Source: Lutibacter sp. A80
Lineage (GTDB): Bacteria > Bacteroidota > Bacteroidia > Flavobacteriales > Flavobacteriaceae
DNA length: 64,000 nucleotides
Assembly: GCF_022429645.1 (NCBI RefSeq)
Contig: NZ_CP092480.1
Location: 186,001 to 250,000 of the forward strand
Reading direction: 5' to 3'
The notes under the pieces were generated by a model. That model ran no database searches. It was not told the origin of the DNA and saw only the letters and a list, made by a program, of their open reading frames with translations. A program made the position numbers and the translations under genes. Positions within the stretch are counted from its first letter, which is position 1. Every line of letters begins with the position of its first letter. This document shows positions 1-64,000 of this stretch, in pieces.

Positions 1-1
1 G

Positions 2-697
2 AAACAAGCTTATTTTAATTGGAGTACAGGGAAAGATTCAGCATTGGCATTGTACAAAATTTTACAGCATAAAGAGTATGCTGTTGGAACCTTACTAACT
101 ACCGTAAATCAAAAACTTAATAGGGTTTCTATGCATGGTGTTGCTGAAAAATTATTAGAACAGCAAGCAAAAGAAATAGGATTGCCTCTAACAAAAATAT
201 ATTTTCCTGAAGAGGTTTCTATGGAAAGTTATAATGCTATTATGCACTCAAACTTGCTTAAAATTATTACTGAAAAAGAGTATAAGTATTCAATTTTTGG
301 AGACATTTTTTTAGAAGATTTAAAGGAATTTAGAGAAGTTAAATTAGCCGAACTAAATTTAAAAGGCGTTTTTCCTTTATGGAAATTAAAAACCAGCAGT
401 ATTATTAAAGAGTTTATAGATTTAGGTTTTAAAGCTATTACTGTTTCTGTTAATGCTAATTTGTTAGATAAGAGTTTTGTTGGTAGAATTATTGATGAAA
501 GTTTTATCAACGATTTACCAGATAATGTTGATGTTTGTGGTGAAAATGGTGAATTTCATACATTTGTTTTCGACGGTCCTATTTTTAAAAATCCAATACC
601 TTTTGAAATAGGAGAGAAGGTGTTGAAAACCTATTCTTCAGATAAATCAGCTACTTGGGATTCTAAATTTTGGTATTGTAATTTAATTTCTAAATAA
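2..697 (+). CDS. Dph6-like PP-loop ATP pyrophosphatase (5' partial)
   Basis: The open frame runs off the left edge; the first visible residues contain NWSTGKDSALALYK, the adenine-nucleotide alpha-hydrolase PP-loop (SGGKDS type). Near the C-terminus is GENGEFHTFVFDGP, the second hallmark of the diphthine-ammonia ligase (Dph6/DUF71) family. Family members activate a substrate by adenylation; the archaeal and eukaryotic enzymes finish diphthamide, but bacteria lack diphthamide, so the substrate here is unknown. About 231 residues are visible, close to the usual length, so only a few N-terminal residues are missing. A TTG at 44 lies inside the PP-loop region and is not the start. The family call is firm, the function is not. 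Confidence 0.82.
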   Translation, partial: KQAYFNWSTGKDSALALYKILQHKEYAVGTLLTTVNQKLNRVSMHGVAEKLLEQQAKEIGLPLTKIYFPEEVSMESYNAIMHSNLLKIITEKEYKYSIFGDIFLEDLKEFREVKLAELNLKGVFPLWKLKTSSIIKEFIDLGFKAITVSVNANLLDKSFVGRIIDESFINDLPDNVDVCGENGEFHTFVFDGPIFKNPIPFEIGEKVLKTYSSDKSATWDSKFWYCNLISK

Positions 698-837
698 AAG
701 GATCTTAACCCTCTAAAATTTAGTTATTTCTTTAACCTATTTTTAACGTTTATGGGTGATTTAGGTTACAATTGTTGTGGCTTTTATGTTTTAAATTTAC
801 ACTATAAAAAAATAATAAATATTTAAAACATACATAA

Positions 838-1548
838 ATGGAAGAAGAAAAAGAATATACAGGAATGCCAAGAATTGGAGATAAAGCTCCAGAGTTTAAA
901 GCAGTAACAACACAAGGAAATATTGACTTTCCAAGTGATTATAAAGGTGATTGGGTAATTTTATTTAGCCATCCAGCAGATTTTACACCAGTATGTACTT
1001 CAGAGTTTATAACCTTTGCTAGTTTAGAAGAAAAGTTTGCAAATGCTAATTGTAAATTGGTAGGTTTATCTATAGATGGTTTATATAGCCATATAGCTTG
1101 GCTGCGTTCAATTAAAGATAAAATTGAATACAAAGGCTTGAAAAATGTTGAGGTTAAATTTCCTTTAATTGAAGACATTACTATGGAAGTTGCAAAAAAA
1201 TATGGTATGGTACAACCAAATGAGGCTGCAACGCAAGCAGTAAGAGCCGTATTTGTAATTGATCCAGAAGGAGTTATTAGAACAATTATTTACTATCCTT
1301 TAAGCTTAGGTAGAAACTTTGATGAATTGTATAGAGTTGTAGTTGCTTTACAAACAGCAGATGCATTTGGTGTTGCAACACCAGCAGATTGGAGACCAGG
1401 AGATGATGTAATTATTGGTCCTGCAGGTTCTTGTGGTGCTGCTGAAGATAGAATGCAAGGTAAAGAAGATATGGATTGTAAAGATTGGTACTTCTGTTCT
1501 AAAAAATTAGATAAAGATGTAGTGCTTAAAAAAGTGCTTAAGAAATAA
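838..1548 (+). CDS. Peroxiredoxin, Prx6/archaeal-type
   Basis: A thiol peroxidase that reduces H2O2 and organic peroxides in the cytoplasm. The active-site block HPADFTPVCT places the peroxidatic cysteine at residue 53. The 236-residue length and C-terminal extension fit the Prx6 subfamily rather than the shorter AhpC form. The tail has further cysteines (SCGAAED, then DCKDWYFCSKK), which resemble the C-terminal resolving cysteines of archaeal Prx6-like enzymes, so it may work as a 2-Cys enzyme. It appears monocistronic and is followed by a good terminator. No peroxide regulator was seen next to it. The ATG is preceded by an A-rich stretch, normal for this phylum. Confidence 0.92.
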   Translation: MEEEKEYTGMPRIGDKAPEFKAVTTQGNIDFPSDYKGDWVILFSHPADFTPVCTSEFITFASLEEKFANANCKLVGLSIDGLYSHIAWLRSIKDKIEYKGLKNVEVKFPLIEDITMEVAKKYGMVQPNEAATQAVRAVFVIDPEGVIRTIIYYPLSLGRNFDELYRVVVALQTADAFGVATPADWRPGDDVIIGPAGSCGAAEDRMQGKEDMDCKDWYFCSKKLDKDVVLKKVLKK

Positions 1549-1577
1549 AATAGTTATTTGTTTAATTAATGGTGAAG

Positions 1578-1613
1578 CTGTCTAAAATTTAAAATTTTTA
1601 GGCAGTTTTTTTT
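1578..1613 (+). terminator. Rho-independent terminator after the peroxiredoxin
   Basis: An imperfect hairpin (CTGTCTAAAATTT pairing with AAATTTTTAGGCAG) is followed by a run of eight T. It lies 30 bases after the peroxiredoxin stop and just before the converging Lrp-family gene. Confidence 0.75.
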
Positions 1614-1629
1614 AGCCTGAATATTTTTT

Positions 1630-2091
1630 TTAAAAATAATAAGCAGTAGTACTATAAATTTCCTTTAAAACAAAATAACTTTCCAAAACACCAATATTTT
1701 CAATCTTAGATAATTTTAACCTCACAAATTCGTGGTACTCATCTAAATCTCCAAGATTAATTTTTAAGAAAAAATCAACCTTACCAGCCATATGGTAGCA
1801 TTCTTGCACTTCTTTTAAAGCTTTAATTTGTCTTTCAAATTTTTCAATAAAACCTTCGTTGTGGTATCTTAGAGAAACCATACAAACAGCAGTAATTGGT
1901 TGGTTAACAAGTCTTTTGTCTAAAATAGCTACATATTTTTTTATATATCCATTTTTTTCAAGCCTTCTAATTCTTTCATAAACTGGAGAAGCAGAAAGAT
2001 TTAAAAGTTCAGAGACTTCTTTGGTTGTTTTTTTTGAATCTTCTTGTAAGATTCTTAAAATTTTAAGATCTATTTCGTCTAAACGTTCCAT
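1630..2091 (-). CDS. Lrp/AsnC family transcriptional regulator
   Basis: This is a 153-residue protein of standard Lrp/AsnC size. The N-terminal winged helix-turn-helix covers roughly residues 6-55 (ILRILQEDSKKTTKEVSELL, then SASPVYERIRRLEKNGYI). The C-terminal RAM/ligand-binding domain includes VQECYHMAGKVDFFLKI, where Lrp proteins usually read ECxxxTGxxDyll. Such regulators bind amino acids and control amino-acid metabolism. It is transcribed divergently from the threonine dehydrogenase gene starting at 2259, so that gene is a plausible target; this rests on position only. Confidence 0.92.
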   Translation of the reverse strand: MERLDEIDLKILRILQEDSKKTTKEVSELLNLSASPVYERIRRLEKNGYIKKYVAILDKRLVNQPITAVCMVSLRYHNEGFIEKFERQIKALKEVQECYHMAGKVDFFLKINLGDLDEYHEFVRLKLSKIENIGVLESYFVLKEIYSTTAYYF

Positions 2092-2258
2092 AAAAGATAA
2101 AATTACTGGTTATATTAAATTTAAAAGCTATTTTTAGATAAAATTTAAGTAAAAATGTTATTTAAAAGGTAAATTTACTTATTTTAATTGAATTATAAGT
2201 TTATTTGATTGAATATGTTTTAAAATATGTAATTTTATTCTTTTAAAATAAGTCTAAG

Positions 2259-3221
2259 ATGAATCAAGATAGAATATTAATTACCGGAGCAAGTGGTCAA
2301 TTAGGAACCGTTTTAACTAAAAAATTACAAGAAAAATATGGTGTTATTAATGTAATAGCATCAGACTTGCGATTAGATTCAAATTTTAAAGGAATTTTTG
2401 AAACATTAGATGCAACGGATTTTGATGCAATTCAAGAAATTGTGTCGAAATATAAAATTACGCAAATTTATCATTTAGCAGCTATTTTGTCTGCAAATGG
2501 AGAAAAATATCCTTTAAATACTTGGGATATTAATATGAAAACATTCTTTAATGTTTTAGAAATTTCAAGGCTTAATGCCATAAATAGGGTGTTTTTTCCG
2601 AGTTCTATTGCTGTTTTTGGAGATAATATAGATAGAATAGATACTGCCCAATATTCTAATTTAACACCTTCAACCGTTTATGGAATGAGTAAAGTTACAG
2701 GTGAAAATTGGAGTAAATATTATTTTGAAAAATATGGTCTAGACATTCGTTCTATTCGTTATCCAGGTGTAATTGGATACCAATCGTTACCTGGTGGAGG
2801 TACTACAGATTATGCCGTTGATATTTTTATAAAAGCGATTAAAAATGAAAATTATGAATGCTTTTTAAATAGCTCAACTACATTACCTATGATTTATATG
2901 GATGATGTAATTAGAGCAACTATAGAGTTAATGGAAGCTCCAAAAGAAGCAATTACAGTTAGAACATCTTATAATTTAGCGGGTATGAGTTTTGATCCTG
3001 CACAATTAACAAAAGCAATACAAAAAATATATCCAGATTTTAAAGTAAGCTATAATCCAGATTTTAGACAAAAAATAGCAGATTCTTGGCCAATGAGTAT
3101 AGATGATTCTTATGCTCGAAAAGATTGGAATTGGAAACCTAAATTTGATATAGATGCTATGACACGTGATATGGTTAAAAATTTGAAAATTAAGTTTTCA
3201 GATAAGAGCATGTCTTGTTAG
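2259..3221 (+). CDS. tdh: L-threonine 3-dehydrogenase, SDR type
   Basis: A 320-residue extended short-chain dehydrogenase/epimerase. It has the NAD-binding motif TGASGQLG near residue 9, the substrate segment FFPSSIAVFG, and the catalytic YxxxK in STVYGMSKVTGE. RYPGVIGYQSLPGGGTTDY is characteristic of the epimerase-like threonine dehydrogenases rather than of nucleotide-sugar epimerases. The reaction is NAD-dependent oxidation of L-threonine to 2-amino-3-ketobutyrate, feeding glycine and acetyl-CoA. It lies opposite an Lrp/AsnC regulator with a 167-bp shared promoter region. A long palindromic repeat array follows. Confidence 0.9.
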   Translation: MNQDRILITGASGQLGTVLTKKLQEKYGVINVIASDLRLDSNFKGIFETLDATDFDAIQEIVSKYKITQIYHLAAILSANGEKYPLNTWDINMKTFFNVLEISRLNAINRVFFPSSIAVFGDNIDRIDTAQYSNLTPSTVYGMSKVTGENWSKYYFEKYGLDIRSIRYPGVIGYQSLPGGGTTDYAVDIFIKAIKNENYECFLNSSTTLPMIYMDDVIRATIELMEAPKEAITVRTSYNLAGMSFDPAQLTKAIQKIYPDFKVSYNPDFRQKIADSWPMSIDDSYARKDWNWKPKFDIDAMTRDMVKNLKIKFSDKSMSC

Positions 3222-3287
3222 TTGTTTTTAAATCCTAATTATCAAATTTTAATAGATTTCTGCTTCATAGAGATGAATAGTACAAAA

Positions 3288-4411
3288 AAACCTAACAGGT
3301 TTCTAAAACCTGTTAGGTTTAATTATGTTTAATTTACTTTTTGTGATATAGTATTTATTAAAATACCTAAACTAATAAGTCTTTTTGGTGTATTTACTAT
3401 TGAACTTCTTTAGATAGAAACGTAGTATTCATATTTTTTAGACTGCTATACCGTTTACTAATTTTACAAGAATTACATTACAGAGTAAAAACCTAACAGG
3501 TTTCTAAAACCTGTTAGGTTTAATTATATCGTGTTTAATTTACTTTATGTGATGTAGTATTTATTAAAATACCTTAACTAATAAGTCTTTTTGGTGTATT
3601 TACTATTGAACTTCTTTAGATAGAAACGTAGTATTCATATTTTTTGGACTGCTTTACCGCTTAGTAATTTTACAAGAATTATATTACAGAGTAAAAACCT
3701 AACAGGTTTCTAAAACCTGTTAGGTTTAATTATGTTTAATTTACTTTTCGTGATGCAGTATTTATTAAAATACCTAAACTAATAAGTCTTTTCGGTGTAT
3801 TCACTATTAAACTTCTTTAGATATAAACGTAGTATTCATATTTTTTAGACTGCTATACCGTTTACTAATTTTACAAGAATTACATTACAGAGTAAAAACC
3901 TAACAGGTTTCTAAAACCTGTTAGGTTTAATTATATCGTGTTTAATTTACTTTATGTGATGTAGTATTTATTAAAATACCTGAACTAATAAATCTTTTCG
4001 GTGTATTTACGATTAAACTTCTTTAGATTTAAACGAAATATTCATATTTTTTGGACTGCTTTACCGCTTAGTAATTTTACAAGAATTATATTACAGAGTA
4101 AAAATCTAACAGGTTTCTAAAACCTGTTAGGTTTAATAATGTTTAATTTACTTTTCGTGATGCAGTATTTATTTAAATATCTGAACTAATAAGTCTTTTC
4201 GGTTTATTTACTATTAAACTTCTTTAGATATAAACGAAATATTTATATTTTTTGGACTGCTATATCGTTTAGTAATTTTGCAAGAATTATATTACAGAGT
4301 TAAAACCTAACATGTTTCCAAAACCTGTTAGGTTTATTTATTTAAATAAAAACGTAGTATTTATATTCTTTGGACTCCTTTTCTAATAAGTTTCCAAAAC
4401 CTGTTAGGTTT
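3288..4411. repeat. Tandem array of palindrome-containing units, alternating 201 and 206 bp
   Basis: This fills the gap between tdh and tesA. A 33-bp inverted repeat (arms AAACCTAACAGGTTT and AAACCTGTTAGGTTT) occurs at 3288-3320, 3489-3521, 3695-3727, 3896-3928, 4102-4134 and 4303-4335, with a decayed copy at about 4384-4411. The start-to-start spacings are 201, 206, 201, 206 and 201. Odd units begin AATTATGTTTAATT (AATAATG in unit 5) and even units AATTATATCGTGTTTAATT; flanking differences (TTTAGACTGCTATACC against TTTGGACTGCTTTACC) separate units 1 and 3 from 2 and 4. The array therefore grew as a two-unit block. No coding potential was seen. Confidence 0.95.
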
Positions 4412-4463
4412 AGAAAGTATCTCAATTTTAAAGTAGTATAATTCTAGATCTACCTATAAAATG

Positions 4464-5228
4464 TTATGCTCTAATCACATCTTCTAAAACAGACCAAACA
4501 TTTTTTGCTAGTATTTTATGACCTTCAACCGTAGGATGAATACCATCTGCTTGATTTAATTCAGGAACTCCACCAACATCTTTTAATAAAAAAGGAATTA
4601 AATCTAGCTTGTTTTTTTTGGCCAATTCAGGGAAAATGGTTTTAAATTCATTTGTATATGCTTCACCCATATTTGGAGGCAATTGCATTCCTGCTAAAAT
4701 AATTTTAGTCGTAGCGTTTTTAGCTATAACAGCATCAATAATTGCTTGTAGATTTTCTCTAGTTTCTTGTAGCGGTACACCTCTCAGTCCATCATTAGCA
4801 CCTAGTTCTAATACAAAAACATCTATTTTCTGATTTAAAACCCAATTTATTCTTCCTTTTCCTCCAGCAGTAGTTTCACCACTTACACCAGAATTAATAA
4901 CAGCATAATTTAATGAAAGTGAATCTATATAAGTTTGAATTAATGCGGGATAAGCTTCATTAATATCGTCTAGACCATAGCCTGCAGTTAAACTATCACC
5001 AAAAAATAAGATGGTTTTTGCGTTAGTCTTTTCTGCAGTGGTTTCCACTGTTTCATCAGCTGTTGTTTCCGCTGATTTTTCCTTTTTAGAAGCGTCAGAT
5101 CCACAGGAAAGCAATAGAGTGAAAAATAAAAAATAACAAAATTTTAAGAAAATCTTATTTCCACGAGTATTAAAATTTAAAATCAATTGATTATTTTTCC
5201 GTTTTACCATTTTTAGCACTATAAACAT
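4464..5228 (-). CDS. tesA: SGNH/GDSL arylesterase, TesA-like lipoprotein
   Basis: A GDSL-family esterase/lysophospholipase. Block I is FFGDSLTAGYGL with the nucleophile serine, block II GVSGETTAGG, block III ELGANDGLRG, and block V DGIHPTVEGH with the catalytic Asp/His. The N-terminus has a hydrophobic segment ending LLLSCGSD, a lipobox, so the mature enzyme is probably a lipoprotein. The first ATG (5228) is only one base from the opposite ybbA start; an internal ATG at 5210 would leave room for promoters and is equally plausible. The tesA / ybbA / ybbP arrangement is conserved across many bacteria, which supports the call. Confidence 0.88.
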   Translation of the reverse strand: MFIVLKMVKRKNNQLILNFNTRGNKIFLKFCYFLFFTLLLSCGSDASKKEKSAETTADETVETTAEKTNAKTILFFGDSLTAGYGLDDINEAYPALIQTYIDSLSLNYAVINSGVSGETTAGGKGRINWVLNQKIDVFVLELGANDGLRGVPLQETRENLQAIIDAVIAKNATTKIILAGMQLPPNMGEAYTNEFKTIFPELAKKNKLDLIPFLLKDVGGVPELNQADGIHPTVEGHKILAKNVWSVLEDVIRA

Positions 5229-5229
5229 A

Positions 5230-5919
5230 ATGACAAAGATATTAAAGATTAACGAACTAGAGAAAACATATAAAAGCGGTTCGAAAAAATTAACAGTATT
5301 AAATGAAATTTCTTTTGAAGTAGAAACAGGAAGTATCTTTGCAATTGTAGGGCCTTCAGGTAGTGGAAAGACTACTTTATTAGGGCTGTGTGCTGGTTTA
5401 GATCATCCAAGTTCGGGTAGTGTAGAATTGTGTGGGAGTAATTTACAAGAGTTAGATGAAGATGGACGTGCAAAATTACGCAATAAGGAAGTCGGATTTA
5501 TATTTCAAAATTTTCAGCTTCTACCAACGCTTACTGCCTTAGAAAATGTAATTGTTCCACTAGAATTACAAGGCGAAAAAAATGCAACTCAGGTTGGTAA
5601 AGAGTTGCTACAAAAAGTAGGATTGGCAGATCGTTTTCACCATTACCCATCGCAATTATCAGGAGGTGAGCAACAACGTGTAGCATTAGCAAGAGCTTTT
5701 TCTAACAAACCTTCTATTTTATTTGCTGATGAACCTACAGGGAATTTAGATGAAGAAACAGGCGAAAAAGTTATTCAATTATTGTTTCAATTAAATAAAG
5801 AAGCAGGCACAACCTTGGTTATTATAACTCACGATTTAGACTTAGCAAATAGAACGCAACAAATAGTGCGATTAAAAGGAGGGAAAATAATGTCGAACCA
5901 AAAAACAAAGACTGTTTAA
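5230..5919 (+). CDS. ybbA: ABC transporter ATP-binding protein, YbbA/LolD-like
   Basis: A 229-residue nucleotide-binding subunit with Walker A GPSGSGKTTLL, a Q-loop in IFQNFQLLP, signature LSGGEQQRVALARA, Walker B ILFADEPTGNLDE and the switch histidine in VIITHD. Spacing and length match the MacB/LolD/YbbA group that works with FtsX-fold permeases. Its stop overlaps the start of the permease gene (TAATGG at 5917-5922), so the two are translationally coupled. It lies divergent from the tesA-like esterase, as in Escherichia coli. The transported substrate is not established for this family, though lipid or envelope roles are usually suggested. Confidence 0.92.
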   Translation: MTKILKINELEKTYKSGSKKLTVLNEISFEVETGSIFAIVGPSGSGKTTLLGLCAGLDHPSSGSVELCGSNLQELDEDGRAKLRNKEVGFIFQNFQLLPTLTALENVIVPLELQGEKNATQVGKELLQKVGLADRFHHYPSQLSGGEQQRVALARAFSNKPSILFADEPTGNLDEETGEKVIQLLFQLNKEAGTTLVIITHDLDLANRTQQIVRLKGGKIMSNQKTKTV

Positions 5920-8459
5920 TGGCAAATTCTTCTTCAAAAGCAGCTGTACAATGGCTATTTAAAATGGCTTGGCGCGATGGAAAAGCGAGTATTTCTCGAT
6001 TGCTATTATTTATGGCGTCTATTATTTTAGGAATAGCAGCTGTAGTTTCCATTCAATTATTCAGTCAGAATTTAAAACAAAATATTAAAAATCAGTCGAA
6101 AGCTCTAATGGGGGCTGATTTTATAATTGATAGCAGGCAACTTCCTTCAAGTAAAGTACAAGCAATTATAGATTCTTTAAATGTAGCAGCTTCTGAAGTA
6201 AATTTTGTTTCAATGGCGGCATTTCCAAAAAATGAAGGCACAAAATTGGTAAAAGTCCGTGCTATAGAAGGAAATTTCCCTTTTTATGGTTCTTTAGATA
6301 CTGAACCTGTAAGTGCAGCTCAAAATTATCAAGAATTGGGTGGCGCATTGGTAGATGCCACATTAATGCTACAATACAATTTAATACCTGGTGATTCTAT
6401 TAAATTAGGTAAATTAACTTTTCCAATTTTAGGAGCTTTAAAATCTGTTCCAGGAAGCACGGCTATTGCTGCTTCAGCAGCACCACCTGTTTTAATTCCT
6501 TTTCGGTTTATAGCAGCAACAGAATTGTTACAATTAGGAAGTAGAATAGAGTACCAATATTTTTTTGTAGCTCCAGAAACAATGGATTTAGAAGCCTTAG
6601 ATAAAAAAATAGATCCTATTTTAGATGATGAAAACGCAGATTTAGACACGCATACTAGCACAAGTCAACGTTTGGGAAGAAGGTACGATAACGTAGGTAA
6701 GTTTTTAAATTTAGCAGCTTTTATAGCACTTTTATTGGGGTGTGTTGGTATTGCTAGTTCTGTACATATTTATATTAAAGAAAAATTGAAAAATGTTGCA
6801 GTCTTAAAATGTGTGGGAGCAACTAGAAAACAATCGTTTTTTATATATCTAATACAAATTGCTGGAATTGGGTTAATTGGCGGAATTGTTGGATCTGTAA
6901 TAGGAATAGGTTTGCAATATGCATTTCCATATGTTTTACAAGGTTTTTTACCATTTGATGTGCAGATTTCAATCTCAGCACAGCCCTTGGTTATAGGGGT
7001 AACCTTAGGTGTTTTAATGGCGGTGTTATTTGCTTTGCTACCCTTGTTAGGTACTTGGTATGTTTCACCTTTGGAAGTATTACGGGGAACAGAAGAAAAT
7101 TTAGAAAAGCCTAGAAAAGCACGACTTGTTACTTTAGCCGCAATTTTACTTTTTATATTTTTATTTTCATTCTGGTTGTTAAAAGATGCCTTATTTGGCT
7201 TACTGTTTACTGTAGGTATTTTGGTTACATTTTCTATAATGGCTGGAATTGCAAGTTTATGTATGCAATTAATTAAAAAGTATTTTCCTACCAATTGGGG
7301 CTTTACAGAGCGTCAAAGTTTGTTGAATTTATTTCGGCCAAACAACCAAACAATGGTATTGATTTTAGCCATAGGTTTAGGAACATTTTTAATAAGCACC
7401 TTATATTTTACTAAAGATATTTTGTTGGCAAAAGCAACAATTGAAAACAATTCAAAAAATGCCAATATTATTTTAATGGATGTGCAAAACCAACAAAAAG
7501 AAGCAGTGGTAAATGCTATACAACCTAAAGGTTTAGAAGTGATAGATAATATTCCTATTGTTACCATGCGCATACATCAAATTAAAGATAGATTGGTAAA
7601 TGATATCCGTAAGGATACAACTTCAAAAATGAATCGATGGATTCTAAATCATGAGTTTAGAGTAACTTATCGGGATTCACTATTAGATTCTGAAGAATTG
7701 TTGTCAGGTACTTGGACAAGTGAAATAATACAAGGAGAACCTATTAAAGTTTCCATATCAGATAATATTGCTGAAGATGCCAATTTAACTATTGGAGATC
7801 AAGTAATTTTTAATGTGCAAGGCGTTTTAATGGAAACTGTAGTTGGTAGTATTAGAAAAGTAGATTGGGGACGTATGCAACTTAATTTTTCGGTGGTGTT
7901 TCCAAAGGGAATTTTAGAAAATGCGCCGCAGTTTAACGTGTTAACTACTCATGTGCCTAATGAAGCTGTTTCAGCAGATTTACAACGCGATTTAGTCCAA
8001 AAATTTCCAAATATTTCGGTGTTAGATTTACGTCAGGTTTATACTATTATTGAAGATATTTTATCTAAAATTTCGTGGATAATTAATTTTATGGCATTTT
8101 TTAGCATTCTTACAGGAATTATTGTCTTAATCGGTTCGGTTAGAAATAGTAAATACCAGCGTATTAAAGAAAGTGTATTACTTAGAACTTTAGGTGCAAA
8201 GAGTAAGCAAATAATACGTATTACAGCTTTGGAATATATATATTTAGGGTTGTTGGGCAGTCTTGTAGGAATTTTATTATCCTTAATTAGCAGTCAATTG
8301 TTAGCTGTATTTTTATTTAAAGAGCCTTTTATACCATCTGTTATACCATTTTTGGTGTTTTTACCAGGTATCACTTTATTGGTGTTATTAATTGGTTTCA
8401 GTAATATTAGGAGCGTATTAAAAAGTCCACCTTTAGAAGTATTGAGAAAAGAAGTTTAA
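5919..8459 (+). CDS. ybbP: ABC transporter permease, YbbP-like (FtsX fold)
   Basis: This 846-residue membrane protein has a first transmembrane helix near residues 25-48, a long extracytoplasmic domain, a first FtsX domain (LNLAAFIALLLGCVGIASS through LLPLLGTWYVSPLEVLRG), a second soluble region, and a C-terminal FtsX domain ending SPPLEVLRKEV. The repeated PLEVLRG/PLEVLRK motif marks the ends of the two FtsX modules and is typical of duplicated YbbP/LolE-type permeases. It is the membrane partner of the preceding ATPase. A gap of about 120 bp separates it from the next gene, and no clear terminator was seen. Confidence 0.9.
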   Translation: MANSSSKAAVQWLFKMAWRDGKASISRLLLFMASIILGIAAVVSIQLFSQNLKQNIKNQSKALMGADFIIDSRQLPSSKVQAIIDSLNVAASEVNFVSMAAFPKNEGTKLVKVRAIEGNFPFYGSLDTEPVSAAQNYQELGGALVDATLMLQYNLIPGDSIKLGKLTFPILGALKSVPGSTAIAASAAPPVLIPFRFIAATELLQLGSRIEYQYFFVAPETMDLEALDKKIDPILDDENADLDTHTSTSQRLGRRYDNVGKFLNLAAFIALLLGCVGIASSVHIYIKEKLKNVAVLKCVGATRKQSFFIYLIQIAGIGLIGGIVGSVIGIGLQYAFPYVLQGFLPFDVQISISAQPLVIGVTLGVLMAVLFALLPLLGTWYVSPLEVLRGTEENLEKPRKARLVTLAAILLFIFLFSFWLLKDALFGLLFTVGILVTFSIMAGIASLCMQLIKKYFPTNWGFTERQSLLNLFRPNNQTMVLILAIGLGTFLISTLYFTKDILLAKATIENNSKNANIILMDVQNQQKEAVVNAIQPKGLEVIDNIPIVTMRIHQIKDRLVNDIRKDTTSKMNRWILNHEFRVTYRDSLLDSEELLSGTWTSEIIQGEPIKVSISDNIAEDANLTIGDQVIFNVQGVLMETVVGSIRKVDWGRMQLNFSVVFPKGILENAPQFNVLTTHVPNEAVSADLQRDLVQKFPNISVLDLRQVYTIIEDILSKISWIINFMAFFSILTGIIVLIGSVRNSKYQRIKESVLLRTLGAKSKQIIRITALEYIYLGLLGSLVGILLSLISSQLLAVFLFKEPFIPSVIPFLVFLPGITLLVLLIGFSNIRSVLKSPPLEVLRKEV

Positions 8460-8564
8460 GGTAGAAGGTTTAATTGTTTGCTTGTTGTGCTAAGTTCTTC
8501 TTTTAAGGCTGGTTCATTTTAGTTTTTCATCTTGTGTGTTTTTAGAAATCTGATAAAATATGCT

Positions 8565-8572
8565 TATGTTTG
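8565..8572 (+). promoter_or_regulatory. Candidate -7 element TATGTTTG
   Basis: TATGTTTG matches the Bacteroidota -7 consensus TAnnTTTG. It lies 5 bases before the ATG at 8578, which would give a leaderless or nearly leaderless transcript and argues against the earlier ATG at 8560. No convincing -33 TTTG was found at the expected distance. Confidence 0.35.
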
Positions 8573-8577
8573 CGTGT

Positions 8578-9378
8578 ATGAAAACACATACATTTGCCAT
8601 TGCAGGCTGCGGAAAATTGGCCCACATTGTTGTGGATGCTTTATTAAAAGATTTATTACCAAACTATAAATTAATAGCTAGTTACTCAAGAACTTATGAG
8701 AAAGCTAAAGAAATTTCTACTAAGATAGATGCTTCAAAAACAGGGTATTCTTGTAAAGCGTGTAGTAGTTTTGAAGAATTGCTAACACTTAAACCAGATT
8801 ATATTGTTGAAACTGCATCGCCATCAGCATTTAAAGAATGGGTGTTACCTGCTTTAAAAAATGGTTCATCTATTATAACACTTTCTATTGGTGGACTTGC
8901 AGATGCAACATTTTATAAAAAAGTAGCGGAAACAGCTTTAGAAAATAATACACGTGTACATTTAGCTTCGGGTGCTATTGGAGGTTTTGATATGTTAAGA
9001 ACGGTATCTCTAATGGAAGAAAGTGAAGTTACTTTTACTACTAAAAAAGGTCCTAACTCTTTAAAAAACACTGAAGTGTACGATGCTAGTTTACAAAACG
9101 AAACGCGCGAAGTTTTTAAAGGAGATGCTAAAGAAGCAATTGCGCTTTTTCCAACACGTGTTAATGTATCAGTTGCAGCTGCATTAGCTTCTGTAGGTCC
9201 TGAAAATTTAAAGGTATCTATAAATTCAATTCCAAATTTTATTGGTGATGATCACCGTATTGAAATAAAAAGCCAGCAAATTCATGCAGTTGTTGATGTG
9301 TATAGCAAAACTGCACAAATTGCTGGTTGGAGTGTAGTAAATACAATGCGAAATATAGTTTCGCCTATTGTTTTTTAA
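8578..9378 (+). CDS. Aspartate dehydrogenase-like protein
   Basis: An NAD(P)-binding protein of about 266 residues. The N-terminal Rossmann motif is FAIAGCGKLA. The segments ASGAIGGFDMLR and VTFTTKKGPNSL match the aspartate dehydrogenase (NadX/DUF108) signatures SGAIGGLD and TRKPP.SL. Family members oxidise L-aspartate to iminoaspartate, the first step of NAD synthesis, or do related amino-acid chemistry. An ATG at 8560 would add MLMFAC, but a -7-like element spans that region. The 3' end overlaps the convergent dehydrogenase gene by 14 bp. Substrate specificity cannot be judged from sequence alone. Confidence 0.75.
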   Translation: MKTHTFAIAGCGKLAHIVVDALLKDLLPNYKLIASYSRTYEKAKEISTKIDASKTGYSCKACSSFEELLTLKPDYIVETASPSAFKEWVLPALKNGSSIITLSIGGLADATFYKKVAETALENNTRVHLASGAIGGFDMLRTVSLMEESEVTFTTKKGPNSLKNTEVYDASLQNETREVFKGDAKEAIALFPTRVNVSVAAALASVGPENLKVSINSIPNFIGDDHRIEIKSQQIHAVVDVYSKTAQIAGWSVVNTMRNIVSPIVF

Positions 9379-10276
9379 AATAGTTAGTGATATTTGCCAA
9401 CACTTTTTCACTTAAACGTACAAAAGCTTGTTGGGTTCTACCAGTTGAAACTTGTAAACAATTTACGTTGGGGTGTTTTAAAATGGATGCATTTCCTAAC
9501 GCCCCAAGCGTATCACAATAAACAGCATTGTTACCTTTAAACCATTTTTCAAAAGGTGCAGTATCCCAAGCAGGAGACAAGCCTGTATTGAATAAAATTT
9601 TACGATTTCCTAAATGTTCAAACTCTTCTTCGTGTAATAGAATTGTATTTTTATTTAAGCAGCAAATAATTACTTCATTTTCAGAAAGTAATTGTTTTAA
9701 AGGTAAAAAACGATAACCTTTTGCTGTTGCAGCTTCTTTTTTGCTACGAGCAAAATAACTGATTTCAGCACCTAAAAAACGCAAAGCATCAGCAATCATA
9801 CCTCCTGATTTACCAAGGCCAACAATACCAACTTTAAGTCCGGTAATTTCACGAGGAATAGTACTCCAAGGTTTTCTAATACTACCATCGGATTTATGGC
9901 CAATGCCATGTAAGCAGCGTACTAACTCACTTATTACATATTCTACAACACCCTCATCACCATAATCTCGTACTCCTTTTACTGTAATACCTTTAGAATT
10001 GGCATACAAAATATCTACATTGGCGCTTTCAGGTGAATATAAAGAGCAACACATACCAATGTATTTTATATTTGGACATTGTTCTAAAATATCGCGACCT
10101 AAATTTGATCGGTGACTTAATAAAACACCATCTGCATCTCCAATGCGTTTTACAATTTCTGCTGCACTAGAAGGTTGATCTTCATGTAAAATAAGTGTTT
10201 CTGTAAAAGATTCTAATTTTTTATTCGCCGAAGGAATTAATTCTAAAGGCTCTATTCCAACAAGTTTTTTAAACAT
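9365..10276 (-). CDS. D-isomer 2-hydroxyacid dehydrogenase family protein, atypical active site
   Basis: A 303-residue protein with the 2-hydroxyacid dehydrogenase layout: the N-terminal segment ends near GVRDYGDEGVVEYVISELVR and is followed by the dinucleotide motif KVGIVGLGKSGGMIADAL. The usual catalytic Arg (NxxRG), Glu and His (TPHxAG) do not appear where expected. The sequence reads FNTGLSPAWD, VYCDTLGALGN and QVSTGRTQQA in those places. It may catalyse a different reaction or be a binding-only paralogue. It converges on the aspartate dehydrogenase-like gene, with the last 14 bp overlapping. The fold is secure; the reaction is not. Confidence 0.75.
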   Translation of the reverse strand: MFKKLVGIEPLELIPSANKKLESFTETLILHEDQPSSAAEIVKRIGDADGVLLSHRSNLGRDILEQCPNIKYIGMCCSLYSPESANVDILYANSKGITVKGVRDYGDEGVVEYVISELVRCLHGIGHKSDGSIRKPWSTIPREITGLKVGIVGLGKSGGMIADALRFLGAEISYFARSKKEAATAKGYRFLPLKQLLSENEVIICCLNKNTILLHEEEFEHLGNRKILFNTGLSPAWDTAPFEKWFKGNNAVYCDTLGALGNASILKHPNVNCLQVSTGRTQQAFVRLSEKVLANITNYFKKQ

Positions 10277-10519
10277 AGTTTATTTTTTTTATAATATTAT
10301 TCCTGCCATAAGTTTTCATGAACTGAAAACTCAAGCAAAATTCATTTTGTAACGTATAATTTAGTTGAATTGGTGTTATTTAATAAGAGAAATTTTTAAT
10401 GTAGATTTTTTTAAAATTAATGTTTTAATTAAAAGTTAAAGGTACTTAATTTTATAGTCATTTAAAAGTCTAAATGTTTAAAAGTCGGTTTTTGCTTATT
10501 GTTTGTTGGCTATTGGAAA
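10277..10519. other. Non-coding AT-rich spacer
   Basis: Upstream region of the minus-strand dehydrogenase gene. It is AT-rich and has no open frame or strong hairpin that can be supported. A promoter for the leftward gene must lie here, but no clear match to TAnnTTTG was found on that strand. Confidence 0.5.
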
Positions 10520-11105
10520 CCGTTATTCCGAGGTTCTTTTAGTTCTGTCCGTCATTCCGAACTTGGTTCAGGATCTTATGATGTTAGCTAAATGATGCTT
10601 GAGTTTTTTAGGTACAGATTGCCGCAGTTGTGTTTTCATTGCTTTACAACACGCCCTCGCAATGACGGGTTTATTTAGATTGTGGTTTTAAAGAACGTCA
10701 TCCCGAACTTGGTTTAGGATCTCATGAACTTAACTAAATGATGATTAGAATTTCATTTCACTTGTTCATTTTTCCATTGATGAAAAACGAACCAAAAAAT
10801 CTAGTCTGATGATAATTTAATTGAATCTTACGGAAGTTACGCAGTCGACGCCAGACCGCTGCGCTCTTTGGCTTACTCTCGTAGCTCCACTTCCTCAGAT
10901 TACTACTTAAATTCTCATAGGACGTTTTAAATTCGTCATCCTGAACTCGTTTCAGGATCTCATGAACTTAACTAAATGATGTTTGGGGTTTCTAGGTACA
11001 GATTGCCGCAGTTGTGTTTTCATTGCATTACAACACGCCCTCGCAATGACGGGTTTTAAAGTAACGTCATCCTGAACTTAGCTAAATGATACTTGATTTT
11101 TTTAA
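10520..11105. repeat. Mosaic repeat block 1
   Basis: Non-coding block of short modules found again elsewhere in the window. It has palindromes of the form CCGAACTTGGTTCAGGATC, two copies of an element reading ACAGATTGCCGCAGTTGTG... (about 10613-10670 and 10990-11055), and one reverse-oriented copy of the longer module ACGCAGTCGACGCCAGACCG... (about 10801-10937). Most other copies of the longer module, in later blocks, face the other way. Frames in these modules are not genes. Confidence 0.85.
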
Positions 11106-11199
11106 GTAACAGATATCTTGATTACTATGCTAGGAGTAATAACAAGTAAGATTAAATATCTATCATTAAAAGTTGTCTAAAAAGGAATATGTTTTTAGT

Positions 11200-11207
11200 T
11201 ATATTTG
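11200..11207 (+). promoter_or_regulatory. Candidate -7 element TATATTTG
   Basis: TATATTTG matches TAnnTTTG, with a TTG at 11173-11175 as a loose -33 candidate 24 bases upstream. It overlaps an upstream TTG codon at 11205, which supports the ATG at 11232 as the real start of the secreted protein. Confidence 0.45.
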
Positions 11208-11231
11208 TTAAAAGCTAAACAAAACAATATA

Positions 11232-11801
11232 ATGAGATTAAAACGTGTCGTATTTTTAATAATTATACTTTCTTTTTTACAAAGTACTGGTCAAGAAATT
11301 GAACCATCTATTGCTTTTTGGAATACATTAAAATCGCATTGTGGTAATGCATATGAGGGAACTCTAGAAAGTCCAAAAAATGATGAGAATTTTGGAGGGA
11401 AAAGTTTGGTAATGCACGTAAAATCTTGTTCTGAAAATGAAATAAAAATCCCTTTTTATGTAGGAGAAAATAAATCCAGAACTTGGATTTTAACTATAAA
11501 TGATGGTATTATTACCTTAAAACACGATCATCGTCATAAAGATGGAACTATGGAAACGGTTAATTTTTATGGAGGTACTTCAACAAATAAAGGAAAAGAA
11601 GATATTCAATTTTTTCCAGCAGATGCACATACGCAAGCACAACTACCTGAAGCAGCAACTAATATCTGGTGGATTACCTTAAACGATACAACTTTTACGT
11701 ATAATTTACGTCGTTTAGGAACAGACCGTGTTTTTAAAATTGCTATGGACCTTACAAAACCTATTGAAACCCCAGAAGCACCTTGGGGCTGGAAGGATTA
11801 A
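11232..11801 (+). CDS. Conserved hypothetical secreted protein
   Basis: The predicted product of about 189 residues begins MRLKRVVFLIIILSFLQSTG, a standard signal peptide, and continues with a mature domain starting near EIEPSIAFWNTL. The mature part is rich in Thr, Asn, His and Trp (KHDHRHKDGT, TNIWWITLND) and contains two cysteines (KSHCGNAY, VKSCSENE) that could form a disulfide in the periplasm. I do not recognise a named family or catalytic motif. The start was chosen because a -7 element lies just upstream and the N-terminal extension from the TTG at 11205 would break the signal peptide pattern. It precedes the two-component genes by 60 bp. Confidence 0.7.
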   Translation: MRLKRVVFLIIILSFLQSTGQEIEPSIAFWNTLKSHCGNAYEGTLESPKNDENFGGKSLVMHVKSCSENEIKIPFYVGENKSRTWILTINDGIITLKHDHRHKDGTMETVNFYGGTSTNKGKEDIQFFPADAHTQAQLPEAATNIWWITLNDTTFTYNLRRLGTDRVFKIAMDLTKPIETPEAPWGWKD

Positions 11802-11861
11802 ATACTGTAAAGTATGATATTTATTATGTGTTAAATCATCCATTTATTTTAAATTCGAAAA

Positions 11862-13817
11862 ATGATCCAATGCAAATTTAGACCCCTTTATTTTGTTATT
11901 ATTAGCTGGTTAGTACTCGCTTCTTGTACTTCAAAAGAAGCATTAAAACCCTCAGAAAATAGTACACAAGATTCTATTCATATTTTTATGCAAGACATTA
12001 GAAATAATGATTTAGATTTTAAAACTAGGTTAAATTTAGCCAATAAAGCTTTTCAAAAATTAAAAAATAAAGAAGAAGATGGTAAAGATGCTCGTATTGA
12101 AGAAATTCTAGCCTATAAAATATATTTTTTTGATAATTTAAAACAGCTAGATAGTGTACTTAGTATTAATAAAACATTATTGCAATTAAATATAGAAAAT
12201 AAAGATTCTTTAGCTATTGCAAGTAATTATTATAGATTGGCTTATTATTATTTTCAAGCGGATAAAAAAGATAGTGCATTTATTGCGAATAAACTATCCA
12301 GTGACATTTATTTCAAATTTGGTGATAGTCTAAAAATTGGTGAGAATTTAATGCAAATGGCCATTATACAATCAGACCTTGGTGATTTTATCGGTAGCGA
12401 TAATACCGCAATACAAGCATTGAAATATCTTGATGATACGAATTTAGTTTATAAATCTGCTATTTATAATTGCATTGCAATTTCAGCAAAAAAACGAAAA
12501 GACTATAAAGAGGCAATCTATTGGTATCAAAAAGCTATTGAAAATTCCACTATAAGTAGTTTTAAAGCGGTAAGAAATAGTAATTTAGCGGTTACATATC
12601 GGATTTTAAAAGAATATGATAAGTCAATTGCTATATTTGAGGAGTTGCTAAAAGATGGTGACTTAGACAACGATACCAAAGCTAAATCCAGAGTTTTAGA
12701 TAATCTTGCATATACCAAATGGTTAGCTAATGAAAACGAAAATGTTATTGATGATTTACTTGCTGTTTTAAATACTCGTTTGGCAGAAAAAGATCTATTT
12801 GGACTTATTGCAAGTTATGCTCATCTTACAGATTATTATACAAATAAAAATCCCGAGATAGCACTTACTTATGCAAATAAAATGTACAAGCAAGCGGTTA
12901 TTTTAAATAGCACTCGAGATAAGTTAGGTGCTATGCAAAAACTTATAGACTTAGAAACATCTACTAGCAAGGCAAAAGAATATTATAATAACTATGTTAA
13001 GTTAAGCGATAGTATAGTTGATGCGGAAAGAGTTATTTTAAATAAATTTGAAAAATTAAAATACGATAGCGAGAAAAACCGTGAAGACAATTTGCAATTA
13101 AAAATTTTAACTTCAAAAAAGGAGTTAGAATTAGAAAAAGAAAAAACCAGAAATATAATTGGAGCAACTTTAAGTGGTTCAGTAGTTTTTGGCTTATTAG
13201 TATTTTTATATTATCGTAAACAAAAATACCTGCAAGAAAAAAGAGCAGAGGTATATAAAACTGAAACACGTATTGCTAAAAAAATACATGATGAAGTTGC
13301 AAATAACTTGGTCAATATTATGAATAAAGTGCAATATACAGAAGAACCAAAAGAGTTACTTTTAGATGATTTAGAAAAAGTTTACTTACTTACAAGAGAT
13401 ATTTCACACCAAAATAATACTGTAGAAACAGGAGAGGAGTTTGAAAATTCTTTAAAAAACTTACTTACAAGTTTTAATACAAATACTACAATTGTTATTC
13501 TTAAAGATATTCATAAAGTAGCATTAAATTTATTAAATGAAGATAAGCAAATAGAAATTTATAGAGTATTACAAGAGCTTATGGTAAATATGCAAAAGCA
13601 TAGTAAAGCAACATTGGTTGCCATTGCTTTTAAAAAAAATATGAATGAATACATTATAAATTATTCAGATAACGGAAAAGGAGTAGATTTAACAGGCCTA
13701 AAATTGCGTAATGGACTTAAAAATGTGGAAACCCGTATAAAATCTATTCAGGGAATTATTAATTTTGAATCAACTTTAAATAAAGGTTTTAAAGCCTTTA
13801 TAAGTTTTAAAAAATAA
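11862..13817 (+). CDS. TPR-containing sensor histidine kinase
   Basis: This 651-residue protein has an N-terminal signal with lipobox-like LASC (Cys at 22), about 400 residues of helical TPR-like repeats (for example SNYYRLAYYYFQADKKDSAF and YKEAIYWYQKAIEN), and a transmembrane helix near residue 435 (IGATLSGSVVFGLLVFLYY). A dimerisation helix RIAKKIHDEVANNLVNIM follows, with its probable phospho-accepting His. The HATPase domain includes ELMVNMQKHSKAT (N box) and YSDNGKGVDL (G1). This is the NarL-partner kinase type common in Bacteroidota, with the TPR region on the outside of the membrane. It is followed after 5 bp by its response regulator. Confidence 0.87.
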   Translation: MIQCKFRPLYFVIISWLVLASCTSKEALKPSENSTQDSIHIFMQDIRNNDLDFKTRLNLANKAFQKLKNKEEDGKDARIEEILAYKIYFFDNLKQLDSVLSINKTLLQLNIENKDSLAIASNYYRLAYYYFQADKKDSAFIANKLSSDIYFKFGDSLKIGENLMQMAIIQSDLGDFIGSDNTAIQALKYLDDTNLVYKSAIYNCIAISAKKRKDYKEAIYWYQKAIENSTISSFKAVRNSNLAVTYRILKEYDKSIAIFEELLKDGDLDNDTKAKSRVLDNLAYTKWLANENENVIDDLLAVLNTRLAEKDLFGLIASYAHLTDYYTNKNPEIALTYANKMYKQAVILNSTRDKLGAMQKLIDLETSTSKAKEYYNNYVKLSDSIVDAERVILNKFEKLKYDSEKNREDNLQLKILTSKKELELEKEKTRNIIGATLSGSVVFGLLVFLYYRKQKYLQEKRAEVYKTETRIAKKIHDEVANNLVNIMNKVQYTEEPKELLLDDLEKVYLLTRDISHQNNTVETGEEFENSLKNLLTSFNTNTTIVILKDIHKVALNLLNEDKQIEIYRVLQELMVNMQKHSKATLVAIAFKKNMNEYIINYSDNGKGVDLTGLKLRNGLKNVETRIKSIQGIINFESTLNKGFKAFISFKK

Positions 13818-13822
13818 AAGCT

Positions 13823-14491
13823 ATGTTTCAAAAAGTATTAATTGCAGAAGATATGGACTTTATTAATAGTGGAATAAAGTCGCAATTGGCAGAATTAAAT
13901 ATTGCTCAAATTGAGTATGTTCAATATTGTGATGAAGCCTTACTTAAACTAAAAAGTGCTAAATTAAATAATGCACCTTTTGATTTATTAATAAGTGATT
14001 TGTCATTCGAAGAGGATTATGTTGAACAAAAAATAAAATCTGGAGATGAATTAATAAAAAAAGTAAGAAAAGAATTTCCGTTATTAAAAATAGCGGTGTT
14101 TTCTGTTGAAGATAAAGAGTATAGAGTACAAAAGCTGTTTAATGAGTATAAAATCAATGCCTATGTTTGGAAAAGTAGGGAAGGATTAAGAGAGCTTAAA
14201 AAGGCGATACTACAACTATTTAATTCAGACAAAATTTACATTTCTCCGCATATTTCCGGAGCAGTATCAAAACAAAAAAAAATTGAAATATCAGAATATG
14301 ATATTTTTTTAATAGAATGCCTTTCTAAAGGTTACCTACAAGAAGAAATTAGTACTATTTTAAAAGATAAAAACTGGTCGCCTACAAGTGTAAGTTCTAT
14401 TGAAAAAAGATTGAAAATTCTAAGAGAACATTTTAATGCTAGCAACCCTACACATTTAGTTGCAATAGCTAAAGATTTAGGATTGATTTAA
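13823..14491 (+). CDS. Response regulator, REC plus C-terminal HTH
   Basis: A 222-residue regulator. The receiver domain has the acidic pair E9/D10 in LIAED, the phospho-acceptor Asp at about 59 in DLLISDLSF, and the conserved Lys in AYVWKSREG. The C-terminal part from about residue 155 (EISEYDIFLIECLSKGYLQEEIS, then SPTSVSSIEKRLKILREHF) reads like a LuxR/NarL-type helix-turn-helix with divergent spacing. It is almost certainly phosphorylated by the preceding TPR kinase. A palindrome of the kind such dimeric regulators bind lies 27 bp after its stop and recurs 0.5 kb later, upstream of the polysaccharide locus. Confidence 0.87.
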   Translation: MFQKVLIAEDMDFINSGIKSQLAELNIAQIEYVQYCDEALLKLKSAKLNNAPFDLLISDLSFEEDYVEQKIKSGDELIKKVRKEFPLLKIAVFSVEDKEYRVQKLFNEYKINAYVWKSREGLRELKKAILQLFNSDKIYISPHISGAVSKQKKIEISEYDIFLIECLSKGYLQEEISTILKDKNWSPTSVSSIEKRLKILREHFNASNPTHLVAIAKDLGLI

Positions 14492-14517
14492 AAAAGTTTC
14501 ATTAAATTTAAGGTGTT

Positions 14518-14531
14518 TACGGAAAACCGTA
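14518..14531. promoter_or_regulatory. Palindrome TACGGAAAACCGTA, candidate operator
   Basis: Perfect 5-bp arms TACGG/CCGTA flank AAAA. It is 27 bp past the response-regulator stop. The same palindrome with centre AAAT lies at 15029-15042. I infer a binding site for a dimeric regulator, most simply the neighbouring one. Confidence 0.45.
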
Positions 14532-14607
14532 CATTTATAATAGACTTTCAATTTAAATTTGTACAAAATTACAGGAAGATTGTAAATTGAAAAAAGATTT
14601 AATAAAC

Positions 14608-14639
14608 AAAGCCTTACAAATTTGTGTAAGGCTTTTTTT
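14608..14639 (+). terminator. Rho-independent terminator
   Basis: AAGCCTTAC and GTAAGGCTT arms enclose a short loop and are followed by a T run. It ends the two-component transcript about 120 bp after the response-regulator stop. Confidence 0.8.
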
Positions 14640-14824
14640 ATTTAGGTATATTTTAAAGAATACATAAATTATTAAAAAACAAGAGTTTTAAAATTAAGTG
14701 TAGCGTTTTATATTTATAATTCGTATAGATGGTAGTCGGGTTGTGAATAAACGGTTAGATTTGTATAATAAAATGCATTTTTTATAAAATAAATAGTTTA
14801 ATCCATAAAGTTTTGTTAAATTTA

Positions 14825-14832
14825 TTATATTT
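14825..14832 (+). promoter_or_regulatory. Candidate -7 element TATATTTG
   Basis: TATATTTG fits the TAnnTTTG consensus and would start a transcript near 14839, about 350 nt upstream of the antiterminator gene. The nearest TTTG (14811-14814) is too close to act as the -33 element, so the support is partial. Confidence 0.35.
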
Positions 14833-15028
14833 GCAGTTACAAAAAATAAGATTGCTAAATCTACTAATTGTTTTTAAGTTGTAAATTTTATTTTAAAATT
14901 ACAGCAAAAGTTTTTTTAGAAATAAGCCTATAAAATGGGAGTGTTTCTAGCGAAGCTATATCATATTGTATAGCTTATGTAGCCTTAGTTACAGTCTTTT
15001 TTTTGAAAAAAATAATAATTAATTCAAT

Positions 15029-15042
15029 TACGGAAATCCGTA
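15029..15042. promoter_or_regulatory. Palindrome TACGGAAATCCGTA, candidate operator
   Basis: Second copy of the palindrome seen at 14518-14531, here extended to TTACGGAAATCCGTAA. It lies 148 bp before the antiterminator start, inside the putative leader. Confidence 0.45.
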
Positions 15043-15190
15043 AGTTTTTATTGTTTTTTATGTTGAATTTTGTATTCGAAGTCATATTTAATTGTTGAAA
15101 TAGATGTGAGTTTATGTGGCGAAGCCATGCTTACACATTAAAATTATGAAACAAATAAGTAATCACTTTTCTTAGTTAAAACACACAGAG

Positions 15191-15664
15191 ATGTATTGGT
15201 TTGTATTAAATGTTAAACGTAAAAACGAGATAAAAGTTGCAAGCCTTTTAGAAGCTGCAGGTTTTAAAGTTTATTGCCCTACTTATACTACTGTAAAAAA
15301 ATGGTCAGATCGCAAAAAAAAGGTTATAAAACCTTTAATTGCCACTTATATTTTTATTAAAATTAAAGAGAAGCATCGTGCAAAAGTTTTTGAAATTCCA
15401 GGGGTTATAAGGTACTTATTTTATTTAGGTGCGCCAGCCAAAGTCTTAAATAAAGAAATTACGGTTCTTAAAGATTTTTTAAAAGAAGGTGCTTCTGTAC
15501 CAAAAATAGAAAATATAAAGCCTGGAGACAACCATTTAATTGAAGATGGACCTTTTAAAGGTAAAAATGGAGTAGTTCAAGAAGTTGGAAATAATAGACT
15601 CCAAGTTGTTTTAAAGGAGTTAGGGATAAAAGTAACCTTAACCACCAAAACTAAGCTAGTTTAA
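15191..15664 (+). CDS. UpxY/RfaH-like NusG-family antiterminator
   Basis: A 157-residue NusG paralogue. The N-terminal NGN domain begins MYWFVLNVKRKNEIKVASLL, and the C-terminal KOW-like region includes VIEDGPFKGKNGVVQEVGNNRLQVVL in two parts around IEDGPFKGKNGVV. In Bacteroides, such UpxY proteins are encoded first in capsule operons and let RNA polymerase read through the long operon after loading at the 5' leader. Position here is the same: it is the first gene before the exopolysaccharide locus, behind a long untranslated leader. It is followed after 30 bp by a histidine kinase. Confidence 0.85.
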   Translation: MYWFVLNVKRKNEIKVASLLEAAGFKVYCPTYTTVKKWSDRKKKVIKPLIATYIFIKIKEKHRAKVFEIPGVIRYLFYLGAPAKVLNKEITVLKDFLKEGASVPKIENIKPGDNHLIEDGPFKGKNGVVQEVGNNRLQVVLKELGIKVTLTTKTKLV

Positions 15665-15694
15665 ATATTTTAAATTCATTCTTAAATTAAAAAA

Positions 15695-16834
15695 TTGTCC
15701 TTACAAAATCCAATATTAGATAATCAACCTGATAAGCGTTGTAATAATGTTAATTATATTGAGTTGAATGACGTACCAGATAAAGGTGTTGTAATTTGTG
15801 ACAAAGCGGGAGCTATTATTACAGCAAATAATTATTTTTGTGAACTAATTATATCTAACTTAAATAAGTTAGAAGGCAAGTGTCTAGAACCAGAATTATT
15901 TTCAAACATTGGTTCTTTAAAAAACACTTGTAATTTTAAACAATTACTTGAGGGTACAAAAAAGCGATATGAATTTCAAATTGTAAAAAAAGACGCAACA
16001 GTTGTTTTTATTGAAGTAAAGGCAAAGAAAGTAGCTGGAAATAATGTTGCATATTTTTTTAAAGACATTAGTGAACAAAGAATTTTAAATTTAGAATTAC
16101 AAGAGTTAACTCATAATTTAGAAATTTCAAATCAAGATAAAAGCAGATTTATTGCTGTTTTAGCACACGATTTAATAAATCCATTCAATTCTATTTTAGG
16201 TTTTATAACGTTGTTAAAATCAAATTTAAAAACTGCCAGTATAGATACTATTGAAAAATATGTTAATTATATAGAAGCAGCTTCGCAAAACACCTATAAT
16301 TTATTAGAAGATACTTTAGGTTGGATTCGATCTGAAAACGGTAATTTAACAGTTCATAAAGGAACTCACGAAATAAACAGCTTAGTTATAGCAGTAGTTA
16401 AAAATTATAAAGCCAATTCAAATACTAAAAATATTAGTATTCATTTTGAAGAAGAAGAAAAGATGTATGCTTTTTGCGATGCAAATATGATTAAAATTGT
16501 ATTGCGAAACTTATTATCTAACGCTATTAAATTTACAAATAAAAATGGCGAAATACACATCACTATAACCACCAGTGCTAAAGAGACCAAAATAGCAATA
16601 AAAGATAATGGTATTGGAATTTCTAAAAAATTGCAAGCACAATTATTTAGTACAGACAGAGTACATAGAAGAGATGGTACAGCACAAGAAAAAGGTACTG
16701 GTATGGGCTTATTATTATGTAAAGAATTTATTAATAAACACAACGGTAAATTATATGTAACTTCAAAAGAAGGTGTTGGAAGTACATTTACGTTTACAAT
16801 CCCCAAAGTATTAGAAGAACTTAATACTAAATAA
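15695..16834 (+). CDS. Cytoplasmic PAS-domain sensor histidine kinase
   Basis: A 379-residue kinase without transmembrane segments. A PAS-like domain covers about 25-128 (ends AYFFKDISEQRIL). The HisKA helix has AHDLINPFNSILGF with phospho-accepting H158. The HATPase domain has NLLSNAIKFTN (N box), IKDNGIGISKKL (G1) and KGTGMGLLLCKEF (G2). No in-frame ATG occurs upstream of the PAS domain, so the TTG at 15695 is the likely start, 30 bp after the antiterminator gene. No response regulator lies beside it, so it is an orphan that may sense a cytosolic signal and influence the polysaccharide locus. Confidence 0.85.
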   Translation: MSLQNPILDNQPDKRCNNVNYIELNDVPDKGVVICDKAGAIITANNYFCELIISNLNKLEGKCLEPELFSNIGSLKNTCNFKQLLEGTKKRYEFQIVKKDATVVFIEVKAKKVAGNNVAYFFKDISEQRILNLELQELTHNLEISNQDKSRFIAVLAHDLINPFNSILGFITLLKSNLKTASIDTIEKYVNYIEAASQNTYNLLEDTLGWIRSENGNLTVHKGTHEINSLVIAVVKNYKANSNTKNISIHFEEEEKMYAFCDANMIKIVLRNLLSNAIKFTNKNGEIHITITTSAKETKIAIKDNGIGISKKLQAQLFSTDRVHRRDGTAQEKGTGMGLLLCKEFINKHNGKLYVTSKEGVGSTFTFTIPKVLEELNTK

Positions 16835-17076
16835 ATGATCGCTATTAAAAAAAATAGAATAATGTTGGGGTTGTTATTGTTAGCGTAATTACTTTAGTAT
16901 AGTCAACCAAAAGGTTTGTAATGATTTCTTAATTTAATTGAATAATTCTCTTATATAACAATAGCAGTATTGTTAAGCTTAGTACAAATTAAGCAGGAGA
17001 ATTATCCGTTCAACTAAACTAAAAAAACTGATTGTTATAAATTAACAGTAGTACAATTAGCAATTGCATACATTTT

Positions 17077-17457
17077 ATGTCTAAATTATTATTTGAAGAA
17101 GAAACATTTAAGGTAATTGGAGCTTGTATAAATGTTCATAAAAAATTAGGAAGCGGCTTTTCAGCATCTGTGTACTGTTTAGCTTTAGAAAAAGAATTAT
17201 TAAAAGCAAATATTCCTTTTGAAAAACAAAAGAAAACACCAATTTATTATGATGGGGAACCTTTAGACACCTTTTTTATTGTGGATTTTGTTTGTTATGA
17301 TACAATTTTATTAGATGTTAAAGCTGTTCCCTTTATACAAGATCAAATGAAGCAGCAAGTAGTAAAATATTTAAAAACTTTAAATCTAGAAGTTGGTATA
17401 TTACTCAATTTTGGTGAAAAAAGCCTTAAATGGAAACGTTTAATACATACAATTTAA
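17077..17457 (+). CDS. GxxExxY family protein
   Basis: This 126-residue protein matches the GxxExxY family over its whole length (VIGACINVHKKLGSGF, then VYCLALEKELLKANIPFEKQ, and near the C-terminus VGILLNFGEKSLKWKR). The family is common in Bacteroidota, is often found inside polysaccharide and other variable loci, and has no established function, though it resembles a small nuclease fold. The name-giving motif reads GFSASVY, with Ala replacing Glu, and the later ElKav segment reads DVKAV. Either this copy is inactive or the motif tolerates variation. Confidence 0.85.
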   Translation: MSKLLFEEETFKVIGACINVHKKLGSGFSASVYCLALEKELLKANIPFEKQKKTPIYYDGEPLDTFFIVDFVCYDTILLDVKAVPFIQDQMKQQVVKYLKTLNLEVGILLNFGEKSLKWKRLIHTI

Positions 17458-17703
17458 AATTAGTATTTAAAGCTTAGTTTAATTATATCCGTAAAAGTTA
17501 TCCCATAACAAACAAAACATCATTTTTAGAAAGCCTTAAAAGGTGTATTGGTGTTTCAGTTTGTGTTTTTATACAATCTAGTAATAAATTTATAATAACA
17601 ACGATGAAGAAATTTTTTATCAAGAGAAACAATTTTATGTCGTTTTATGGAGCAGCCATATAAAAAGCTAACCTATCAATTAAATATTTTCAAAATCGCT
17701 AAT

Positions 17704-17787
17704 ATGAAAAAAAGACAAATTTTTTTACTTATAGTACTTATAGTAGTAACTATTTCTTGGTCTTTTGCAGTTATCAAGTCAATTTAA
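17704..17787 (+). CDS. Possible 27-residue membrane peptide
   Basis: A short frame starts MKKRQIFLLIVLIVVTIS and ends SFAVIKSI. It forms one hydrophobic helix after a basic N-terminus. It sits alone in a 0.8-kb region without other genes. A signal-anchor peptide is possible, but a frame of this size and composition can arise by chance in AT-rich DNA. No ribosome-binding site or promoter was identified. Confidence 0.25.
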   Translation: MKKRQIFLLIVLIVVTISWSFAVIKSI

Positions 17788-18300
17788 AATCTTAGTACCG
17801 CATTTTAAATCAAGAAATAAAAAAATATTACATATTTTAAAGAGAGCGCAGTATTAAAATTTTGTTTTCTTTAAGAAGTACTATCTAAATTTTTAAAAAG
17901 GAGTTTATAAAAAATCCTTTTAAAAAAATATTTAAAAGTCACCTTTTAAATTTGAAATTGTTCAGTTGTATTATAACATCAAACTTAAAATGGTATAGAC
18001 GTATAAACTAATATTTGTTATTAGTATCCATCAGTGAAATTCAGTTTAAACATCCGTGAATATTAAACTAAAAGTTGACTTAGTTCAACACTCCATGTGT
18101 AAAAACAGTACTACACATACTTTATTCAAAATTTTACACAAAAAATCCAATTTAAAAAGGGTTTTTAGTGATTTTTTAGAATTACAAAGTCGTGTAAAAT
18201 ATTGTTGTAGATTATACTTTGTAAAGCCATTATTAGAATTTTCTAATAATGGCTTTGCTATGTCCAAAAATTAGAGTTTTAAATATTTGAACAATTAAAC
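17788..18300. other. Gene-free AT-rich stretch with one strong hairpin
   Basis: Nothing coding is supported here. A 72-codon frame at 18056-18274 has no recognisable features and ends across the hairpin at 18223-18256, so it is treated as chance. The mosaic repeats begin at about 18300. Confidence 0.5.
18223..18256. terminator. Perfect 16-bp hairpin, possible terminator
   Basis: Arms AAAGCCATTATTAGAA and TTCTAATAATGGCTTT are perfectly complementary around a TT loop. There is no T run after it on either strand beyond the stem TTT, so termination is possible but unproven. Confidence 0.5.
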
Positions 18301-19019
18301 AAAATTTAGATAAATAACAACAGATTGCCGCGTTCCATTGCATTTCACTCGCAATGACGGTTTTTATAATATCTCGTCATCCTGAATTTATTTCACGATC
18401 TTATGAAGTTAAACTAAAAATATAATTAGTATTTCATTAGGAACAGATGCTGAAACGAGTTCAGCATGACGGTTTTATTTTGATTTAGTTATTAAGTAAC
18501 AGATTGCCGCGTTCCATTGCATTTCACTCGCAATGACGGTTTAAAATCTATATTTTAACGGCATATCGAAAGTGTATCGTAAAATGTGAAGTGAAGACAT
18601 CGTAAAATTTTAGGCTGTTTGAGCCTATACAATTAAACTATTTTAAAAAAATCATAAAAGCGAGTTCCTAAAATTTAGATGTTGAGCAAAACATTTAGAT
18701 ACAGTTTCGTAAGCCTAGATTTTTTTGGTTCGTTTTTTTATCAATGAAAAAAATGAACAGAGAAAAGAAAAGAATTAAAAATACTAACGTCATTGCGGGA
18801 TGGAACGTGAAGAAAATGTTCAGTGAACATTTTTAGTGATCAGGCCAGCCGGCGCCATGGAAAAGCGACCGCGGCAATCTTTTGAATAATAGTTATAATT
18901 TTAATGAAGTTTTCAATCAACTTTGTAGTTTTTCAGAAACAACGTATGGATTCCTGCCTCCGCAGGAATGACATTTAGATATGATAAAGTTTAAAAGTAT
19001 CGTCATCCTGAATTTATTT

Positions 19020-19039
19020 AGCTCCGCTGAATCTTCGAT
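19020..19039 (-). mobile_element. AA-flanked mini-insert, short form (20 nt)
   Basis: Read on the minus strand, the insert begins ATCGAAGATTC and ends GGAGCT. It splits a stem-loop whose empty form is at 39232-39249. One AA in the empty site becomes AA on both sides of the insert. Confidence 0.45.
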
Positions 19040-19102
19040 TTCAGGATCTTATGAAGTTAAACTAAGAATATAATTAGTATTTCATTAGGAACAGATGCTG
19101 AA

Positions 19103-19151
19103 ACCATAGGTTCACGAACACTTTAATATAAAATAATAAGGAATAGTGAGT
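19103..19151 (+). mobile_element. AA-flanked mini-insert (49 nt)
   Basis: The insert begins ACCATAGGTTCACGAACAC and ends ATAGTGAGT. It lies inside the stem-loop GATGCTGAA...ACGAGTTCAGC, whose empty form is at 18446-18470. Confidence 0.45.
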
Positions 19152-19496
19152 AAACGAGTTCAGCATGACAAAGTGAAAGTACGTCATCCCGAACTCGATT
19201 CGGGATCTCATGAAACAAACTAAGAATATAATTAGTATTTCATTAGGAACAGATGCTGAAACGAGTTCAGCATGACGTAAGATACAAGCAGTTAAGATAC
19301 TGAAGCCGTAGATTCACGAACACCTTTTTATAAAATAAAACAGTAAAGTGAGTAACCGAGTTCACAATGACGGTTTTATTTTAATTTAGTTTTTAAGTAA
19401 CAGATTGCCGCGTTCCATTGCATTTCACTCGCAATGACGGTTTAAAATCTATATTTTAACGGCATATCGAAAGTTTATCGTAAAATGTGAAGTGAA

Positions 19497-19544
19497 ATCG
19501 CAGATTCACGAACACAAATAATAAAATAAAAAGGGATAGTGAGT
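19497..19544 (+). mobile_element. AA-flanked mini-insert (48 nt)
   Basis: The insert begins ATCGCAGATTCACGAACAC and ends ATAGTGAGT. It lies between GTGAAGTGAA and AAGACATCG. The same module without the insert is at about 18587-18600, reading GTGAAGTGAAGACAT. Confidence 0.5.
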
Positions 19545-19705
19545 AAGACATCGTAAAATTTTAGATAGCCTGCCTTGAGCCGAGTCGAAAGGTTTGAGCC
19601 TATACAATTAAACTATTTTAAAAAAATCATAAAGGCGAGTTCCTAAAATTTAGATGTTGAGCAAAACATTTAGATACAGTTTCGTAAGCCTAGATTTTTT
19701 TGGTT

Positions 19706-19759
19706 AGCTCACGCCTGCCTTATTATTTATTTGGAGTTCGTGAATCTCCTATCGTCGAT
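19706..19759 (-). mobile_element. AA-flanked mini-insert, long form (54 nt)
   Basis: On the minus strand it begins ATCGACGATAGGAGATTCAC and ends GCGTGAGCT. It splits GGTTCGTTTTTTTATC, which is intact at 18727-18742. Confidence 0.45.
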
Positions 19760-19850
19760 TTCGTTTTTTTATCAATGAAAAAAATGAACAGAGAAAATGA
19801 AAAAAGTTAGAATATTAAACAAAATTTAGATTACCACATAAGATCCCGAA

Positions 19851-19899
19851 ATCGAAGATTCACGAACACCTTTTTATAAAATAAAACAGTATAGTGAGT
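19851..19899 (+). mobile_element. AA-flanked mini-insert (49 nt)
   Basis: The insert begins ATCGAAGATTCACGAACACC and ends ATAGTGAGT, within GATCCCGAA...AAAGGACTTCGGGATG. The empty counterpart GATCCCGAAAGGACTTTGGG is at 40783-40802. Confidence 0.5.
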
Positions 19900-20259
19900 A
19901 AAGGACTTCGGGATGACGGTTTTATTTTGATTTAGTTATTAAGTAACAGATTGCCGCGTTCCATTGCATTTCACTCGCAATGACGAATTTAAAAACGTCC
20001 TATGAGAATTTAAGTAGCAATCTAAAGAAGTGAAGCAACGGGAGAAAGCCAAAGAGGATGGAGGGTTAAGAAAATGTTCAGTGAACATTTTTACCGAACA
20101 GGCCAGCTGGCGCTTGGAGTCTGGCGTCGACTGCGTAACTTCTGTAAGATTCAATTAAATTATCATCAGACTAGATTTTTTGTTTAGCTCACGCCTGCCT
20201 TATTATTTATTTGGAGTTCGTGAATCTCCTATCGTCGATTTCGTTTTTCATCGATGGAA

Positions 20260-20306
20260 CTGCGTAGCACATCACGAATACAAAAACAAATAAAAAGGGG
20301 ATGAGT
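20260..20306 (+). mobile_element. AA-flanked mini-insert, divergent form (47 nt)
   Basis: The insert contains ATCACGAATAC and ends GGGGATGAGT. It interrupts CGATGGAA|AAATGAAAA, which is intact at about 49820-49837. It is the most divergent member seen. Confidence 0.35.
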
Positions 20307-20547
20307 AAAAATGAAAAGAGAAAATGTTAGAATATTGAACAATTAAACAAAATTTAGATTACCACATAAGATCCCGAAATCGAAGATTCACGAACACCTT
20401 TTTATAAAATAAAACAGTATAGTGAGTAAAGGACTTCGGGATGACGGTTTTATTTTGATTTAGTTATTAAGTAACAGATTGCCACGTTCCATTGCATTTC
20501 ACTCGCAATGACGGTTTAAAAAAATTCAAAAAATACATTCAATAAAA

Positions 20548-20979
20548 ATGAGTAAAAAACCCAAAGCTATAATCGTTAGCGGTTATTTTAACCCAATACA
20601 TAAAGGCCATTTAGAATATTTTATACAAGCAAAAGCATTGGCAGATGTATTGTTTGTAATTGTAAATAACGACTACCAACGCAGTTTAAAAGGAGCTAAA
20701 GAATTTCAACTAGAAGACGAACGCATGTTTATTGTAGACCATATAAAACCTGTAGATAAAACAATATTATCTATAGACAAAGACAGAACCGTATGTGCTA
20801 CTATAGAAAAAATAGCGAAAGAATATGGAGATAGCTATACCTTGGCATTTGCAAATGGAGGCGACCAAAATAACAATTCAATTCCAGAACGTCCTATTTG
20901 TGAAGCGTTAGGAATAGAATTATTAGATGGTTTGGGTGAAAAAATACAATCATCTTCGTGGTTATTAAAAAAATCTTAA
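20548..20979 (+). CDS. Nucleotidyltransferase (cytidylyltransferase-like), HxGH family
   Basis: A 143-residue single-domain enzyme. SGYFNPIHKGHLEYF contains the HxGH nucleotide-binding motif, and the C-terminal SSSWLL stands where the ISSTxI motif of the family lies. Relatives transfer CMP or AMP from CTP/ATP to sugar phosphates, polyol phosphates or phosphocholine; RfaE-like heptose adenylyltransferase domains are similar. It opens the GDP-fucose cassette, 46 bp before gmd, which suggests a role in making an activated building block. The acceptor cannot be inferred. Confidence 0.8.
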   Translation: MSKKPKAIIVSGYFNPIHKGHLEYFIQAKALADVLFVIVNNDYQRSLKGAKEFQLEDERMFIVDHIKPVDKTILSIDKDRTVCATIEKIAKEYGDSYTLAFANGGDQNNNSIPERPICEALGIELLDGLGEKIQSSSWLLKKS

Positions 20980-21025
20980 TTAAACAATAATATAAAATCC
21001 GTTGATTTTAAAGGAATATTAAACA

Positions 21026-22141
21026 ATGAAAAAGATCGCATTTATTACAGGAGTAACAGGGCAAGATGGCGCTTATTTAAGTGAGTTTTTGCTAAAAAAA
21101 GGCTATGAAGTACACGGTTTAAAACGTCGTTCTTCGCAATTTAATACAGACAGAATAGATCATTTATATCAAGATCCTCATTTAGATAATAAAAATTTTA
21201 TACTTCATTATGGGGATATGACCGATAGTACCAATTTAATACGATTGATACAAGAAATTCAACCAGATGAAATCTATAATCTTGCAGCTATGAGTCATGT
21301 TGCTGTCTCTTTTGAAACACCTGAATACACTGGAAATGCGGACGGTTTAGGAACTTTACGTCTTTTAGATGCTGTACGTTTATTGGGATTGGAAAAAAAG
21401 ACTAAAATTTATCAGGCTTCAACTTCAGAATTGTATGGGAAAGTACAAGAAGTACCACAATCTGAAACCACACCTTTTTACCCGCGTTCTCCGTATGCAG
21501 TTGCTAAAATGTATGCCTATTGGATTACCGTAAATTATAGAGAAGCATATAATATGTTTGCATGTAATGGTATTTTATTCAATCACGAGTCGCCAATTAG
21601 AGGAGAAACTTTTGTAACCAGAAAAATTACCAGAGCTACAGCGCGTATTGCATTGGGCTTACAAGATAAAATGTATTTAGGAAATCTAGATGCAAAGCGA
21701 GACTGGGGACACGCCAAAGATTATGTGCGTATGATGTGGATGATTTTACAAGCAGAAACTCCAGAAGATTGGGTAATTGCAACTGGTAAAACTACTTCGG
21801 TACGCGAATTTGTACGTTTAAGTTTTGCTGAAGTTGGTATAGAATTAGAGTTTAAAGGAACCGGTGTAAACGAAAGAGCTGTAATAAAAGCTTGTAATAA
21901 TAAAGACTATCAAGTAGCTATTGGAAAAGAAGTATTGGCAGTAGATCCTACCTATTTTAGACCAACCGAAGTAGATTTATTAATTGGAGATCCTACCAAA
22001 GCAAATACAAAATTAGGATGGACTCCAAAGTATAATTTACAAGAACTTGTAAAAGATATGATGCAAAGCGATTTAAAGCTAATGCAAAAAGATCAATATT
22101 TAAAAGATGGTGGTTATACTACTTTAAATTATTTTGAATAG
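21026..22141 (+). CDS. gmd: GDP-mannose 4,6-dehydratase
   Basis: A 371-residue extended SDR. The NADP motif is [15 protein letters not shown], the catalytic region is [16 protein letters not shown] followed by [15 protein letters not shown] (YxxxK), and [16 protein letters not shown] is diagnostic of Gmd. It converts GDP-D-mannose to GDP-4-keto-6-deoxy-D-mannose, the precursor of GDP-L-fucose. The matching synthase is two genes downstream, so this cassette makes GDP-L-fucose for the polysaccharide. No mannose-1-phosphate guanylyltransferase is in the window. Confidence 0.96.
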
Positions 22142-22156
22142 AAAAATACGGTAAAA

Positions 22157-23311
22157 ATGAAAAAGAAAGTATTTGTATCGGGGTGTTATGATTTATTGCA
22201 CTCTGGCCACGTAGCATTTTTTAAGGAAGCCTCTACCTATGGAGATTTATATGTTGGTATTGGATCTGATAAAACCGTAGAAGAGTTAAAAGGACGCCTT
22301 ACCATTAATAGTGAGCTAGAGCGTTTGTATATGGTAAAAGCAATCCGCTATGTTACCGATGCATTTATAAATTCTGGAAACGGAATTATGGATTTTGAAG
22401 AACAGTTAAAAGCATTACAACCAGATTGTTTTGTTGTAAATGAAGATGGTTATTCACCTAAAAAGAAAGAGCTGTGTAAAGAATTAGGTATAGAATTGGT
22501 GGTTTTAAACAGAATTCCGAGTTCTGGTCTTCCAGAGCGTTCTACCACTTCTTTGCGCAATGGAAATAAATCTCAATTACCGTATCGTATAGATTTGGCA
22601 GGTACTTGGATCGATCAGGTGTATGTTTCTAAATATGCACCAGGATGGGCAATTACACTTTCGTTAGAACCTATTATAGAATATAACGAACGTTGTGGAA
22701 TGAGTACTTCTACCAGAAATGCAGCCAAAAAAATATGGCCTTATACGTTACCTTTAGAAAAGCCAGAAAAATTAGCTGAAATTTTGTTCCGTTATGAAAA
22801 TAAACCAGGAAATGAATTTGTTTCAGGAGCACAAGATGCTATTGGAATTTGTATGCCGGGTCTGGTAAGACATTATTACGATAATGATTATTGGCCAAAA
22901 AAAATAGAATCCATTCATACGGAAGAAATATTATGTTGGTTAGAAGAACATTTATATATGGTATTATTGTGGCCTCGCAAACAAGGCTTGGAGTTAATGC
23001 ACAATACAGAAATTAATAAAACCAATGTAACACAATTAGCAATGGCATCGGAAGCGGTTTGGAACGCTATTTTAGCAAAGGATTTACAAGCATTTGCTAG
23101 CGCATTTTTAAAATCGTTTAAAGCACAAACAACCATGTTTCCCGAAATGCTAAATAACGAAATAAACGAAGTAATAGCTTCGTACAAAAATGAAGCCTTA
23201 GCTTGGAAATTAGCAGGAGCAGGTGGCGGAGGTTATCTTATATTAGTTTCAGAAAAACCGATTAAAGATGCCATAAAAATAAAAATTAGAAGAAAAAACA
23301 CTGGAATTTAA
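22157..23311 (+). CDS. Fused HxGH nucleotidyltransferase and GHMP kinase-like protein
   Basis: A 384-residue two-domain protein. Residues 1-130 are a cytidylyltransferase-like domain (SGCYDLLHSGHVAFF, HxGH at 15-18; later SSGLPERSTTSLR). Residues from 140 resemble GHMP sugar kinases: LPYRIDLAGTWIDQ (motif 1) and KLAGAGGGGYLIL (motif 3, about 351-363). The phosphate-binding motif 2 is weak; GMSTSTRNAA at 181-190 is the only candidate. A kinase-pyrophosphorylase fusion recalls the fucose salvage enzyme FKP in concept, but the domain order and families differ. It sits between gmd and fcl, 15 bp after gmd. The exact reaction is unknown. Confidence 0.75.
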   Translation: MKKKVFVSGCYDLLHSGHVAFFKEASTYGDLYVGIGSDKTVEELKGRLTINSELERLYMVKAIRYVTDAFINSGNGIMDFEEQLKALQPDCFVVNEDGYSPKKKELCKELGIELVVLNRIPSSGLPERSTTSLRNGNKSQLPYRIDLAGTWIDQVYVSKYAPGWAITLSLEPIIEYNERCGMSTSTRNAAKKIWPYTLPLEKPEKLAEILFRYENKPGNEFVSGAQDAIGICMPGLVRHYYDNDYWPKKIESIHTEEILCWLEEHLYMVLLWPRKQGLELMHNTEINKTNVTQLAMASEAVWNAILAKDLQAFASAFLKSFKAQTTMFPEMLNNEINEVIASYKNEALAWKLAGAGGGGYLILVSEKPIKDAIKIKIRRKNTGI

Positions 23312-23347
23312 TACATTCACTTCGCAATTTTTTAAATTATAAACAGC

Positions 23348-24295
23348 ATGAAAAAAGCATCAAAAATATACATAGCCGGACATAAAGGAATGGTAGGTTC
23401 TGCTATTTGGCGCGCTTTAACAGCAGCAGGTTACACCAATTTAATAGGTAAAACCAGCAAGGAATTAGACCTTCGTAACCAAGCGCAGGTTTATAAATTT
23501 ATTGCTGAAGAAAAACCAGAAGCTATTATAGATGCGGCAGCTAAAGTTGGTGGAATTTTAGCAAATAGTAAAAATCAATACGAGTTTTTACTAGAAAATA
23601 TGCAAATACAAAACAATTTAATACAAGCAGCACATACAAATAATGTGAGCAAATTTATATTTTTAGGCAGTTCTTGTATTTATCCTAAATTGGCAGCACA
23701 ACCATTAAAAGAAGACTATTTATTAACAGACAGTTTAGAACCAACAAATGAAGGTTATGCCATTGCTAAAATTTCTGGAGTAAAATTGTGTCAATTTATA
23801 CGCAATCAATATCAAAAAGATTTTGTGAGTTTAATGCCAACTAATTTATATGGTCCGTTCGATAATTTTGATTTAACAGCATCGCACGTACTACCAGCAA
23901 TGCTTCGTAAATTTTATGAAGCCAAAAATAATAACAATGCCACTGTAAATTTATGGGGAGATGGTACTCCAATGCGCGAATTTTTACACGTAGATGATTT
24001 GGCAAAAGCAGTACTTTTTACCCTAGAACATAAATTACCAGAACATTTATACAATGTAGGTACAGGCACCGATGTTACTATAAAACAATTGGCTACAACC
24101 ATTCAAAAAATAACCGGACATACCGGAACTATTGATTGGGATAGCAGTAAGCCAAATGGTACACCACGTAAATTATTAGACGTTTCAAAATTAAATAAGC
24201 TAGGTTGGCAGGCCTCTATAGAATTAGAAGAAGGTATAGCAACAACCTTTAAATGGTTTTTAGAAAATCAAGAAACCCTTAAAAAGAAAAATTAA
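23348..24295 (+). CDS. fcl: GDP-L-fucose synthase
   Basis: A 315-residue SDR epimerase-reductase. It has the NADP motif AGHKGMVGSAIWRAL, the catalytic segment FLGSSCIYPK, and YxxxK in EGYAIAKISGVKLCQ; LMPTNLYGPFDNFDL and GDGTPMREFLHVDD are signatures of this enzyme. It converts GDP-4-keto-6-deoxymannose to GDP-L-fucose by 3,5-epimerisation and 4-reduction. It is the last gene of the cassette. Mosaic repeats start 7 bp after its stop. Confidence 0.96.
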   Translation: MKKASKIYIAGHKGMVGSAIWRALTAAGYTNLIGKTSKELDLRNQAQVYKFIAEEKPEAIIDAAAKVGGILANSKNQYEFLLENMQIQNNLIQAAHTNNVSKFIFLGSSCIYPKLAAQPLKEDYLLTDSLEPTNEGYAIAKISGVKLCQFIRNQYQKDFVSLMPTNLYGPFDNFDLTASHVLPAMLRKFYEAKNNNNATVNLWGDGTPMREFLHVDDLAKAVLFTLEHKLPEHLYNVGTGTDVTIKQLATTIQKITGHTGTIDWDSSKPNGTPRKLLDVSKLNKLGWQASIELEEGIATTFKWFLENQETLKKKN

Positions 24296-24299
24296 AACA

Positions 24300-25105
24300 C
24301 CATCGTCATGCTGAATCAATTCTGCCTATCGGCAAGTTCACAATAACGGTTTTTATAATATTTCGTCATGCTGAATCAATTCGGTACACAATGAAGGTTT
24401 CTATAATATTTCGTCATGCTGAACTTGATTCAGCATCTCATGAAGTAAACTAGGAGTATAATTAGTATTTCATTAGAGATAGATCCCGAAATCGAAGATT
24501 CACGAACACCTTTTTACAAAATAAAACAGTATAGTGAGTAAAGGACTTCGGGATGACGGTTTCTATAATATTTCGTCATGCTGAACTTGATTCAGCATCT
24601 CATGAAGTAAACTAGGAGAATAATTAGTATTTCATTAGAGATAGATTCCGAAATCGAAGATTCACGAACACCTTTTTATAAAATAAAACAATATAGTGAG
24701 TAAACGAGTTCAGCATGACGGTTTTATTTTGATTTAGGTTTTAAGTAACAGATTGCCGCGTTCCATTGCATTTCACTCGCAATGACGAATTTAAAAACGT
24801 CCTATGAGAATTTAAGTAGCAATCTGAAGAAGTGAAGCAAAGGAAGTAAGCCAAAAAGCGTAGCGGTCTGGCGTCGACTGCGGAACTTCTGTAAGATTCA
24901 ATTAAATTATCATCAGACTAGATTTTTTTGGTTCGTTTTTTTATCAATGAAAAAAATGAACAGAGAAAATGAACAGAGCAAATGAAAAAAGTTAGAATAT
25001 TAAACAAAATTTAGATTACCACATGAGATCCCGAAATCGAAGATTCACGAACACCTTTTATAAAATAAAACAATATAGTGAGTAATCAAGTTCGCAATAA
25101 CGGTC
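24300..25105. repeat. Mosaic repeat block 3
   Basis: A non-coding block separating the GDP-fucose cassette from the rest of the locus. It contains several GTCATGCTGAA stem-loops, three with an AA-flanked mini-insert (for example near 24492-24540), the CAGATTGCCGCGTTCC module at about 24750, and a long module at about 24796-24930 in its short form (AAAGCGTAGCGGTCTGGC). A run of CCAAAAACCAACAA-like purine/C-rich repeats (about 25105-25160) ends next to the following gene. Confidence 0.9.
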
Positions 25106-25163
25106 ACCAAAAACCAACAACCAAAAACCAACAACCAAAACCAGTAACCAAAAACCAAAAACA

Positions 25164-25583
25164 ATGAAAATAGGAATTACTTTTAGCGCATTTGACTTAT
25201 TACATGCCGGACATATAAAAATGTTAGAAGAAGCCAAAAGTCAATGCGATTATTTAATCTGCGGTTTACAAACCGATCCAACTATAGACCGACCAGAAAA
25301 AAATAAACCCGTACAAACGGTAGTGGAACGTTATATACAATTAAAAGGCTGTAAATATGTTGATGAAATTGTGCCTTATACCACAGAACAAGATTTAGAA
25401 GATATATTACATTCCTTTAAAATTGATGTACGTATTGTTGGTGATGAGTACCAAAACAAAGATTTTACCGGTAGAACCTATTGCGAAGAAAATAACATAA
25501 CACTGTATTTTAACCATAGAGATCATCGTTTTTCAAGTACTAGTTTAAGAAATGAAGTACACCAACGCGAACAAAAATCATAA
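25164..25583 (+). CDS. Nucleotidyltransferase, glycerol-3-phosphate cytidylyltransferase-like
   Basis: A 139-residue enzyme close to the TagD type. SAFDLLHAGHIKML carries the HxGH motif, IVGDEYQNKDFTGR resembles the substrate segment, and RFSSTSLRNEV holds the SSTxxR motif. TagD makes CDP-glycerol, but the same fold makes CDP-ribitol and other activated polyols. Together with the two other HxGH proteins in this locus it suggests a phosphate-linked or polyol-type substituent on the polysaccharide. This is an inference. It is followed by ugd after 54 bp. Confidence 0.82.
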   Translation: MKIGITFSAFDLLHAGHIKMLEEAKSQCDYLICGLQTDPTIDRPEKNKPVQTVVERYIQLKGCKYVDEIVPYTTEQDLEDILHSFKIDVRIVGDEYQNKDFTGRTYCEENNITLYFNHRDHRFSSTSLRNEVHQREQKS

Positions 25584-25637
25584 AAAGTTGTTTTTAATAA
25601 CAAGTAAGTAGGCTATAATAAAAATTAAATAAATTAT

Positions 25638-26978
25638 ATGAAATTAGTAATTGTAGGAAGTGGATATGTAGGTTTGGTATCTGGAACTTGTTTTTCAGAA
25701 ATGGGAAATAAGGTAATTTGTGTAGATACAGACAGCGCTAAAATTGAAAAACTAAAAGCTGGCATTATTCCTATTTACGAACCTGGTTTAGCACCTATGG
25801 TTTTAAAAAATTCCGAACAAGGAAATCTTTCTTTTACAACAAATCTAGCAACAGCGCTAGTAGATGCAGCTATTGTATTTATAGCGGTAGGAACACCTAT
25901 GGGCGACGATGGTTCGGCAGATTTACAATATGTATTGGCAGTTGCAAAAGAAATAGGAGCAACTATGCAAAACGAATTGATAGTAGTAGATAAATCTACA
26001 GTGCCTATTGGTACAGCAGATAAGGTAAAAGCAACCATACAAGCAGCATTGGATAAACGACAAATAAACATACCATTTCATGTGGTTTCCAATCCAGAGT
26101 TTTTAAAAGAAGGTGCTGCAATTAACGATTTTATGAAACCAGACAGAGTTGTTATTGGTTCAGATACTAAAGTTGCAACTGAAAAAATGAAACAGTTGTA
26201 CGCTCCATTTTGTATGTCGCACGACAGGTTTATAGCTATGGACATACGTTCTGCTGAAATGACAAAATACGCTGCAAATGCTATGCTAGCAACAAAAATT
26301 TCGTTTATGAATGAAATTGCCAATATATGTGAGCATGTAGGTGCAGATGCCAATATGGTACGTACAGGTATTGGCTCAGATAAAAGAATAGGGTATAGCT
26401 TTATTTATCCAGGGGCAGGTTATGGAGGTTCTTGTTTTCCTAAAGATGTAAAAGCATTAAAAAAAATTGCTGCAGCACATAAGTACAATGCAAAAATTAT
26501 AACAGCTGTAGAAGAGGTAAACAATGCACAAAAATTGGTAATAGCACAAAAAGTAGTACAGCGTTTTGGCGAAGATTTAACAGGACTCACGTTTGGTGTT
26601 TGGGGTTTAGCCTTTAAGCCTGGAACTGATGATATGCGCGAAGCTCCTGCTATTTATGTAATTAAAGAATTGGTAAAAAGAGGCGCTACTATTAAGGCTT
26701 ACGACCCTAAAGCCGTAGAAGAAGCCAAACTCATGTATTTAAAAGATGTACAACATATTAGCTATGTAAACTCTAAATACACCGCTATTGAAAATGCAGC
26801 CGCTTTAATTTTATTAACCGAATGGAAAGAATTCCGTTCTCCAGATTTTGAAGAAATTAAAAAACAATTAAAAACACCTGTTATTTTTGACGGTAGAAAC
26901 CAATACAATAGTTATAATTTAGAAGAGAAAGGTTTTGAATATTTTCAAATTGGGAAAAGTAAGATTATTGTGGTTTAA
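25638..26978 (+). CDS. ugd: UDP-glucose 6-dehydrogenase
   Basis: A 446-residue member of the UDP-glucose/GDP-mannose dehydrogenase family. It has GSGYVGLVSGTCFSEMG (NAD binding), VDKSTVPIGTADK, VVSNPEFLKEGAAI, and the catalytic cysteine in GYGGSCFPKDVKAL. It oxidises UDP-glucose to UDP-glucuronate, an acidic building block. The sequence pattern fits UDP-glucose rather than GDP-mannose as substrate. It is the first gene of the continuous run leading to the flippase and glycosyltransferases. Confidence 0.95.
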   Translation: MKLVIVGSGYVGLVSGTCFSEMGNKVICVDTDSAKIEKLKAGIIPIYEPGLAPMVLKNSEQGNLSFTTNLATALVDAAIVFIAVGTPMGDDGSADLQYVLAVAKEIGATMQNELIVVDKSTVPIGTADKVKATIQAALDKRQINIPFHVVSNPEFLKEGAAINDFMKPDRVVIGSDTKVATEKMKQLYAPFCMSHDRFIAMDIRSAEMTKYAANAMLATKISFMNEIANICEHVGADANMVRTGIGSDKRIGYSFIYPGAGYGGSCFPKDVKALKKIAAAHKYNAKIITAVEEVNNAQKLVIAQKVVQRFGEDLTGLTFGVWGLAFKPGTDDMREAPAIYVIKELVKRGATIKAYDPKAVEEAKLMYLKDVQHISYVNSKYTAIENAAALILLTEWKEFRSPDFEEIKKQLKTPVIFDGRNQYNSYNLEEKGFEYFQIGKSKIIVV

Positions 26979-27011
26979 AAATATATTAAAAAATAATTAT
27001 TTTGAATAAAT

Positions 27012-27086
27012 ATGAAAAATACAATAGTGATTACTAAAAATAGAGGCTTAAGTTTTGATAATTATATAGTAAAAATTAATGAGTAA
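27012..27086 (+). CDS. Possible 24-residue peptide overlapping the flippase start
   Basis: A short frame begins MKNTIVITKNRGLSFDNY. Its last codons overlap the flippase ATG (27079) by 8 bases, an arrangement typical of translational coupling. It is too short to assign and could be chance or a worn-down gene end. Confidence 0.2.
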   Translation: MKNTIVITKNRGLSFDNYIVKINE

Positions 27087-28548
27087 TTCTTTTAAAAATA
27101 TTGCAAAATCAACTAGTTTGGTTGGAGGTGTTCAAATTTTTAGATTATTTTTTGGCCTAATTAGAAATAAAATTATAGCATTATTTTTTGGAGCTACAGG
27201 TATGGGGGTATGGGGTTTATACCTTTCTTTTACAGAAATGATACAAGGTGCATCATCATTGGGTTTAGAAAAAAGTAGTGTAAAACAAATTGCAGAAAAT
27301 AATTTAGACACATATAAAAGAAACGTAACAATACAGGTAGTTACTTATAGTTTGGCTATATTCTCTCTTATTTGTTCTATTATTGTAGCTTTCTTTGCTT
27401 CAAAATTTAGTAAAAACCTATTTGGTACAACCGAATATACAAATGGAATTTTAATTTGTTGTTTAGTAATTTTTATTAATGCTTTAACAAATATATATAA
27501 ATCCATTTTAAATGGTTTACGTGAAATTAAAAGGTTAGCATTAAGTCAATTTTATGGAATACTTGTTGGAAATATTTTAGTTTTTTTGTTAGTGCCTTTT
27601 TTTGGAGTATCAGAAATTCCACTTTTCTTTTTAATTATTGCAATTAGTGCATTTGTACCTACTTTTTTACATATAAAAAAATTAAAATTATCTGCTGTTA
27701 AAGTAACTTTTAAAGAGGCTTATAATAATTTATCTTCTTTAATGAAAATTGGATTGGCGTTTTGGATCTCGGCAATGTTTATGACTTTTATTACATATTT
27801 AACCAAATCTTTCTTACAAGAGGAGTTGAGTGTTAGTGTTGTTGGAATTTATCAAGCTAGTTGGACTATTTCAAATATGTATATAGGTATTGTATTAAGC
27901 TCTATGGGTGTAGATTTTTTTCCTAAAATATGTAATGTTATTAAAAATAAAGAAGAAACAAATAAAATGATTAATGAGCAAATTGAATTTGGTTTACTAG
28001 TTTCATTTCCATTTATTATTGGGATATTAATTTTTGCACCATTATTATTAACATTACTTTATTCTACAGAGTTTACACAAGGTGCATCAATTATTCGTTG
28101 GCAAATGCTAGGTGTAACGCTACGCTTGTTAGGTTTTCCTTTTGGGTACGCCTTAATGGCAAAAGGAAAAGCAATGCAATATACCGTTGCACAATTTATA
28201 TTTTCGGGAATAAATTACTTATTTATTATTTGGTTGGTTTTAAATATAGGGTTTGATGGTTTAGGAATAAATTATTTTGCAGCTTATGTTATTTATGTTC
28301 TATTAATAGGTGGTTTTTGTTATAAAGAATTAAACTTTAGATTTAATAGCGTTTTATTGAAAACAATTGGAGTTATTTCTTTTTTTTTAATAATAACAGG
28401 AATTCTTATTCATTTTTTTAAAGATGGCCTATTGTTTCTTTTAGGAGTTATAATAATACTTAGTACATCTTATTACTCTTATTTAGAGCTACAAAAAAAA
28501 ATGGATGTTGATATTGTGAAATTTTTTAAGGATAAATTAAAAATATGA
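27079..28548 (+). CDS. wzx: Oligosaccharide flippase, Wzx-like
   Basis: A 489-residue polytopic membrane protein of the MATE/MOP flippase superfamily. The N-terminus FKNIAKSTSLVGGVQIFRLF, the early GATGMGVWGLY, and the repeated hydrophobic segments (about 12) are typical of Wzx-type polysaccharide exporters. It would move the undecaprenyl-linked repeat unit across the inner membrane. Downstream it overlaps the nitroreductase-like gene by 4 bp (ATGA). From here to about 37 kb the DNA looks more AT-rich than the flanking nucleotide-sugar genes. Confidence 0.88.
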   Translation: MSNSFKNIAKSTSLVGGVQIFRLFFGLIRNKIIALFFGATGMGVWGLYLSFTEMIQGASSLGLEKSSVKQIAENNLDTYKRNVTIQVVTYSLAIFSLICSIIVAFFASKFSKNLFGTTEYTNGILICCLVIFINALTNIYKSILNGLREIKRLALSQFYGILVGNILVFLLVPFFGVSEIPLFFLIIAISAFVPTFLHIKKLKLSAVKVTFKEAYNNLSSLMKIGLAFWISAMFMTFITYLTKSFLQEELSVSVVGIYQASWTISNMYIGIVLSSMGVDFFPKICNVIKNKEETNKMINEQIEFGLLVSFPFIIGILIFAPLLLTLLYSTEFTQGASIIRWQMLGVTLRLLGFPFGYALMAKGKAMQYTVAQFIFSGINYLFIIWLVLNIGFDGLGINYFAAYVIYVLLIGGFCYKELNFRFNSVLLKTIGVISFFLIITGILIHFFKDGLLFLLGVIIILSTSYYSYLELQKKMDVDIVKFFKDKLKI

Positions 28549-29564
28549 AAAGTATAATTAAGTCGTTTATTCTAAATAAAATATATTATTTTGTTAGAGA
28601 AAAATACCGATATTTAAGATTGTTTAAAGCGTATAAGTATGACTTAAATCATTATTTTAAATATTCAATGGGGTTTACTATTAATAAAAGTAAAAAAAAG
28701 AATATTGCTGAAATTATTTTAAACACTCACGTAATAGAGAAAGGATTAACAATGCCAAAAACTAAATTAGGGTTTGGGTATTCAAGATTGGAAAAATTAA
28801 TTGATATTGTTACAAGTTATATTTTAAAATTTGATAGTATTGATCCGCAAGTTTTACATAGTATATCAGTAATAAATGAATATTTTAATTTTCATAAACA
28901 AAAAGGTTATAGTGTAAATACAGTATTAATAGTTAAACATTTAAAGTTATTAGAAATAGTTACTTTAAAAAAAATACATTATAAGTCTAGAAATCAGATA
29001 AGTATTGATAAATCTAAATATTTTAAGTTTAGTGAGAGTTCTTTTGCTGATTTTTCAAATTCAAGATCTTCAATCAGAAATTTCACAGATGAAGTTGTAC
29101 AAAAAGAAATAATATACAAAGTATTAGATTTGGCTAGAAATACACCTTCAGCATGTAATAGGCAAGCGGTAAGGGTACATTTATATACTAAAAAAGAACA
29201 AATTCAAAAAATTTTAACCATACAAGGAGGAAATAGAGGGTTTGGGCATTTAACGACAACATTACTAATTATAACCTTTGAACCTTCTTTATATTTTGAA
29301 GAAAGTGAGCGTAATAGTGGCTATGTTGATGGAGGTATGTATTGTATGAATTTACTTTATTCTTTACATGCAAATAAAATTGCAGGTTGTATTTTAAATG
29401 CGGCACATAATCCTAAAAAAGATATAGAGATTAGAAAATATACAAATTTACCTGACTCAGAAAGTTTTGTAGCAATGATTGCATGTGGTATGACACCTTC
29501 AAATTTTAAAGTAGCTATGTCGTATAGGTATCCTCTAAGTTATATTTTAAAAGATCATTCATAA
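28545..29564 (+). CDS. Nitroreductase-fold protein in the polysaccharide locus
   Basis: A 339-residue protein whose C-terminal half (from about 165) matches the FMN-dependent nitroreductase family: SRSSIRNFTDEVVQKEIIYK, then ARNTPSACNRQAVRVHLYT. The later MIACGMTPSNFKVAMSYR also fits. The N-terminal 150 residues are basic and helical and show no familiar domain. Such proteins recur in capsule loci of diverse bacteria, but their role in glycan synthesis is not established. Its start overlaps the flippase stop and a polymerase-like gene follows after 14 bp, so it belongs to the operon. Confidence 0.78.
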   Translation: MKSIIKSFILNKIYYFVREKYRYLRLFKAYKYDLNHYFKYSMGFTINKSKKKNIAEIILNTHVIEKGLTMPKTKLGFGYSRLEKLIDIVTSYILKFDSIDPQVLHSISVINEYFNFHKQKGYSVNTVLIVKHLKLLEIVTLKKIHYKSRNQISIDKSKYFKFSESSFADFSNSRSSIRNFTDEVVQKEIIYKVLDLARNTPSACNRQAVRVHLYTKKEQIQKILTIQGGNRGFGHLTTTLLIITFEPSLYFEESERNSGYVDGGMYCMNLLYSLHANKIAGCILNAAHNPKKDIEIRKYTNLPDSESFVAMIACGMTPSNFKVAMSYRYPLSYILKDHS

Positions 29565-29578
29565 ATAAGAATAGAATA

Positions 29579-30808
29579 ATGAAATTAATTTATGTATTTA
29601 TTGTACTTTGTTCAGTTCATTTTTTTGGACTTCATTTTCGTTTAGGAAGTGTGGTTTATGATATAATTGATTTTTGTTATTTTGGTTTAGCTTTTTTTAT
29701 ATTAGGTGAATATTTAGTTAAACGAAGAGCATATAAATTTCCTAAAAAAGATAGGTTATTTAATAAACCAATAAATATATTTTTTATAACCCTTATTATC
29801 TCTGCATTTTCAGGGTATTTTTATCACAATCAATCTCCTTTACTAACTTTGTTGGCAATGCGATATTTTTTATATTTTTTAATATATTTTTTATTATTAA
29901 GGTTTAAAATTAAAAAGCAATTTATAATAAAAACAATTCTTATTGGTGCAATTATTTATATGGTAGTATTTACAATACAGCTTTTAATATATCCAAATGC
30001 AATTGTACCTTTAAAAGAAGGAATGACGTTTGATAGAGGTTTTTTGAGATTAAGGCTTGAGGGTGTTGGTTTTGTTACTTTATCTGCATTTTATTGTTTA
30101 AATCAATATATTTTAGATAAAAAAAATATAAAATTTTTATTTTTTTACTTTTTGTGTTTTGCTTATGTTTTTATTTTAGGGTTTAGAACTTTAGCTGTTA
30201 CTTTTTTATTTTCGTCTGTTATATTAATATTTTTTTATAATTCATCTTTTCTAAAAATCATGAAATATACAATACCAATTTGTTTTTTTGGATTTTTATT
30301 TTTTCAAATAGATGTTGTTCAAAATTTTATTTACGAAGGTATAGAGCAAACCAAAACACAGTTTGAAAGTGGAGATGATTATATTAGAGTATTAACATTT
30401 GACTTTCTGTTTAATACAGTTAATGTGAATTTTGGAAGTATTTTTTTTGGAAATGGGATGCCTTTTTTAGGAACGGAATATGGTAATTTGGTTCTTGATA
30501 GGGGGGCTAGGCAAAATGGATTTATATCTGCAGATTTAGGGTTAATAGGTTTTGTTTTTAATTATGGTATATTATCTCTTTTTGCATTTTTAAATATTTT
30601 AAGAATTGCCATATTTAAGAAATTACCTAAAGATAGCATTTACCTAAATGTTTTTTTCATATACTTAGTAATTTCTTCCATAACAACTGCTGAAATATTT
30701 AGAGCAGGTATGTTTGGAATAGAAATGATTGTATTGTATTTAATTACGTATACAAGTTTTATTAATAGATCTACAAAATTGATTTTAAAAAATAATAATA
30801 AACTATGA
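29579..30808 (+). CDS. wzy: O-antigen/capsule polymerase-like membrane protein
   Basis: A 409-residue protein with about 10-11 transmembrane segments and a large extracytoplasmic loop before ARQNGFISADLGLIGF. This topology is typical of Wzy polymerases and O-antigen ligases, which share little sequence identity. Its position between flippase and glycosyltransferases favours polymerase. It ends in a 4-bp ATGA overlap with the next gene. The assignment rests on topology and context, not on strong motifs. Base composition is among the most AT-rich in the window. Confidence 0.7.
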   Translation: MKLIYVFIVLCSVHFFGLHFRLGSVVYDIIDFCYFGLAFFILGEYLVKRRAYKFPKKDRLFNKPINIFFITLIISAFSGYFYHNQSPLLTLLAMRYFLYFLIYFLLLRFKIKKQFIIKTILIGAIIYMVVFTIQLLIYPNAIVPLKEGMTFDRGFLRLRLEGVGFVTLSAFYCLNQYILDKKNIKFLFFYFLCFAYVFILGFRTLAVTFLFSSVILIFFYNSSFLKIMKYTIPICFFGFLFFQIDVVQNFIYEGIEQTKTQFESGDDYIRVLTFDFLFNTVNVNFGSIFFGNGMPFLGTEYGNLVLDRGARQNGFISADLGLIGFVFNYGILSLFAFLNILRIAIFKKLPKDSIYLNVFFIYLVISSITTAEIFRAGMFGIEMIVLYLITYTSFINRSTKLILKNNNKL

Positions 30809-31605
30809 GTACTAAAACCCTATATTTACTGCCTTATGGTGGTTTATGTAATAGAATTAATGCTATTTCTTCGAGTATTAAATTTATTGAAAATACAGAC
30901 ATTAAACTTAAAATATTTTGGGAGAATAATCTTGATTTAAAGGCTGATTTTATAGATTTATTTGAGCCAATTAAAATTAAAAATGTAACATTAATAAAAT
31001 TACAATGGTATCATATAGTGTATTTTAGAGCAAGAAAGACCAATTTATTTATTCCAAGAATTTTAAGAAACCTTCTGGGTATTAACCAAATTCAGAATTG
31101 GTCAACAAAACAAGGTAATTTAATAGATAAAATTGAAGGAAATAAAAACTACTTATCAACGTGTCATTCAATAGGAAATAAAGGAGCAATAGGTAACGTT
31201 TTTAAACCAATTTTGCCTTTAAGAAATGAGTTAAAAGGTCTACAAGAAAAATTTTCCAAAAAGACAATAGGTATTCATATTAGACGAGGAGATCATATCA
31301 GTGCTATTGAAGCATCTCCAATTGAAAACTTTTATACTAAAATGGATGAGGAAATTATTAAAGATAAAAATACGGTTTTTTATTTAGCTACAGACTCTAA
31401 AGAAATTAAAAGTTCATTAGAAAAAAGGTATCAAGGAAAAATTATTTCATATGAGATGCCTTTAACACGAAAGAGTAAATCTGGTATGTTTGGGGCCATT
31501 ATAGATTTATGGGCATTAAGTTATACAAGTAAAATAATAGGAACAAAATTGTCGATGTATTCTCTTGTAGCTTCAGAAATCAACGAGACAAAATTGGAGT
31601 TATAA
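30805..31605 (+). CDS. Fucosyltransferase-like glycosyltransferase
   Basis: A 266-residue protein. The N-terminal segment YLLPYGGLCNRINAISSSI resembles the glycine/asparagine-rich nucleotide-sugar-facing loop of fucosyltransferases, and GIHIRRGDHISAI is the HxRRGD motif that contacts GDP-fucose in the GT11/GT23/GT65-type superfamily. The GDP-L-fucose cassette upstream in the same locus makes this activity likely. It probably transfers L-fucose to the growing lipid-linked repeat unit on the cytoplasmic face. Family number and linkage cannot be decided here. Confidence 0.72.
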   Translation: MSTKTLYLLPYGGLCNRINAISSSIKFIENTDIKLKIFWENNLDLKADFIDLFEPIKIKNVTLIKLQWYHIVYFRARKTNLFIPRILRNLLGINQIQNWSTKQGNLIDKIEGNKNYLSTCHSIGNKGAIGNVFKPILPLRNELKGLQEKFSKKTIGIHIRRGDHISAIEASPIENFYTKMDEEIIKDKNTVFYLATDSKEIKSSLEKRYQGKIISYEMPLTRKSKSGMFGAIIDLWALSYTSKIIGTKLSMYSLVASEINETKLEL

Positions 31606-31623
31606 ATTTTATTAAAGAATACT

Positions 31624-32640
31624 ATGGAAATAGGGATAATAACATTTCATAATGTTAATAATTATGGAGCGGTACTTCAATGTTACGCGCTATCTGAGAT
31701 TTTAAAAAACAAAGGTTATAAAGTAGAACTTATAAACTTGCCTTTACACTCTAAATCAAAAAAAATAAGAGCAATTGTTAGTGGTAAATTATCATCAGCT
31801 GCTTTTAAAAGTTTTAGAATCAATTTTTTACCTAATACTGTTGAGTCTGATAATTTAAAAGATTTATATATTTTTGGAAGTGATCAAATTTGGAATTTAG
31901 ATATTACAAAGTCAAATTTTAAACTTTACTTTGGTTCATGGATTAAAAAGGAAGTACCAAAAATAGCTTACGCAGCAAGTTTTGGAAATTCAAAATGGAA
32001 TAATCAAGATAACAAAGAAGATGTTAAAAAATTACTAAATTCATTTAGTAGTATTGGTATTAGAGAATCATCAGGTGTTAAAATTTGTGAAAAAGAATTT
32101 TCAATAAAATGTGATAAAGTACTTGATCCAACCTTCCTTTTAAATAATTATGATTTTTTGTTAAAAAAAATAAATTTATCAAAACTTATGGTTTGTTACA
32201 TTTTTGGTAAAGATGAGTTAAAAATAAATGAACTAAAAAAAATAGCGAATAAAAAGAATTTAAAGCCTGTATTATTAAGTGATGTTAGATTGAGAAAGGA
32301 TATTAAATCCATACCATTTCCTACGGTATCAAAATGGTTATCGTATTTAAATACGAGTGAGCTTATTTTAACAGACTCATTTCATTGTATGGTTTTTGCT
32401 ATTCTATTTAAGAAAAATTTTATAGCTATACCTGCTATTCCAGATAGGGTTGATAGAATGGTTTCTTTATTAAGTGATTTAGGATTAAAATCTAGATTTT
32501 TTAAGAATATACAAGAAGTATTTAATTCAGAAGTTTTGGAAGAAGATATAGATTATAAGTTGGTTGATGAAAAATTGGAAAAATTAAAAGTAGAATCATT
32601 TAATTTTTTAGAAAAATCATTAAAGACAATTGAGTTATGA
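31624..32640 (+). CDS. Polysaccharide pyruvyl transferase family protein
   Basis: A 338-residue protein beginning MEIGIITFHNVNNYGAVLQC, the standard start of the PS_pyruv_trans (WcaK/CsaB) family. YIFGSDQIWN and the C-terminal LILTDSFHCMVFAILF, with the conserved His, are further family marks. Members add pyruvate ketals to sugars of exopolysaccharides or transfer related groups, giving a negative charge. Its stop overlaps the next start (ATGA). I consider the family assignment good and the donor specificity inferred. Confidence 0.85.
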   Translation: MEIGIITFHNVNNYGAVLQCYALSEILKNKGYKVELINLPLHSKSKKIRAIVSGKLSSAAFKSFRINFLPNTVESDNLKDLYIFGSDQIWNLDITKSNFKLYFGSWIKKEVPKIAYAASFGNSKWNNQDNKEDVKKLLNSFSSIGIRESSGVKICEKEFSIKCDKVLDPTFLLNNYDFLLKKINLSKLMVCYIFGKDELKINELKKIANKKNLKPVLLSDVRLRKDIKSIPFPTVSKWLSYLNTSELILTDSFHCMVFAILFKKNFIAIPAIPDRVDRMVSLLSDLGLKSRFFKNIQEVFNSEVLEEDIDYKLVDEKLEKLKVESFNFLEKSLKTIEL

Positions 32641-33551
32641 TTGATTTTTATCATAAGCTATATAATAAAACGTATGTGCTTGAGAATACCTTTTTAAGTA
32701 CAATAAAAGTTGATGCAATATTAAGGTTAGTAATATTATATATCGCTAATATTACGATTCCTATTTATTTTAAATTTAATAGTAGTTATAAGTCTGTTAA
32801 ACAAGCAGAATTTGTAGTTTCTTTAACTTCATTTCCTAATAGAATTTCAAAAGTTCATTTAGTTGTAGAATCTATTTTAAGGCAAACTTTTAAACCTAAA
32901 AGAATAATATTATGGCTTTCAGAAGAACAGTTTTCTTCTTTAAATATGTTGCCTAGAAAGTTATTAAAACTTAGAAAAAAAGGACTTGAAATTTATCTAA
33001 GACCAGGTGATATAAGGTCTTATAAAAAGTATTATTATTTTTTAAAAGAGAATCCAAATGAAGCTTTTATAATTATAGATGATGATATTTTTTATCCATC
33101 AAAAACAATAGAAAACTTAGTTAAAACAAATAAAAAATATCCAAACGCAGTTTGTGCGAACCGATGTTCTGAAATAATTGAGAATAAACCATATGCTAAA
33201 TGGATAGGTATAAAAGGGGAAGCACTAACACCACGATTTAACTTGCTTCCTACTGGATGTGGAGGTGTGTTATATCCTGCAAATAGTTTGTATCGGGATG
33301 TTGTTAATAAAAAACTTTTTACAGAGTTGTGTTTTGATGCTGATGATATTTGGTTAAACAGTATGACTTTTTTAAATAAAACTCCAATAGCTTTTACAGG
33401 TAAAAATGAATATCTTTTGGCTGTAAAAAAAATTAATAATAAACATTTATATAAAAAAAATATAGGTAAATCTAATAACGATTTTAGAATAAAATTAGTT
33501 AAGGAATATTATAAGAAAGTTTTAGGTATTAATGTTTTTGATAGGAGTTAA
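32637..33551 (+). CDS. Glycosyltransferase, GT-A-like
   Basis: A 304-residue protein. The core begins AEFVVSLTSFPNRISKVHLV and includes SILRQTFKPKRIILWLS, similar to the nucleotide-binding start of GT2-like enzymes. FIIIDDDIFYP has the aspartate-rich DDD motif that holds the metal and sugar nucleotide, and GCGGVLYP and FDADDIWLN are typical acceptor-side segments. An N-terminal hydrophobic stretch (about 27-45) may tie it to the membrane. It is part of the overlapping glycosyltransferase run. Donor and linkage are unknown. Confidence 0.75.
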   Translation: MIDFYHKLYNKTYVLENTFLSTIKVDAILRLVILYIANITIPIYFKFNSSYKSVKQAEFVVSLTSFPNRISKVHLVVESILRQTFKPKRIILWLSEEQFSSLNMLPRKLLKLRKKGLEIYLRPGDIRSYKKYYYFLKENPNEAFIIIDDDIFYPSKTIENLVKTNKKYPNAVCANRCSEIIENKPYAKWIGIKGEALTPRFNLLPTGCGGVLYPANSLYRDVVNKKLFTELCFDADDIWLNSMTFLNKTPIAFTGKNEYLLAVKKINNKHLYKKNIGKSNNDFRIKLVKEYYKKVLGINVFDRS

Positions 33552-33589
33552 AAGCTCAAAATATGTTATAGTTTAATTAGTAAAAATAG

Positions 33590-34753
33590 ATGAAAAAAAT
33601 AGCTGTTATCACAAAATATTTGCCCTATTATAGATTGGCAGTATTTAATCAATTATCATTAATTAATAAACCAATTTATGAAATAATAGGTGATAAAAAA
33701 GGTAGGGAAGGTATTAAAACAATACCAGAAGATTTTTTAAATAAAAATGTTGCAGAAGGCGGTGTAACTTGGCTAAAAAGTAAGAGCTATTATTATAAAA
33801 AAAGTCTTCAATTATGGCAAACTAATGTAATTACAAGAATTTTTTCTAAAAAATATGATTTGTTTATTTTAGACGGTGCAGTATCTCACATAACTACTTG
33901 GTTATTTGCTATTCTATGTAGGCTGACTGGAAAGAAAATTATTTTTTGGTCTCATGGATTAAAAGGTACAGATGTAGGAATTAAAAAAAAAATTAGAATA
34001 TTTTTTTTTAAATATTTACCTCATGGTCTAATATTATATGGTGATTTCTCAAAAAATGTAATGGTGTCCGAAGGCTTTTCTTCAAAAAAAATTTTTGTAA
34101 TAGGAAATTCTTTAAATTATTCAGTCCAAAAAAAAGTAAAAACAGAGTTATTACAGAATCCTGATAACTTAGAAACATTTAAAACATCTATTTTTAAAGA
34201 GAATTATAAAACTATTGTTTTTATTGGGAGGCTTCTTGAAAATAAAAAGGTTGATGAGATTATAAATTCAATGTTAGAATTGAATAAAGTTGGTTTAAAG
34301 CTAAATTGTATTATTATAGGAGATGGACCTGAAAAATTTAATTTAATTGAATATATAGATAAAAATAAACTAAAAGATCAGGTTTATTTTACAGGTGAAT
34401 TATATGAAGAAAAAGAGATTGCTAAATTTTTATTAATTTCAGATGTAATGGTTTCCCCAGGGAATGTTGGTTTAAATTGTATACACGCACTTTCTTATGG
34501 AATACCTGTAGTAACACATGATAATTTTAGTTTTCAAAATCCTGAGGTAGAATCTATTAATCCAAATAAAAACGGTTTGTTGTATAGATATGGTGATTTT
34601 AAAGATATGACTTATAAAATTAAAGATTGGTTTAGTAATCAACGTTTAAATATTCAGGCAGAATGTATAAAACCTATAGAAACTAAATTTAACCCCAAAA
34701 GTCATGCAGATTCTATTAATAAAGCTGTATTAGAAATTATTAAAAATGGTTAA
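33590..34753 (+). CDS. Glycosyltransferase family 4 protein
   Basis: A 387-residue GT-B enzyme. The C-terminal GT1/GT4 domain contains FIGRLLENKKVDEII, NCIIIGDGPEKFNL and the retaining-enzyme segment around SDVMVSPGNVGLNCIHALSYGIPVV (E replaced by N in the usual E-x7-E start). The N-terminal half (MKKIAVITKYLPYYRLAVFN) is the acceptor-binding Rossmann domain. The last 8 bp overlap the next glycosyltransferase gene. Sugar donor is not predictable. Confidence 0.85.
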   Translation: MKKIAVITKYLPYYRLAVFNQLSLINKPIYEIIGDKKGREGIKTIPEDFLNKNVAEGGVTWLKSKSYYYKKSLQLWQTNVITRIFSKKYDLFILDGAVSHITTWLFAILCRLTGKKIIFWSHGLKGTDVGIKKKIRIFFFKYLPHGLILYGDFSKNVMVSEGFSSKKIFVIGNSLNYSVQKKVKTELLQNPDNLETFKTSIFKENYKTIVFIGRLLENKKVDEIINSMLELNKVGLKLNCIIIGDGPEKFNLIEYIDKNKLKDQVYFTGELYEEKEIAKFLLISDVMVSPGNVGLNCIHALSYGIPVVTHDNFSFQNPEVESINPNKNGLLYRYGDFKDMTYKIKDWFSNQRLNIQAECIKPIETKFNPKSHADSINKAVLEIIKNG

Positions 34754-35864
34754 ATCTAAAATAAAAATTTATCATTTAATTACATCTATTAATTTAGGTG
34801 GTGCAGAAAATGTAGCTATAAATTTAGTCGAAAATAGTCCAGATAATTTTGAATTTGTTATTATAGAGCTTTTTAATACTAAAAGTAGCTATGCGTTATC
34901 TTTAAGAGAAGATTTAAAAAATAAGAACATTCGATTTAAAACTTTGTTTAAAGGTTCTAAAAGATTAAGTCTATTAGTTGCTCCAATTAAGCTTTTTTTG
35001 CTATTGTTAAAGGAAAAACCTGCAATAATACACTCACATACAGATTTACCAGATTTTGTTTTAGCAAGTACACTAAAATTAAGAAAACTTATAGGATTAA
35101 AACAAATAAAAATTGTGAGAACTATACATAATACACAATTATGGTCTACACATAACAGAATTGGTAAATTTACAGAAAGTACTTTTATAGATGATTGTAT
35201 TGTTGGGGTTTCTGAAGCTTCTTTAGAGGCATATATTCAATTACGAAAAAAATATAAACTTCCTATTTCAATAAATAAGAATGTTATATACAATGGGTGC
35301 AAAATACCTAGTAAAGGAATTTCAGATTTTAAGATAAAAAAAGAAAAGTTCAATATTTTGTTTTGTGGTAGGTTTGAATATCAAAAAGGTATAGATATTT
35401 TAATTGAACGGATAAAAGAAATAAATAGTAGATATAAAGAAAATTTTGAATTTCATATTGTAGGTAATGGTACTTATTATAATGAAATAGTCTCTTTATC
35501 TAAAGAACAAAATAATATTCAGCTTTATAATGCTATACCAAATATAGCAAATAAGATGCATGTTTTTGATTTTATGATTATGCCATCTCGTTTTGAAGGA
35601 CTTGTATTAACCTCTATTGAAGCGTCTTTTTCTAAAGTTCTTGTTATTGCTGCCAAAGCACCTGGTTTGTCTGAAACATTACCTAAAGATTGGCCTTTAA
35701 ACTTTAATTTAAAAGAGTCATCATCTTTACTAACAATTTTTGATAATATTGTTGCAAAAAATTACAATCTTGATGAAATGAAAGAAGAAGCTTTTGATTA
35801 TGCAGAAGAAAATTTTTCATTTGACATAATGTTAAAAGGGTATAATTCAATTTATTTAAAATAA
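34746..35864 (+). CDS. Glycosyltransferase family 4 protein
   Basis: A 372-residue GT-B enzyme. It begins with the acceptor domain (YHLITSINLGGAENVAINLV, a common GT4 opening GGAExx) and has a C-terminal donor domain with ILFCGRFEYQKGIDILI and FMIMPSRFEGLVLTSIEA, carrying the E-x7-E motif of retaining GT4 enzymes. It starts inside the previous gene (8-bp overlap), so the two are translationally coupled. Linkage and donor are not predictable. Confidence 0.88.
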   Translation: MVKSKIKIYHLITSINLGGAENVAINLVENSPDNFEFVIIELFNTKSSYALSLREDLKNKNIRFKTLFKGSKRLSLLVAPIKLFLLLLKEKPAIIHSHTDLPDFVLASTLKLRKLIGLKQIKIVRTIHNTQLWSTHNRIGKFTESTFIDDCIVGVSEASLEAYIQLRKKYKLPISINKNVIYNGCKIPSKGISDFKIKKEKFNILFCGRFEYQKGIDILIERIKEINSRYKENFEFHIVGNGTYYNEIVSLSKEQNNIQLYNAIPNIANKMHVFDFMIMPSRFEGLVLTSIEASFSKVLVIAAKAPGLSETLPKDWPLNFNLKESSSLLTIFDNIVAKNYNLDEMKEEAFDYAEENFSFDIMLKGYNSIYLK

Positions 35865-35871
35865 TTAAAAT

Positions 35872-37035
35872 TTGAAAATACTAATCATACATAATAAATA
35901 TACCAGCTATAGTGGTGAAGAAGCTGTTGTAGAAGCTCAAATTAATTTGCTAAAAAGTAAAGGCTATAAAGTAATTACTTATTTTAGAAGTAGCGCAGAA
36001 ATACCTACTATAAGATTTGGTAAATTAAAGTCTTTTTTTACAGCACTTTACAATCAAAAAACCATAAGGGAAATAAAGTCACTAATTAAAAAAGAACAGC
36101 CTACTATTGTACATATTCATAATTTATATCCGTTAATATCACCAGCTATTTTACCTGTTATTAAAAAAATGGGGATACCTATTGTTATGACAGTGCATAA
36201 TTACCGCTTATTATGTCCAAATGGCTTATTTTTTTCAAAAGGAGAAATTTGTGAAAAGTGTACAGGGAAAAGTAAAGAGTTAAATTGTATTTCTAATAAT
36301 TGTGAAAACAGTATTTTTAAAAGTGTAGGCTATGCTTTACGGAATTTTTGGGCGCGAAAAAATGAATATTATAAAAATAACGTGGCTATATATTTATGCT
36401 TAACGGAGTTTCAAAAAATGAAATTAGTAAGTAATGGTTTTCAGAGTGACAAATGTAAAATTTTATCAAATTCATATAATAAAGAGATAAAAGATTTTGA
36501 TGTAAATATTAAAGAAAGAAATTATGTTGCATTTGCTGGTAGAATAAGTCCAGAAAAAGGCGTGCCATTATTATTAGAAGCTGCAAGTAAATTACCGCAT
36601 GTTAAATTTAAATTTGCTGGTTTTTGTAGTAAAGAATTTAAGGATCAATTAGTTATTCCTAAAAATGTTATTTTTAAGGGAATGTTAAATCAGCAAGAAT
36701 TAGCAAAATTTTATAAAAACGCTAAAATTTTTGTGTTATCAAGTATTTGGTATGAAGGTTTTCCCATGGTATTTCCAGAGGCGATGGCACATAAATTACC
36801 AATTATAGCACCAAATATGGCGGGTTATCCCGAAATTATTGAACATAATTTTAATGGTATCTTATTTTCACCTAATGATAGTAATTCACTTGCTAGCTGT
36901 ATTGAAAAATTATGGAATGATAATGTACTTTGTGAACAGTACGGTAAAAATGGATTTGAAAAAGTTCAAAACAGATATAGTTCAAAAGTATATTTAAATA
37001 CCTTAGAACAATTATATAGTAACCTACTTAATTAA
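35872..37035 (+). CDS. Glycosyltransferase family 4 protein
   Basis: A 387-residue GT-B enzyme starting at TTG (MKILIIHNKYTSYSGEEAVV), 7 bp after the previous stop; no ATG serves the conserved N-terminus. The donor domain has FAGRISPEKGVPLLLEA and SIWYEGFPMVFPEAMAHKLPI with the E-x7-E motif. A cluster of cysteines (GEICEKCTGKSKELNC, then NCEN) in the middle of the acceptor domain matches a subgroup of capsule GT4 enzymes and might bind zinc. The next gene, GT26, follows after 15 bp. Confidence 0.88.
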   Translation: MKILIIHNKYTSYSGEEAVVEAQINLLKSKGYKVITYFRSSAEIPTIRFGKLKSFFTALYNQKTIREIKSLIKKEQPTIVHIHNLYPLISPAILPVIKKMGIPIVMTVHNYRLLCPNGLFFSKGEICEKCTGKSKELNCISNNCENSIFKSVGYALRNFWARKNEYYKNNVAIYLCLTEFQKMKLVSNGFQSDKCKILSNSYNKEIKDFDVNIKERNYVAFAGRISPEKGVPLLLEAASKLPHVKFKFAGFCSKEFKDQLVIPKNVIFKGMLNQQELAKFYKNAKIFVLSSIWYEGFPMVFPEAMAHKLPIIAPNMAGYPEIIEHNFNGILFSPNDSNSLASCIEKLWNDNVLCEQYGKNGFEKVQNRYSSKVYLNTLEQLYSNLLN

Positions 37036-37050
37036 CAATCTTCTTTTTTA

Positions 37051-37779
37051 ATGAATTTAACCCAAACAATTAAAAACAGTGTTTTTAGTGCATCACTTGC
37101 TACAATAAATACAGAAAGTAAGTGTATAATCAACACCATTAATGCGTATTCGTATTGCGTAGCAAAACAAGATCCGCATTTTGCAGAGGTATTAACTAGT
37201 GGAGATGTTTTATTGCCAGATGGTACAAGTATTGTATTGGCAGCAAAACTATTGGCCAATAAAAAAATTACAAAAATTGCAGGTTGGGATATCCACCAGT
37301 ATTTATTAGAACAAGCAAATAAAAAAGAACAAAAAGTTTTTTACTTAGGTGCTTCTAATAACACCTTAGAAATTATAAAAAAGAAGCTTTCACAAGAATT
37401 TCCAAATATAAAAGTAGCTACATATTCACCACCTTATAAAACAGTATTTACCCAACAAGACAATAACGAAATGCTTGCCCAAGTAAATGCATTTTCTCCA
37501 GATATTTTATTTGTTGGTATGACAGCCCCAAAACAAGAAAAATGGGTGTATAAACATAAAAATACTATAAACGCAACTGTTATATGTTCTATAGGAGCAG
37601 TATTCGATTTTTATGCTGGTAATGTGCAACGCGCACCAAAATGGATGCTTAATTTGGGTTTAGAGTGGTTGTTTAGATTGTTAAAAGAACCAAAACGTAT
37701 GTGGCGCAGGTATTTAATTGGAAATACTCAATTTATCTACTATGTGTTTAAAGAAAAATTACAAGCCTTATTTAAATAA
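37051..37779 (+). CDS. WecG/TagA/CpsF family glycosyltransferase (GT26)
   Basis: A 242-residue protein of standard GT26 size. It has LLPDGTSIVLAAKLL, KIAGWDIHQYLLEQA, FYLGASNNTLEIIKKKL and DILFVGMTAPKQEKWVYKH, all in family order, with IGAVFDFYAGNVQRAPKWM near the end. Members add the second sugar (often ManNAc or ManNAcA) to the undecaprenyl-linked primer sugar. It stands directly before the gene for the initiating phosphosugar transferase, so these two probably start the repeat unit. Confidence 0.92.
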   Translation: MNLTQTIKNSVFSASLATINTESKCIINTINAYSYCVAKQDPHFAEVLTSGDVLLPDGTSIVLAAKLLANKKITKIAGWDIHQYLLEQANKKEQKVFYLGASNNTLEIIKKKLSQEFPNIKVATYSPPYKTVFTQQDNNEMLAQVNAFSPDILFVGMTAPKQEKWVYKHKNTINATVICSIGAVFDFYAGNVQRAPKWMLNLGLEWLFRLLKEPKRMWRRYLIGNTQFIYYVFKEKLQALFK

Positions 37780-37802
37780 ATATTAATTTAAAACAGAAAG
37801 CT

Positions 37803-39194
37803 ATGACAAAAGGAAAAATGAAATACTTACCTATTCCTGCATTTTTAATGGATGTATTGTTGCTGTTTAATGCTTATTTTACAGCAGGATATTTTATTTT
37901 TGATGGTTTTTTTCCAAATAAAGAACTGTATGTGTTATTGTTTTTTGGAAGTGTAGCAGTGTGGGGCTTTTTAACTATTTATTTAAAAATGTATGATATG
38001 CCTAGAGTTATATATTTAGATAAAATAGTTGCAAAAGATTTTAAAGCCCTTGTGCTATTTGTTGTATTAGGAGCCGCATTTTTATTTGTTATTAAAGGCT
38101 ATGGTATTTCACGCGTGTTTTACTTTAGCTATATGGCATTGTTTGCAGTGGCGCATATTTGTTGGCATACTATGTTAACAATCTTGCTTAAATCGTACAG
38201 GCGAGGTGGAAAAAACTACAGAACTGTGGCAATTTTAGGGTTTAATGCCAAAGTAGAACAGTTGATACAAAAAGTTTTATTACCTCCTGAAAATGGGTAT
38301 AAAATAAAAAGTATTTTTTCTGATGAAGCACCTTCAAAAGAATTTTTAGCTTATCATAAAGGAAACGATGAAGCTTTATTTTCGTATTTAGAAACTGAAG
38401 AGATAGATGAATTATTTATATCCTTACCAACAACCAAATCGTATTTATTAAATAAGTACGTTGCTTATGCAGATAATAATTTAATGAGAGTTCATATAAT
38501 GCCGAATTTTTCGGGCTATTTATTTCAAAAATTTTATATAAGTTATATTAATAATATTGCAACATTACGTTTACGAGACGAACCGTTAGAAAGTTTATCG
38601 AACAGAATTATAAAACGATTATTTGATATAGCATTTTCTTTGTTTGTTTTAATTTTTATAGGAATATGGTTGTTTCCATTGTTAGCACTACTTATTAAAT
38701 TAAACAGTAAAGGACCGGTATTTTTTAGTCAAATGCGTTCGGGAAAAGATGGAGAAGCCTTTAAATGTTATAAGTTTAGAAGTATGACTGTAAATGCTGA
38801 AGCCGATGCAAAACAAGCCACAAGAAATGATGCACGAGTAACTTCAATAGGAAGAATTTTACGTAAAACTAGTTTAGACGAATTGCCACAATTTTATAAC
38901 GTATTGTTGGGTAATATGTCTGTTGTAGGTCCAAGACCACATATGTTAAAACATACAGAATCGTATAGAAAAGTAGTACATAAATTTATGGTGCGTCATT
39001 TTGCAAAACCAGGAATTACCGGTTGGGCACAAGTTACAGGATGCAGAGGTGAAACCAAAAAAGTACAAGATATGGCAAATAGAGCCGAAGCCGATATCTG
39101 GTATATAGAAAATTGGACCTTGTTTTTAGATATTAAAATAATATTTTTAACAGTATGGCAAATGCTATTTAAAAGAGATGAAAATGCGTTTTGA
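37803..39194 (+). CDS. Undecaprenyl-phosphate glucose phosphotransferase, WcaJ-like
   Basis: A 463-residue polyprenyl-phosphate hexose-1-phosphate transferase. Four N-terminal transmembrane helices (to about residue 135) are followed by a soluble nucleotide-binding-like region and the C-terminal catalytic domain beginning IIKRLFDIAFSLFVLIFIG. Motifs include KFRSMTVNAEAD, LRKTSLDELPQFYNVL, MSVVGPRPHML and PGITGWAQVTGCRG. It transfers glucose-1-phosphate or a related sugar to undecaprenyl phosphate, the first step of repeat-unit synthesis. It ends the biosynthetic run; repeats start within about 10 bp of its stop. Confidence 0.93.
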   Translation: MTKGKMKYLPIPAFLMDVLLLFNAYFTAGYFIFDGFFPNKELYVLLFFGSVAVWGFLTIYLKMYDMPRVIYLDKIVAKDFKALVLFVVLGAAFLFVIKGYGISRVFYFSYMALFAVAHICWHTMLTILLKSYRRGGKNYRTVAILGFNAKVEQLIQKVLLPPENGYKIKSIFSDEAPSKEFLAYHKGNDEALFSYLETEEIDELFISLPTTKSYLLNKYVAYADNNLMRVHIMPNFSGYLFQKFYISYINNIATLRLRDEPLESLSNRIIKRLFDIAFSLFVLIFIGIWLFPLLALLIKLNSKGPVFFSQMRSGKDGEAFKCYKFRSMTVNAEADAKQATRNDARVTSIGRILRKTSLDELPQFYNVLLGNMSVVGPRPHMLKHTESYRKVVHKFMVRHFAKPGITGWAQVTGCRGETKKVQDMANRAEADIWYIENWTLFLDIKIIFLTVWQMLFKRDENAF

Positions 39195-39199
39195 GAATC

Positions 39200-40993
39200 C
39201 CGCAATGACGGTTTTTATAACATCTCGTCATCCTGAATTTATTTCAGGATCTCATGAACTTAACTAGGTGATGATTGAGGTTTCTAGATACAGATTGCCG
39301 CGTTCCATTGTATTTCACTCGCAATGACGGTTTTTATAATATCTCGTCATCCCGAACTCGATTCGGGATCTCATGAAACAAACTAAGAATATAATTAGTA
39401 TTTCATTAGGAACAGATGCTGAATCAAGTTCAGCATGACGTATGACGTACGATACAAGCAGTTAAGATGCTGAAACCGTAGGTTCACAAACACTAATAAT
39501 AAAATAAAAAAGGATAGTGAGTAATCAAGTTCAGCATGACAAAGTGAAAGAACGTCATCCCGAACTCGATTCGGGATCTCATGAAACAAACTAAGAGTAT
39601 AATTAGTATTTCATTAGAGACAGATGCTGAATCAAGTTCAGCATGACGTATGACGTACGATACAAGCAGTTAAGATGCTGAAACCATAGGTTCACGAACA
39701 CCAATAATAAAATAAAAAAGAATAGTGAGTAAACGAGTTCAGCATGATGGTTTTATTTTGATTTAGTTTTTAAGTAACAGATTGCCGCGTTCCATTGTAT
39801 TTCACTCGCAATGACGGTTTTTATAATATCTCGTCATCCCGAACTCGATTCGGGATCTCATGAAACAAACTAAGAATATAATTAGTATTTCATTAGGAAC
39901 AGATGCTGAAACCATAGGTTCACGAACTCCAATAATAAAATAAAAAGAAATAGTGAGTAATCAAGTTCAGCATGACGTATGACGTACGATACAAGCAGTT
40001 AAGATGCTGAAACCATAGGTTCACGAACACTAATAATAAAATAAAAAAGGATAGTGAGTAATCAAGTTCAGCATGACAAAGTGAAAGAACGTCATCCCGA
40101 ACTCGATTCGGGATCTCATGAAACAAACTAAGAGTATAATTAGTATTTCATTAGGAACAGATGCTGAATCAAGTTCAGCATGACGTATGACGTACGATAC
40201 AAGCAGTTAAGATGCTGAAACCGTAGGTTCACGAACACCAATAATAAAATAAAAAGGAATAGTGAGTAAACGAGTTCAGCATGACAAAGTGAAAGAACGT
40301 CATCCCGAACTCGATTCGGGATCTCATGAAATTAAACTAAGAATATAATTAGTATTTCATTAGGAACAGATGCTGAATCAAGTTCAGCATGACGTACGAT
40401 ATAAGCAGTTAAGATGCTGAAACCATAGGTTCACGAACACTTTAATATAAAATAAAAAGGAATAGTGAGTAATCAAATTCAGCATGACGGCTTTATTTTG
40501 ATTTAGTTTTTAAGTAACAGATTGCCGCGTTCCATTGCATTTCACTCGCAATGACGAATTGAAAAACGTCCTATGAGAATTTAAGTAGCAATCTGAGGAA
40601 GTGAAGCAACGGGAGAAAGCCAAAAAGCGTAGCGGTCTGGCGTCGACTGCGTAACTTCCGTAAGATTCAATTAAATTATCATCAGACTAGATTTTTTTGG
40701 TTCGTTTTTTTATCAATGAAAAAAATGAACAGAGAAAATGAAAAAAGTTAGAATATTAAACAAAATTTAGATTACCACATAAGATCCCGAAAGGACTTTG
40801 GGATGACGGTTTTATTTTGATTTAGTTTTTAAGTAACAGATTGCCGCGTTCCATTGCATTTCACTCGCAATGACGGTTTTTATAACATCTCGTCATCCTG
40901 AATTTATTTAGCTCCGCTGAATCTTCGATTTCAGGATCTCATGAAACAAACTAAGAGTTTAATTAGTATTTCATTAGGAACAGATGCTCATGA
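39200..40993. repeat. Mosaic repeat block 4
   Basis: A 1.8-kb non-coding block between the biosynthetic and export parts of the locus. It is built from near-identical runs of about 250-350 bp made of a CATCCCGAACTCGATTCGGG stem-loop, the spacer CTAAGAATATAATTAGTATT, a GATGCTGAA stem-loop without an insert, TATGACGTACGATACAAGCA, and a GATGCTGAA stem-loop with an insert. The run recurs around 39340, 39550, 39835, 40090 and 40300. A long module in short form lies at about 40564-40700. Small frames here (39395-39589, 39920-40126) repeat because the DNA repeats, not because they are genes. Confidence 0.9.
39475..39522 (+). mobile_element. AA-flanked mini-insert (48 nt)
   Basis: It begins ACCGTAGGTTCACAAACAC and ends GATAGTGAGT inside GATGCTGAA...AATCAAGTTCAGC. 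The empty site GATGCTGAATCAAGTTCAGC lies just upstream at 39415-39434, so occupied and empty forms are neighbours. Confidence 0.5.
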
Positions 40994-41017
40994 CGTTAAG
41001 ATTTTACAAATAACACA

Positions 41018-41025
41018 TAACTTTG
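41018..41025 (+). promoter_or_regulatory. Candidate -7 element TAACTTTG
   Basis: TAACTTTG matches TAnnTTTG and lies 68 bp before the export lipoprotein ATG, directly after the end of repeat block 4. It would give the wza-wzc-wzi operon its own promoter. A -33 match is weak. Confidence 0.45.
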
Positions 41026-41093
41026 TATCATTGCATTTTTAAAAAAATAAACACAAATAATAATATAATAGATAAGTAAATAAATAGAAAATA

Positions 41094-41852
41094 ATGAAAA
41101 AAAAATGTTTTAAATTCTTTATAACAGCAGGAGTACTACTGTTTTTAAGCTCTTGTGTGTCATCTGATAAAATGGTTTATTTTAACAAGGGAGAAACCAC
41201 AACAGATCTTAAAACGCTTCAAAATTACGAACCAGTTTTAGAGCCTGGAGATTTATTAAACATTCATATTTCAACAATAAATCAAGAAGCAGCAGTTCCT
41301 TTTAATTTATATGAAACAGCTCAGGGATATGGAACACCAAAACAGTTGCCTTATTTGGTAAATGCAAAAGGGGAAATTAATTTTCCGGTATTGGGAACCT
41401 TAAAAGTTACAGGCTATACCACTACACAATTATCGGAACATATTAAAACCTTATTGGTAGATCATTTAATCAATCCAACGGTGAATGTACGACTTATAAA
41501 TTTTAAAATATCAGTTTTAGGAGATGTAAAAAGCCCTGGAGTTTATACTATAGAAACAGAGCGAATTACCATTTTAGAAGCATTGGGCTTGGCAGGTGAC
41601 TTACTAATACAAGGAAAACGACAAACGGTAACACTTGTACGTGAGCACAAAGGAGAACGTACAATAGCAACCATAGATTTAACGGATAAAAAATTATTTG
41701 AGTCGCCTTATTTTTACTTAGTACAAAATGATGCTTTGTATGTAGAACCAAATAAAACAAAAATCAACTCTTCGGCAGTGGGATCTAATACAGGGATTTT
41801 TCTGTCAACAATTTCAACATTAATTTCATTAATAGCAATTTTTACACGCTAA
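41094..41852 (+). CDS. wza: Polysaccharide export lipoprotein, Wza-like
   Basis: A 252-residue outer-membrane export protein. The signal peptide ends at the lipobox LSSCVSS. The Poly_export domain starts near LEPGDLLNIHIST and includes LPYLVNAKGEINFPVLGTL. An SLBB-like part follows (KISVLGDVKSPGVYTIETE, then ALGLAGDLLIQGKRQTV). A C-terminal hydrophobic helix (GIFLSTISTLISLIAIFT) fits the membrane-spanning end of Wza-type proteins. It would form the outer-membrane exit channel for the polymer. It is 13 bp before the tyrosine kinase gene. Confidence 0.92.
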   Translation: MKKKCFKFFITAGVLLFLSSCVSSDKMVYFNKGETTTDLKTLQNYEPVLEPGDLLNIHISTINQEAAVPFNLYETAQGYGTPKQLPYLVNAKGEINFPVLGTLKVTGYTTTQLSEHIKTLLVDHLINPTVNVRLINFKISVLGDVKSPGVYTIETERITILEALGLAGDLLIQGKRQTVTLVREHKGERTIATIDLTDKKLFESPYFYLVQNDALYVEPNKTKINSSAVGSNTGIFLSTISTLISLIAIFTR

Positions 41853-41865
41853 AAAAGTACCGATT

Positions 41866-44232
41866 ATGCAAGATAAAAAGAATTTCGACTTCGTTTATTT
41901 AGATGATGACGATGATATTATTAATTTTCGTGAAGTGTTTGAAAAGTACTTGGCTTACTACAAATGGTTTATAGTAGGAGGAGTAGTAGCGCTTTTTGTT
42001 GCCTTTATTTATTTACGATATACCCCAAAACAATATGAGGTTTCTTCAACAATTTTAATTGATGATGAAAATAATGGAGGGATGTCTTCAGAACTTTCCG
42101 CCTTTGAAGATTTAGGCGTTTTTGGAGGTTCAAAATCTAATTTAGACAATGAAATTGGAATTTTAAGATCCAGAAGTCTAATGGAACGTGTGGTAAAAGA
42201 TTTAAAATTAAATATCTCTTACCGCTATAAAGGAAACGTACGTGATGTAGAATTGTATGGCGATGCTGTTCCTTTTAAAATAAACTTTTTTATAAAAGAT
42301 TCTACTTTATACCAATTAGATACCGTTTTTAATATTAAAAAACTGACGAATACTTCTTTTAAATTAATTAGTGCAGAAGGGCAGGAAAGTAAAACTCATA
42401 ATTTTGGAGAACGTGTTACTACCGATTTTGGAGCATTTACAGTAACCCCTAAAAATACTACAAATGCTTATTTAGATGAAGAAATTATTGTTGCAATTGC
42501 ACCTTTAGAAAATGTGGTTGATAGTTATAGAGGGCGTGTAAATATTGCTGCCAACGATAAAAAATCGAGCTTGGTAAATTTAACCATGCAAGATGGTATC
42601 AATAAAAAAGCACGCGAAATTATAGATTATTTAGTAGAACAGTACAATAAAGCAGCCATAGAAGATAAAAGCGCTGTAGCCAAAAATACCGATGTTTTTA
42701 TAAACGACCGTTTGGAAGTAATTTCAAAAGATTTGTCGCTGGTAGATAAAGGCGTAGAAGAATTTAAAACAGACAATAAGCTTACAGATATTACCACCGA
42801 GTCTGGTTTAATTTTAAATACAAATAATAGTATTGAGCAAAAAATTGTAGAGCTAAATACGCAATTAAAATTGGCAGACTATGTAGCATCGTATGTAAAT
42901 AGCAACGATAAAGAGTTGATACCAGCAAATTTAGGATTGGCAGATGAAAATACCAATCAAAATACCATGCAGTATAACGAATTGTTATTAGAGTACAACC
43001 GTATTTTAAACAGTTCGGGTAAATTAAACCCAATTTTATTAAACTTAGAAGAACAATTATCGAAATTAAGAGCAAGTATTCAACAAAGTTTGGTGAATTT
43101 AAAATCGTCTTTAAACATTTCATTAAAAGATGCACAACGACAAGAATACCGTTTAAATTCTAAGATTACCTCTGTTCCAAAACAAGAACGAGAATATAGA
43201 GACATACAACGTCAACAGCAAATTATAGAAACCTTGTACTTGTATTTATTAGAAAAGAGAGAAGAAAATGCAATAAGTTTAGCGGCAACTACACCAAATG
43301 CTAAAATTATAGACAAAGCGTATGGAAGTAAAATACCAGTGTCACCAAAAACTAAAATTGTGTATTTGGCGGCCTTACTATTAGGATTTTTAATTCCATT
43401 TGTAATTATTTATCTAATATTTTTATTTGATAATAAGGTACATACTTTTGAAGATGTTGAAGCTGTATTTAAAGCTCCTATTTTAGGAGAAATACCAGAG
43501 AGTAAACCAGGGGAAGCACCAGTAGTACAAGAAACACAAAGAGATGGAAAGGCTGAAGCGTTTCGTTTATTGCGTACCAATGTTAATTTTATGCTTGCTG
43601 ATACAAAAGAAGCTTCAAAAGTAGTTTTTGTTACATCTACTGTTGCTGGAGAAGGTAAAACAACTGTTGCCATAAATTTAGCCGAAGTATTGGCCTTATC
43701 CAATAAAAAAGTATTGGTAATTGGTGCAGATATTAGAAAACCGAAACTTGCAGAATATTTAAAAATACCAGACAAAAAGGGCTTAAGTCATTTTTTAATG
43801 TTGAGTTCATTAAAAGTAAAAGACATTATTTACAAGGTAGAAACTACTAATTTCGATTTGATACATTCTGGAATTATAGCACCTAATCCTGCTGAATTAT
43901 TAATGAATGGTCGTTTTGAAGAAATTTTAGAATACGGAAAAACACATTACGATTATGTTATAGTAGATACAGCTCCGGTTGGTGTGGTTACAGATACCTT
44001 ATTATTAAGTAAAAACAATGCAGATTTGTTTATTTATGTGGTACGTGCAAATTACCTTGATAAACGTTTGTTAAAGATTCCAAAGAAATTAAACAAGGAA
44101 AAACGTTTGCCTAATATGGCACTTGTAATGAATGGCGCCGATCCAAAACAAGGTTACGGCTACGGATATGGTTATGGCTATGGTGAAGATGATTCTAAAA
44201 AATCTATATGGAAAGGAATTTTTAAAAAATAA
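41866..44232 (+). CDS. wzc: Polysaccharide co-polymerase and tyrosine autokinase, Wzc-like
   Basis: A 788-residue inner-membrane protein. The Wzz-type domain is bounded by helices near residues 37-54 and about 500-523, with coiled-coil-rich periplasmic DNA between them at the protein level. The cytoplasmic BY-kinase has Walker A TSTVAGEGKTTVAINLAE, Walker A' VLVIGADIRKPKLAEYL and Walker B YVIVDTAPVG. The tail carries the tyrosine cluster YGYGYGYGYGEDD for autophosphorylation. It controls chain length and couples polymerisation to the export channel. The Wzi-like gene starts at the base after its stop. Confidence 0.94.
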   Translation: MQDKKNFDFVYLDDDDDIINFREVFEKYLAYYKWFIVGGVVALFVAFIYLRYTPKQYEVSSTILIDDENNGGMSSELSAFEDLGVFGGSKSNLDNEIGILRSRSLMERVVKDLKLNISYRYKGNVRDVELYGDAVPFKINFFIKDSTLYQLDTVFNIKKLTNTSFKLISAEGQESKTHNFGERVTTDFGAFTVTPKNTTNAYLDEEIIVAIAPLENVVDSYRGRVNIAANDKKSSLVNLTMQDGINKKAREIIDYLVEQYNKAAIEDKSAVAKNTDVFINDRLEVISKDLSLVDKGVEEFKTDNKLTDITTESGLILNTNNSIEQKIVELNTQLKLADYVASYVNSNDKELIPANLGLADENTNQNTMQYNELLLEYNRILNSSGKLNPILLNLEEQLSKLRASIQQSLVNLKSSLNISLKDAQRQEYRLNSKITSVPKQEREYRDIQRQQQIIETLYLYLLEKREENAISLAATTPNAKIIDKAYGSKIPVSPKTKIVYLAALLLGFLIPFVIIYLIFLFDNKVHTFEDVEAVFKAPILGEIPESKPGEAPVVQETQRDGKAEAFRLLRTNVNFMLADTKEASKVVFVTSTVAGEGKTTVAINLAEVLALSNKKVLVIGADIRKPKLAEYLKIPDKKGLSHFLMLSSLKVKDIIYKVETTNFDLIHSGIIAPNPAELLMNGRFEEILEYGKTHYDYVIVDTAPVGVVTDTLLLSKNNADLFIYVVRANYLDKRLLKIPKKLNKEKRLPNMALVMNGADPKQGYGYGYGYGYGEDDSKKSIWKGIFKK

Positions 44233-45654
44233 GTGATTGTGAAATTTAAACTATTTTTAGCGGTTGTAACATTGATGTTTTGTGTAAAAATAAATGCACA
44301 AAACGCTGGTATTGAATATGAGTTAGCATTAAATTCAGGTGTTGCAACTGCTGAAAGTATGCCATTTTGGATGGTAGCAAATAGGTTTGGAACCATTCCA
44401 GATGCTGCTAGTTATGGATTGGTAGATGCCAGTATAGCATCAAATTATAACAGGTTAACAAATCAGTTAACATTTAACTATAAAGCATCAATTATAGGAG
44501 GAAATGATGTTTCAAAAAATAACCTATTTATAAATGAATTGTACGGTGGTTTACAGTATAAAAACTGGGAATTAACAGTAGGAGTAAAGCATCAAGATTT
44601 GCTTTGGGAAGGGTTATCTTCTTCTAATGGTTCTATTACTATGGCTACAAATGCACGTTCGTATCCAGGATACAATTTAAGATTAATAAATTTTGTAAAA
44701 CTTCCTTTTGCAAAAAAATGGCTTTCGGTAAAAGGAAACTATGGCGATTATTTTTTAAATGATAAGCGAATGGTTGCAGATGCACGCTTGCATATTAAAA
44801 GTTTGTATTTAAAGTCAAAATTATCGTCTAAGTTAGAAATGATTACAGGGTTAAATCATTATGCACAATGGGCTGGGACATCTTCAAAATATGGCAAACA
44901 ACCCTCAGGATTTAAAAATTACCTACGTGTAATTTCGGGAAGTTCTGGAGGAAGTGACGCTACAGGAGGTGATCAAATTAATGTTATAGGAAATCAATTA
45001 GGTTCTTATTTATTACAATTTAATTATAAAGGAAATCAATATAATTGGAACTTCTATTGGTCGCATCCATTTGAAGATAGATCAGGTCGTGAATTAATGA
45101 ATTATCCCGATGCTTTGTATGGAGTTTTTGTAGATCTTAAAAAACCGGAAGCTTTTATTTCGCATGTATTGGCAGAAGTAACGTATACAAAACATGCAAG
45201 TGGCGACGATCCACATTATACCGATGAATTTGGTTTTCATGCCGCAAGTGGAATGGATAATTATTTTAATAATTGGGTATATGAATCTGGTTGGACTTAC
45301 TTTGGAAACACCATTGGGTCGCCGTATTTTACTACAAAACCAGTAAATGAAGAAGGAATTACTCAAGGAGTTATTACTGGAGACAATCGTTTTTTAGCTT
45401 TTAATATTGGGGTAAAAGGAATGGTGAAAAATACGTTTTATAAAGCCTTACTTAGCAGTACAACTTATTACGGTTGGTTTGGTAGCGAGTATGTAGATAC
45501 ACCTAATCAAATTTCAGGATTGTTAGAAGTAACCATCCCAAAAATACCTATATTTCCTATAGAAATTACAATGGGTGCAGCTTTTGATACCGGAACGTAT
45601 AGACCCGTAAATTTTGGAGGATTTTTAAAACTTTCTTCAAGAGGTATTTTTTAG
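44233..45654 (+). CDS. wzi: Capsule assembly protein, Wzi-like
   Basis: A 473-residue outer-membrane beta-barrel candidate. It has a signal peptide (FLAVVTLMFCVKINAQ), many alternating strands, and an end typical of outer-membrane proteins. Segments such as SGVATAESMPFWMVANRFG and ELTVGVKHQDLLWEG match the family called capsule assembly Wzi in Bacteroidota. Wzi anchors capsule to the cell surface in E. coli. The start is a GTG (44233, or 44239 two codons on) at the stop of wzc, so translation is coupled. A terminator follows at 45701. Confidence 0.85.
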   Translation: MIVKFKLFLAVVTLMFCVKINAQNAGIEYELALNSGVATAESMPFWMVANRFGTIPDAASYGLVDASIASNYNRLTNQLTFNYKASIIGGNDVSKNNLFINELYGGLQYKNWELTVGVKHQDLLWEGLSSSNGSITMATNARSYPGYNLRLINFVKLPFAKKWLSVKGNYGDYFLNDKRMVADARLHIKSLYLKSKLSSKLEMITGLNHYAQWAGTSSKYGKQPSGFKNYLRVISGSSGGSDATGGDQINVIGNQLGSYLLQFNYKGNQYNWNFYWSHPFEDRSGRELMNYPDALYGVFVDLKKPEAFISHVLAEVTYTKHASGDDPHYTDEFGFHAASGMDNYFNNWVYESGWTYFGNTIGSPYFTTKPVNEEGITQGVITGDNRFLAFNIGVKGMVKNTFYKALLSSTTYYGWFGSEYVDTPNQISGLLEVTIPKIPIFPIEITMGAAFDTGTYRPVNFGGFLKLSSRGIF

Positions 45655-45700
45655 AGGTATTGCTGTATTCTTATTTTATGATAAGAGTAAATTATATATA

Positions 45701-45727
45701 AAACCAAGCATTCGCTTGGTTTTTTTT
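45701..45727 (+). terminator. Rho-independent terminator of the export operon
   Basis: Arms AACCAAGC/GCTTGGTT around ATTC are followed by eight T in total. It lies 47 bp after the Wzi-like stop and ends the locus before the next repeat block. Confidence 0.88.
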
Positions 45728-45754
45728 ATGAGTTTTTACCATCTTTTAAAAATG

Positions 45755-47640
45755 TGCGGGATTACGAATTTAAAAACGTGCTATGAGGATTTAAGTAGCA
45801 ATCTAAGGAAGTGAAGCAGAATGAGTAAGCCAAAGAGGATGGAGGGTTAAGAAAATGTTCAGTGAAAATTTTTACCGAACAGGCCAGCTGGCGCTTGGAG
45901 TCTGGCGTCGATTGCGTAACTTCTGTAAGATTCAATTAAATTATCATCAGACTAGATTTTTTGGTTCGTTTTTCATCAATGGAAAAATGAACAAGTGAAA
46001 TGAAATTTTAATCATCATTTAGTTAAATTCAAGAGATTGCCGCGGTCGTACCTTCCTCGCAATGACGGAATTCATTATAACTCGTCATTACTGGATGACG
46101 AATTTAAAACGTCCTATGAGAATTTAAGTAGCAATCTAAGGAAGTGAAGCAAAGGAAGTAAGCCAAAGAGCGCAGCGGTCTGGCGTCGACTGCGTAACTT
46201 CCGTAAGATTCAATTAAATTATCATCAGACTAGATTTTTTTGTTTCGTTTTTTCATCGATGGAAAAAATGAAAAATAAGGTAAAATAAAAAAAATGTTTA
46301 AGTATTTCCACTAACATCATAAGATCCCGAAATCGAAGATTCAGCGGAGCTAATCGAGTTCGGGATGACGTTACTTTAAACCCGTCATTGCGAAGGCGTG
46401 TTGTAATGCAATGAAAACACAACTGCGGCAATCTGTTGCTTAAAAAACTAAATCAAAATAAAACCGTCATGCTGAATTTAGTTACTCACTATTTCTTTTT
46501 ATTTTATTAAAGTGTTCGTGAACCTATGGTTTCAGCATTTGTTTGTAGCGTACGTCATGCTGAACTTGATTCAGCATCTGCCACTAAAGAAATCAAATCA
46601 CCCGTTCATTTTTCCATCGATGAAAAAATGAAACAAAAAAATCTAGGCTTACGAAACTTTACCTAAATATTTTGCTCAACATCTAAATTTTAGGAACTCG
46701 CCTTTAAAAATTTAGTAAATTGTATAATTGGTTTGGCTCAAACCTTTCGACTCGGCTCAAGGCAGGCTATCTAAAATTTTACGATGTCTTACTCACTATC
46801 CCTTTTTATTTTATTATTTGTGTTCGTGAATCTGCGATTTCACTTCATATTTAACGATACACCTTCGATATGCCGGGTTAAACTTTATTCCGTTATTACA
46901 ATTGTTATTGACTTTTTAAATTTTATCATAATTCAAAATATAGATGTCATTCCTGCGGAGGCAGGAATCCATACTCAGCTTCTGAAAAATTAATAGGTTT
47001 ATAAATTAAAAATGTTATTTTATTATTGTGTTCGTGAACCTATGGTTTCAGCATCTTTTTCTAATGAAATCAAATCATTTGTTTATTTGTTCATTTTTTC
47101 ATTGATAAAAAACGAACCAAAAAATCTAGGCTTACGAAACTGTATCTAAATATTTTGCTCAACATCTAAATTTTAGGAACTCGCCTTTAAAAATTTAGTA
47201 AGCTAGTATAATTGGTTTGGCTCAAACAGCCTAAAATTTTACGATGTTTTCACTTCATATTTTACGATACACCTTCGATATGCCGGGTTAAACTTTATTC
47301 CGTTATTACAATTGTTATTGACTTTTTAAGTTTTATCATAATTCAAAATATAGATGTCATTCCTGCGGAGGCAGGAATCCATACTCAGCTTCTGAAAAAT
47401 TAACAGGTTTATAAATTAAAAATGTTATTTTATTAAGGTGTTCGTGAATCTGCGGTTTCAGCATCTGCTTCTACCGTACGTCATGCTGAACTCGTTTCAG
47501 CATCTGTCCCTAAAGAACCTCAATCATCATTTAGTTAACATCATGAGATCCTGAATCAAGTTCAGGATGATGGACACAGCTAAGCAAATTCGGGATGACG
47601 GACAGAAGTAAAAGAACCTCGGGATGACGGTTGCCAATAG
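45755..47640. repeat. Mosaic repeat block 5
   Basis: A non-coding block following the export operon. It has long modules at about 45776-45962 (long form with AAAATGTTCAGTG) and 46099-46240 (short form). It also holds two copies of the CATCGTAAAATTTTAG...GCCTAGATTTTTT module in reverse orientation relative to block 2 (about 46635-46790 and 47110-47250). Each is followed by GATACACCTTCGATATGCCG and a GTCATTCCTGCGGAGGCAGG stem-loop. Short frames at 46225-46431, 46784-46993 and 47212-47403 are products of the repeats. Confidence 0.88.
46332..46351 (+). mobile_element. AA-flanked mini-insert, short form (20 nt)
   Basis: The insert ATCGAAGATTCAGCGGAGCT lies in GATCCCGAA|AATCGAGTTCGGGATG, a stem-loop whose empty type reads GATCCCGAATCGAGTTC. 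The same form recurs near 49895. Confidence 0.45.
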
Positions 47641-48190
47641 CCAAAATCAACAACAAAGGCCAAAACCCAAAACCAAAAACCTCCTTAAAACGTATAAAAA
47701 ATAATACCACTAAAAATTGTCAGTACCGATGTTATAGATTACTTTTACTGTATTAAATTTTACGATTAGCGGGAACTAATCGGGATTTTCTTAAAAAATA
47801 CAACTCAATGATTAGGGTCCTAACCGTGAATTATTGAGTTTTTTTATGTCTTAATATTTGTGTAATCAGGTAGGAAAGTCGTTTAAATGTTAATAAACAA
47901 CATATAAATGTTAGTAAATCACCTATAACATTTATTTTATAAGTGCTAAAATGCTTGATTTTTAGTGCTTTTTTAATTGAAAACAGCCGTATAATAGCAA
48001 AAAACAGCTGTATTTTTCACTTTTTTAAGAATTTGAGTGCGTTTTAAAAAAGATACTAATAGATTTTTTATTTATTAAATAGATTTAGAGAAAGATACTA
48101 ATAGTTCAAAAGATTTATTAGTATAAATAATGGTAATTATTAAATAGATTTTTAGATTTATACTAATAAATATAGCTGAAATTTGGGCAT
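47640..48190. other. AT-rich non-coding region with ACTAATA-type short repeats
   Basis: No gene is supported here. The stretch holds a run of CCAAAA-like repeats (about 47640-47690), a copy of a 45-bp sequence (47781-47825) that recurs at the end of the HU-related gene, and a cluster of ATACTAATA motifs in both orientations (about 48052, 48093, 48117 inverted, 48151). No DnaA boxes were recognised. Confidence 0.5.
47802..47845 (+). terminator. Possible terminator hairpin
   Basis: AACTCAATGATT and AATTATTGAGTT arms surround a 15-base loop and are followed by a T run. No clear plus-strand gene precedes it, so its transcript is unknown. Confidence 0.4.
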
Positions 48191-48221
48191 AAAAAAACCC
48201 AAGCTGCGGAAACAACTCGGG
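48191..48221 (-). terminator. Terminator of the HU-related gene
   Basis: Read leftward, CCCGAGTT and AGCTTGGG form an 8-bp stem with two G-U pairs, followed by seven T. It is about 35 bp after the stop of the minus-strand gene. Confidence 0.6.
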
Positions 48222-48256
48222 ATTTTCTTAAAAAATACTACTCAATAATTAGGGTC

Positions 48257-48640
48257 CTAACCAGCAATTATTTTGTATTTCATAACATCTAGCATATCTC
48301 TTAAATTAGAACCAGGTCTAAAATTGATATGCGCTTTTTTAACAGAATTTGCACTTACTTCCTCCGGAGTAGTCTCTCCTCTAGAAGATACTCCTACTTG
48401 AAGATTCCCGATACTACCGAGTTGTACAACCTTCCCTTGTTTCAGTTCGTCCATAATGTTATGTTCTAATGCACGTAGCACTGCATAACAATCCGACTCA
48501 CGAACTGTACATTGGTTGGATACTAAATATGCTAATCTTTCAAAATCTATTACTCCTTGAGAAATAGCTTTAGCATAAAATTTGTTGTCCGCGTTTACGT
48601 CTTGCGGATTGCGACGTTCCATAGATTTCAAATAAACCAT
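48257..48640 (-). CDS. HU-related DNA-binding protein (Bacteroidota HU-HIG type)
   Basis: A nucleoid-type protein of about 127 residues. It begins MVYLKSMERRNPQDVNADNKF, and GKVVQLGSIGNLQVGVSSRG is the conserved beta-arm segment of the HU-like family of Bacteroidota, followed by VKKAHINFRPGSNLRDML. Members are DNA-binding proteins similar to HU/IHF but with an altered tail. A longer frame begins at 48676, but the ATG at 48640 gives the standard N-terminus. It is isolated between two repeat blocks, with its own terminator. The stop codon lies inside a 45-bp sequence duplicated 437 bp further on. Confidence 0.85.
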   Translation of the reverse strand: MVYLKSMERRNPQDVNADNKFYAKAISQGVIDFERLAYLVSNQCTVRESDCYAVLRALEHNIMDELKQGKVVQLGSIGNLQVGVSSRGETTPEEVSANSVKKAHINFRPGSNLRDMLDVMKYKIIAG

Positions 48641-48799
48641 GATTCTAATGTTTAACCTGCTGCTTCGTTGCAGCATTGGTGCTAAATTAATTCTTTATAT
48701 AATGCCAATTTTGACTTTCTTCTAACATTTTATAGTGATTAATTAACATTTTCAACATTTTAGCTATGTTTATGTTTGTAAAGTTGAGATTTTGGTAGT

Positions 48800-50605
48800 T
48801 GTTTGTACTCACCGTCATGCTGAACTAGTTTACTCACTATTCCTTTTTATTTTATTATTAGTGTTCATGAACCTACGGTTTCAGCATCTTTTTCTAATGA
48901 AATCAAATCATTTGTTTATTTGTTCATTTTTTCATTGATAAAAAACGAACCAAAAAATCTAGGCTTACGAAACTGTATCTAAATATTTTGCTCAACATCT
49001 AAATTTTAGGAACTCGCCTTTAAAAATTAAGTAAGCGAGTATAATCGGTTTGGCTCAAACCTTTCGACTCGGCTCAAGGCAGGCTATCTAAAATTTTACG
49101 ATGTCTTACTCACTATCCCTTTTTATTTTATTATTTGTGTTCGTGAATCTGCGATTTCACTTCATATTTTACGATACACCTTCGATATGCCGGGTTAAAC
49201 TTTATTCCGTTATTACAATTGTTATTGACTTTTTAAATTTTATCATAATTCAAAATATAGATGTCATTCCTGCCTTTCGACTCCGCTCAAGATAAATTCC
49301 GGCAGGAATCCATACTCAGCTTCTGAAAAATTAACAGGTTTATAAATTAAAAATGTTATTTTATTATGGTGTTAGTGTACATACGGTTTCAGCATTTGTT
49401 TGTAACGTACGTCATGCTGAATTTTTTTCAGCATCTGCTTCAATCAAACTAAAATCATGTTCCTAGTTAATATCATAAGATCCCGAACCAAGTTCGGGAT
49501 GACGGACATAGCTAATCAAGTTCGGGATGACGTTACTTAAAATCCGTCATTGCGAGGGCGTGTTGTAATGCAATGAAAACACAACTGCGGCAATCTGTAT
49601 CTAGAAACCTCAATCATCATCTAGTTAAGTTCATGAGATCCTGAATCAAGTTCAGGATGACGAATTTAAAACGTCCTATGAGAATTTAAGTAGTAATCTA
49701 AGGAAGTGAAGCAGAATGAGTAAGCCAAAAAGCGTAGCGGTCTGGCGTCGACTGCGTAACTTCCGTAAGATTCAATTAAATTATCATCAGACTAGATTTT
49801 TTTGTTTCGTTTTTTCATCGATGGAAAAAATGAAAAATAAGGTAAAATAAAAAAAATGTTTAAGTATTTCCACTAACATCATAAGATCCCGAAATCGAAG
49901 ATTCAGCGGAGCTAATCAAGTTCGGGATGACGTTACTTTAAAACCCGTCATTGCGAAGGCGTGTTGTAATGCAATGAAAACACAACTGCGGCAATCTGCC
50001 ACTAAAGAACCCCAATCATCATCTAGTTAATTTCAAGAGATTGCCGCGGTCGTACCTTCCTCGCAATGACGGAATTCATTATAGCTCGTCATTACTGGAT
50101 GACGAATTTAAAAACGTCCTATGAGAATTTAAGTAGCAATCTAAGGAAGTGAAGCAGAATGAGTAAGCCAAAGAGGATGGAGGGTTAAGAAAATGTTCAG
50201 TGAACACTTTTACCGAACAGGCCAGCTGGCGCTTGGAGTCTGGCGTCGACTGCTGAGCTTCCGTAAGATTCAATTAAATTATCATCAGACTAGATTTTTT
50301 TGTTTAGCTCACGCCTGCCTTATTATTTATTTAGAGTTCGTGAATCTCCTATTGTCGATTTCGTTTTTCATCGATGGAACTGCGTAGCGCATCACGAATA
50401 CAAAAACAAATAATAATGGGATGAGTAAAAATGAACAAGTGAAATGAAATTCTAATCATCATCTAGTTAAGTTCATGAGATCCCGAATCGAGTTCAGGAT
50501 GGCGGACACAGCTAAACAAGTTCGGGATGACGTTACTTAAAACCCGTCATTGCGAAGGCGTGTTGTAATGCAATGAAAACACAACTGCGGCAATCTGTTA
50601 CTTAA
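48800..50605. repeat. Mosaic repeat block 6
   Basis: A non-coding block of the same modules between the HU-related gene and the uptake locus. A reverse-oriented CATCGTAAAATTTTAG module lies at about 48950-49105. At about 49272-49305 a GTCATTCCTGC stem-loop has its loop replaced by CTTTCGACTCCGCTCAAG and more. Long modules lie at about 49670-49803 (short form) and 50113-50303 (long form), and GTCATTGCGAGGGCGTGTTG-type elements occur at about 49548, 49947 and 50545. The frames at 49101, 50079 and 50193 come from repeats. Confidence 0.88.
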
Positions 50606-50649
50606 CTCCTTAATTAAAATACACTGGTTAAGCTAAACTTGATTATTAA

Positions 50650-51219
50650 CTATTCCTTTTTTAATAAATGCAGAAGAAATAAATACAAGTTTTCACTTTC
50701 AAAACCTTTACGTATTTTTTTAAAAGCCAAACTCATTTGAGATTCTACGGTTTTTATAGAAACTCCCATTATTTCTGAAATTTCTTTATATTTAAGTCCA
50801 TTAATTTTATTCATTTCAAGAGTTTTCCTACATTTTGGAGGTAAGGTTTCAATAATTTTCTTCATTTTAACAATGCGTTGTTCCAGTACTTCATTATCCT
50901 CCTCTATTCTGTCTCTTAAAGCTTTTTCGTAAATAACATCTAATAATTTATTATGGCGTTTATTGGAGTTAATACTGTCAATAAATCTATTGTAAGCAAT
51001 GGTATAAAGATAGCTTTTAGGTGATTTGAATTCTTCTAATTTATCCTTAGCATTCCATAGGTCAATAAAGGCTTGTTGTACAATATCTTCAGAACTCATT
51101 TTATCATTAGTGTAAGTAACAATATAAGCAACTAACCTATCATAATATAAATCAAATAGCTGTCTAAAGGCGTTTTCATCACCATTTTTTAACGCTTTAG
51201 TTACTTCAAGTTCATTCAT
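50650..51219 (-). CDS. ECF sigma-70 factor, FecI-like
   Basis: A 189-residue sigma factor. Region 2 spans DLYYDRLVAYIVTYTNDKMS followed by SEDIVQQAFIDLWN; region 4 has LPPKCRKTLEMNKINGLKYK followed by EISEIMGVSIKTVESQM. This is the Bacteroidota expansion of FecI-type sigmas that pair with FecR and a SusC-type receptor. It directs RNA polymerase to the uptake operon when released. Here it is transcribed away from fecR, with 381 bp between the start codons. Most such pairs are codirectional. Confidence 0.93.
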   Translation of the reverse strand: MNELEVTKALKNGDENAFRQLFDLYYDRLVAYIVTYTNDKMSSEDIVQQAFIDLWNAKDKLEEFKSPKSYLYTIAYNRFIDSINSNKRHNKLLDVIYEKALRDRIEEDNEVLEQRIVKMKKIIETLPPKCRKTLEMNKINGLKYKEISEIMGVSIKTVESQMSLAFKKIRKGFESENLYLFLLHLLKKE

Positions 51220-51600
51220 ATATTAATATTTAACCTAACATGAATATTTTTTAAATGTATTGTAGAAAAAAGAAACAATAGTATAAACAAATGTTTGAAT
51301 ATGCAATAATTTGCTAGTATAAAGCACAGGGATGACTAGTTATTACGATTATCGTATTAAAGGCTAAAAGTTTTACAAAATTCATTTTTTATTCATAAAT
51401 AATTTTAGTTTTCAAAATAATTATTCATAAACAGTTGTGTTTATGTAAAGTATGCGGCTTTTTTTATTGAATAAAATTAGGTTAAAACCTGGATTTGTTA
51501 AATAATTCTCAAATATTTAACAAAAAGCGTGAATTTTTTTAGGGGTTTTATTTTTTTTATAAGTAATAATATACGTAATCACCTAAATAAGTATTTAATT
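51220..51600. other. Divergent promoter region between ECF sigma and FecR
   Basis: AT-rich spacer of 381 bp with no supported open frame. Promoters for both directions must be here. No TAnnTTTG match was convincing on either strand, which would fit promoters read by the ECF sigma itself. A GTG at 51529 could extend the FecR frame. Confidence 0.45.
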
Positions 51601-52755
51601 TTGAAAAAAATAATAACAAAATTTATAGTAAATACAATTACAGAAGAAGAGCTGGAGTTGTTATACAAGTGGCTTGAGGAAAGTAAGAATCAAGATGAGT
51701 TTGAGAAATATATTTTAGATTATCATGATTTGAATTTAGCTACCTTAAAAAATGATGTAGATAAAGCTTATGAAAATGTAAAAAAATCTATAGATACTAA
51801 AAAGAATACCACTAAGGTTATTCAATTATTTCAGATAAAAAAATTAAAATACGTAGCAGTTCTTATTCTTTTAATTGCAACGGGTTATTTTTTAACTACA
51901 ACTAATAACGAATCTCACACTACACCCGAAATAGTATTTGATAACAATATTTCTATTGGAATAAATAAGGCTACACTAACTCTCGAAGACGGTTCAACAG
52001 TTGCTTTGGAAAGAGGAAAAGAATATAAAAATGATAAAGTAAGTTCAGATGGTAAGAAAATAGTGTACCAGTCTGAAATTGATACACTTTCGGAAAAGCT
52101 TGTTTATAATTATTTAACAATTCCACGTGGGGGAGAATTTTATTTAGAGCTGGCAGATGGTACAAAGGTTTGGTTAAATTCCGATTCGAAATTAAAATAT
52201 CCAATTGCTTTTAAAAATGGAGCACCTCGAGAAGTAGAATTATTATATGGTGAGGCGTATTTTGATGTTACTCCTAGTTCAGACTATAACGGAGCGAAGT
52301 TTAAAGTACTAACTAAAGGACAAGAAGTAGAAGTATTAGGGACTGAGTTCAATATAAAATCGTATAAGGAAGAGCATTTAATTCTAACCACATTAGTTGA
52401 AGGAAATGTTAAAGTAGTTAATGAATTTGACACGGTAGCACTAATACCTACACAACAATCTATAGTAGATATTGCTACAAATAGTATAGAGGTTACAACA
52501 GTAAATGTACACGATCAAGTATCATGGAAAAATGGCATATTTAGTTTTAAGGGTTGTTCGTTAGAAGAGATTATGAAAGTAATGGAACGCTGGTATGATA
52601 TAGAGGTTGAAATTGAAAATACATCATTAAAAGAAACTAGGTTTATTGGTCTTTTTAGAAAGGATCAAAATATAGAGTATATTTTATTAACTATTAAAAA
52701 TTCAAATATTATAAATGATTATGAAATAAAAAATCAAAAGGTAATTCTAAAGTAA
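51601..52755 (+). CDS. FecR-type anti-sigma factor
   Basis: A protein of about 384 residues. The cytoplasmic N-terminus (MKKIITKFIVNTITEEELEL, then YKWLEES) is the usual sigma-binding helical part, followed by one transmembrane helix (YVAVLILLIATGYFLTTT). The periplasmic FecR domain includes TIPRGGEFYLELADGTKVWL and AYFDVTP, and the DUF4974-like C-terminal domain has FSFKGCSLEEIMKVMERWYD. The family N-terminus fits a TTG start at 51601; the GTG at 51529 would add 24 hydrophobic residues. It receives the signal from the STN domain of the SusC-like receptor encoded next. Confidence 0.9.
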   Translation: MKKIITKFIVNTITEEELELLYKWLEESKNQDEFEKYILDYHDLNLATLKNDVDKAYENVKKSIDTKKNTTKVIQLFQIKKLKYVAVLILLIATGYFLTTTNNESHTTPEIVFDNNISIGINKATLTLEDGSTVALERGKEYKNDKVSSDGKKIVYQSEIDTLSEKLVYNYLTIPRGGEFYLELADGTKVWLNSDSKLKYPIAFKNGAPREVELLYGEAYFDVTPSSDYNGAKFKVLTKGQEVEVLGTEFNIKSYKEEHLILTTLVEGNVKVVNEFDTVALIPTQQSIVDIATNSIEVTTVNVHDQVSWKNGIFSFKGCSLEEIMKVMERWYDIEVEIENTSLKETRFIGLFRKDQNIEYILLTIKNSNIINDYEIKNQKVILK

Positions 52756-52835
52756 AAAAGGGCTCGAAGTTTTAAACCGTGAGAAGTGAATGACCTCGAA
52801 ACCCTCTAAAATCTAACTAATTAAAACACAAATTT

Positions 52836-55800
52836 ATGAAAATAAAATTGATCAAATCTTTTTTGTTTAGAAAAAAACTAATCACAAATCTTATGAAAAC
52901 ATTCATATTCTTGTTTTGCACAGCAGTGTTTAGCAGTACACCTATTAATTTGTTTTCGCAAAACGAAAATATTGTAGTAGATGTAGATAAAACAGTGACT
53001 GTAGATCAGGTATTCGAAATAATAAAAGCACAAACAAACTATAGCTTTATTTATCAAGAAGACATGTTTAAAAATGCTCCAAGAGTTCATTTAGTAAAGG
53101 GAAAAATAAAACTTAATGCTTTATTGGAATTAAGTTTATCAAATGGTAATTATCAAGTTGGTTTTCATAACGATAATACCATTTCTATTAGAAATAACGA
53201 ATCAAAAAGAACTCAAAATACAGTATTGATAAAAGGAAAAGTAACCGATGAAAGTGGACAACCAATTCCGGGTGCAACTATTATTTATTTAGAGTCTTCG
53301 GTAGCAAAAGGTACGGCTGCTGATTTTGATGGGAATTATAAGATAGCTGTAAATAAAGATAAAAAAGCGACTTTAGAGTTTTCTAGCCTTGGTTTTGTAA
53401 CACAAAAAATTGTTGTTGGAGACAGTGATATTGTAAATGCTGTTTTAGAAGAGGCAAGCATGTCTTTAAATGAAGTTGTAGTTAATGGTTATCAGGTTAA
53501 AACTAAACGAGAAACTAGTAGTGCTGTAACAGTGGTTCAAATGAAAGATATTGATGTTGTTGGTAATAATAGTGTTGAAGGCATGTTACAAGGTCAAATT
53601 GCAGGGGTGGATGTTGTAAATTCTACTGCTGATCCAGGATCTGCACCAAGAATTAGAATTAGAGGTACTGCAACGCTTAGTGGAAATGCAGAACCAATTT
53701 GGGTAGTAGATGGTGTTATGCTAGAAAATGGTGTGCCTGCAACTCCAGCTGAATTGAATGATCCTGACTTTTTAAAATCGTTTAATAGTTCAATTGGTGG
53801 GGTAAATCCTAATGATATTGAATCTCTTACCATATTAAAAGATGCTTCGGCTACAGCTATTTACGGTACTAGAGCAGCAAATGGTGTAATTGTAGTTACA
53901 ACAAAAAAAGGTAAAACTGGACATCCTAGAATCTCGATTAACCATACAACAGGTTTTAAACCTAGACCAACGTATGAAGATTTTGATTTGATGAATTCAC
54001 AAGAGCGTGCAGAGTTTTCTTTTGGTTTACTTGACGATGGTATTGGATTGCATGGTGCTGTTGGTGTTGCATACTATCAAGGTTTATATATGCGAGGAGG
54101 ATTAAGCGAAGAAGAATATATTGAAGGGATTAGAAAAACATCAGAAATGAATGTGGATTGGTTCGATTTATTATTCCGTAATGCTGTAACTAATACTAGT
54201 GATATTAGTGTTTCTGGAGGTTCTGATAAAAGTAATTATTACGCCTCATTAAGTCATACAAGTGAAAATGGGTTAGATAAAGTTACAGATTATAAGAGTT
54301 ATAGTGCAATGGCTAAAATTAATACAGAGCTTTCTGATAAAATTAATTTTGGACTTATTTTAAATGCATCTAAAAGAGATAGAGAGCAAAACTATACTAC
54401 CGATGCTTTTGACCATGCATATTCTTCATCTAGATCTTTACCTGCTTATAATGATGATGGGAGTTATTATTTTTATGGGAATTATAATTATAATATCTTA
54501 CATGAGCAAAATACAACCAATCAAAACTCAAAACAACATGAAATTAGATCTACTTTAAATCTTGATTATAAAATTACAGATTGGTTAACTTATAGTAATC
54601 TTATGAGTTATACTTATTCAAGTAGTATAACACAACAATATGCAACAGATGCAAGTAAGTATGTTGCAACGTTACGTGGTTATAATTTAGGTGCTGGATC
54701 TGCTGAACAGATTGAAGATTCGAGCTTACCTTTTGGGGGGATATTTAACCAGTCTAATTTTACACAAGAATCTTACCTTATTAGAAATTCAGTGAATACA
54801 AAATTTAATGTACTAGACGATTTGTCTATGGATATAATGGTTGGTACAGAATTTAGAAATGTAGTTTATGATGGGTTTAATTCGCAAAACTATGGATATT
54901 TTCAAGACAGAGGTAAAATATTTTATGAACCACAAGAATCTGAAGAAGATGGAAATATTCTAAGAAATACCGTATCTCGTTCACTTTACGATAGATCATT
55001 TATATCTTATTTTGCAACTTTTTCTTCAATGTTCAAAAACAAATATGTTTTAAATGCGAACATTCGTTTTGATGGTTCTAATCTTTTTGGTTCTAATCCA
55101 GATTATAGATACCTTCCACTTTGGTCTGTTTCTGGGAAATGGCATATAGATCAAGAATCTTTTTTAGACGATGTTAATTTTATTGATGCACTTTCTATTA
55201 GAGCATCTTATGGATTAAGAGGTAATATTGTGGAAGAAGCTTCACCTCAAGTTATTTCAACGGCATTAGCACCTAATAGATTTACAAGCTTACAAGAACA
55301 ACAAATAATTCAAGCTGCAAACCCTGAATTAAAATGGGAAACTACAGAAACGCTTAATTTTGGAGTTGATTTCGCTTTTTTTAATAGAAGATTGTCTGGT
55401 GCAATTGATTTATTTAAAGACTTAGGTAACGATTTAATTTCTTTTAAAAATGTATCTAGCGTAACAGGTTTTCAAAATAAAGCAGTGAATTTTGCGAATA
55501 TAATGAATAGAGGTATTGATTTAGGTATCAATGCAAAAATTATAGATAATGATAATTTTACGTATAATTTAGGGATTAATGCATCAATAACAGATAGTGA
55601 AGTAACAAAGTCTTTTATAGAACCATCTGTTGCTAGTCTATTGTCATCAACTTATACTGTTGGTGAAGTTGTAGAAGGAATGCCGATTAACTCAATGTAT
55701 TCTTATCGTTTTTCTCGTATTAATGAAGAAGGTGCTGCATTATTTTTAAATGAAGATGGTGACGAATACAGTGTTTTAGGTGAAGGCTTTTTTACTGAAA

Positions 55801-56357
55801 TATTAAATAACCAAGACGCACTTGTTTATGAAGGTTCAAGAGTTCCAACAACTACATTGGGTATTACCAATAGGTTTAATTATAAAAACTTTCAATTATC
55901 ATTTTTATTGGTTGCAGGTTTAGACTATAAAATTAGACTTCAAAACCTTGCATTTGATTCGGAATACATTCAAGATGAATACAATTTACGAAATGGAGTA
56001 GCAAACAGATGGAGACAACCAGGAGATGAAAGTTTTGCAGATATCCCATGGTTGGGAGATGGAATTGCAATGTATTATGAAGGAAGCACATTTAATAATA
56101 GTGATGCTCAAGTTATTGATGGTGATTATTTAAGATTAAAAAATGTACTACTTCAATACAGTTTACCTAAAACCTTAACCGACAGAGCAGGTATTTCTAG
56201 CTTAGTGTTAAAGCTTCAGGCAGATAATTTATTTGTGATAGCAGATAAACGATTAAATGGTATGGATCCAGAAACAGCAAACTTCAATACTTCTTTTTGG
56301 GGTGGTTCTCTGCCTTTACCAAAAACATTTACATTCGGTATCAGTTTAAATCTCTAA
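52836..56357 (+). CDS. SusC/RagA-type TonB-dependent receptor with STN domain
   Basis: A 1173-residue outer-membrane transporter. After the signal peptide there is an STN domain (about 45-115, VDVDKTVTVDQVFEIIKAQT), a carboxypeptidase-like domain (about 130-215, KGKVTDESGQPIPGATI), the plug with NPNDIESLTILKDASATAIYG, and a C-terminal barrel ending FTFGISLNL. It imports a ligand using TonB energy and signals through FecR to the sigma factor. The partner SusD gene follows after 2 bp. Nothing in the sequence shows whether the ligand is a peptide or a glycan. Confidence 0.95.
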   Translation: MKIKLIKSFLFRKKLITNLMKTFIFLFCTAVFSSTPINLFSQNENIVVDVDKTVTVDQVFEIIKAQTNYSFIYQEDMFKNAPRVHLVKGKIKLNALLELSLSNGNYQVGFHNDNTISIRNNESKRTQNTVLIKGKVTDESGQPIPGATIIYLESSVAKGTAADFDGNYKIAVNKDKKATLEFSSLGFVTQKIVVGDSDIVNAVLEEASMSLNEVVVNGYQVKTKRETSSAVTVVQMKDIDVVGNNSVEGMLQGQIAGVDVVNSTADPGSAPRIRIRGTATLSGNAEPIWVVDGVMLENGVPATPAELNDPDFLKSFNSSIGGVNPNDIESLTILKDASATAIYGTRAANGVIVVTTKKGKTGHPRISINHTTGFKPRPTYEDFDLMNSQERAEFSFGLLDDGIGLHGAVGVAYYQGLYMRGGLSEEEYIEGIRKTSEMNVDWFDLLFRNAVTNTSDISVSGGSDKSNYYASLSHTSENGLDKVTDYKSYSAMAKINTELSDKINFGLILNASKRDREQNYTTDAFDHAYSSSRSLPAYNDDGSYYFYGNYNYNILHEQNTTNQNSKQHEIRSTLNLDYKITDWLTYSNLMSYTYSSSITQQYATDASKYVATLRGYNLGAGSAEQIEDSSLPFGGIFNQSNFTQESYLIRNSVNTKFNVLDDLSMDIMVGTEFRNVVYDGFNSQNYGYFQDRGKIFYEPQESEEDGNILRNTVSRSLYDRSFISYFATFSSMFKNKYVLNANIRFDGSNLFGSNPDYRYLPLWSVSGKWHIDQESFLDDVNFIDALSIRASYGLRGNIVEEASPQVISTALAPNRFTSLQEQQIIQAANPELKWETTETLNFGVDFAFFNRRLSGAIDLFKDLGNDLISFKNVSSVTGFQNKAVNFANIMNRGIDLGINAKIIDNDNFTYNLGINASITDSEVTKSFIEPSVASLLSSTYTVGEVVEGMPINSMYSYRFSRINEEGAALFLNEDGDEYSVLGEGFFTEILNNQDALVYEGSRVPTTTLGITNRFNYKNFQLSFLLVAGLDYKIRLQNLAFDSEYIQDEYNLRNGVANRWRQPGDESFADIPWLGDGIAMYYEGSTFNNSDAQVIDGDYLRLKNVLLQYSLPKTLTDRAGISSLVLKLQADNLFVIADKRLNGMDPETANFNTSFWGGSLPLPKTFTFGISLNL

Positions 56358-56359
56358 TA

Positions 56360-57904
56360 ATGAAAATTGAAAATAACATGAAAAATATATATAAAATATT
56401 TCGAAGAATATCAATGGTACTAATCATTTTTGGAGCAGTATCATGTGAAAAATATCTTGAAGAGGTTCCTCAAAATAAGTTGAACCCGTCAACTGTAACA
56501 GATTATAGAGAACTTTTAAGTTATGGGTATGTTACAGATCTTAGAATTATGCCATTTCTTGAAGCTCTTGGAGATGATATAGGCTTTTTTGAAGATGATA
56601 AAATGTATGGTTACAATTCAGGTGTTGGAAAACCAGATGCATCAGATGTTTATATGGGTGCTTATATGTTCGATTTATCGCACGAAGAGGTGATGGGACC
56701 AGATATAGCATTTTCAAATCTTTATGAAAGTATTTATTATGCTAATTTAATCATAACGAATGTAGATAATTCATCGTCAGTTACAATTGGAGATGACATG
56801 CAAGATTATAAAAATAATTTAAAAGGAGAGGCGTATGCTTTAAGAGCTTTTTCTTATTTCTATTTGGTTAATTTATATGGTCAACATTACGATCCTGCTA
56901 CGGCAAGTTCAGACTTTGGAGTTCCTATTACAACTTCTACTGGTGCTGAAGATAAAGCTTACACAAGAGCTACAGTTGAAGAAGTATACAATTTAATAGC
57001 GTCAGATCTTGAAAGCGCTGTCGATTTAATGGAAGCCAATCCTGTTGAAAAATATACCAAATTATTATTTGATGCTCAAAGTGCTGCAGCCTTACAATCT
57101 AGAGTAGCTTTATATATGCAAAACTGGGATAAAACAATTGAAATAGCGAATGATGTTTTAAATTTTAATCCTGCAATTTTTGATTTAAGTGGTCTTACTG
57201 ATACCTATAATGAAGCTAATGAAGCTGATTTTAATACGTTTAGAACTGGAACAGATTATACCGATTTAGAAAATTCTAACGTGTTTTTTGGAAACGGAGC
57301 AAATGAAAATATTCCTATTTTATCTATTTGGCCTACTGCAACTACTTTTTCAGTAAGTAAAGAATTAGCTGATTTGTACGAGCCAGGTGATGTAAGAAGA
57401 TTTTACTTTATTGGTACACATAATAGAGTTATATGGGGTAGAAGTAATACAAAATTAAATTTGATAAAAAATAGAGAAAATACACCTTTTGCTACAAGTG
57501 GTTACTACGGGAGTTTTCAGGGGCATAGTAGAGTGCTTAGAACTGAAGAGGTTTTGTTAAATAGAGCAGAAGCTTATGCGGAAAAAGGAGATTTACAATC
57601 AGCTGTAAACGATTTGAATACGCTTAGAGTTAAAAAGTTTGATCCTTTGTATTATACAGATTTATCTGTAGCAAATTTTACACAAGAATCGCTTATCGAT
57701 TTTATATATAATGAACGTAGAAAAGAACTTTGTTTTGAAGGACATCGTTGGTTTGACTTGAAGCGTACTACGCGTCCAGCAATGGATAGAGTTGGTTATG
57801 ATGGTAGAGAAGCTCATTTACTTCAAGATGATCCACGTTATGTGTTACAAATACCAGAAAGTGAACTTCAAGTAAATCCAAGCATAGTAGCTGCTCCAAG
57901 GTAA
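56360..57904 (+). CDS. RagB/SusD family outer-membrane lipoprotein
   Basis: A protein of about 514 residues that is the surface ligand-binding partner of the SusC-like receptor. The lipobox is GAVSCEKYLEEVP. Typical segments are GEAYALRAFSYFYLVNLYGQ (SusD-like TPR region) and FIYNERRKELCFEGHRWFDL followed by KRT near the C-terminus. An ATG at 56360 lies 2 bp after the susC stop; another at 56378 would also give a good signal peptide. The frame is open further upstream inside susC, but that extension is not a signal sequence. Confidence 0.94.
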   Translation: MKIENNMKNIYKIFRRISMVLIIFGAVSCEKYLEEVPQNKLNPSTVTDYRELLSYGYVTDLRIMPFLEALGDDIGFFEDDKMYGYNSGVGKPDASDVYMGAYMFDLSHEEVMGPDIAFSNLYESIYYANLIITNVDNSSSVTIGDDMQDYKNNLKGEAYALRAFSYFYLVNLYGQHYDPATASSDFGVPITTSTGAEDKAYTRATVEEVYNLIASDLESAVDLMEANPVEKYTKLLFDAQSAAALQSRVALYMQNWDKTIEIANDVLNFNPAIFDLSGLTDTYNEANEADFNTFRTGTDYTDLENSNVFFGNGANENIPILSIWPTATTFSVSKELADLYEPGDVRRFYFIGTHNRVIWGRSNTKLNLIKNRENTPFATSGYYGSFQGHSRVLRTEEVLLNRAEAYAEKGDLQSAVNDLNTLRVKKFDPLYYTDLSVANFTQESLIDFIYNERRKELCFEGHRWFDLKRTTRPAMDRVGYDGREAHLLQDDPRYVLQIPESELQVNPSIVAAPR

Positions 57905-57930
57905 TTAAATTAACTTTAAAACAAAAAATT

Positions 57931-58821
57931 ATGAAATATATAATAAAATTAATGTCACTGTTATTAATAATTTCTTCACTTACATCATGTGAAAAAGAAG
58001 AAGTTTTGGTATCTGACTTCAATGGTAGAGATCCGTTTCCTATTATTGAACAAGGAACCACTGAAGCTAGTCAACTTATTTATGATCTTTATAAAGACCA
58101 CGACATACATATCTATTATGATCTAGAAGGTGAAGAAGCTTTAAAAACAGAATATGGAAAGATTAGTTTATCATCTTATAGCCCTGTAAAAGCTGATGAC
58201 GAACGAGCTGTTATTTATCTTAAAATGATTCGAGAAATGTATGATTTATTTAGTGATTATAGAGAATTACAAGTGTATAGAAGGCTCCTGTTATTTGGTA
58301 ATTTAACTACAAGTACATATCATAGTTATGGTTTTAATAGAGATTTTGGTACTTTTAATTCACAAGGTACTCAAATTATGTCTAATGTAAATAATACCTA
58401 CGACTTTGACTTGACTTTAACCAAAGAGATGTTGTTGAGTGCCTATTTTACGGGTTACTTTCAATACTACTATTCACTTCCTGAGTCATTTAAAAACGTA
58501 TCTGCTGGAAATTATAGATGGGAAAGATCAGGTAATGGAGAACCAGCATTATTTACTTCTACTCAATACGATGAAGAATTAGCTACTGATATTGGATTTG
58601 TTCATCCTTATGCAACATTAGCCATTTTATATAACCCTTTTGCCGATTGGCATAGCTATGTGGTATGGATTATTTCTAGACCAAAAGCTGAAAGAGATGT
58701 ATGGTTAGATACAAAACCCAATATTAAAGCTAAATATGATATTGTAATTGAAACCATGGCAAATGATTTTGAAATGGATTTAGAAGCATTTTCAACGGCT
58801 TGGCAATTGGTTGGTAAATAA
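57931..58821 (+). CDS. Metallopeptidase-like lipoprotein lacking the zinc motif
   Basis: A 296-residue lipoprotein (lipobox LTSCEKEEV). Length, position after SusD, and the segment GFVHPYATLAILYNPFADW match the putative zinc-binding metallopeptidases that accompany many SusC/SusD pairs. The family has HExxH near the middle and an EDFAE-like motif after GFVxxYA. Here the middle reads LLSAYFTGYFQYYYSLPESF and the second site reads NPFADW, so both zinc-site segments look lost. It may be a binding protein derived from a peptidase. It is followed by a terminator. Confidence 0.65.
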   Translation: MKYIIKLMSLLLIISSLTSCEKEEVLVSDFNGRDPFPIIEQGTTEASQLIYDLYKDHDIHIYYDLEGEEALKTEYGKISLSSYSPVKADDERAVIYLKMIREMYDLFSDYRELQVYRRLLLFGNLTTSTYHSYGFNRDFGTFNSQGTQIMSNVNNTYDFDLTLTKEMLLSAYFTGYFQYYYSLPESFKNVSAGNYRWERSGNGEPALFTSTQYDEELATDIGFVHPYATLAILYNPFADWHSYVVWIISRPKAERDVWLDTKPNIKAKYDIVIETMANDFEMDLEAFSTAWQLVGK

Positions 58822-58845
58822 ATTAAAGCGAGTAATTAACATATA

Positions 58846-58872
58846 AAACCTCCTTTTTTAGGAGGTTTTTTT
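58846..58872 (+). terminator. Rho-independent terminator
   Basis: Arms AAAACCTCC/GGAGGTTTT with a TTTTTTA loop and T run. It ends the susC-susD-metallopeptidase transcript. Confidence 0.88.
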
Positions 58873-58885
58873 TAACAATAAAACA

Positions 58886-60265
58886 ATGAAAACAACAATT
58901 TTTAGTTTGGGTTTGGTTTTAAGCCTTATGGCTTGTACTAAAGAAACTACCGTAAATTATGCTTTATTTTCTGGTAAAATAGAGAATGTTGAAGCAAAAG
59001 AGATAACCTTAGTAAAGTCAGATAAATCATTTAGTAAAAAAATCACCCTCGAATCAAGTGGTATTTTTATGGATACAATTAAAAATAATCCAGGATTGTA
59101 TTCTTTTACAATAGGTAAAAACAAAACGAATCTATACTTAAACAATGGAGATGTATTAAATATTACAGCAAACGCTAAAGATTTTACGGGTACGCTTAAA
59201 GTTGCTGGTAAAGGAGTAGAAACTACGAATTACTTATTATTTAAAAATAAAAAAACAAGAGAATTAACAGGAGGAGATAAATCTTTTTACGCATTGGAAG
59301 AGGTTGATTTTAAAAATAAATCTCGAAACATTAATACAATATTAAACAATGTATTAGATACCATAAAAGGAATTGATCCAGCTTTTAAAACTTTAGAAAG
59401 GCGCAATCTTAATTACACTTATTTATTAAGATTATCAAGATATGTAACAGGGAAACATGCGTATTGGGCAAAAAGAACAGGCTATAAGCCTTCTGAAGGT
59501 TTTTTGGATGAATTAAAAGCTTTAGATATAAATAACGAAAAAGAGTTTTTAGTTTCAAATATATACAAGCAATTAGTGATTGCGCATTATGTTGATAAAA
59601 TTAGAGCCTTAGCGAAAAAAGATTCTATCGATTTTATGATAGCAAAAGTAAAAGTGCATGCCGCAATTCCAAATGAAATTATTAAGAATGATTTAATATT
59701 CTCAGGAGCAGAATATGGAATTGTGAAAGCAGAAAGTTTTGAAGATTACTATAAAATCTTTATGAATGCTTCTACCAATAAAGAAAACAATGCTAAAATT
59801 ACCGAACTTTATAATAAGTTGTCTAAGTTAAATAAAGGACAGCCATCTCCTAAATTTGTAAATTATGAAAATAATGCAGGAGGAACTTTATCGCTAGATG
59901 ACCTAAAAGGTAAATATACTTACATAGATATTTGGGCAACTTGGTGTGGACCTTGTATTAGAGAAATACCAGATTTAAAGCGTGTTGAAAAAGCATATCA
60001 CGGTAAAAACATTCAATTTTTAAGTATCTCTATAGATGAATCAAAAGATTATGATAAGTGGAAAGAAATGATTGTAGCTAAAGAATTAGGAGGTATCCAG
60101 GTAATTGCCGATAGTGCTGCTAGTTCTCAATTTGCTAAAGAATATTTTATCACCTCAATACCGCGTTTTATATTATTAGATCCAGAAGGTAAAATAGTTG
60201 CAAAGAAAGCTCCAAGACCTTCTAGTCCAGAATTAATCACTTTGCTTAACGAGTTAAATATTTAG
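58886..60265 (+). CDS. TlpA-like thiol-disulfide oxidoreductase lipoprotein with N-terminal DUF4369-like domain
   Basis: A 459-residue envelope protein. The lipobox is LSLMACTKE. Residues about 30-110 resemble the DUF4369 beta domain (SGKIENVEAKEITLVKSDKS), and a helical middle follows. The C-terminal thioredoxin fold, from about 320, has the motif WATWCGPCIREIPDLKRVEK and a cis-proline segment ITSIPRFILLDPEGKIV. It probably keeps cysteines reduced or isomerises disulfides in the envelope. A paralogue follows at 60358, and the two are alike over their entire length. It starts 14 bp after the terminator. Confidence 0.88.
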   Translation: MKTTIFSLGLVLSLMACTKETTVNYALFSGKIENVEAKEITLVKSDKSFSKKITLESSGIFMDTIKNNPGLYSFTIGKNKTNLYLNNGDVLNITANAKDFTGTLKVAGKGVETTNYLLFKNKKTRELTGGDKSFYALEEVDFKNKSRNINTILNNVLDTIKGIDPAFKTLERRNLNYTYLLRLSRYVTGKHAYWAKRTGYKPSEGFLDELKALDINNEKEFLVSNIYKQLVIAHYVDKIRALAKKDSIDFMIAKVKVHAAIPNEIIKNDLIFSGAEYGIVKAESFEDYYKIFMNASTNKENNAKITELYNKLSKLNKGQPSPKFVNYENNAGGTLSLDDLKGKYTYIDIWATWCGPCIREIPDLKRVEKAYHGKNIQFLSISIDESKDYDKWKEMIVAKELGGIQVIADSAASSQFAKEYFITSIPRFILLDPEGKIVAKKAPRPSSPELITLLNELNI

Positions 60266-60357
60266 GTTAATTCAGTAATGTTATTGGTAAGATCTACTTT
60301 TTAATAGCATTTATTGAATCACTAAATAGCAAATATTATTATAACCAACATATAACA

Positions 60358-61749
60358 ATGAGTCAAATGAAAAAAATAATTTTTAATTTAATACTGCTCT
60401 TAAGCATTGTAGCATGTTCAAAACAAACTCCAGTAGACTATGCTTTAGTTTCAGGGAAAATAGACAATCTTGAAGATAAAAAAGTTACTTTAATAAAATC
60501 AGATAATTCCTTAGAAAAAGAACTCGCTATTAATTCAAATGGTACTTTTAAGGATACAATTAAGGGAACTCCAGGACTTTATAGGCTTACTGTAGGTAAA
60601 AATATAATAACACCTATCTATTTGGATAATGGGAATGACATAAATCTAGTGGTAGATGTCAAAAACTCTATGAGTACTCTTAAGGTTACAGGTCTTGGAG
60701 CTGAAGCAACTGATTATATGCTTTTAAAAAACAAAAAAGAAAAGGCATTAAAGGGAGAGGATAGAGCTGTGTATAAATTAGAAGAAGCCGATTTTAAAGC
60801 TAAATTTAAAGAAATACACAATAATTTAAAAGCTAAATTAGACACTGCTCAAGGAATTCCATCTGTTTTTAAAACTTTAGAAAAGCGTAATCTTAATTAT
60901 GAATATTTAAATGAATTAGAACGCTATGCCGGTGGATATCATAAACAATGGGCTAAAAAACGTGGTTATAAACCTTCTAAGGAATTTATAGCAGAAACTA
61001 AAGGCGTTGATCTTAATAATGACGTTGATTTTCACTTTTCTAGTGCTTATAAAGAAATGGTAAACCGTTATTATAATAATAAAAGATATGCTTTAAGTAG
61101 AAAAGATTCTCTGGAGTATGGGTTAAGAAGTGTAACCGTTTATGCTACTATTCCAAATCAAATTATTAGAAACGAACTTATTTTTAGTAAAGCAGAATAT
61201 GACCTCTACCAAACTGTTGATTTTGAGAAATTTTATAACATTTTTATAAATGCTTCTACTGATAAAGAAAACAATGCGAAAATTACCGAAATTTATAATA
61301 AATTTATGAAGGTTAGTAAGGGGAAAACTTCACCTAAATTTATAGATTACGAAAAACATTCAGGAGGAACACTATCGCTAGACGATCTTAAAGGGAAATA
61401 TACTTATATAGATGTTTGGGCAACTTGGTGTGGACCTTGTATTAAAGAAATACCAGATTTAAAACGTATTGAAAAAGCATACCGCGGTAAAAACATTAAT
61501 TTTTTAAGTATTTCAATTGATGATGTTAAAGATTATGATAAGTGGAAAAAGATGGTGGTGGATAAAAAATTAGGAGGTATTCAAGTAATGGCTGATAAGG
61601 CTTTTGGTTCACAATTTGTCTTGGATTATAATATTAGATCAATTCCTCGTTTTATACTAATTGATCCAAATGGAGTGATTGTTTCTCAAAATGCTCCAAA
61701 CCCATCAGACCCAGAATTAATAGAGCTATTTAATGAGTTAGGTATTTAA
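60358..61749 (+). CDS. TlpA-like thiol-disulfide oxidoreductase lipoprotein, tandem paralogue
   Basis: A 463-residue protein with the same layout as the preceding gene: lipobox LLSIVACSKQ, DUF4369-like beta domain (SGKIDNLEDKKVTLIKSD), helical middle with KRNLNYEYLNELERYAG, and thioredoxin domain with WATWCGPCIKEIPDLKRIEK and IRSIPRFILIDPNGVIV. The similarity runs from end to end, so this is a gene duplication. The first ATG is followed by another three codons later; either gives a signal peptide. It has no obvious terminator of its own. Confidence 0.88.
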   Translation: MSQMKKIIFNLILLLSIVACSKQTPVDYALVSGKIDNLEDKKVTLIKSDNSLEKELAINSNGTFKDTIKGTPGLYRLTVGKNIITPIYLDNGNDINLVVDVKNSMSTLKVTGLGAEATDYMLLKNKKEKALKGEDRAVYKLEEADFKAKFKEIHNNLKAKLDTAQGIPSVFKTLEKRNLNYEYLNELERYAGGYHKQWAKKRGYKPSKEFIAETKGVDLNNDVDFHFSSAYKEMVNRYYNNKRYALSRKDSLEYGLRSVTVYATIPNQIIRNELIFSKAEYDLYQTVDFEKFYNIFINASTDKENNAKITEIYNKFMKVSKGKTSPKFIDYEKHSGGTLSLDDLKGKYTYIDVWATWCGPCIKEIPDLKRIEKAYRGKNINFLSISIDDVKDYDKWKKMVVDKKLGGIQVMADKAFGSQFVLDYNIRSIPRFILIDPNGVIVSQNAPNPSDPELIELFNELGI

Positions 61750-61923
61750 AATATACGTAGCTAAAAGTATATGGATATCCAATTGGGATAGCTAATAAAA
61801 TGTTAGTTGTACATAACATAACTAGAATTAAGCCTAACAAAAAATGATTTCTTATGCGTGTGCTTAAATGTTAAGTACATACTTTAAAAAATAGAAACAA
61901 CTTTAAATATAAAAATTAAAAAG

Positions 61924-63051
61924 ATGAAAAATACAATTATAATTTTACTAACATTCGTATTATTTTCTTGTACTCAAGAGCCTCCTCATTATACAATTAA
62001 TGGAGTTTTTGAAAAAGGTATAGGAAAGCAATTACTGTTAGAAGAGCTATCTAATTTAACAGTAGTTAAAGCTATTGATACTGTGCGTGTAGATAATAAA
62101 GGTCACTTCAGTTTTAAAGGTGCTTCATTTGGAGAAATAAAAGAAGCTAGATTGTCTATTTTAGGAACAAAGTATAAAGAAGATTTTATTATAGAAGATA
62201 CTGTAGTAAATATTAACATTTGGCAAGATTCAATAACAAAATCTAATAAACCATATAAGTTTGAAGTTGAAAGAAGTAAGGAAGATGCTGTATATGCAAA
62301 ACTTAAGCTTAATTATAAAGCACGAAGATCTGTTTGGGGTAGAGCAACTAATAGATTGTATGTTGCAAATAAAGAACAAAAAGTTAGTGATGAAGAAATG
62401 GAAAACACCCAGGCAAAATTAGATGCGGATTTTGTTGAAGAAATTATAGATACTTTATCTAATTATTCTGATACTTATGGCGCTTATTTTTATATAAAAA
62501 ATTATATGTTAAGATATGATCCATTTCCGAAGGTTGAAGAAGCATTTAATAATTTAACTGAAAGGATTAAAGATTCAAAAGAAGCAGCGGTATATAAAGC
62601 GGAAGTAGAAGAAATTAAAAGGTCTTTTGTTGGTGGAACTCCTGAAGATTTTTCAATTACATCTTTAGACGGATCAGAAATTAGTTTGTACCAATATAGA
62701 GGTAAGGTATTGCTAGTAGATTGTTGGGCAACTTGGTGTGGACCTTGTATTGAAGCAATGCCACATATTGGAGAAATACACAAGAAATACAGTCCATTAG
62801 GTTTAGAAATTTTAGGAATATCGTATGATAAAGATGAAAATAGATGGCGTGATTTTTTAAAGAAAAACGAGTATATAACCTGGGATCAGGCTTCTTCTTT
62901 AAAAGAGTGGAGATGTCCTTCTGCTAAAATATTCTCTGTAACTATGATTCCTGCAACCATTTTAATTGATAAAAATGGTGTAATTGTTGGGCGAAATCTT
63001 AAAGGAGAAGCGCTGGAAGCAAAAATTAAAGAATTACTTTCTGTATCCTAA
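61924..63051 (+). CDS. TlpA-like thiol-disulfide oxidoreductase lipoprotein, third copy
   Basis: A 375-residue protein of similar design but more distant. The lipobox is LFSCTQEPP, the N-terminal DUF4369-like domain (YTINGVFEKGIGKQLLLEEL) is shorter, and the thioredoxin domain begins near PEDFSITSLDGSEISLYQY with WATWCGPCIEAMPHIGEIHK and MIPATILIDKNGVIV. An extra cysteine (EWRCPSAKIFSVTMIPAT) lies between active site and cis-proline. Three such proteins after one SusC/SusD pair suggest the cargo or its partners need disulfide handling in the envelope. Confidence 0.88.
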   Translation: MKNTIIILLTFVLFSCTQEPPHYTINGVFEKGIGKQLLLEELSNLTVVKAIDTVRVDNKGHFSFKGASFGEIKEARLSILGTKYKEDFIIEDTVVNINIWQDSITKSNKPYKFEVERSKEDAVYAKLKLNYKARRSVWGRATNRLYVANKEQKVSDEEMENTQAKLDADFVEEIIDTLSNYSDTYGAYFYIKNYMLRYDPFPKVEEAFNNLTERIKDSKEAAVYKAEVEEIKRSFVGGTPEDFSITSLDGSEISLYQYRGKVLLVDCWATWCGPCIEAMPHIGEIHKKYSPLGLEILGISYDKDENRWRDFLKKNEYITWDQASSLKEWRCPSAKIFSVTMIPATILIDKNGVIVGRNLKGEALEAKIKELLSVS

Positions 63052-63637
63052 TTTATAAAATCAATTTTTAGATATCTGTTGTAATAGTTTTACTTAAATA
63101 TCTAATAAAGAAATGCTTAAATAAAACAATTCTTTTACGGTACCTTGTTTTAATAAATTATAATTTGAATTAATAAAATAATGTAAAAGAATTAGGGCTA
63201 TTGTAAAATAGCCCTTTTTTTATGTTTAAAATTAAGTTACTTTAACAGGTTGTCTGTAAAATAGTAGTATTTCTTTTTAAAGGTTTTTGAGATATATTAT
63301 TTTATTAATAAACGTATCTTTAATTTAATTAGGTGGTGAAATAATTTTTTAGAGGATACATTTTTTAGGAGTATTTAAATTTAGGAAGGCATAAATTTTT
63401 AATAATTAAAAGAGTTAAGAGATTGTATTGAAGCCTAATTAAGGAGGGTTCTGAAAACAATATTATTAAGCTTGGAATTGATAAGTTGAAGGGTACATAA
63501 ATTATACAGAATATTTCATAAATATTATGCTTAAATTTGAACTGAATAGCTATTAAAAAAACAATTTCAAAATTGTTTAAATGTACTAAAATCTATTGCT
63601 AGTGCTAGTGTAAATAAATAAATTTATACCTTAAATT
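63052..63637. other. AT-rich spacer with a terminator
   Basis: No coding frame is supported. A terminator lies at 63194-63221. The direct repeat TGCTAGTGCTAGTG lies about 25 bp before the next ATG. Otherwise nothing distinctive was seen. Confidence 0.5.
63194..63221 (+). terminator. Rho-independent terminator
   Basis: Arms AGGGCTATT/AATAGCCCT around GTAA, followed by a T run. It ends the TlpA-type transcript. Confidence 0.88.
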
Positions 63638-64000
63638 ATGATAAATCAAACAAATACAATTACTATTAAATTGGAAATTCCTATAAAAGCAACGATTGAT
63701 TTTGTATGGAAATGTCTTATTGAAGACATTGGTATATGGTGGAGAAAAGATTTTTATAGCAGTTCTAAGACTAAAATTTTTAAAATAGAGCCTTTTGTAG
63801 GAGGAAGAATGTATGAGGATTATGGAAATAATAATGGATTGCTCTGGGGGAATATAATAGTATTAGATGCGCCTAATAATATTGAATTGAAAGGTCATTT
63901 AACCCCAAGTTTTGGTGGTCCTGCAATCAATTTTATAAAATTGTCTTTGGAAGAAAATGAGGGGATTACGATTTTAACATTAACTGATACAACTTTTGGA
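63638..64000 (+). CDS. SRPBCC/AHSA1-domain protein (3' partial)
   Basis: The 121 visible residues start MINQTNTITIKLEIPIKATI and have IDFVWKCLIEDIGIWW and FKIEPFVGGRMYEDYG. This matches the SRPBCC (AHSA1/polyketide cyclase-like) superfamily, small proteins that bind hydrophobic ligands. The frame runs off the right edge at the point where the family usually has about 20-40 residues left. Function cannot be assigned. It lies beyond the terminator of the uptake locus and is not part of it. Confidence 0.75.
   Translation, partial: MINQTNTITIKLEIPIKATIDFVWKCLIEDIGIWWRKDFYSSSKTKIFKIEPFVGGRMYEDYGNNNGLLWGNIIVLDAPNNIELKGHLTPSFGGPAINFIKLSLEENEGITILTLTDTTFG

Follow-up and report, generated by a model that had tools for sequence, protein, structure and literature searches.

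Short directional inserts at AA sites in Lutibacter and other Bacteroidota: a candidate family of minimal mobile elements, possibly moved as folded single-stranded DNA

Background

What is the short DNA that splits several unrelated repeat families at the same kind of site in Lutibacter sp. A80? The stretch analysed here (the window) comprises 64 kb, positions 186001-250000 of a single-contig 3.93 Mb genome. A first-pass annotation of the window had proposed six pairs of occupied and empty sites, exact insertion at an AA, fixed ends without terminal inverted repeats and no resemblance to a described element, had suggested that spread might be templated or recombination-based, and had named beforehand the comparison with other genomes as the refuting test. 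To these claims we add a 5' hairpin (for example AATC-GAA-GATT or AACC-ATA-GGTT), an effect on start codons and spread by duplication of composite repeats. The reading that we prefer, with slightly less than even confidence, is one family of minimal, non-autonomous and directional mobile elements that are moved as folded single-stranded DNA by a recombinase acting in trans.

Results and discussion

The window holds 29 copies of the insert (Table 1): 23 of 49-56 nt, the terminal AA included, four of 22 nt and two lacking the right end. A pattern search returned 28 of them (20 full, two divergent, four short 22-nt and two right-end-less copies), and the remaining one, at about 19305-19355 and with a decayed hairpin arm, lies outside that pattern and was read from the sequence. 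With up to one mismatch, GATTCACGAAC occurs 23 times in the window against 0.57 expected, two of these matches (5247 and 48495) being unrelated, and TTCACGAAC followed after 10-35 nt by GTGAG was found 19 times (0.00 in 100 shuffles). All six pairs of the first-pass annotation were confirmed by letter-by-letter comparison, the empty site reading ...GAA^X and the occupied one ...GAA, an insert ending TAA, and X (the caret marks the junction). Many of the copies were made by duplication together with their host repeats and hence are not independent insertions. Several of the ten genes tested around the islands of inserts belong to polysaccharide or capsule synthesis and export.

Table 1. Copies of the insert in the 64-kb window, in order of position.
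Position	Strand	Feature	Empty form	Basis
19018..19039	-	22-nt short form ATCGAAGATTCAGCGGAGCTAA in REP loop		pattern
19103..19153	+	full insert in CGTC-type REP loop; hairpin AACC-ATA-GGTT	18446	pair comparison + pattern
19305..19355	+	insert with decayed hairpin arm, GAA^GCCGTAGATT...		start read by eye
19497..19546	+	full insert in GTGAAGTGAA^GACATC repeat	18587-18600	pair comparison + pattern
19704..19759	-	full insert, GTGAGCTAA end, in GGTTCGTTTTTT repeat	about 18727	pair comparison + pattern
19851..19901	+	full insert in REP loop	40783	pair comparison + pattern
20184..20239	-	full insert, one side of TTTTCATCGATGGAA palindrome		pattern
20260..20308	+	divergent insert (CACGAATAC ... GATGAGTAA), other side of TTTTCATCGATGGAA palindrome	about 49817	pair comparison + pattern
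20379..20429	+	full insert, duplicate of 19851-19901 with identical flanks		pattern
24491..24541	+	full insert		pattern
24653..24703	+	full insert		pattern
25036..25085	+	full insert		pattern
39475..39524	+	full insert	39415	pair comparison + pattern
39683..39732	+	full insert		pattern
39911..39960	+	full insert		pattern
40012..40061	+	full insert		pattern
40220..40269	+	full insert		pattern
40422..40472	+	full insert		pattern
40908..40929	-	22-nt short form		pattern
46332..46353	+	22-nt short form		pattern
46482..46530	-	full insert		pattern
46789..46838	-	full insert		pattern
47008..47046	-	insert without right end (end coordinate arbitrary)		pattern
47418..47456	-	insert without right end (end coordinate arbitrary)		pattern
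48830..48879	-	full insert		pattern
49106..49155	-	full insert		pattern
49894..49915	+	22-nt short form		pattern
50304..50359	-	full insert, GTGAGCTAA end		pattern
50380..50428	+	divergent insert, hairpin TGCG-TAG-CGCA		pair comparison + pattern

The comparison with other genomes bore out the proposed junction: occupied and empty sites differ exactly after an AA, usually (G/C)AA, in a Lutibacter locus, in CRISPR or CRISPR-like repeats, in a maturase gene and at gene starts. Occupied and empty repeats adjoin in three CRISPR(-like) arrays. At L188 the first repeat of the contig is occupied beside 20 exact empty 36-nt repeats (GTTGTGTTTACCCTTCAA^AATAAGGGCAGTTACAAC), and at L189 the occupied repeat lies at the edge, has a degenerate left half and stands next to 11 exact empty ones; both arrays are labelled CRISPR-like from their repeat-spacer pattern alone. 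In the third array (L272/L273), which adjoins a Cas13b gene (PADLOC), 17 of 26 repeats are occupied and nine are empty, the repeats being split at CTTCAA^A and the spacers keeping 29-30 nt. Its aligned repeat halves diverge by 4.4-4.8% and its inserts by 12.5% on average, which points to freer divergence of the inserts or to several separate entries.

Among 30 fetched Lutibacter loci, 13 were anchored beside the same two genes, eight of them in readable orientation: L222, L223, L224 and L226 are occupied, L228 and L249 carry an empty REP-like hairpin, and L225 and L231 have no REP. Compared with L228, L226 (core GATTAATGAACACC...GTGAATAA) has the insert at GCTGAA^, a second palindrome and an altered base next to the junction. 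A group II intron maturase gene of Flavobacterium UBA6135 contains an insert (L081; RVT_1, GIIM), and L098, from the same genome and with the same left flank, carries this insert together with another, at a site that L081 has in the empty form (GCTCAA^AGTCCC). Where the ancestral state is readable, namely in the 36-nt CRISPR repeats and at conserved gene starts, the empty form predates the occupied one; the empty forms are thus not scattered deletions, and a deletion artefact is ruled out at these places.

A different arrangement was seen at six loci (L026, L095, L109, L110, L136 and L170), where the sequence upstream of the element encodes the tail peptide EEIxIxE; the frames of L026, L110 and L170 are of the Eco57I/type IIG kind, and no long frame is listed for L109 and L136. 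At these loci and at L088 (no Pfam family) the hairpin loop of the element holds a gene tail together with its stop, and a second, different copy of this tail lies 3' of the element, which simple insertion fails to explain.

We found 77 distinct flanks among 185 hairpin-bearing elements, and 114 among 202 elements with another filter and no hairpin condition. Of the 77, 64 have G or C before the AA and 73 have the first A (the second A was a condition of selection); A or T directly follows the element in 73. When the element is taken as AT...TAA, its flanks rejoin without loss or gain wherever the empty site is known. CGTC-type hairpins (REP loops) are a frequent host site, and the folds of the joined flanks are on average somewhat more stable than those of controls (-4.3 versus -3.6 kcal/mol). 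Targeting of hairpin apices was rejected: 12 of 76 insertion sites lie there, compared with 254 of the 1520 (G/C)AA^W sites that served as controls, which is no enrichment. Neither was there a replication-strand bias, judged by the noisy proxy of GC skew (26 of 61 loci have a positive skew on the strand of the element), nor a coding-strand bias, the element strand holding more coding sequence in 34 of 61 loci away from gene starts.

The element has a fixed orientation and consists of a 5' hairpin, the core CACGAAC(A/T)C, an A-rich spacer (79% A+T) and the end GTGAG(C/T)TAA; the 3' arm of the hairpin ends in the ATT that precedes CACGAAC. Its length is 43-65 nt in 77 nonredundant elements, found with search patterns that limited the spacer to about 36 nt. 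The ends are unlike each other in an alignment of 44 elements, in keeping with the proposed lack of terminal inverted repeats. The fixed ends likewise stood, with the qualification that the constancy of core and end in this alignment is partly by construction, since TTCACGAAC and GTGAG were search keys; variants such as CACGAATAC, CATGAATACC...CATGAATA and GATGAGTAA exist, and the ends of L286 read GTGCGTAA and GTGAGTAC. L281 is a head-to-tail pair of elements (GTGAGCTAA^ATCG...).

The hairpin, in turn, was no search key. We analysed its pairing in 114 elements with distinct flanks, chosen from the 202 irrespective of the hairpin and after removal of those less than 45 bases from the locus end on the left or less than 25 on the right; chance matches, for example some from IMG/VR, were kept. 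Perfect pairing in the 11- or 13-nt register occurs in 64 of the 114, whereas after swapping of the 5' arms 22.3 do so on average and 35 at most (2000 trials). With any loop size within the 45 bases read, 94 of the 114 have a stem of at least 4 bp. The stems are of 23 different kinds, among them AATC/GATT, AACC/GGTT, AATGC/GCATT, AATAC/GTATT, AATGT/ACATT and AATCCATTTGCT/AGCAAATGGATT, and some of the rarest may have arisen by chance. Loops of three nucleotides have the form GNA in 33 of 45 cases. The base before GTGAG is C in 44 of the 114, against 12.8% C in the spacer, and this C would extend a second helix, TCACG/CGTGA, that is weakly indicated and appears in the predicted fold of one copy. 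As TCAC and GTGA were search keys, the second helix lies outside the reach of covariation and the rare variants only hint at it. Compared with shuffled sequences, one window copy did not fold better (z -0.47) and L094 did (z -2.57). A structured RNA of known type was rejected: Rfam covariance models gave no match at E 0.1 in 20 loci, and a sub-threshold one elsewhere in the window.

Gene starts are a further class of target. Among the 185 elements, which exclude the window copies, 22 lie directly after ATGAA and are followed by an open frame of at least 50 codons counted from the element's own GTG. Since the element ends in GTGAGTAA, the following A completes GTG AGT AAA whatever the element length. 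The 22 represent fewer events, as L023 and L093 are at the same place and L129 is similar. The length is divisible by three in 19 of the 22 (two of the 19 with an internal stop), compared with 24 of 61 other loci. The other three genes would therefore need the GTG, namely a short-chain dehydrogenase (L123, Pfam), a phosphoesterase-like protein (L162, by eye) and nif3 (L177, Pfam). The cytidylate kinase gene cmk of L114 (Pfam) has the same arrangement at its start and falls outside the 22 because its hairpin has decayed. No insert was found within 30 bases before the aligned start of cmk homologues in relatives (17 readable of 18 loci) or of nif3 homologues (20 loci), and many of these homologues start at the matching Lys codon (ATG AAA ATT AAA GAT; TTG AAA AAT ATT). 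The positions and lengths of these elements could also be read as a conserved functional site that arose repeatedly, for instance an N-terminal peptide MKSxIHEH..VSK. We consider this highly improbable: gene-start elements use two reading frames, IHEH and FTN, two of the 19 in-register elements hold a stop, most copies lie elsewhere than at gene starts, and this same DNA also interrupts CRISPR repeats and REPs.

With the strict pattern, the genome of Lutibacter sp. A80 has 25 copies, 16 in the window and nine at 3.567-3.614 Mb, and one further, weaker match of REP plus insert was found at 2.75 Mb. In the same order, 35 of 149 genomes (own included) have at least one match, and the reversed pattern has a single match in this set; in a sample of the phylum searched with a stricter pattern, 8 of 296 genomes (own included) were positive. 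A scan of a genome collection yielded at least 120 stretches with related inserts. Bacteroidota account for 72 of 80 titles among the matches listed, with several genera placed in this phylum by our assumption. The other eight, mostly MAGs, are L077 (uncultured bacterium), L082 and L124 (Ignavibacteria), L086 (Desulfobacteraceae), L095 (Candidatus Parvibacillus), L100 (BMS3Abin15), L115 (Neomarinimicrobiota) and L139 (Oceanicaulis); L086, L100 and L115 may be mis-binned, as they share a kind of flank with the Lutibacter MAG L108. IMG/VR gave nine matches, of which L213 and L220 have hairpin arms, L217 is cut by the contig end and six are without arms, and the plasmid and phage records had no match to the queries used (a window copy was compared with plasmids only). 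Copies per genome are few and have unlike spacers: the 24 genomes reached through fetched loci carry 1-4 each, the exception being a genome whose 15 copies share one contig and lie in a CRISPR array.

Duplication without transposition gives a good account of many window copies. Extended to the whole family, it would mean that elements no longer transpose and travel only inside larger repeats that already bear them, through duplication, gene conversion and horizontal transfer of these repeats, which would agree with the confinement of the own-genome strict-pattern copies to two regions, several with repeated flanks, and with a Lutibacter relative in which tandem 240-bp units carry the insert. 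Such spread nevertheless leaves unexplained the 77-114 distinct flanks, the few copies per genome with unlike spacers and the occupied array-edge repeat beside 20 identical empty ones, and we regard it as improbable.

The tests run here place the element in no known transposon family, as the first-pass annotation had supposed: those for MITEs, REPs and Rfam families fail and those for IS200/IS605 are mixed. A literature search with the letters of the core returned nothing related by title, most subscription journals lying beyond its scope. According to PMC3733652, MITEs are 70-300 bp long with terminal inverted repeats of 15-30 bp, Rickettsia palindromic elements (RPEs) are small and inserted in frame in genes, and CGTC repeats are reported in Bacteroidetes. 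Our element is short, non-coding and mobile like a MITE but differs from it in length and in its unlike ends. It is small and palindromic like the REPs associated with RAYT, yet has no GTAG/CGTC tag (its ends are AT.. and ..TAA) and sits inside REP loops. RPEs are larger and palindromic as a whole, whereas our element enters genes mostly at the start codon and brings a new start. Integron attC sites have R''/R' boxes (GTTRRRY...RYYYAAC) and need an integrase; by eye, the ends of the element are unlike these boxes.

By its junction the element is closest to IS200/IS605, which, according to PMC7290912, lack terminal inverted repeats and target duplication, insert 3' of a short motif and have an end hairpin. 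The exact CRISPR-like junctions and the preference for (G/C)AA correspond to insertion 3' of a motif, a 2-bp duplication of AA being indistinguishable from it. Guide-type pairing, as described in PMC8266576, likewise agrees with a non-autonomous IS200/IS605 derivative resembling a PATE, or with a repeat moved by a RAYT (TnpA-REP) transposase. Y1_Tnp was found in 19 of 24 other element-bearing genomes, and in Lutibacter 14 of the 21 genomes with the element have it, compared with 6 of the 16 without, one further genome lying outside this count; the association is only suggestive. PATEs, however, have hairpins with guides at both ends, whereas our element, about 50 nt long, has one clear hairpin, the 5' one being well supported and the second helix weakly. 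No Y1_Tnp match was obtained in the searched part of the window's own genome, and five of the 24 genomes are without it, among them the genome whose CRISPR array contains 15 copies; the core motif is absent from 20 Y1 loci of relatives. IS200/IS605-type movement usually prefers the lagging strand, and the noisy GC-skew proxy gives no strand bias for the element.

The search for a full-length relative with a transposase and the same ends led to a similar result. No long version with a gene in the hairpin loop was detected by guide complement up to 6 kb upstream, and none by the core without right end in 1.09 Mb of loci or in 38 Lutibacter genomes (20 stretches read, the other places being known already). 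In these 38 genomes, eight core matches lacking the right end have no hairpin and resemble coding sequence, and wherever hairpin and core occur together, the right end or something close to it lies within about 40 nt, save for two truncated window copies. With the right end nearby almost everywhere in Lutibacter, any enzyme would have to act in trans. Among 25 listed neighbour families of 129 loci, no transposase common to many loci was apparent; the highest raw counts were for an RND efflux pump, presumably CusA-like (10), a type I methylase (8, PADLOC) and a presumably CusB-like protein (7). Taken with the missing GTAG tag, we judge membership in IS200/IS605 or the RAYT-moved repeats a serious but rather unlikely explanation.

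By behaviour the closest known elements are the GC clusters of yeast mitochondria, with hairpins and AG or ACT flanking repeats; GC42, according to PMC4478555, has 42 nt, forms hairpins and is flanked by AG repeats. The element shares with this type its size of tens of nucleotides, the hairpin, a short flanking repeat and presence/absence at sites, a likeness of behaviour and not of sequence: GC clusters are mitochondrial, GC-rich palindromes, whereas the element is bacterial, AT-rich and directional, has a (G/C)AA target and keeps common ends across the phylum. The main alternative, RNA-mediated spread through a reverse transcriptase such as a group II intron enzyme, is suspected for GC42 in PMC4478555. 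Here it could draw on the insertion within the maturase gene and the two insertions in L098 with the same left flank; we nevertheless hold it to be unlikely, as a coding-strand bias is missing and GNA loops suit folded DNA. The double-hairpin elements of fungi are reportedly a comparable system, and GCGAAGC forms a stable DNA mini-hairpin.

The anatomy of the folding strand, with pairing kept while the letters change, GNA loops and an A of the target in the foot of the stem, leads us to prefer hairpin-dependent mobilisation of single-stranded DNA in trans. We propose that the element would move as a folded single DNA strand, in which the hairpin, usually with a GNA loop and with a foot that includes the AA of the target, may mark the left cleavage point and the GTGAGTAA end the right one. 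A trans-acting recombinase, perhaps HUH/RAYT-like, would join both ends to a new (G/C)AA target; the A in the stem foot would come from the target or, in a joined circle, from the element's own TAA. Landings at ATGAA^A might be survivable because the GTGAGTAA end would yield an in-frame GTG AGT AAA. The head-to-tail pair in L281 fits insertion at an element's own end. Against such movement speak the genomes without Y1_Tnp (the own genome and the five of 24), the lack of strand bias by the GC-skew proxy, the lack of an excess at hairpin apices, and the 20 Y1 loci without core.

Conclusions

We put forward, tentatively, that the inserts represent phylum-wide mobile DNA near the minimum size (about 45-55 nt, with a 22-nt derivative), that is, hairpin DNA moved by an enzyme yet to be associated with it, and that their ends may be adapted for harmless landing: a new GTG start would be provided at ATGAA^A, and CRISPR arrays with their 29-30-nt spacers would stay in register. 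In conserved genes (cmk, nif3) the element alters the N-terminus and the start codon, and it splits CRISPR repeats; the exact pairs of empty and occupied sites open its mechanism to direct testing. If this reading is true, the element would be among the smallest mobile DNA units of bacteria and would be a bacterial counterpart of the mitochondrial GC clusters.

Results and discussion

The insert of about 50 nt splits 17 of the 26 repeats of the CRISPR array beside a Cas13b gene (loci L272 and L273, outside the window), where the spacers have an unchanged length of 29-30 nt.

Coordinates of the arrays and insert variants
Feature	Location	Description
CRISPR array with inserts	L272:11633-14200 and L273	adjoins Cas13b gene
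Divergent-subfamily insert copies	window 20260-20308, 50380-50428	hairpin TGCG-TAG-CGCA, CACGAATAC and GATGAGTAA
22-nt short form	window 19018-19039, 40908-40929, 46332-46353, 49894-49915	ATCGAAGATTCAGCGGAGCTAA
Tandem array	window 3286-4341	201-bp unit, about 5 copies

Both divergent copies occupy the side of the palindrome opposite a normal copy. The four short forms share one position in the REP (CGTC-type palindromic repeat) and look like internal deletions that retained both ends. Such REP loops also carry, in L223, L224, L226 and L135, a nested second small palindromic insert (CCTGCC...GGCAGG type) located 3' of ACAAG/ACGAG. The tandem unit includes a CCTAACAGGTTT palindrome, and an Rfam AbsR28 match at window 45694-45742 (E 0.18, far under the gathering score) is probably due to chance.

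Some elements carry gene tails: in L026, L095, L109, L110, L136, L170 and L088 the end of a gene, with its C-terminal codons and its stop, lies in the hairpin loop, and this tail recurs after GTGAGTAA as a second copy that has diverged. In L117, L157, L085 and L156, CACGAACACC...GTGAGTAA is replaced by CATGAATACC...CATGAATA or near forms, variants which give one hint of covariation in a possible second helix between insert core and right end (TCACG/CGTGA).
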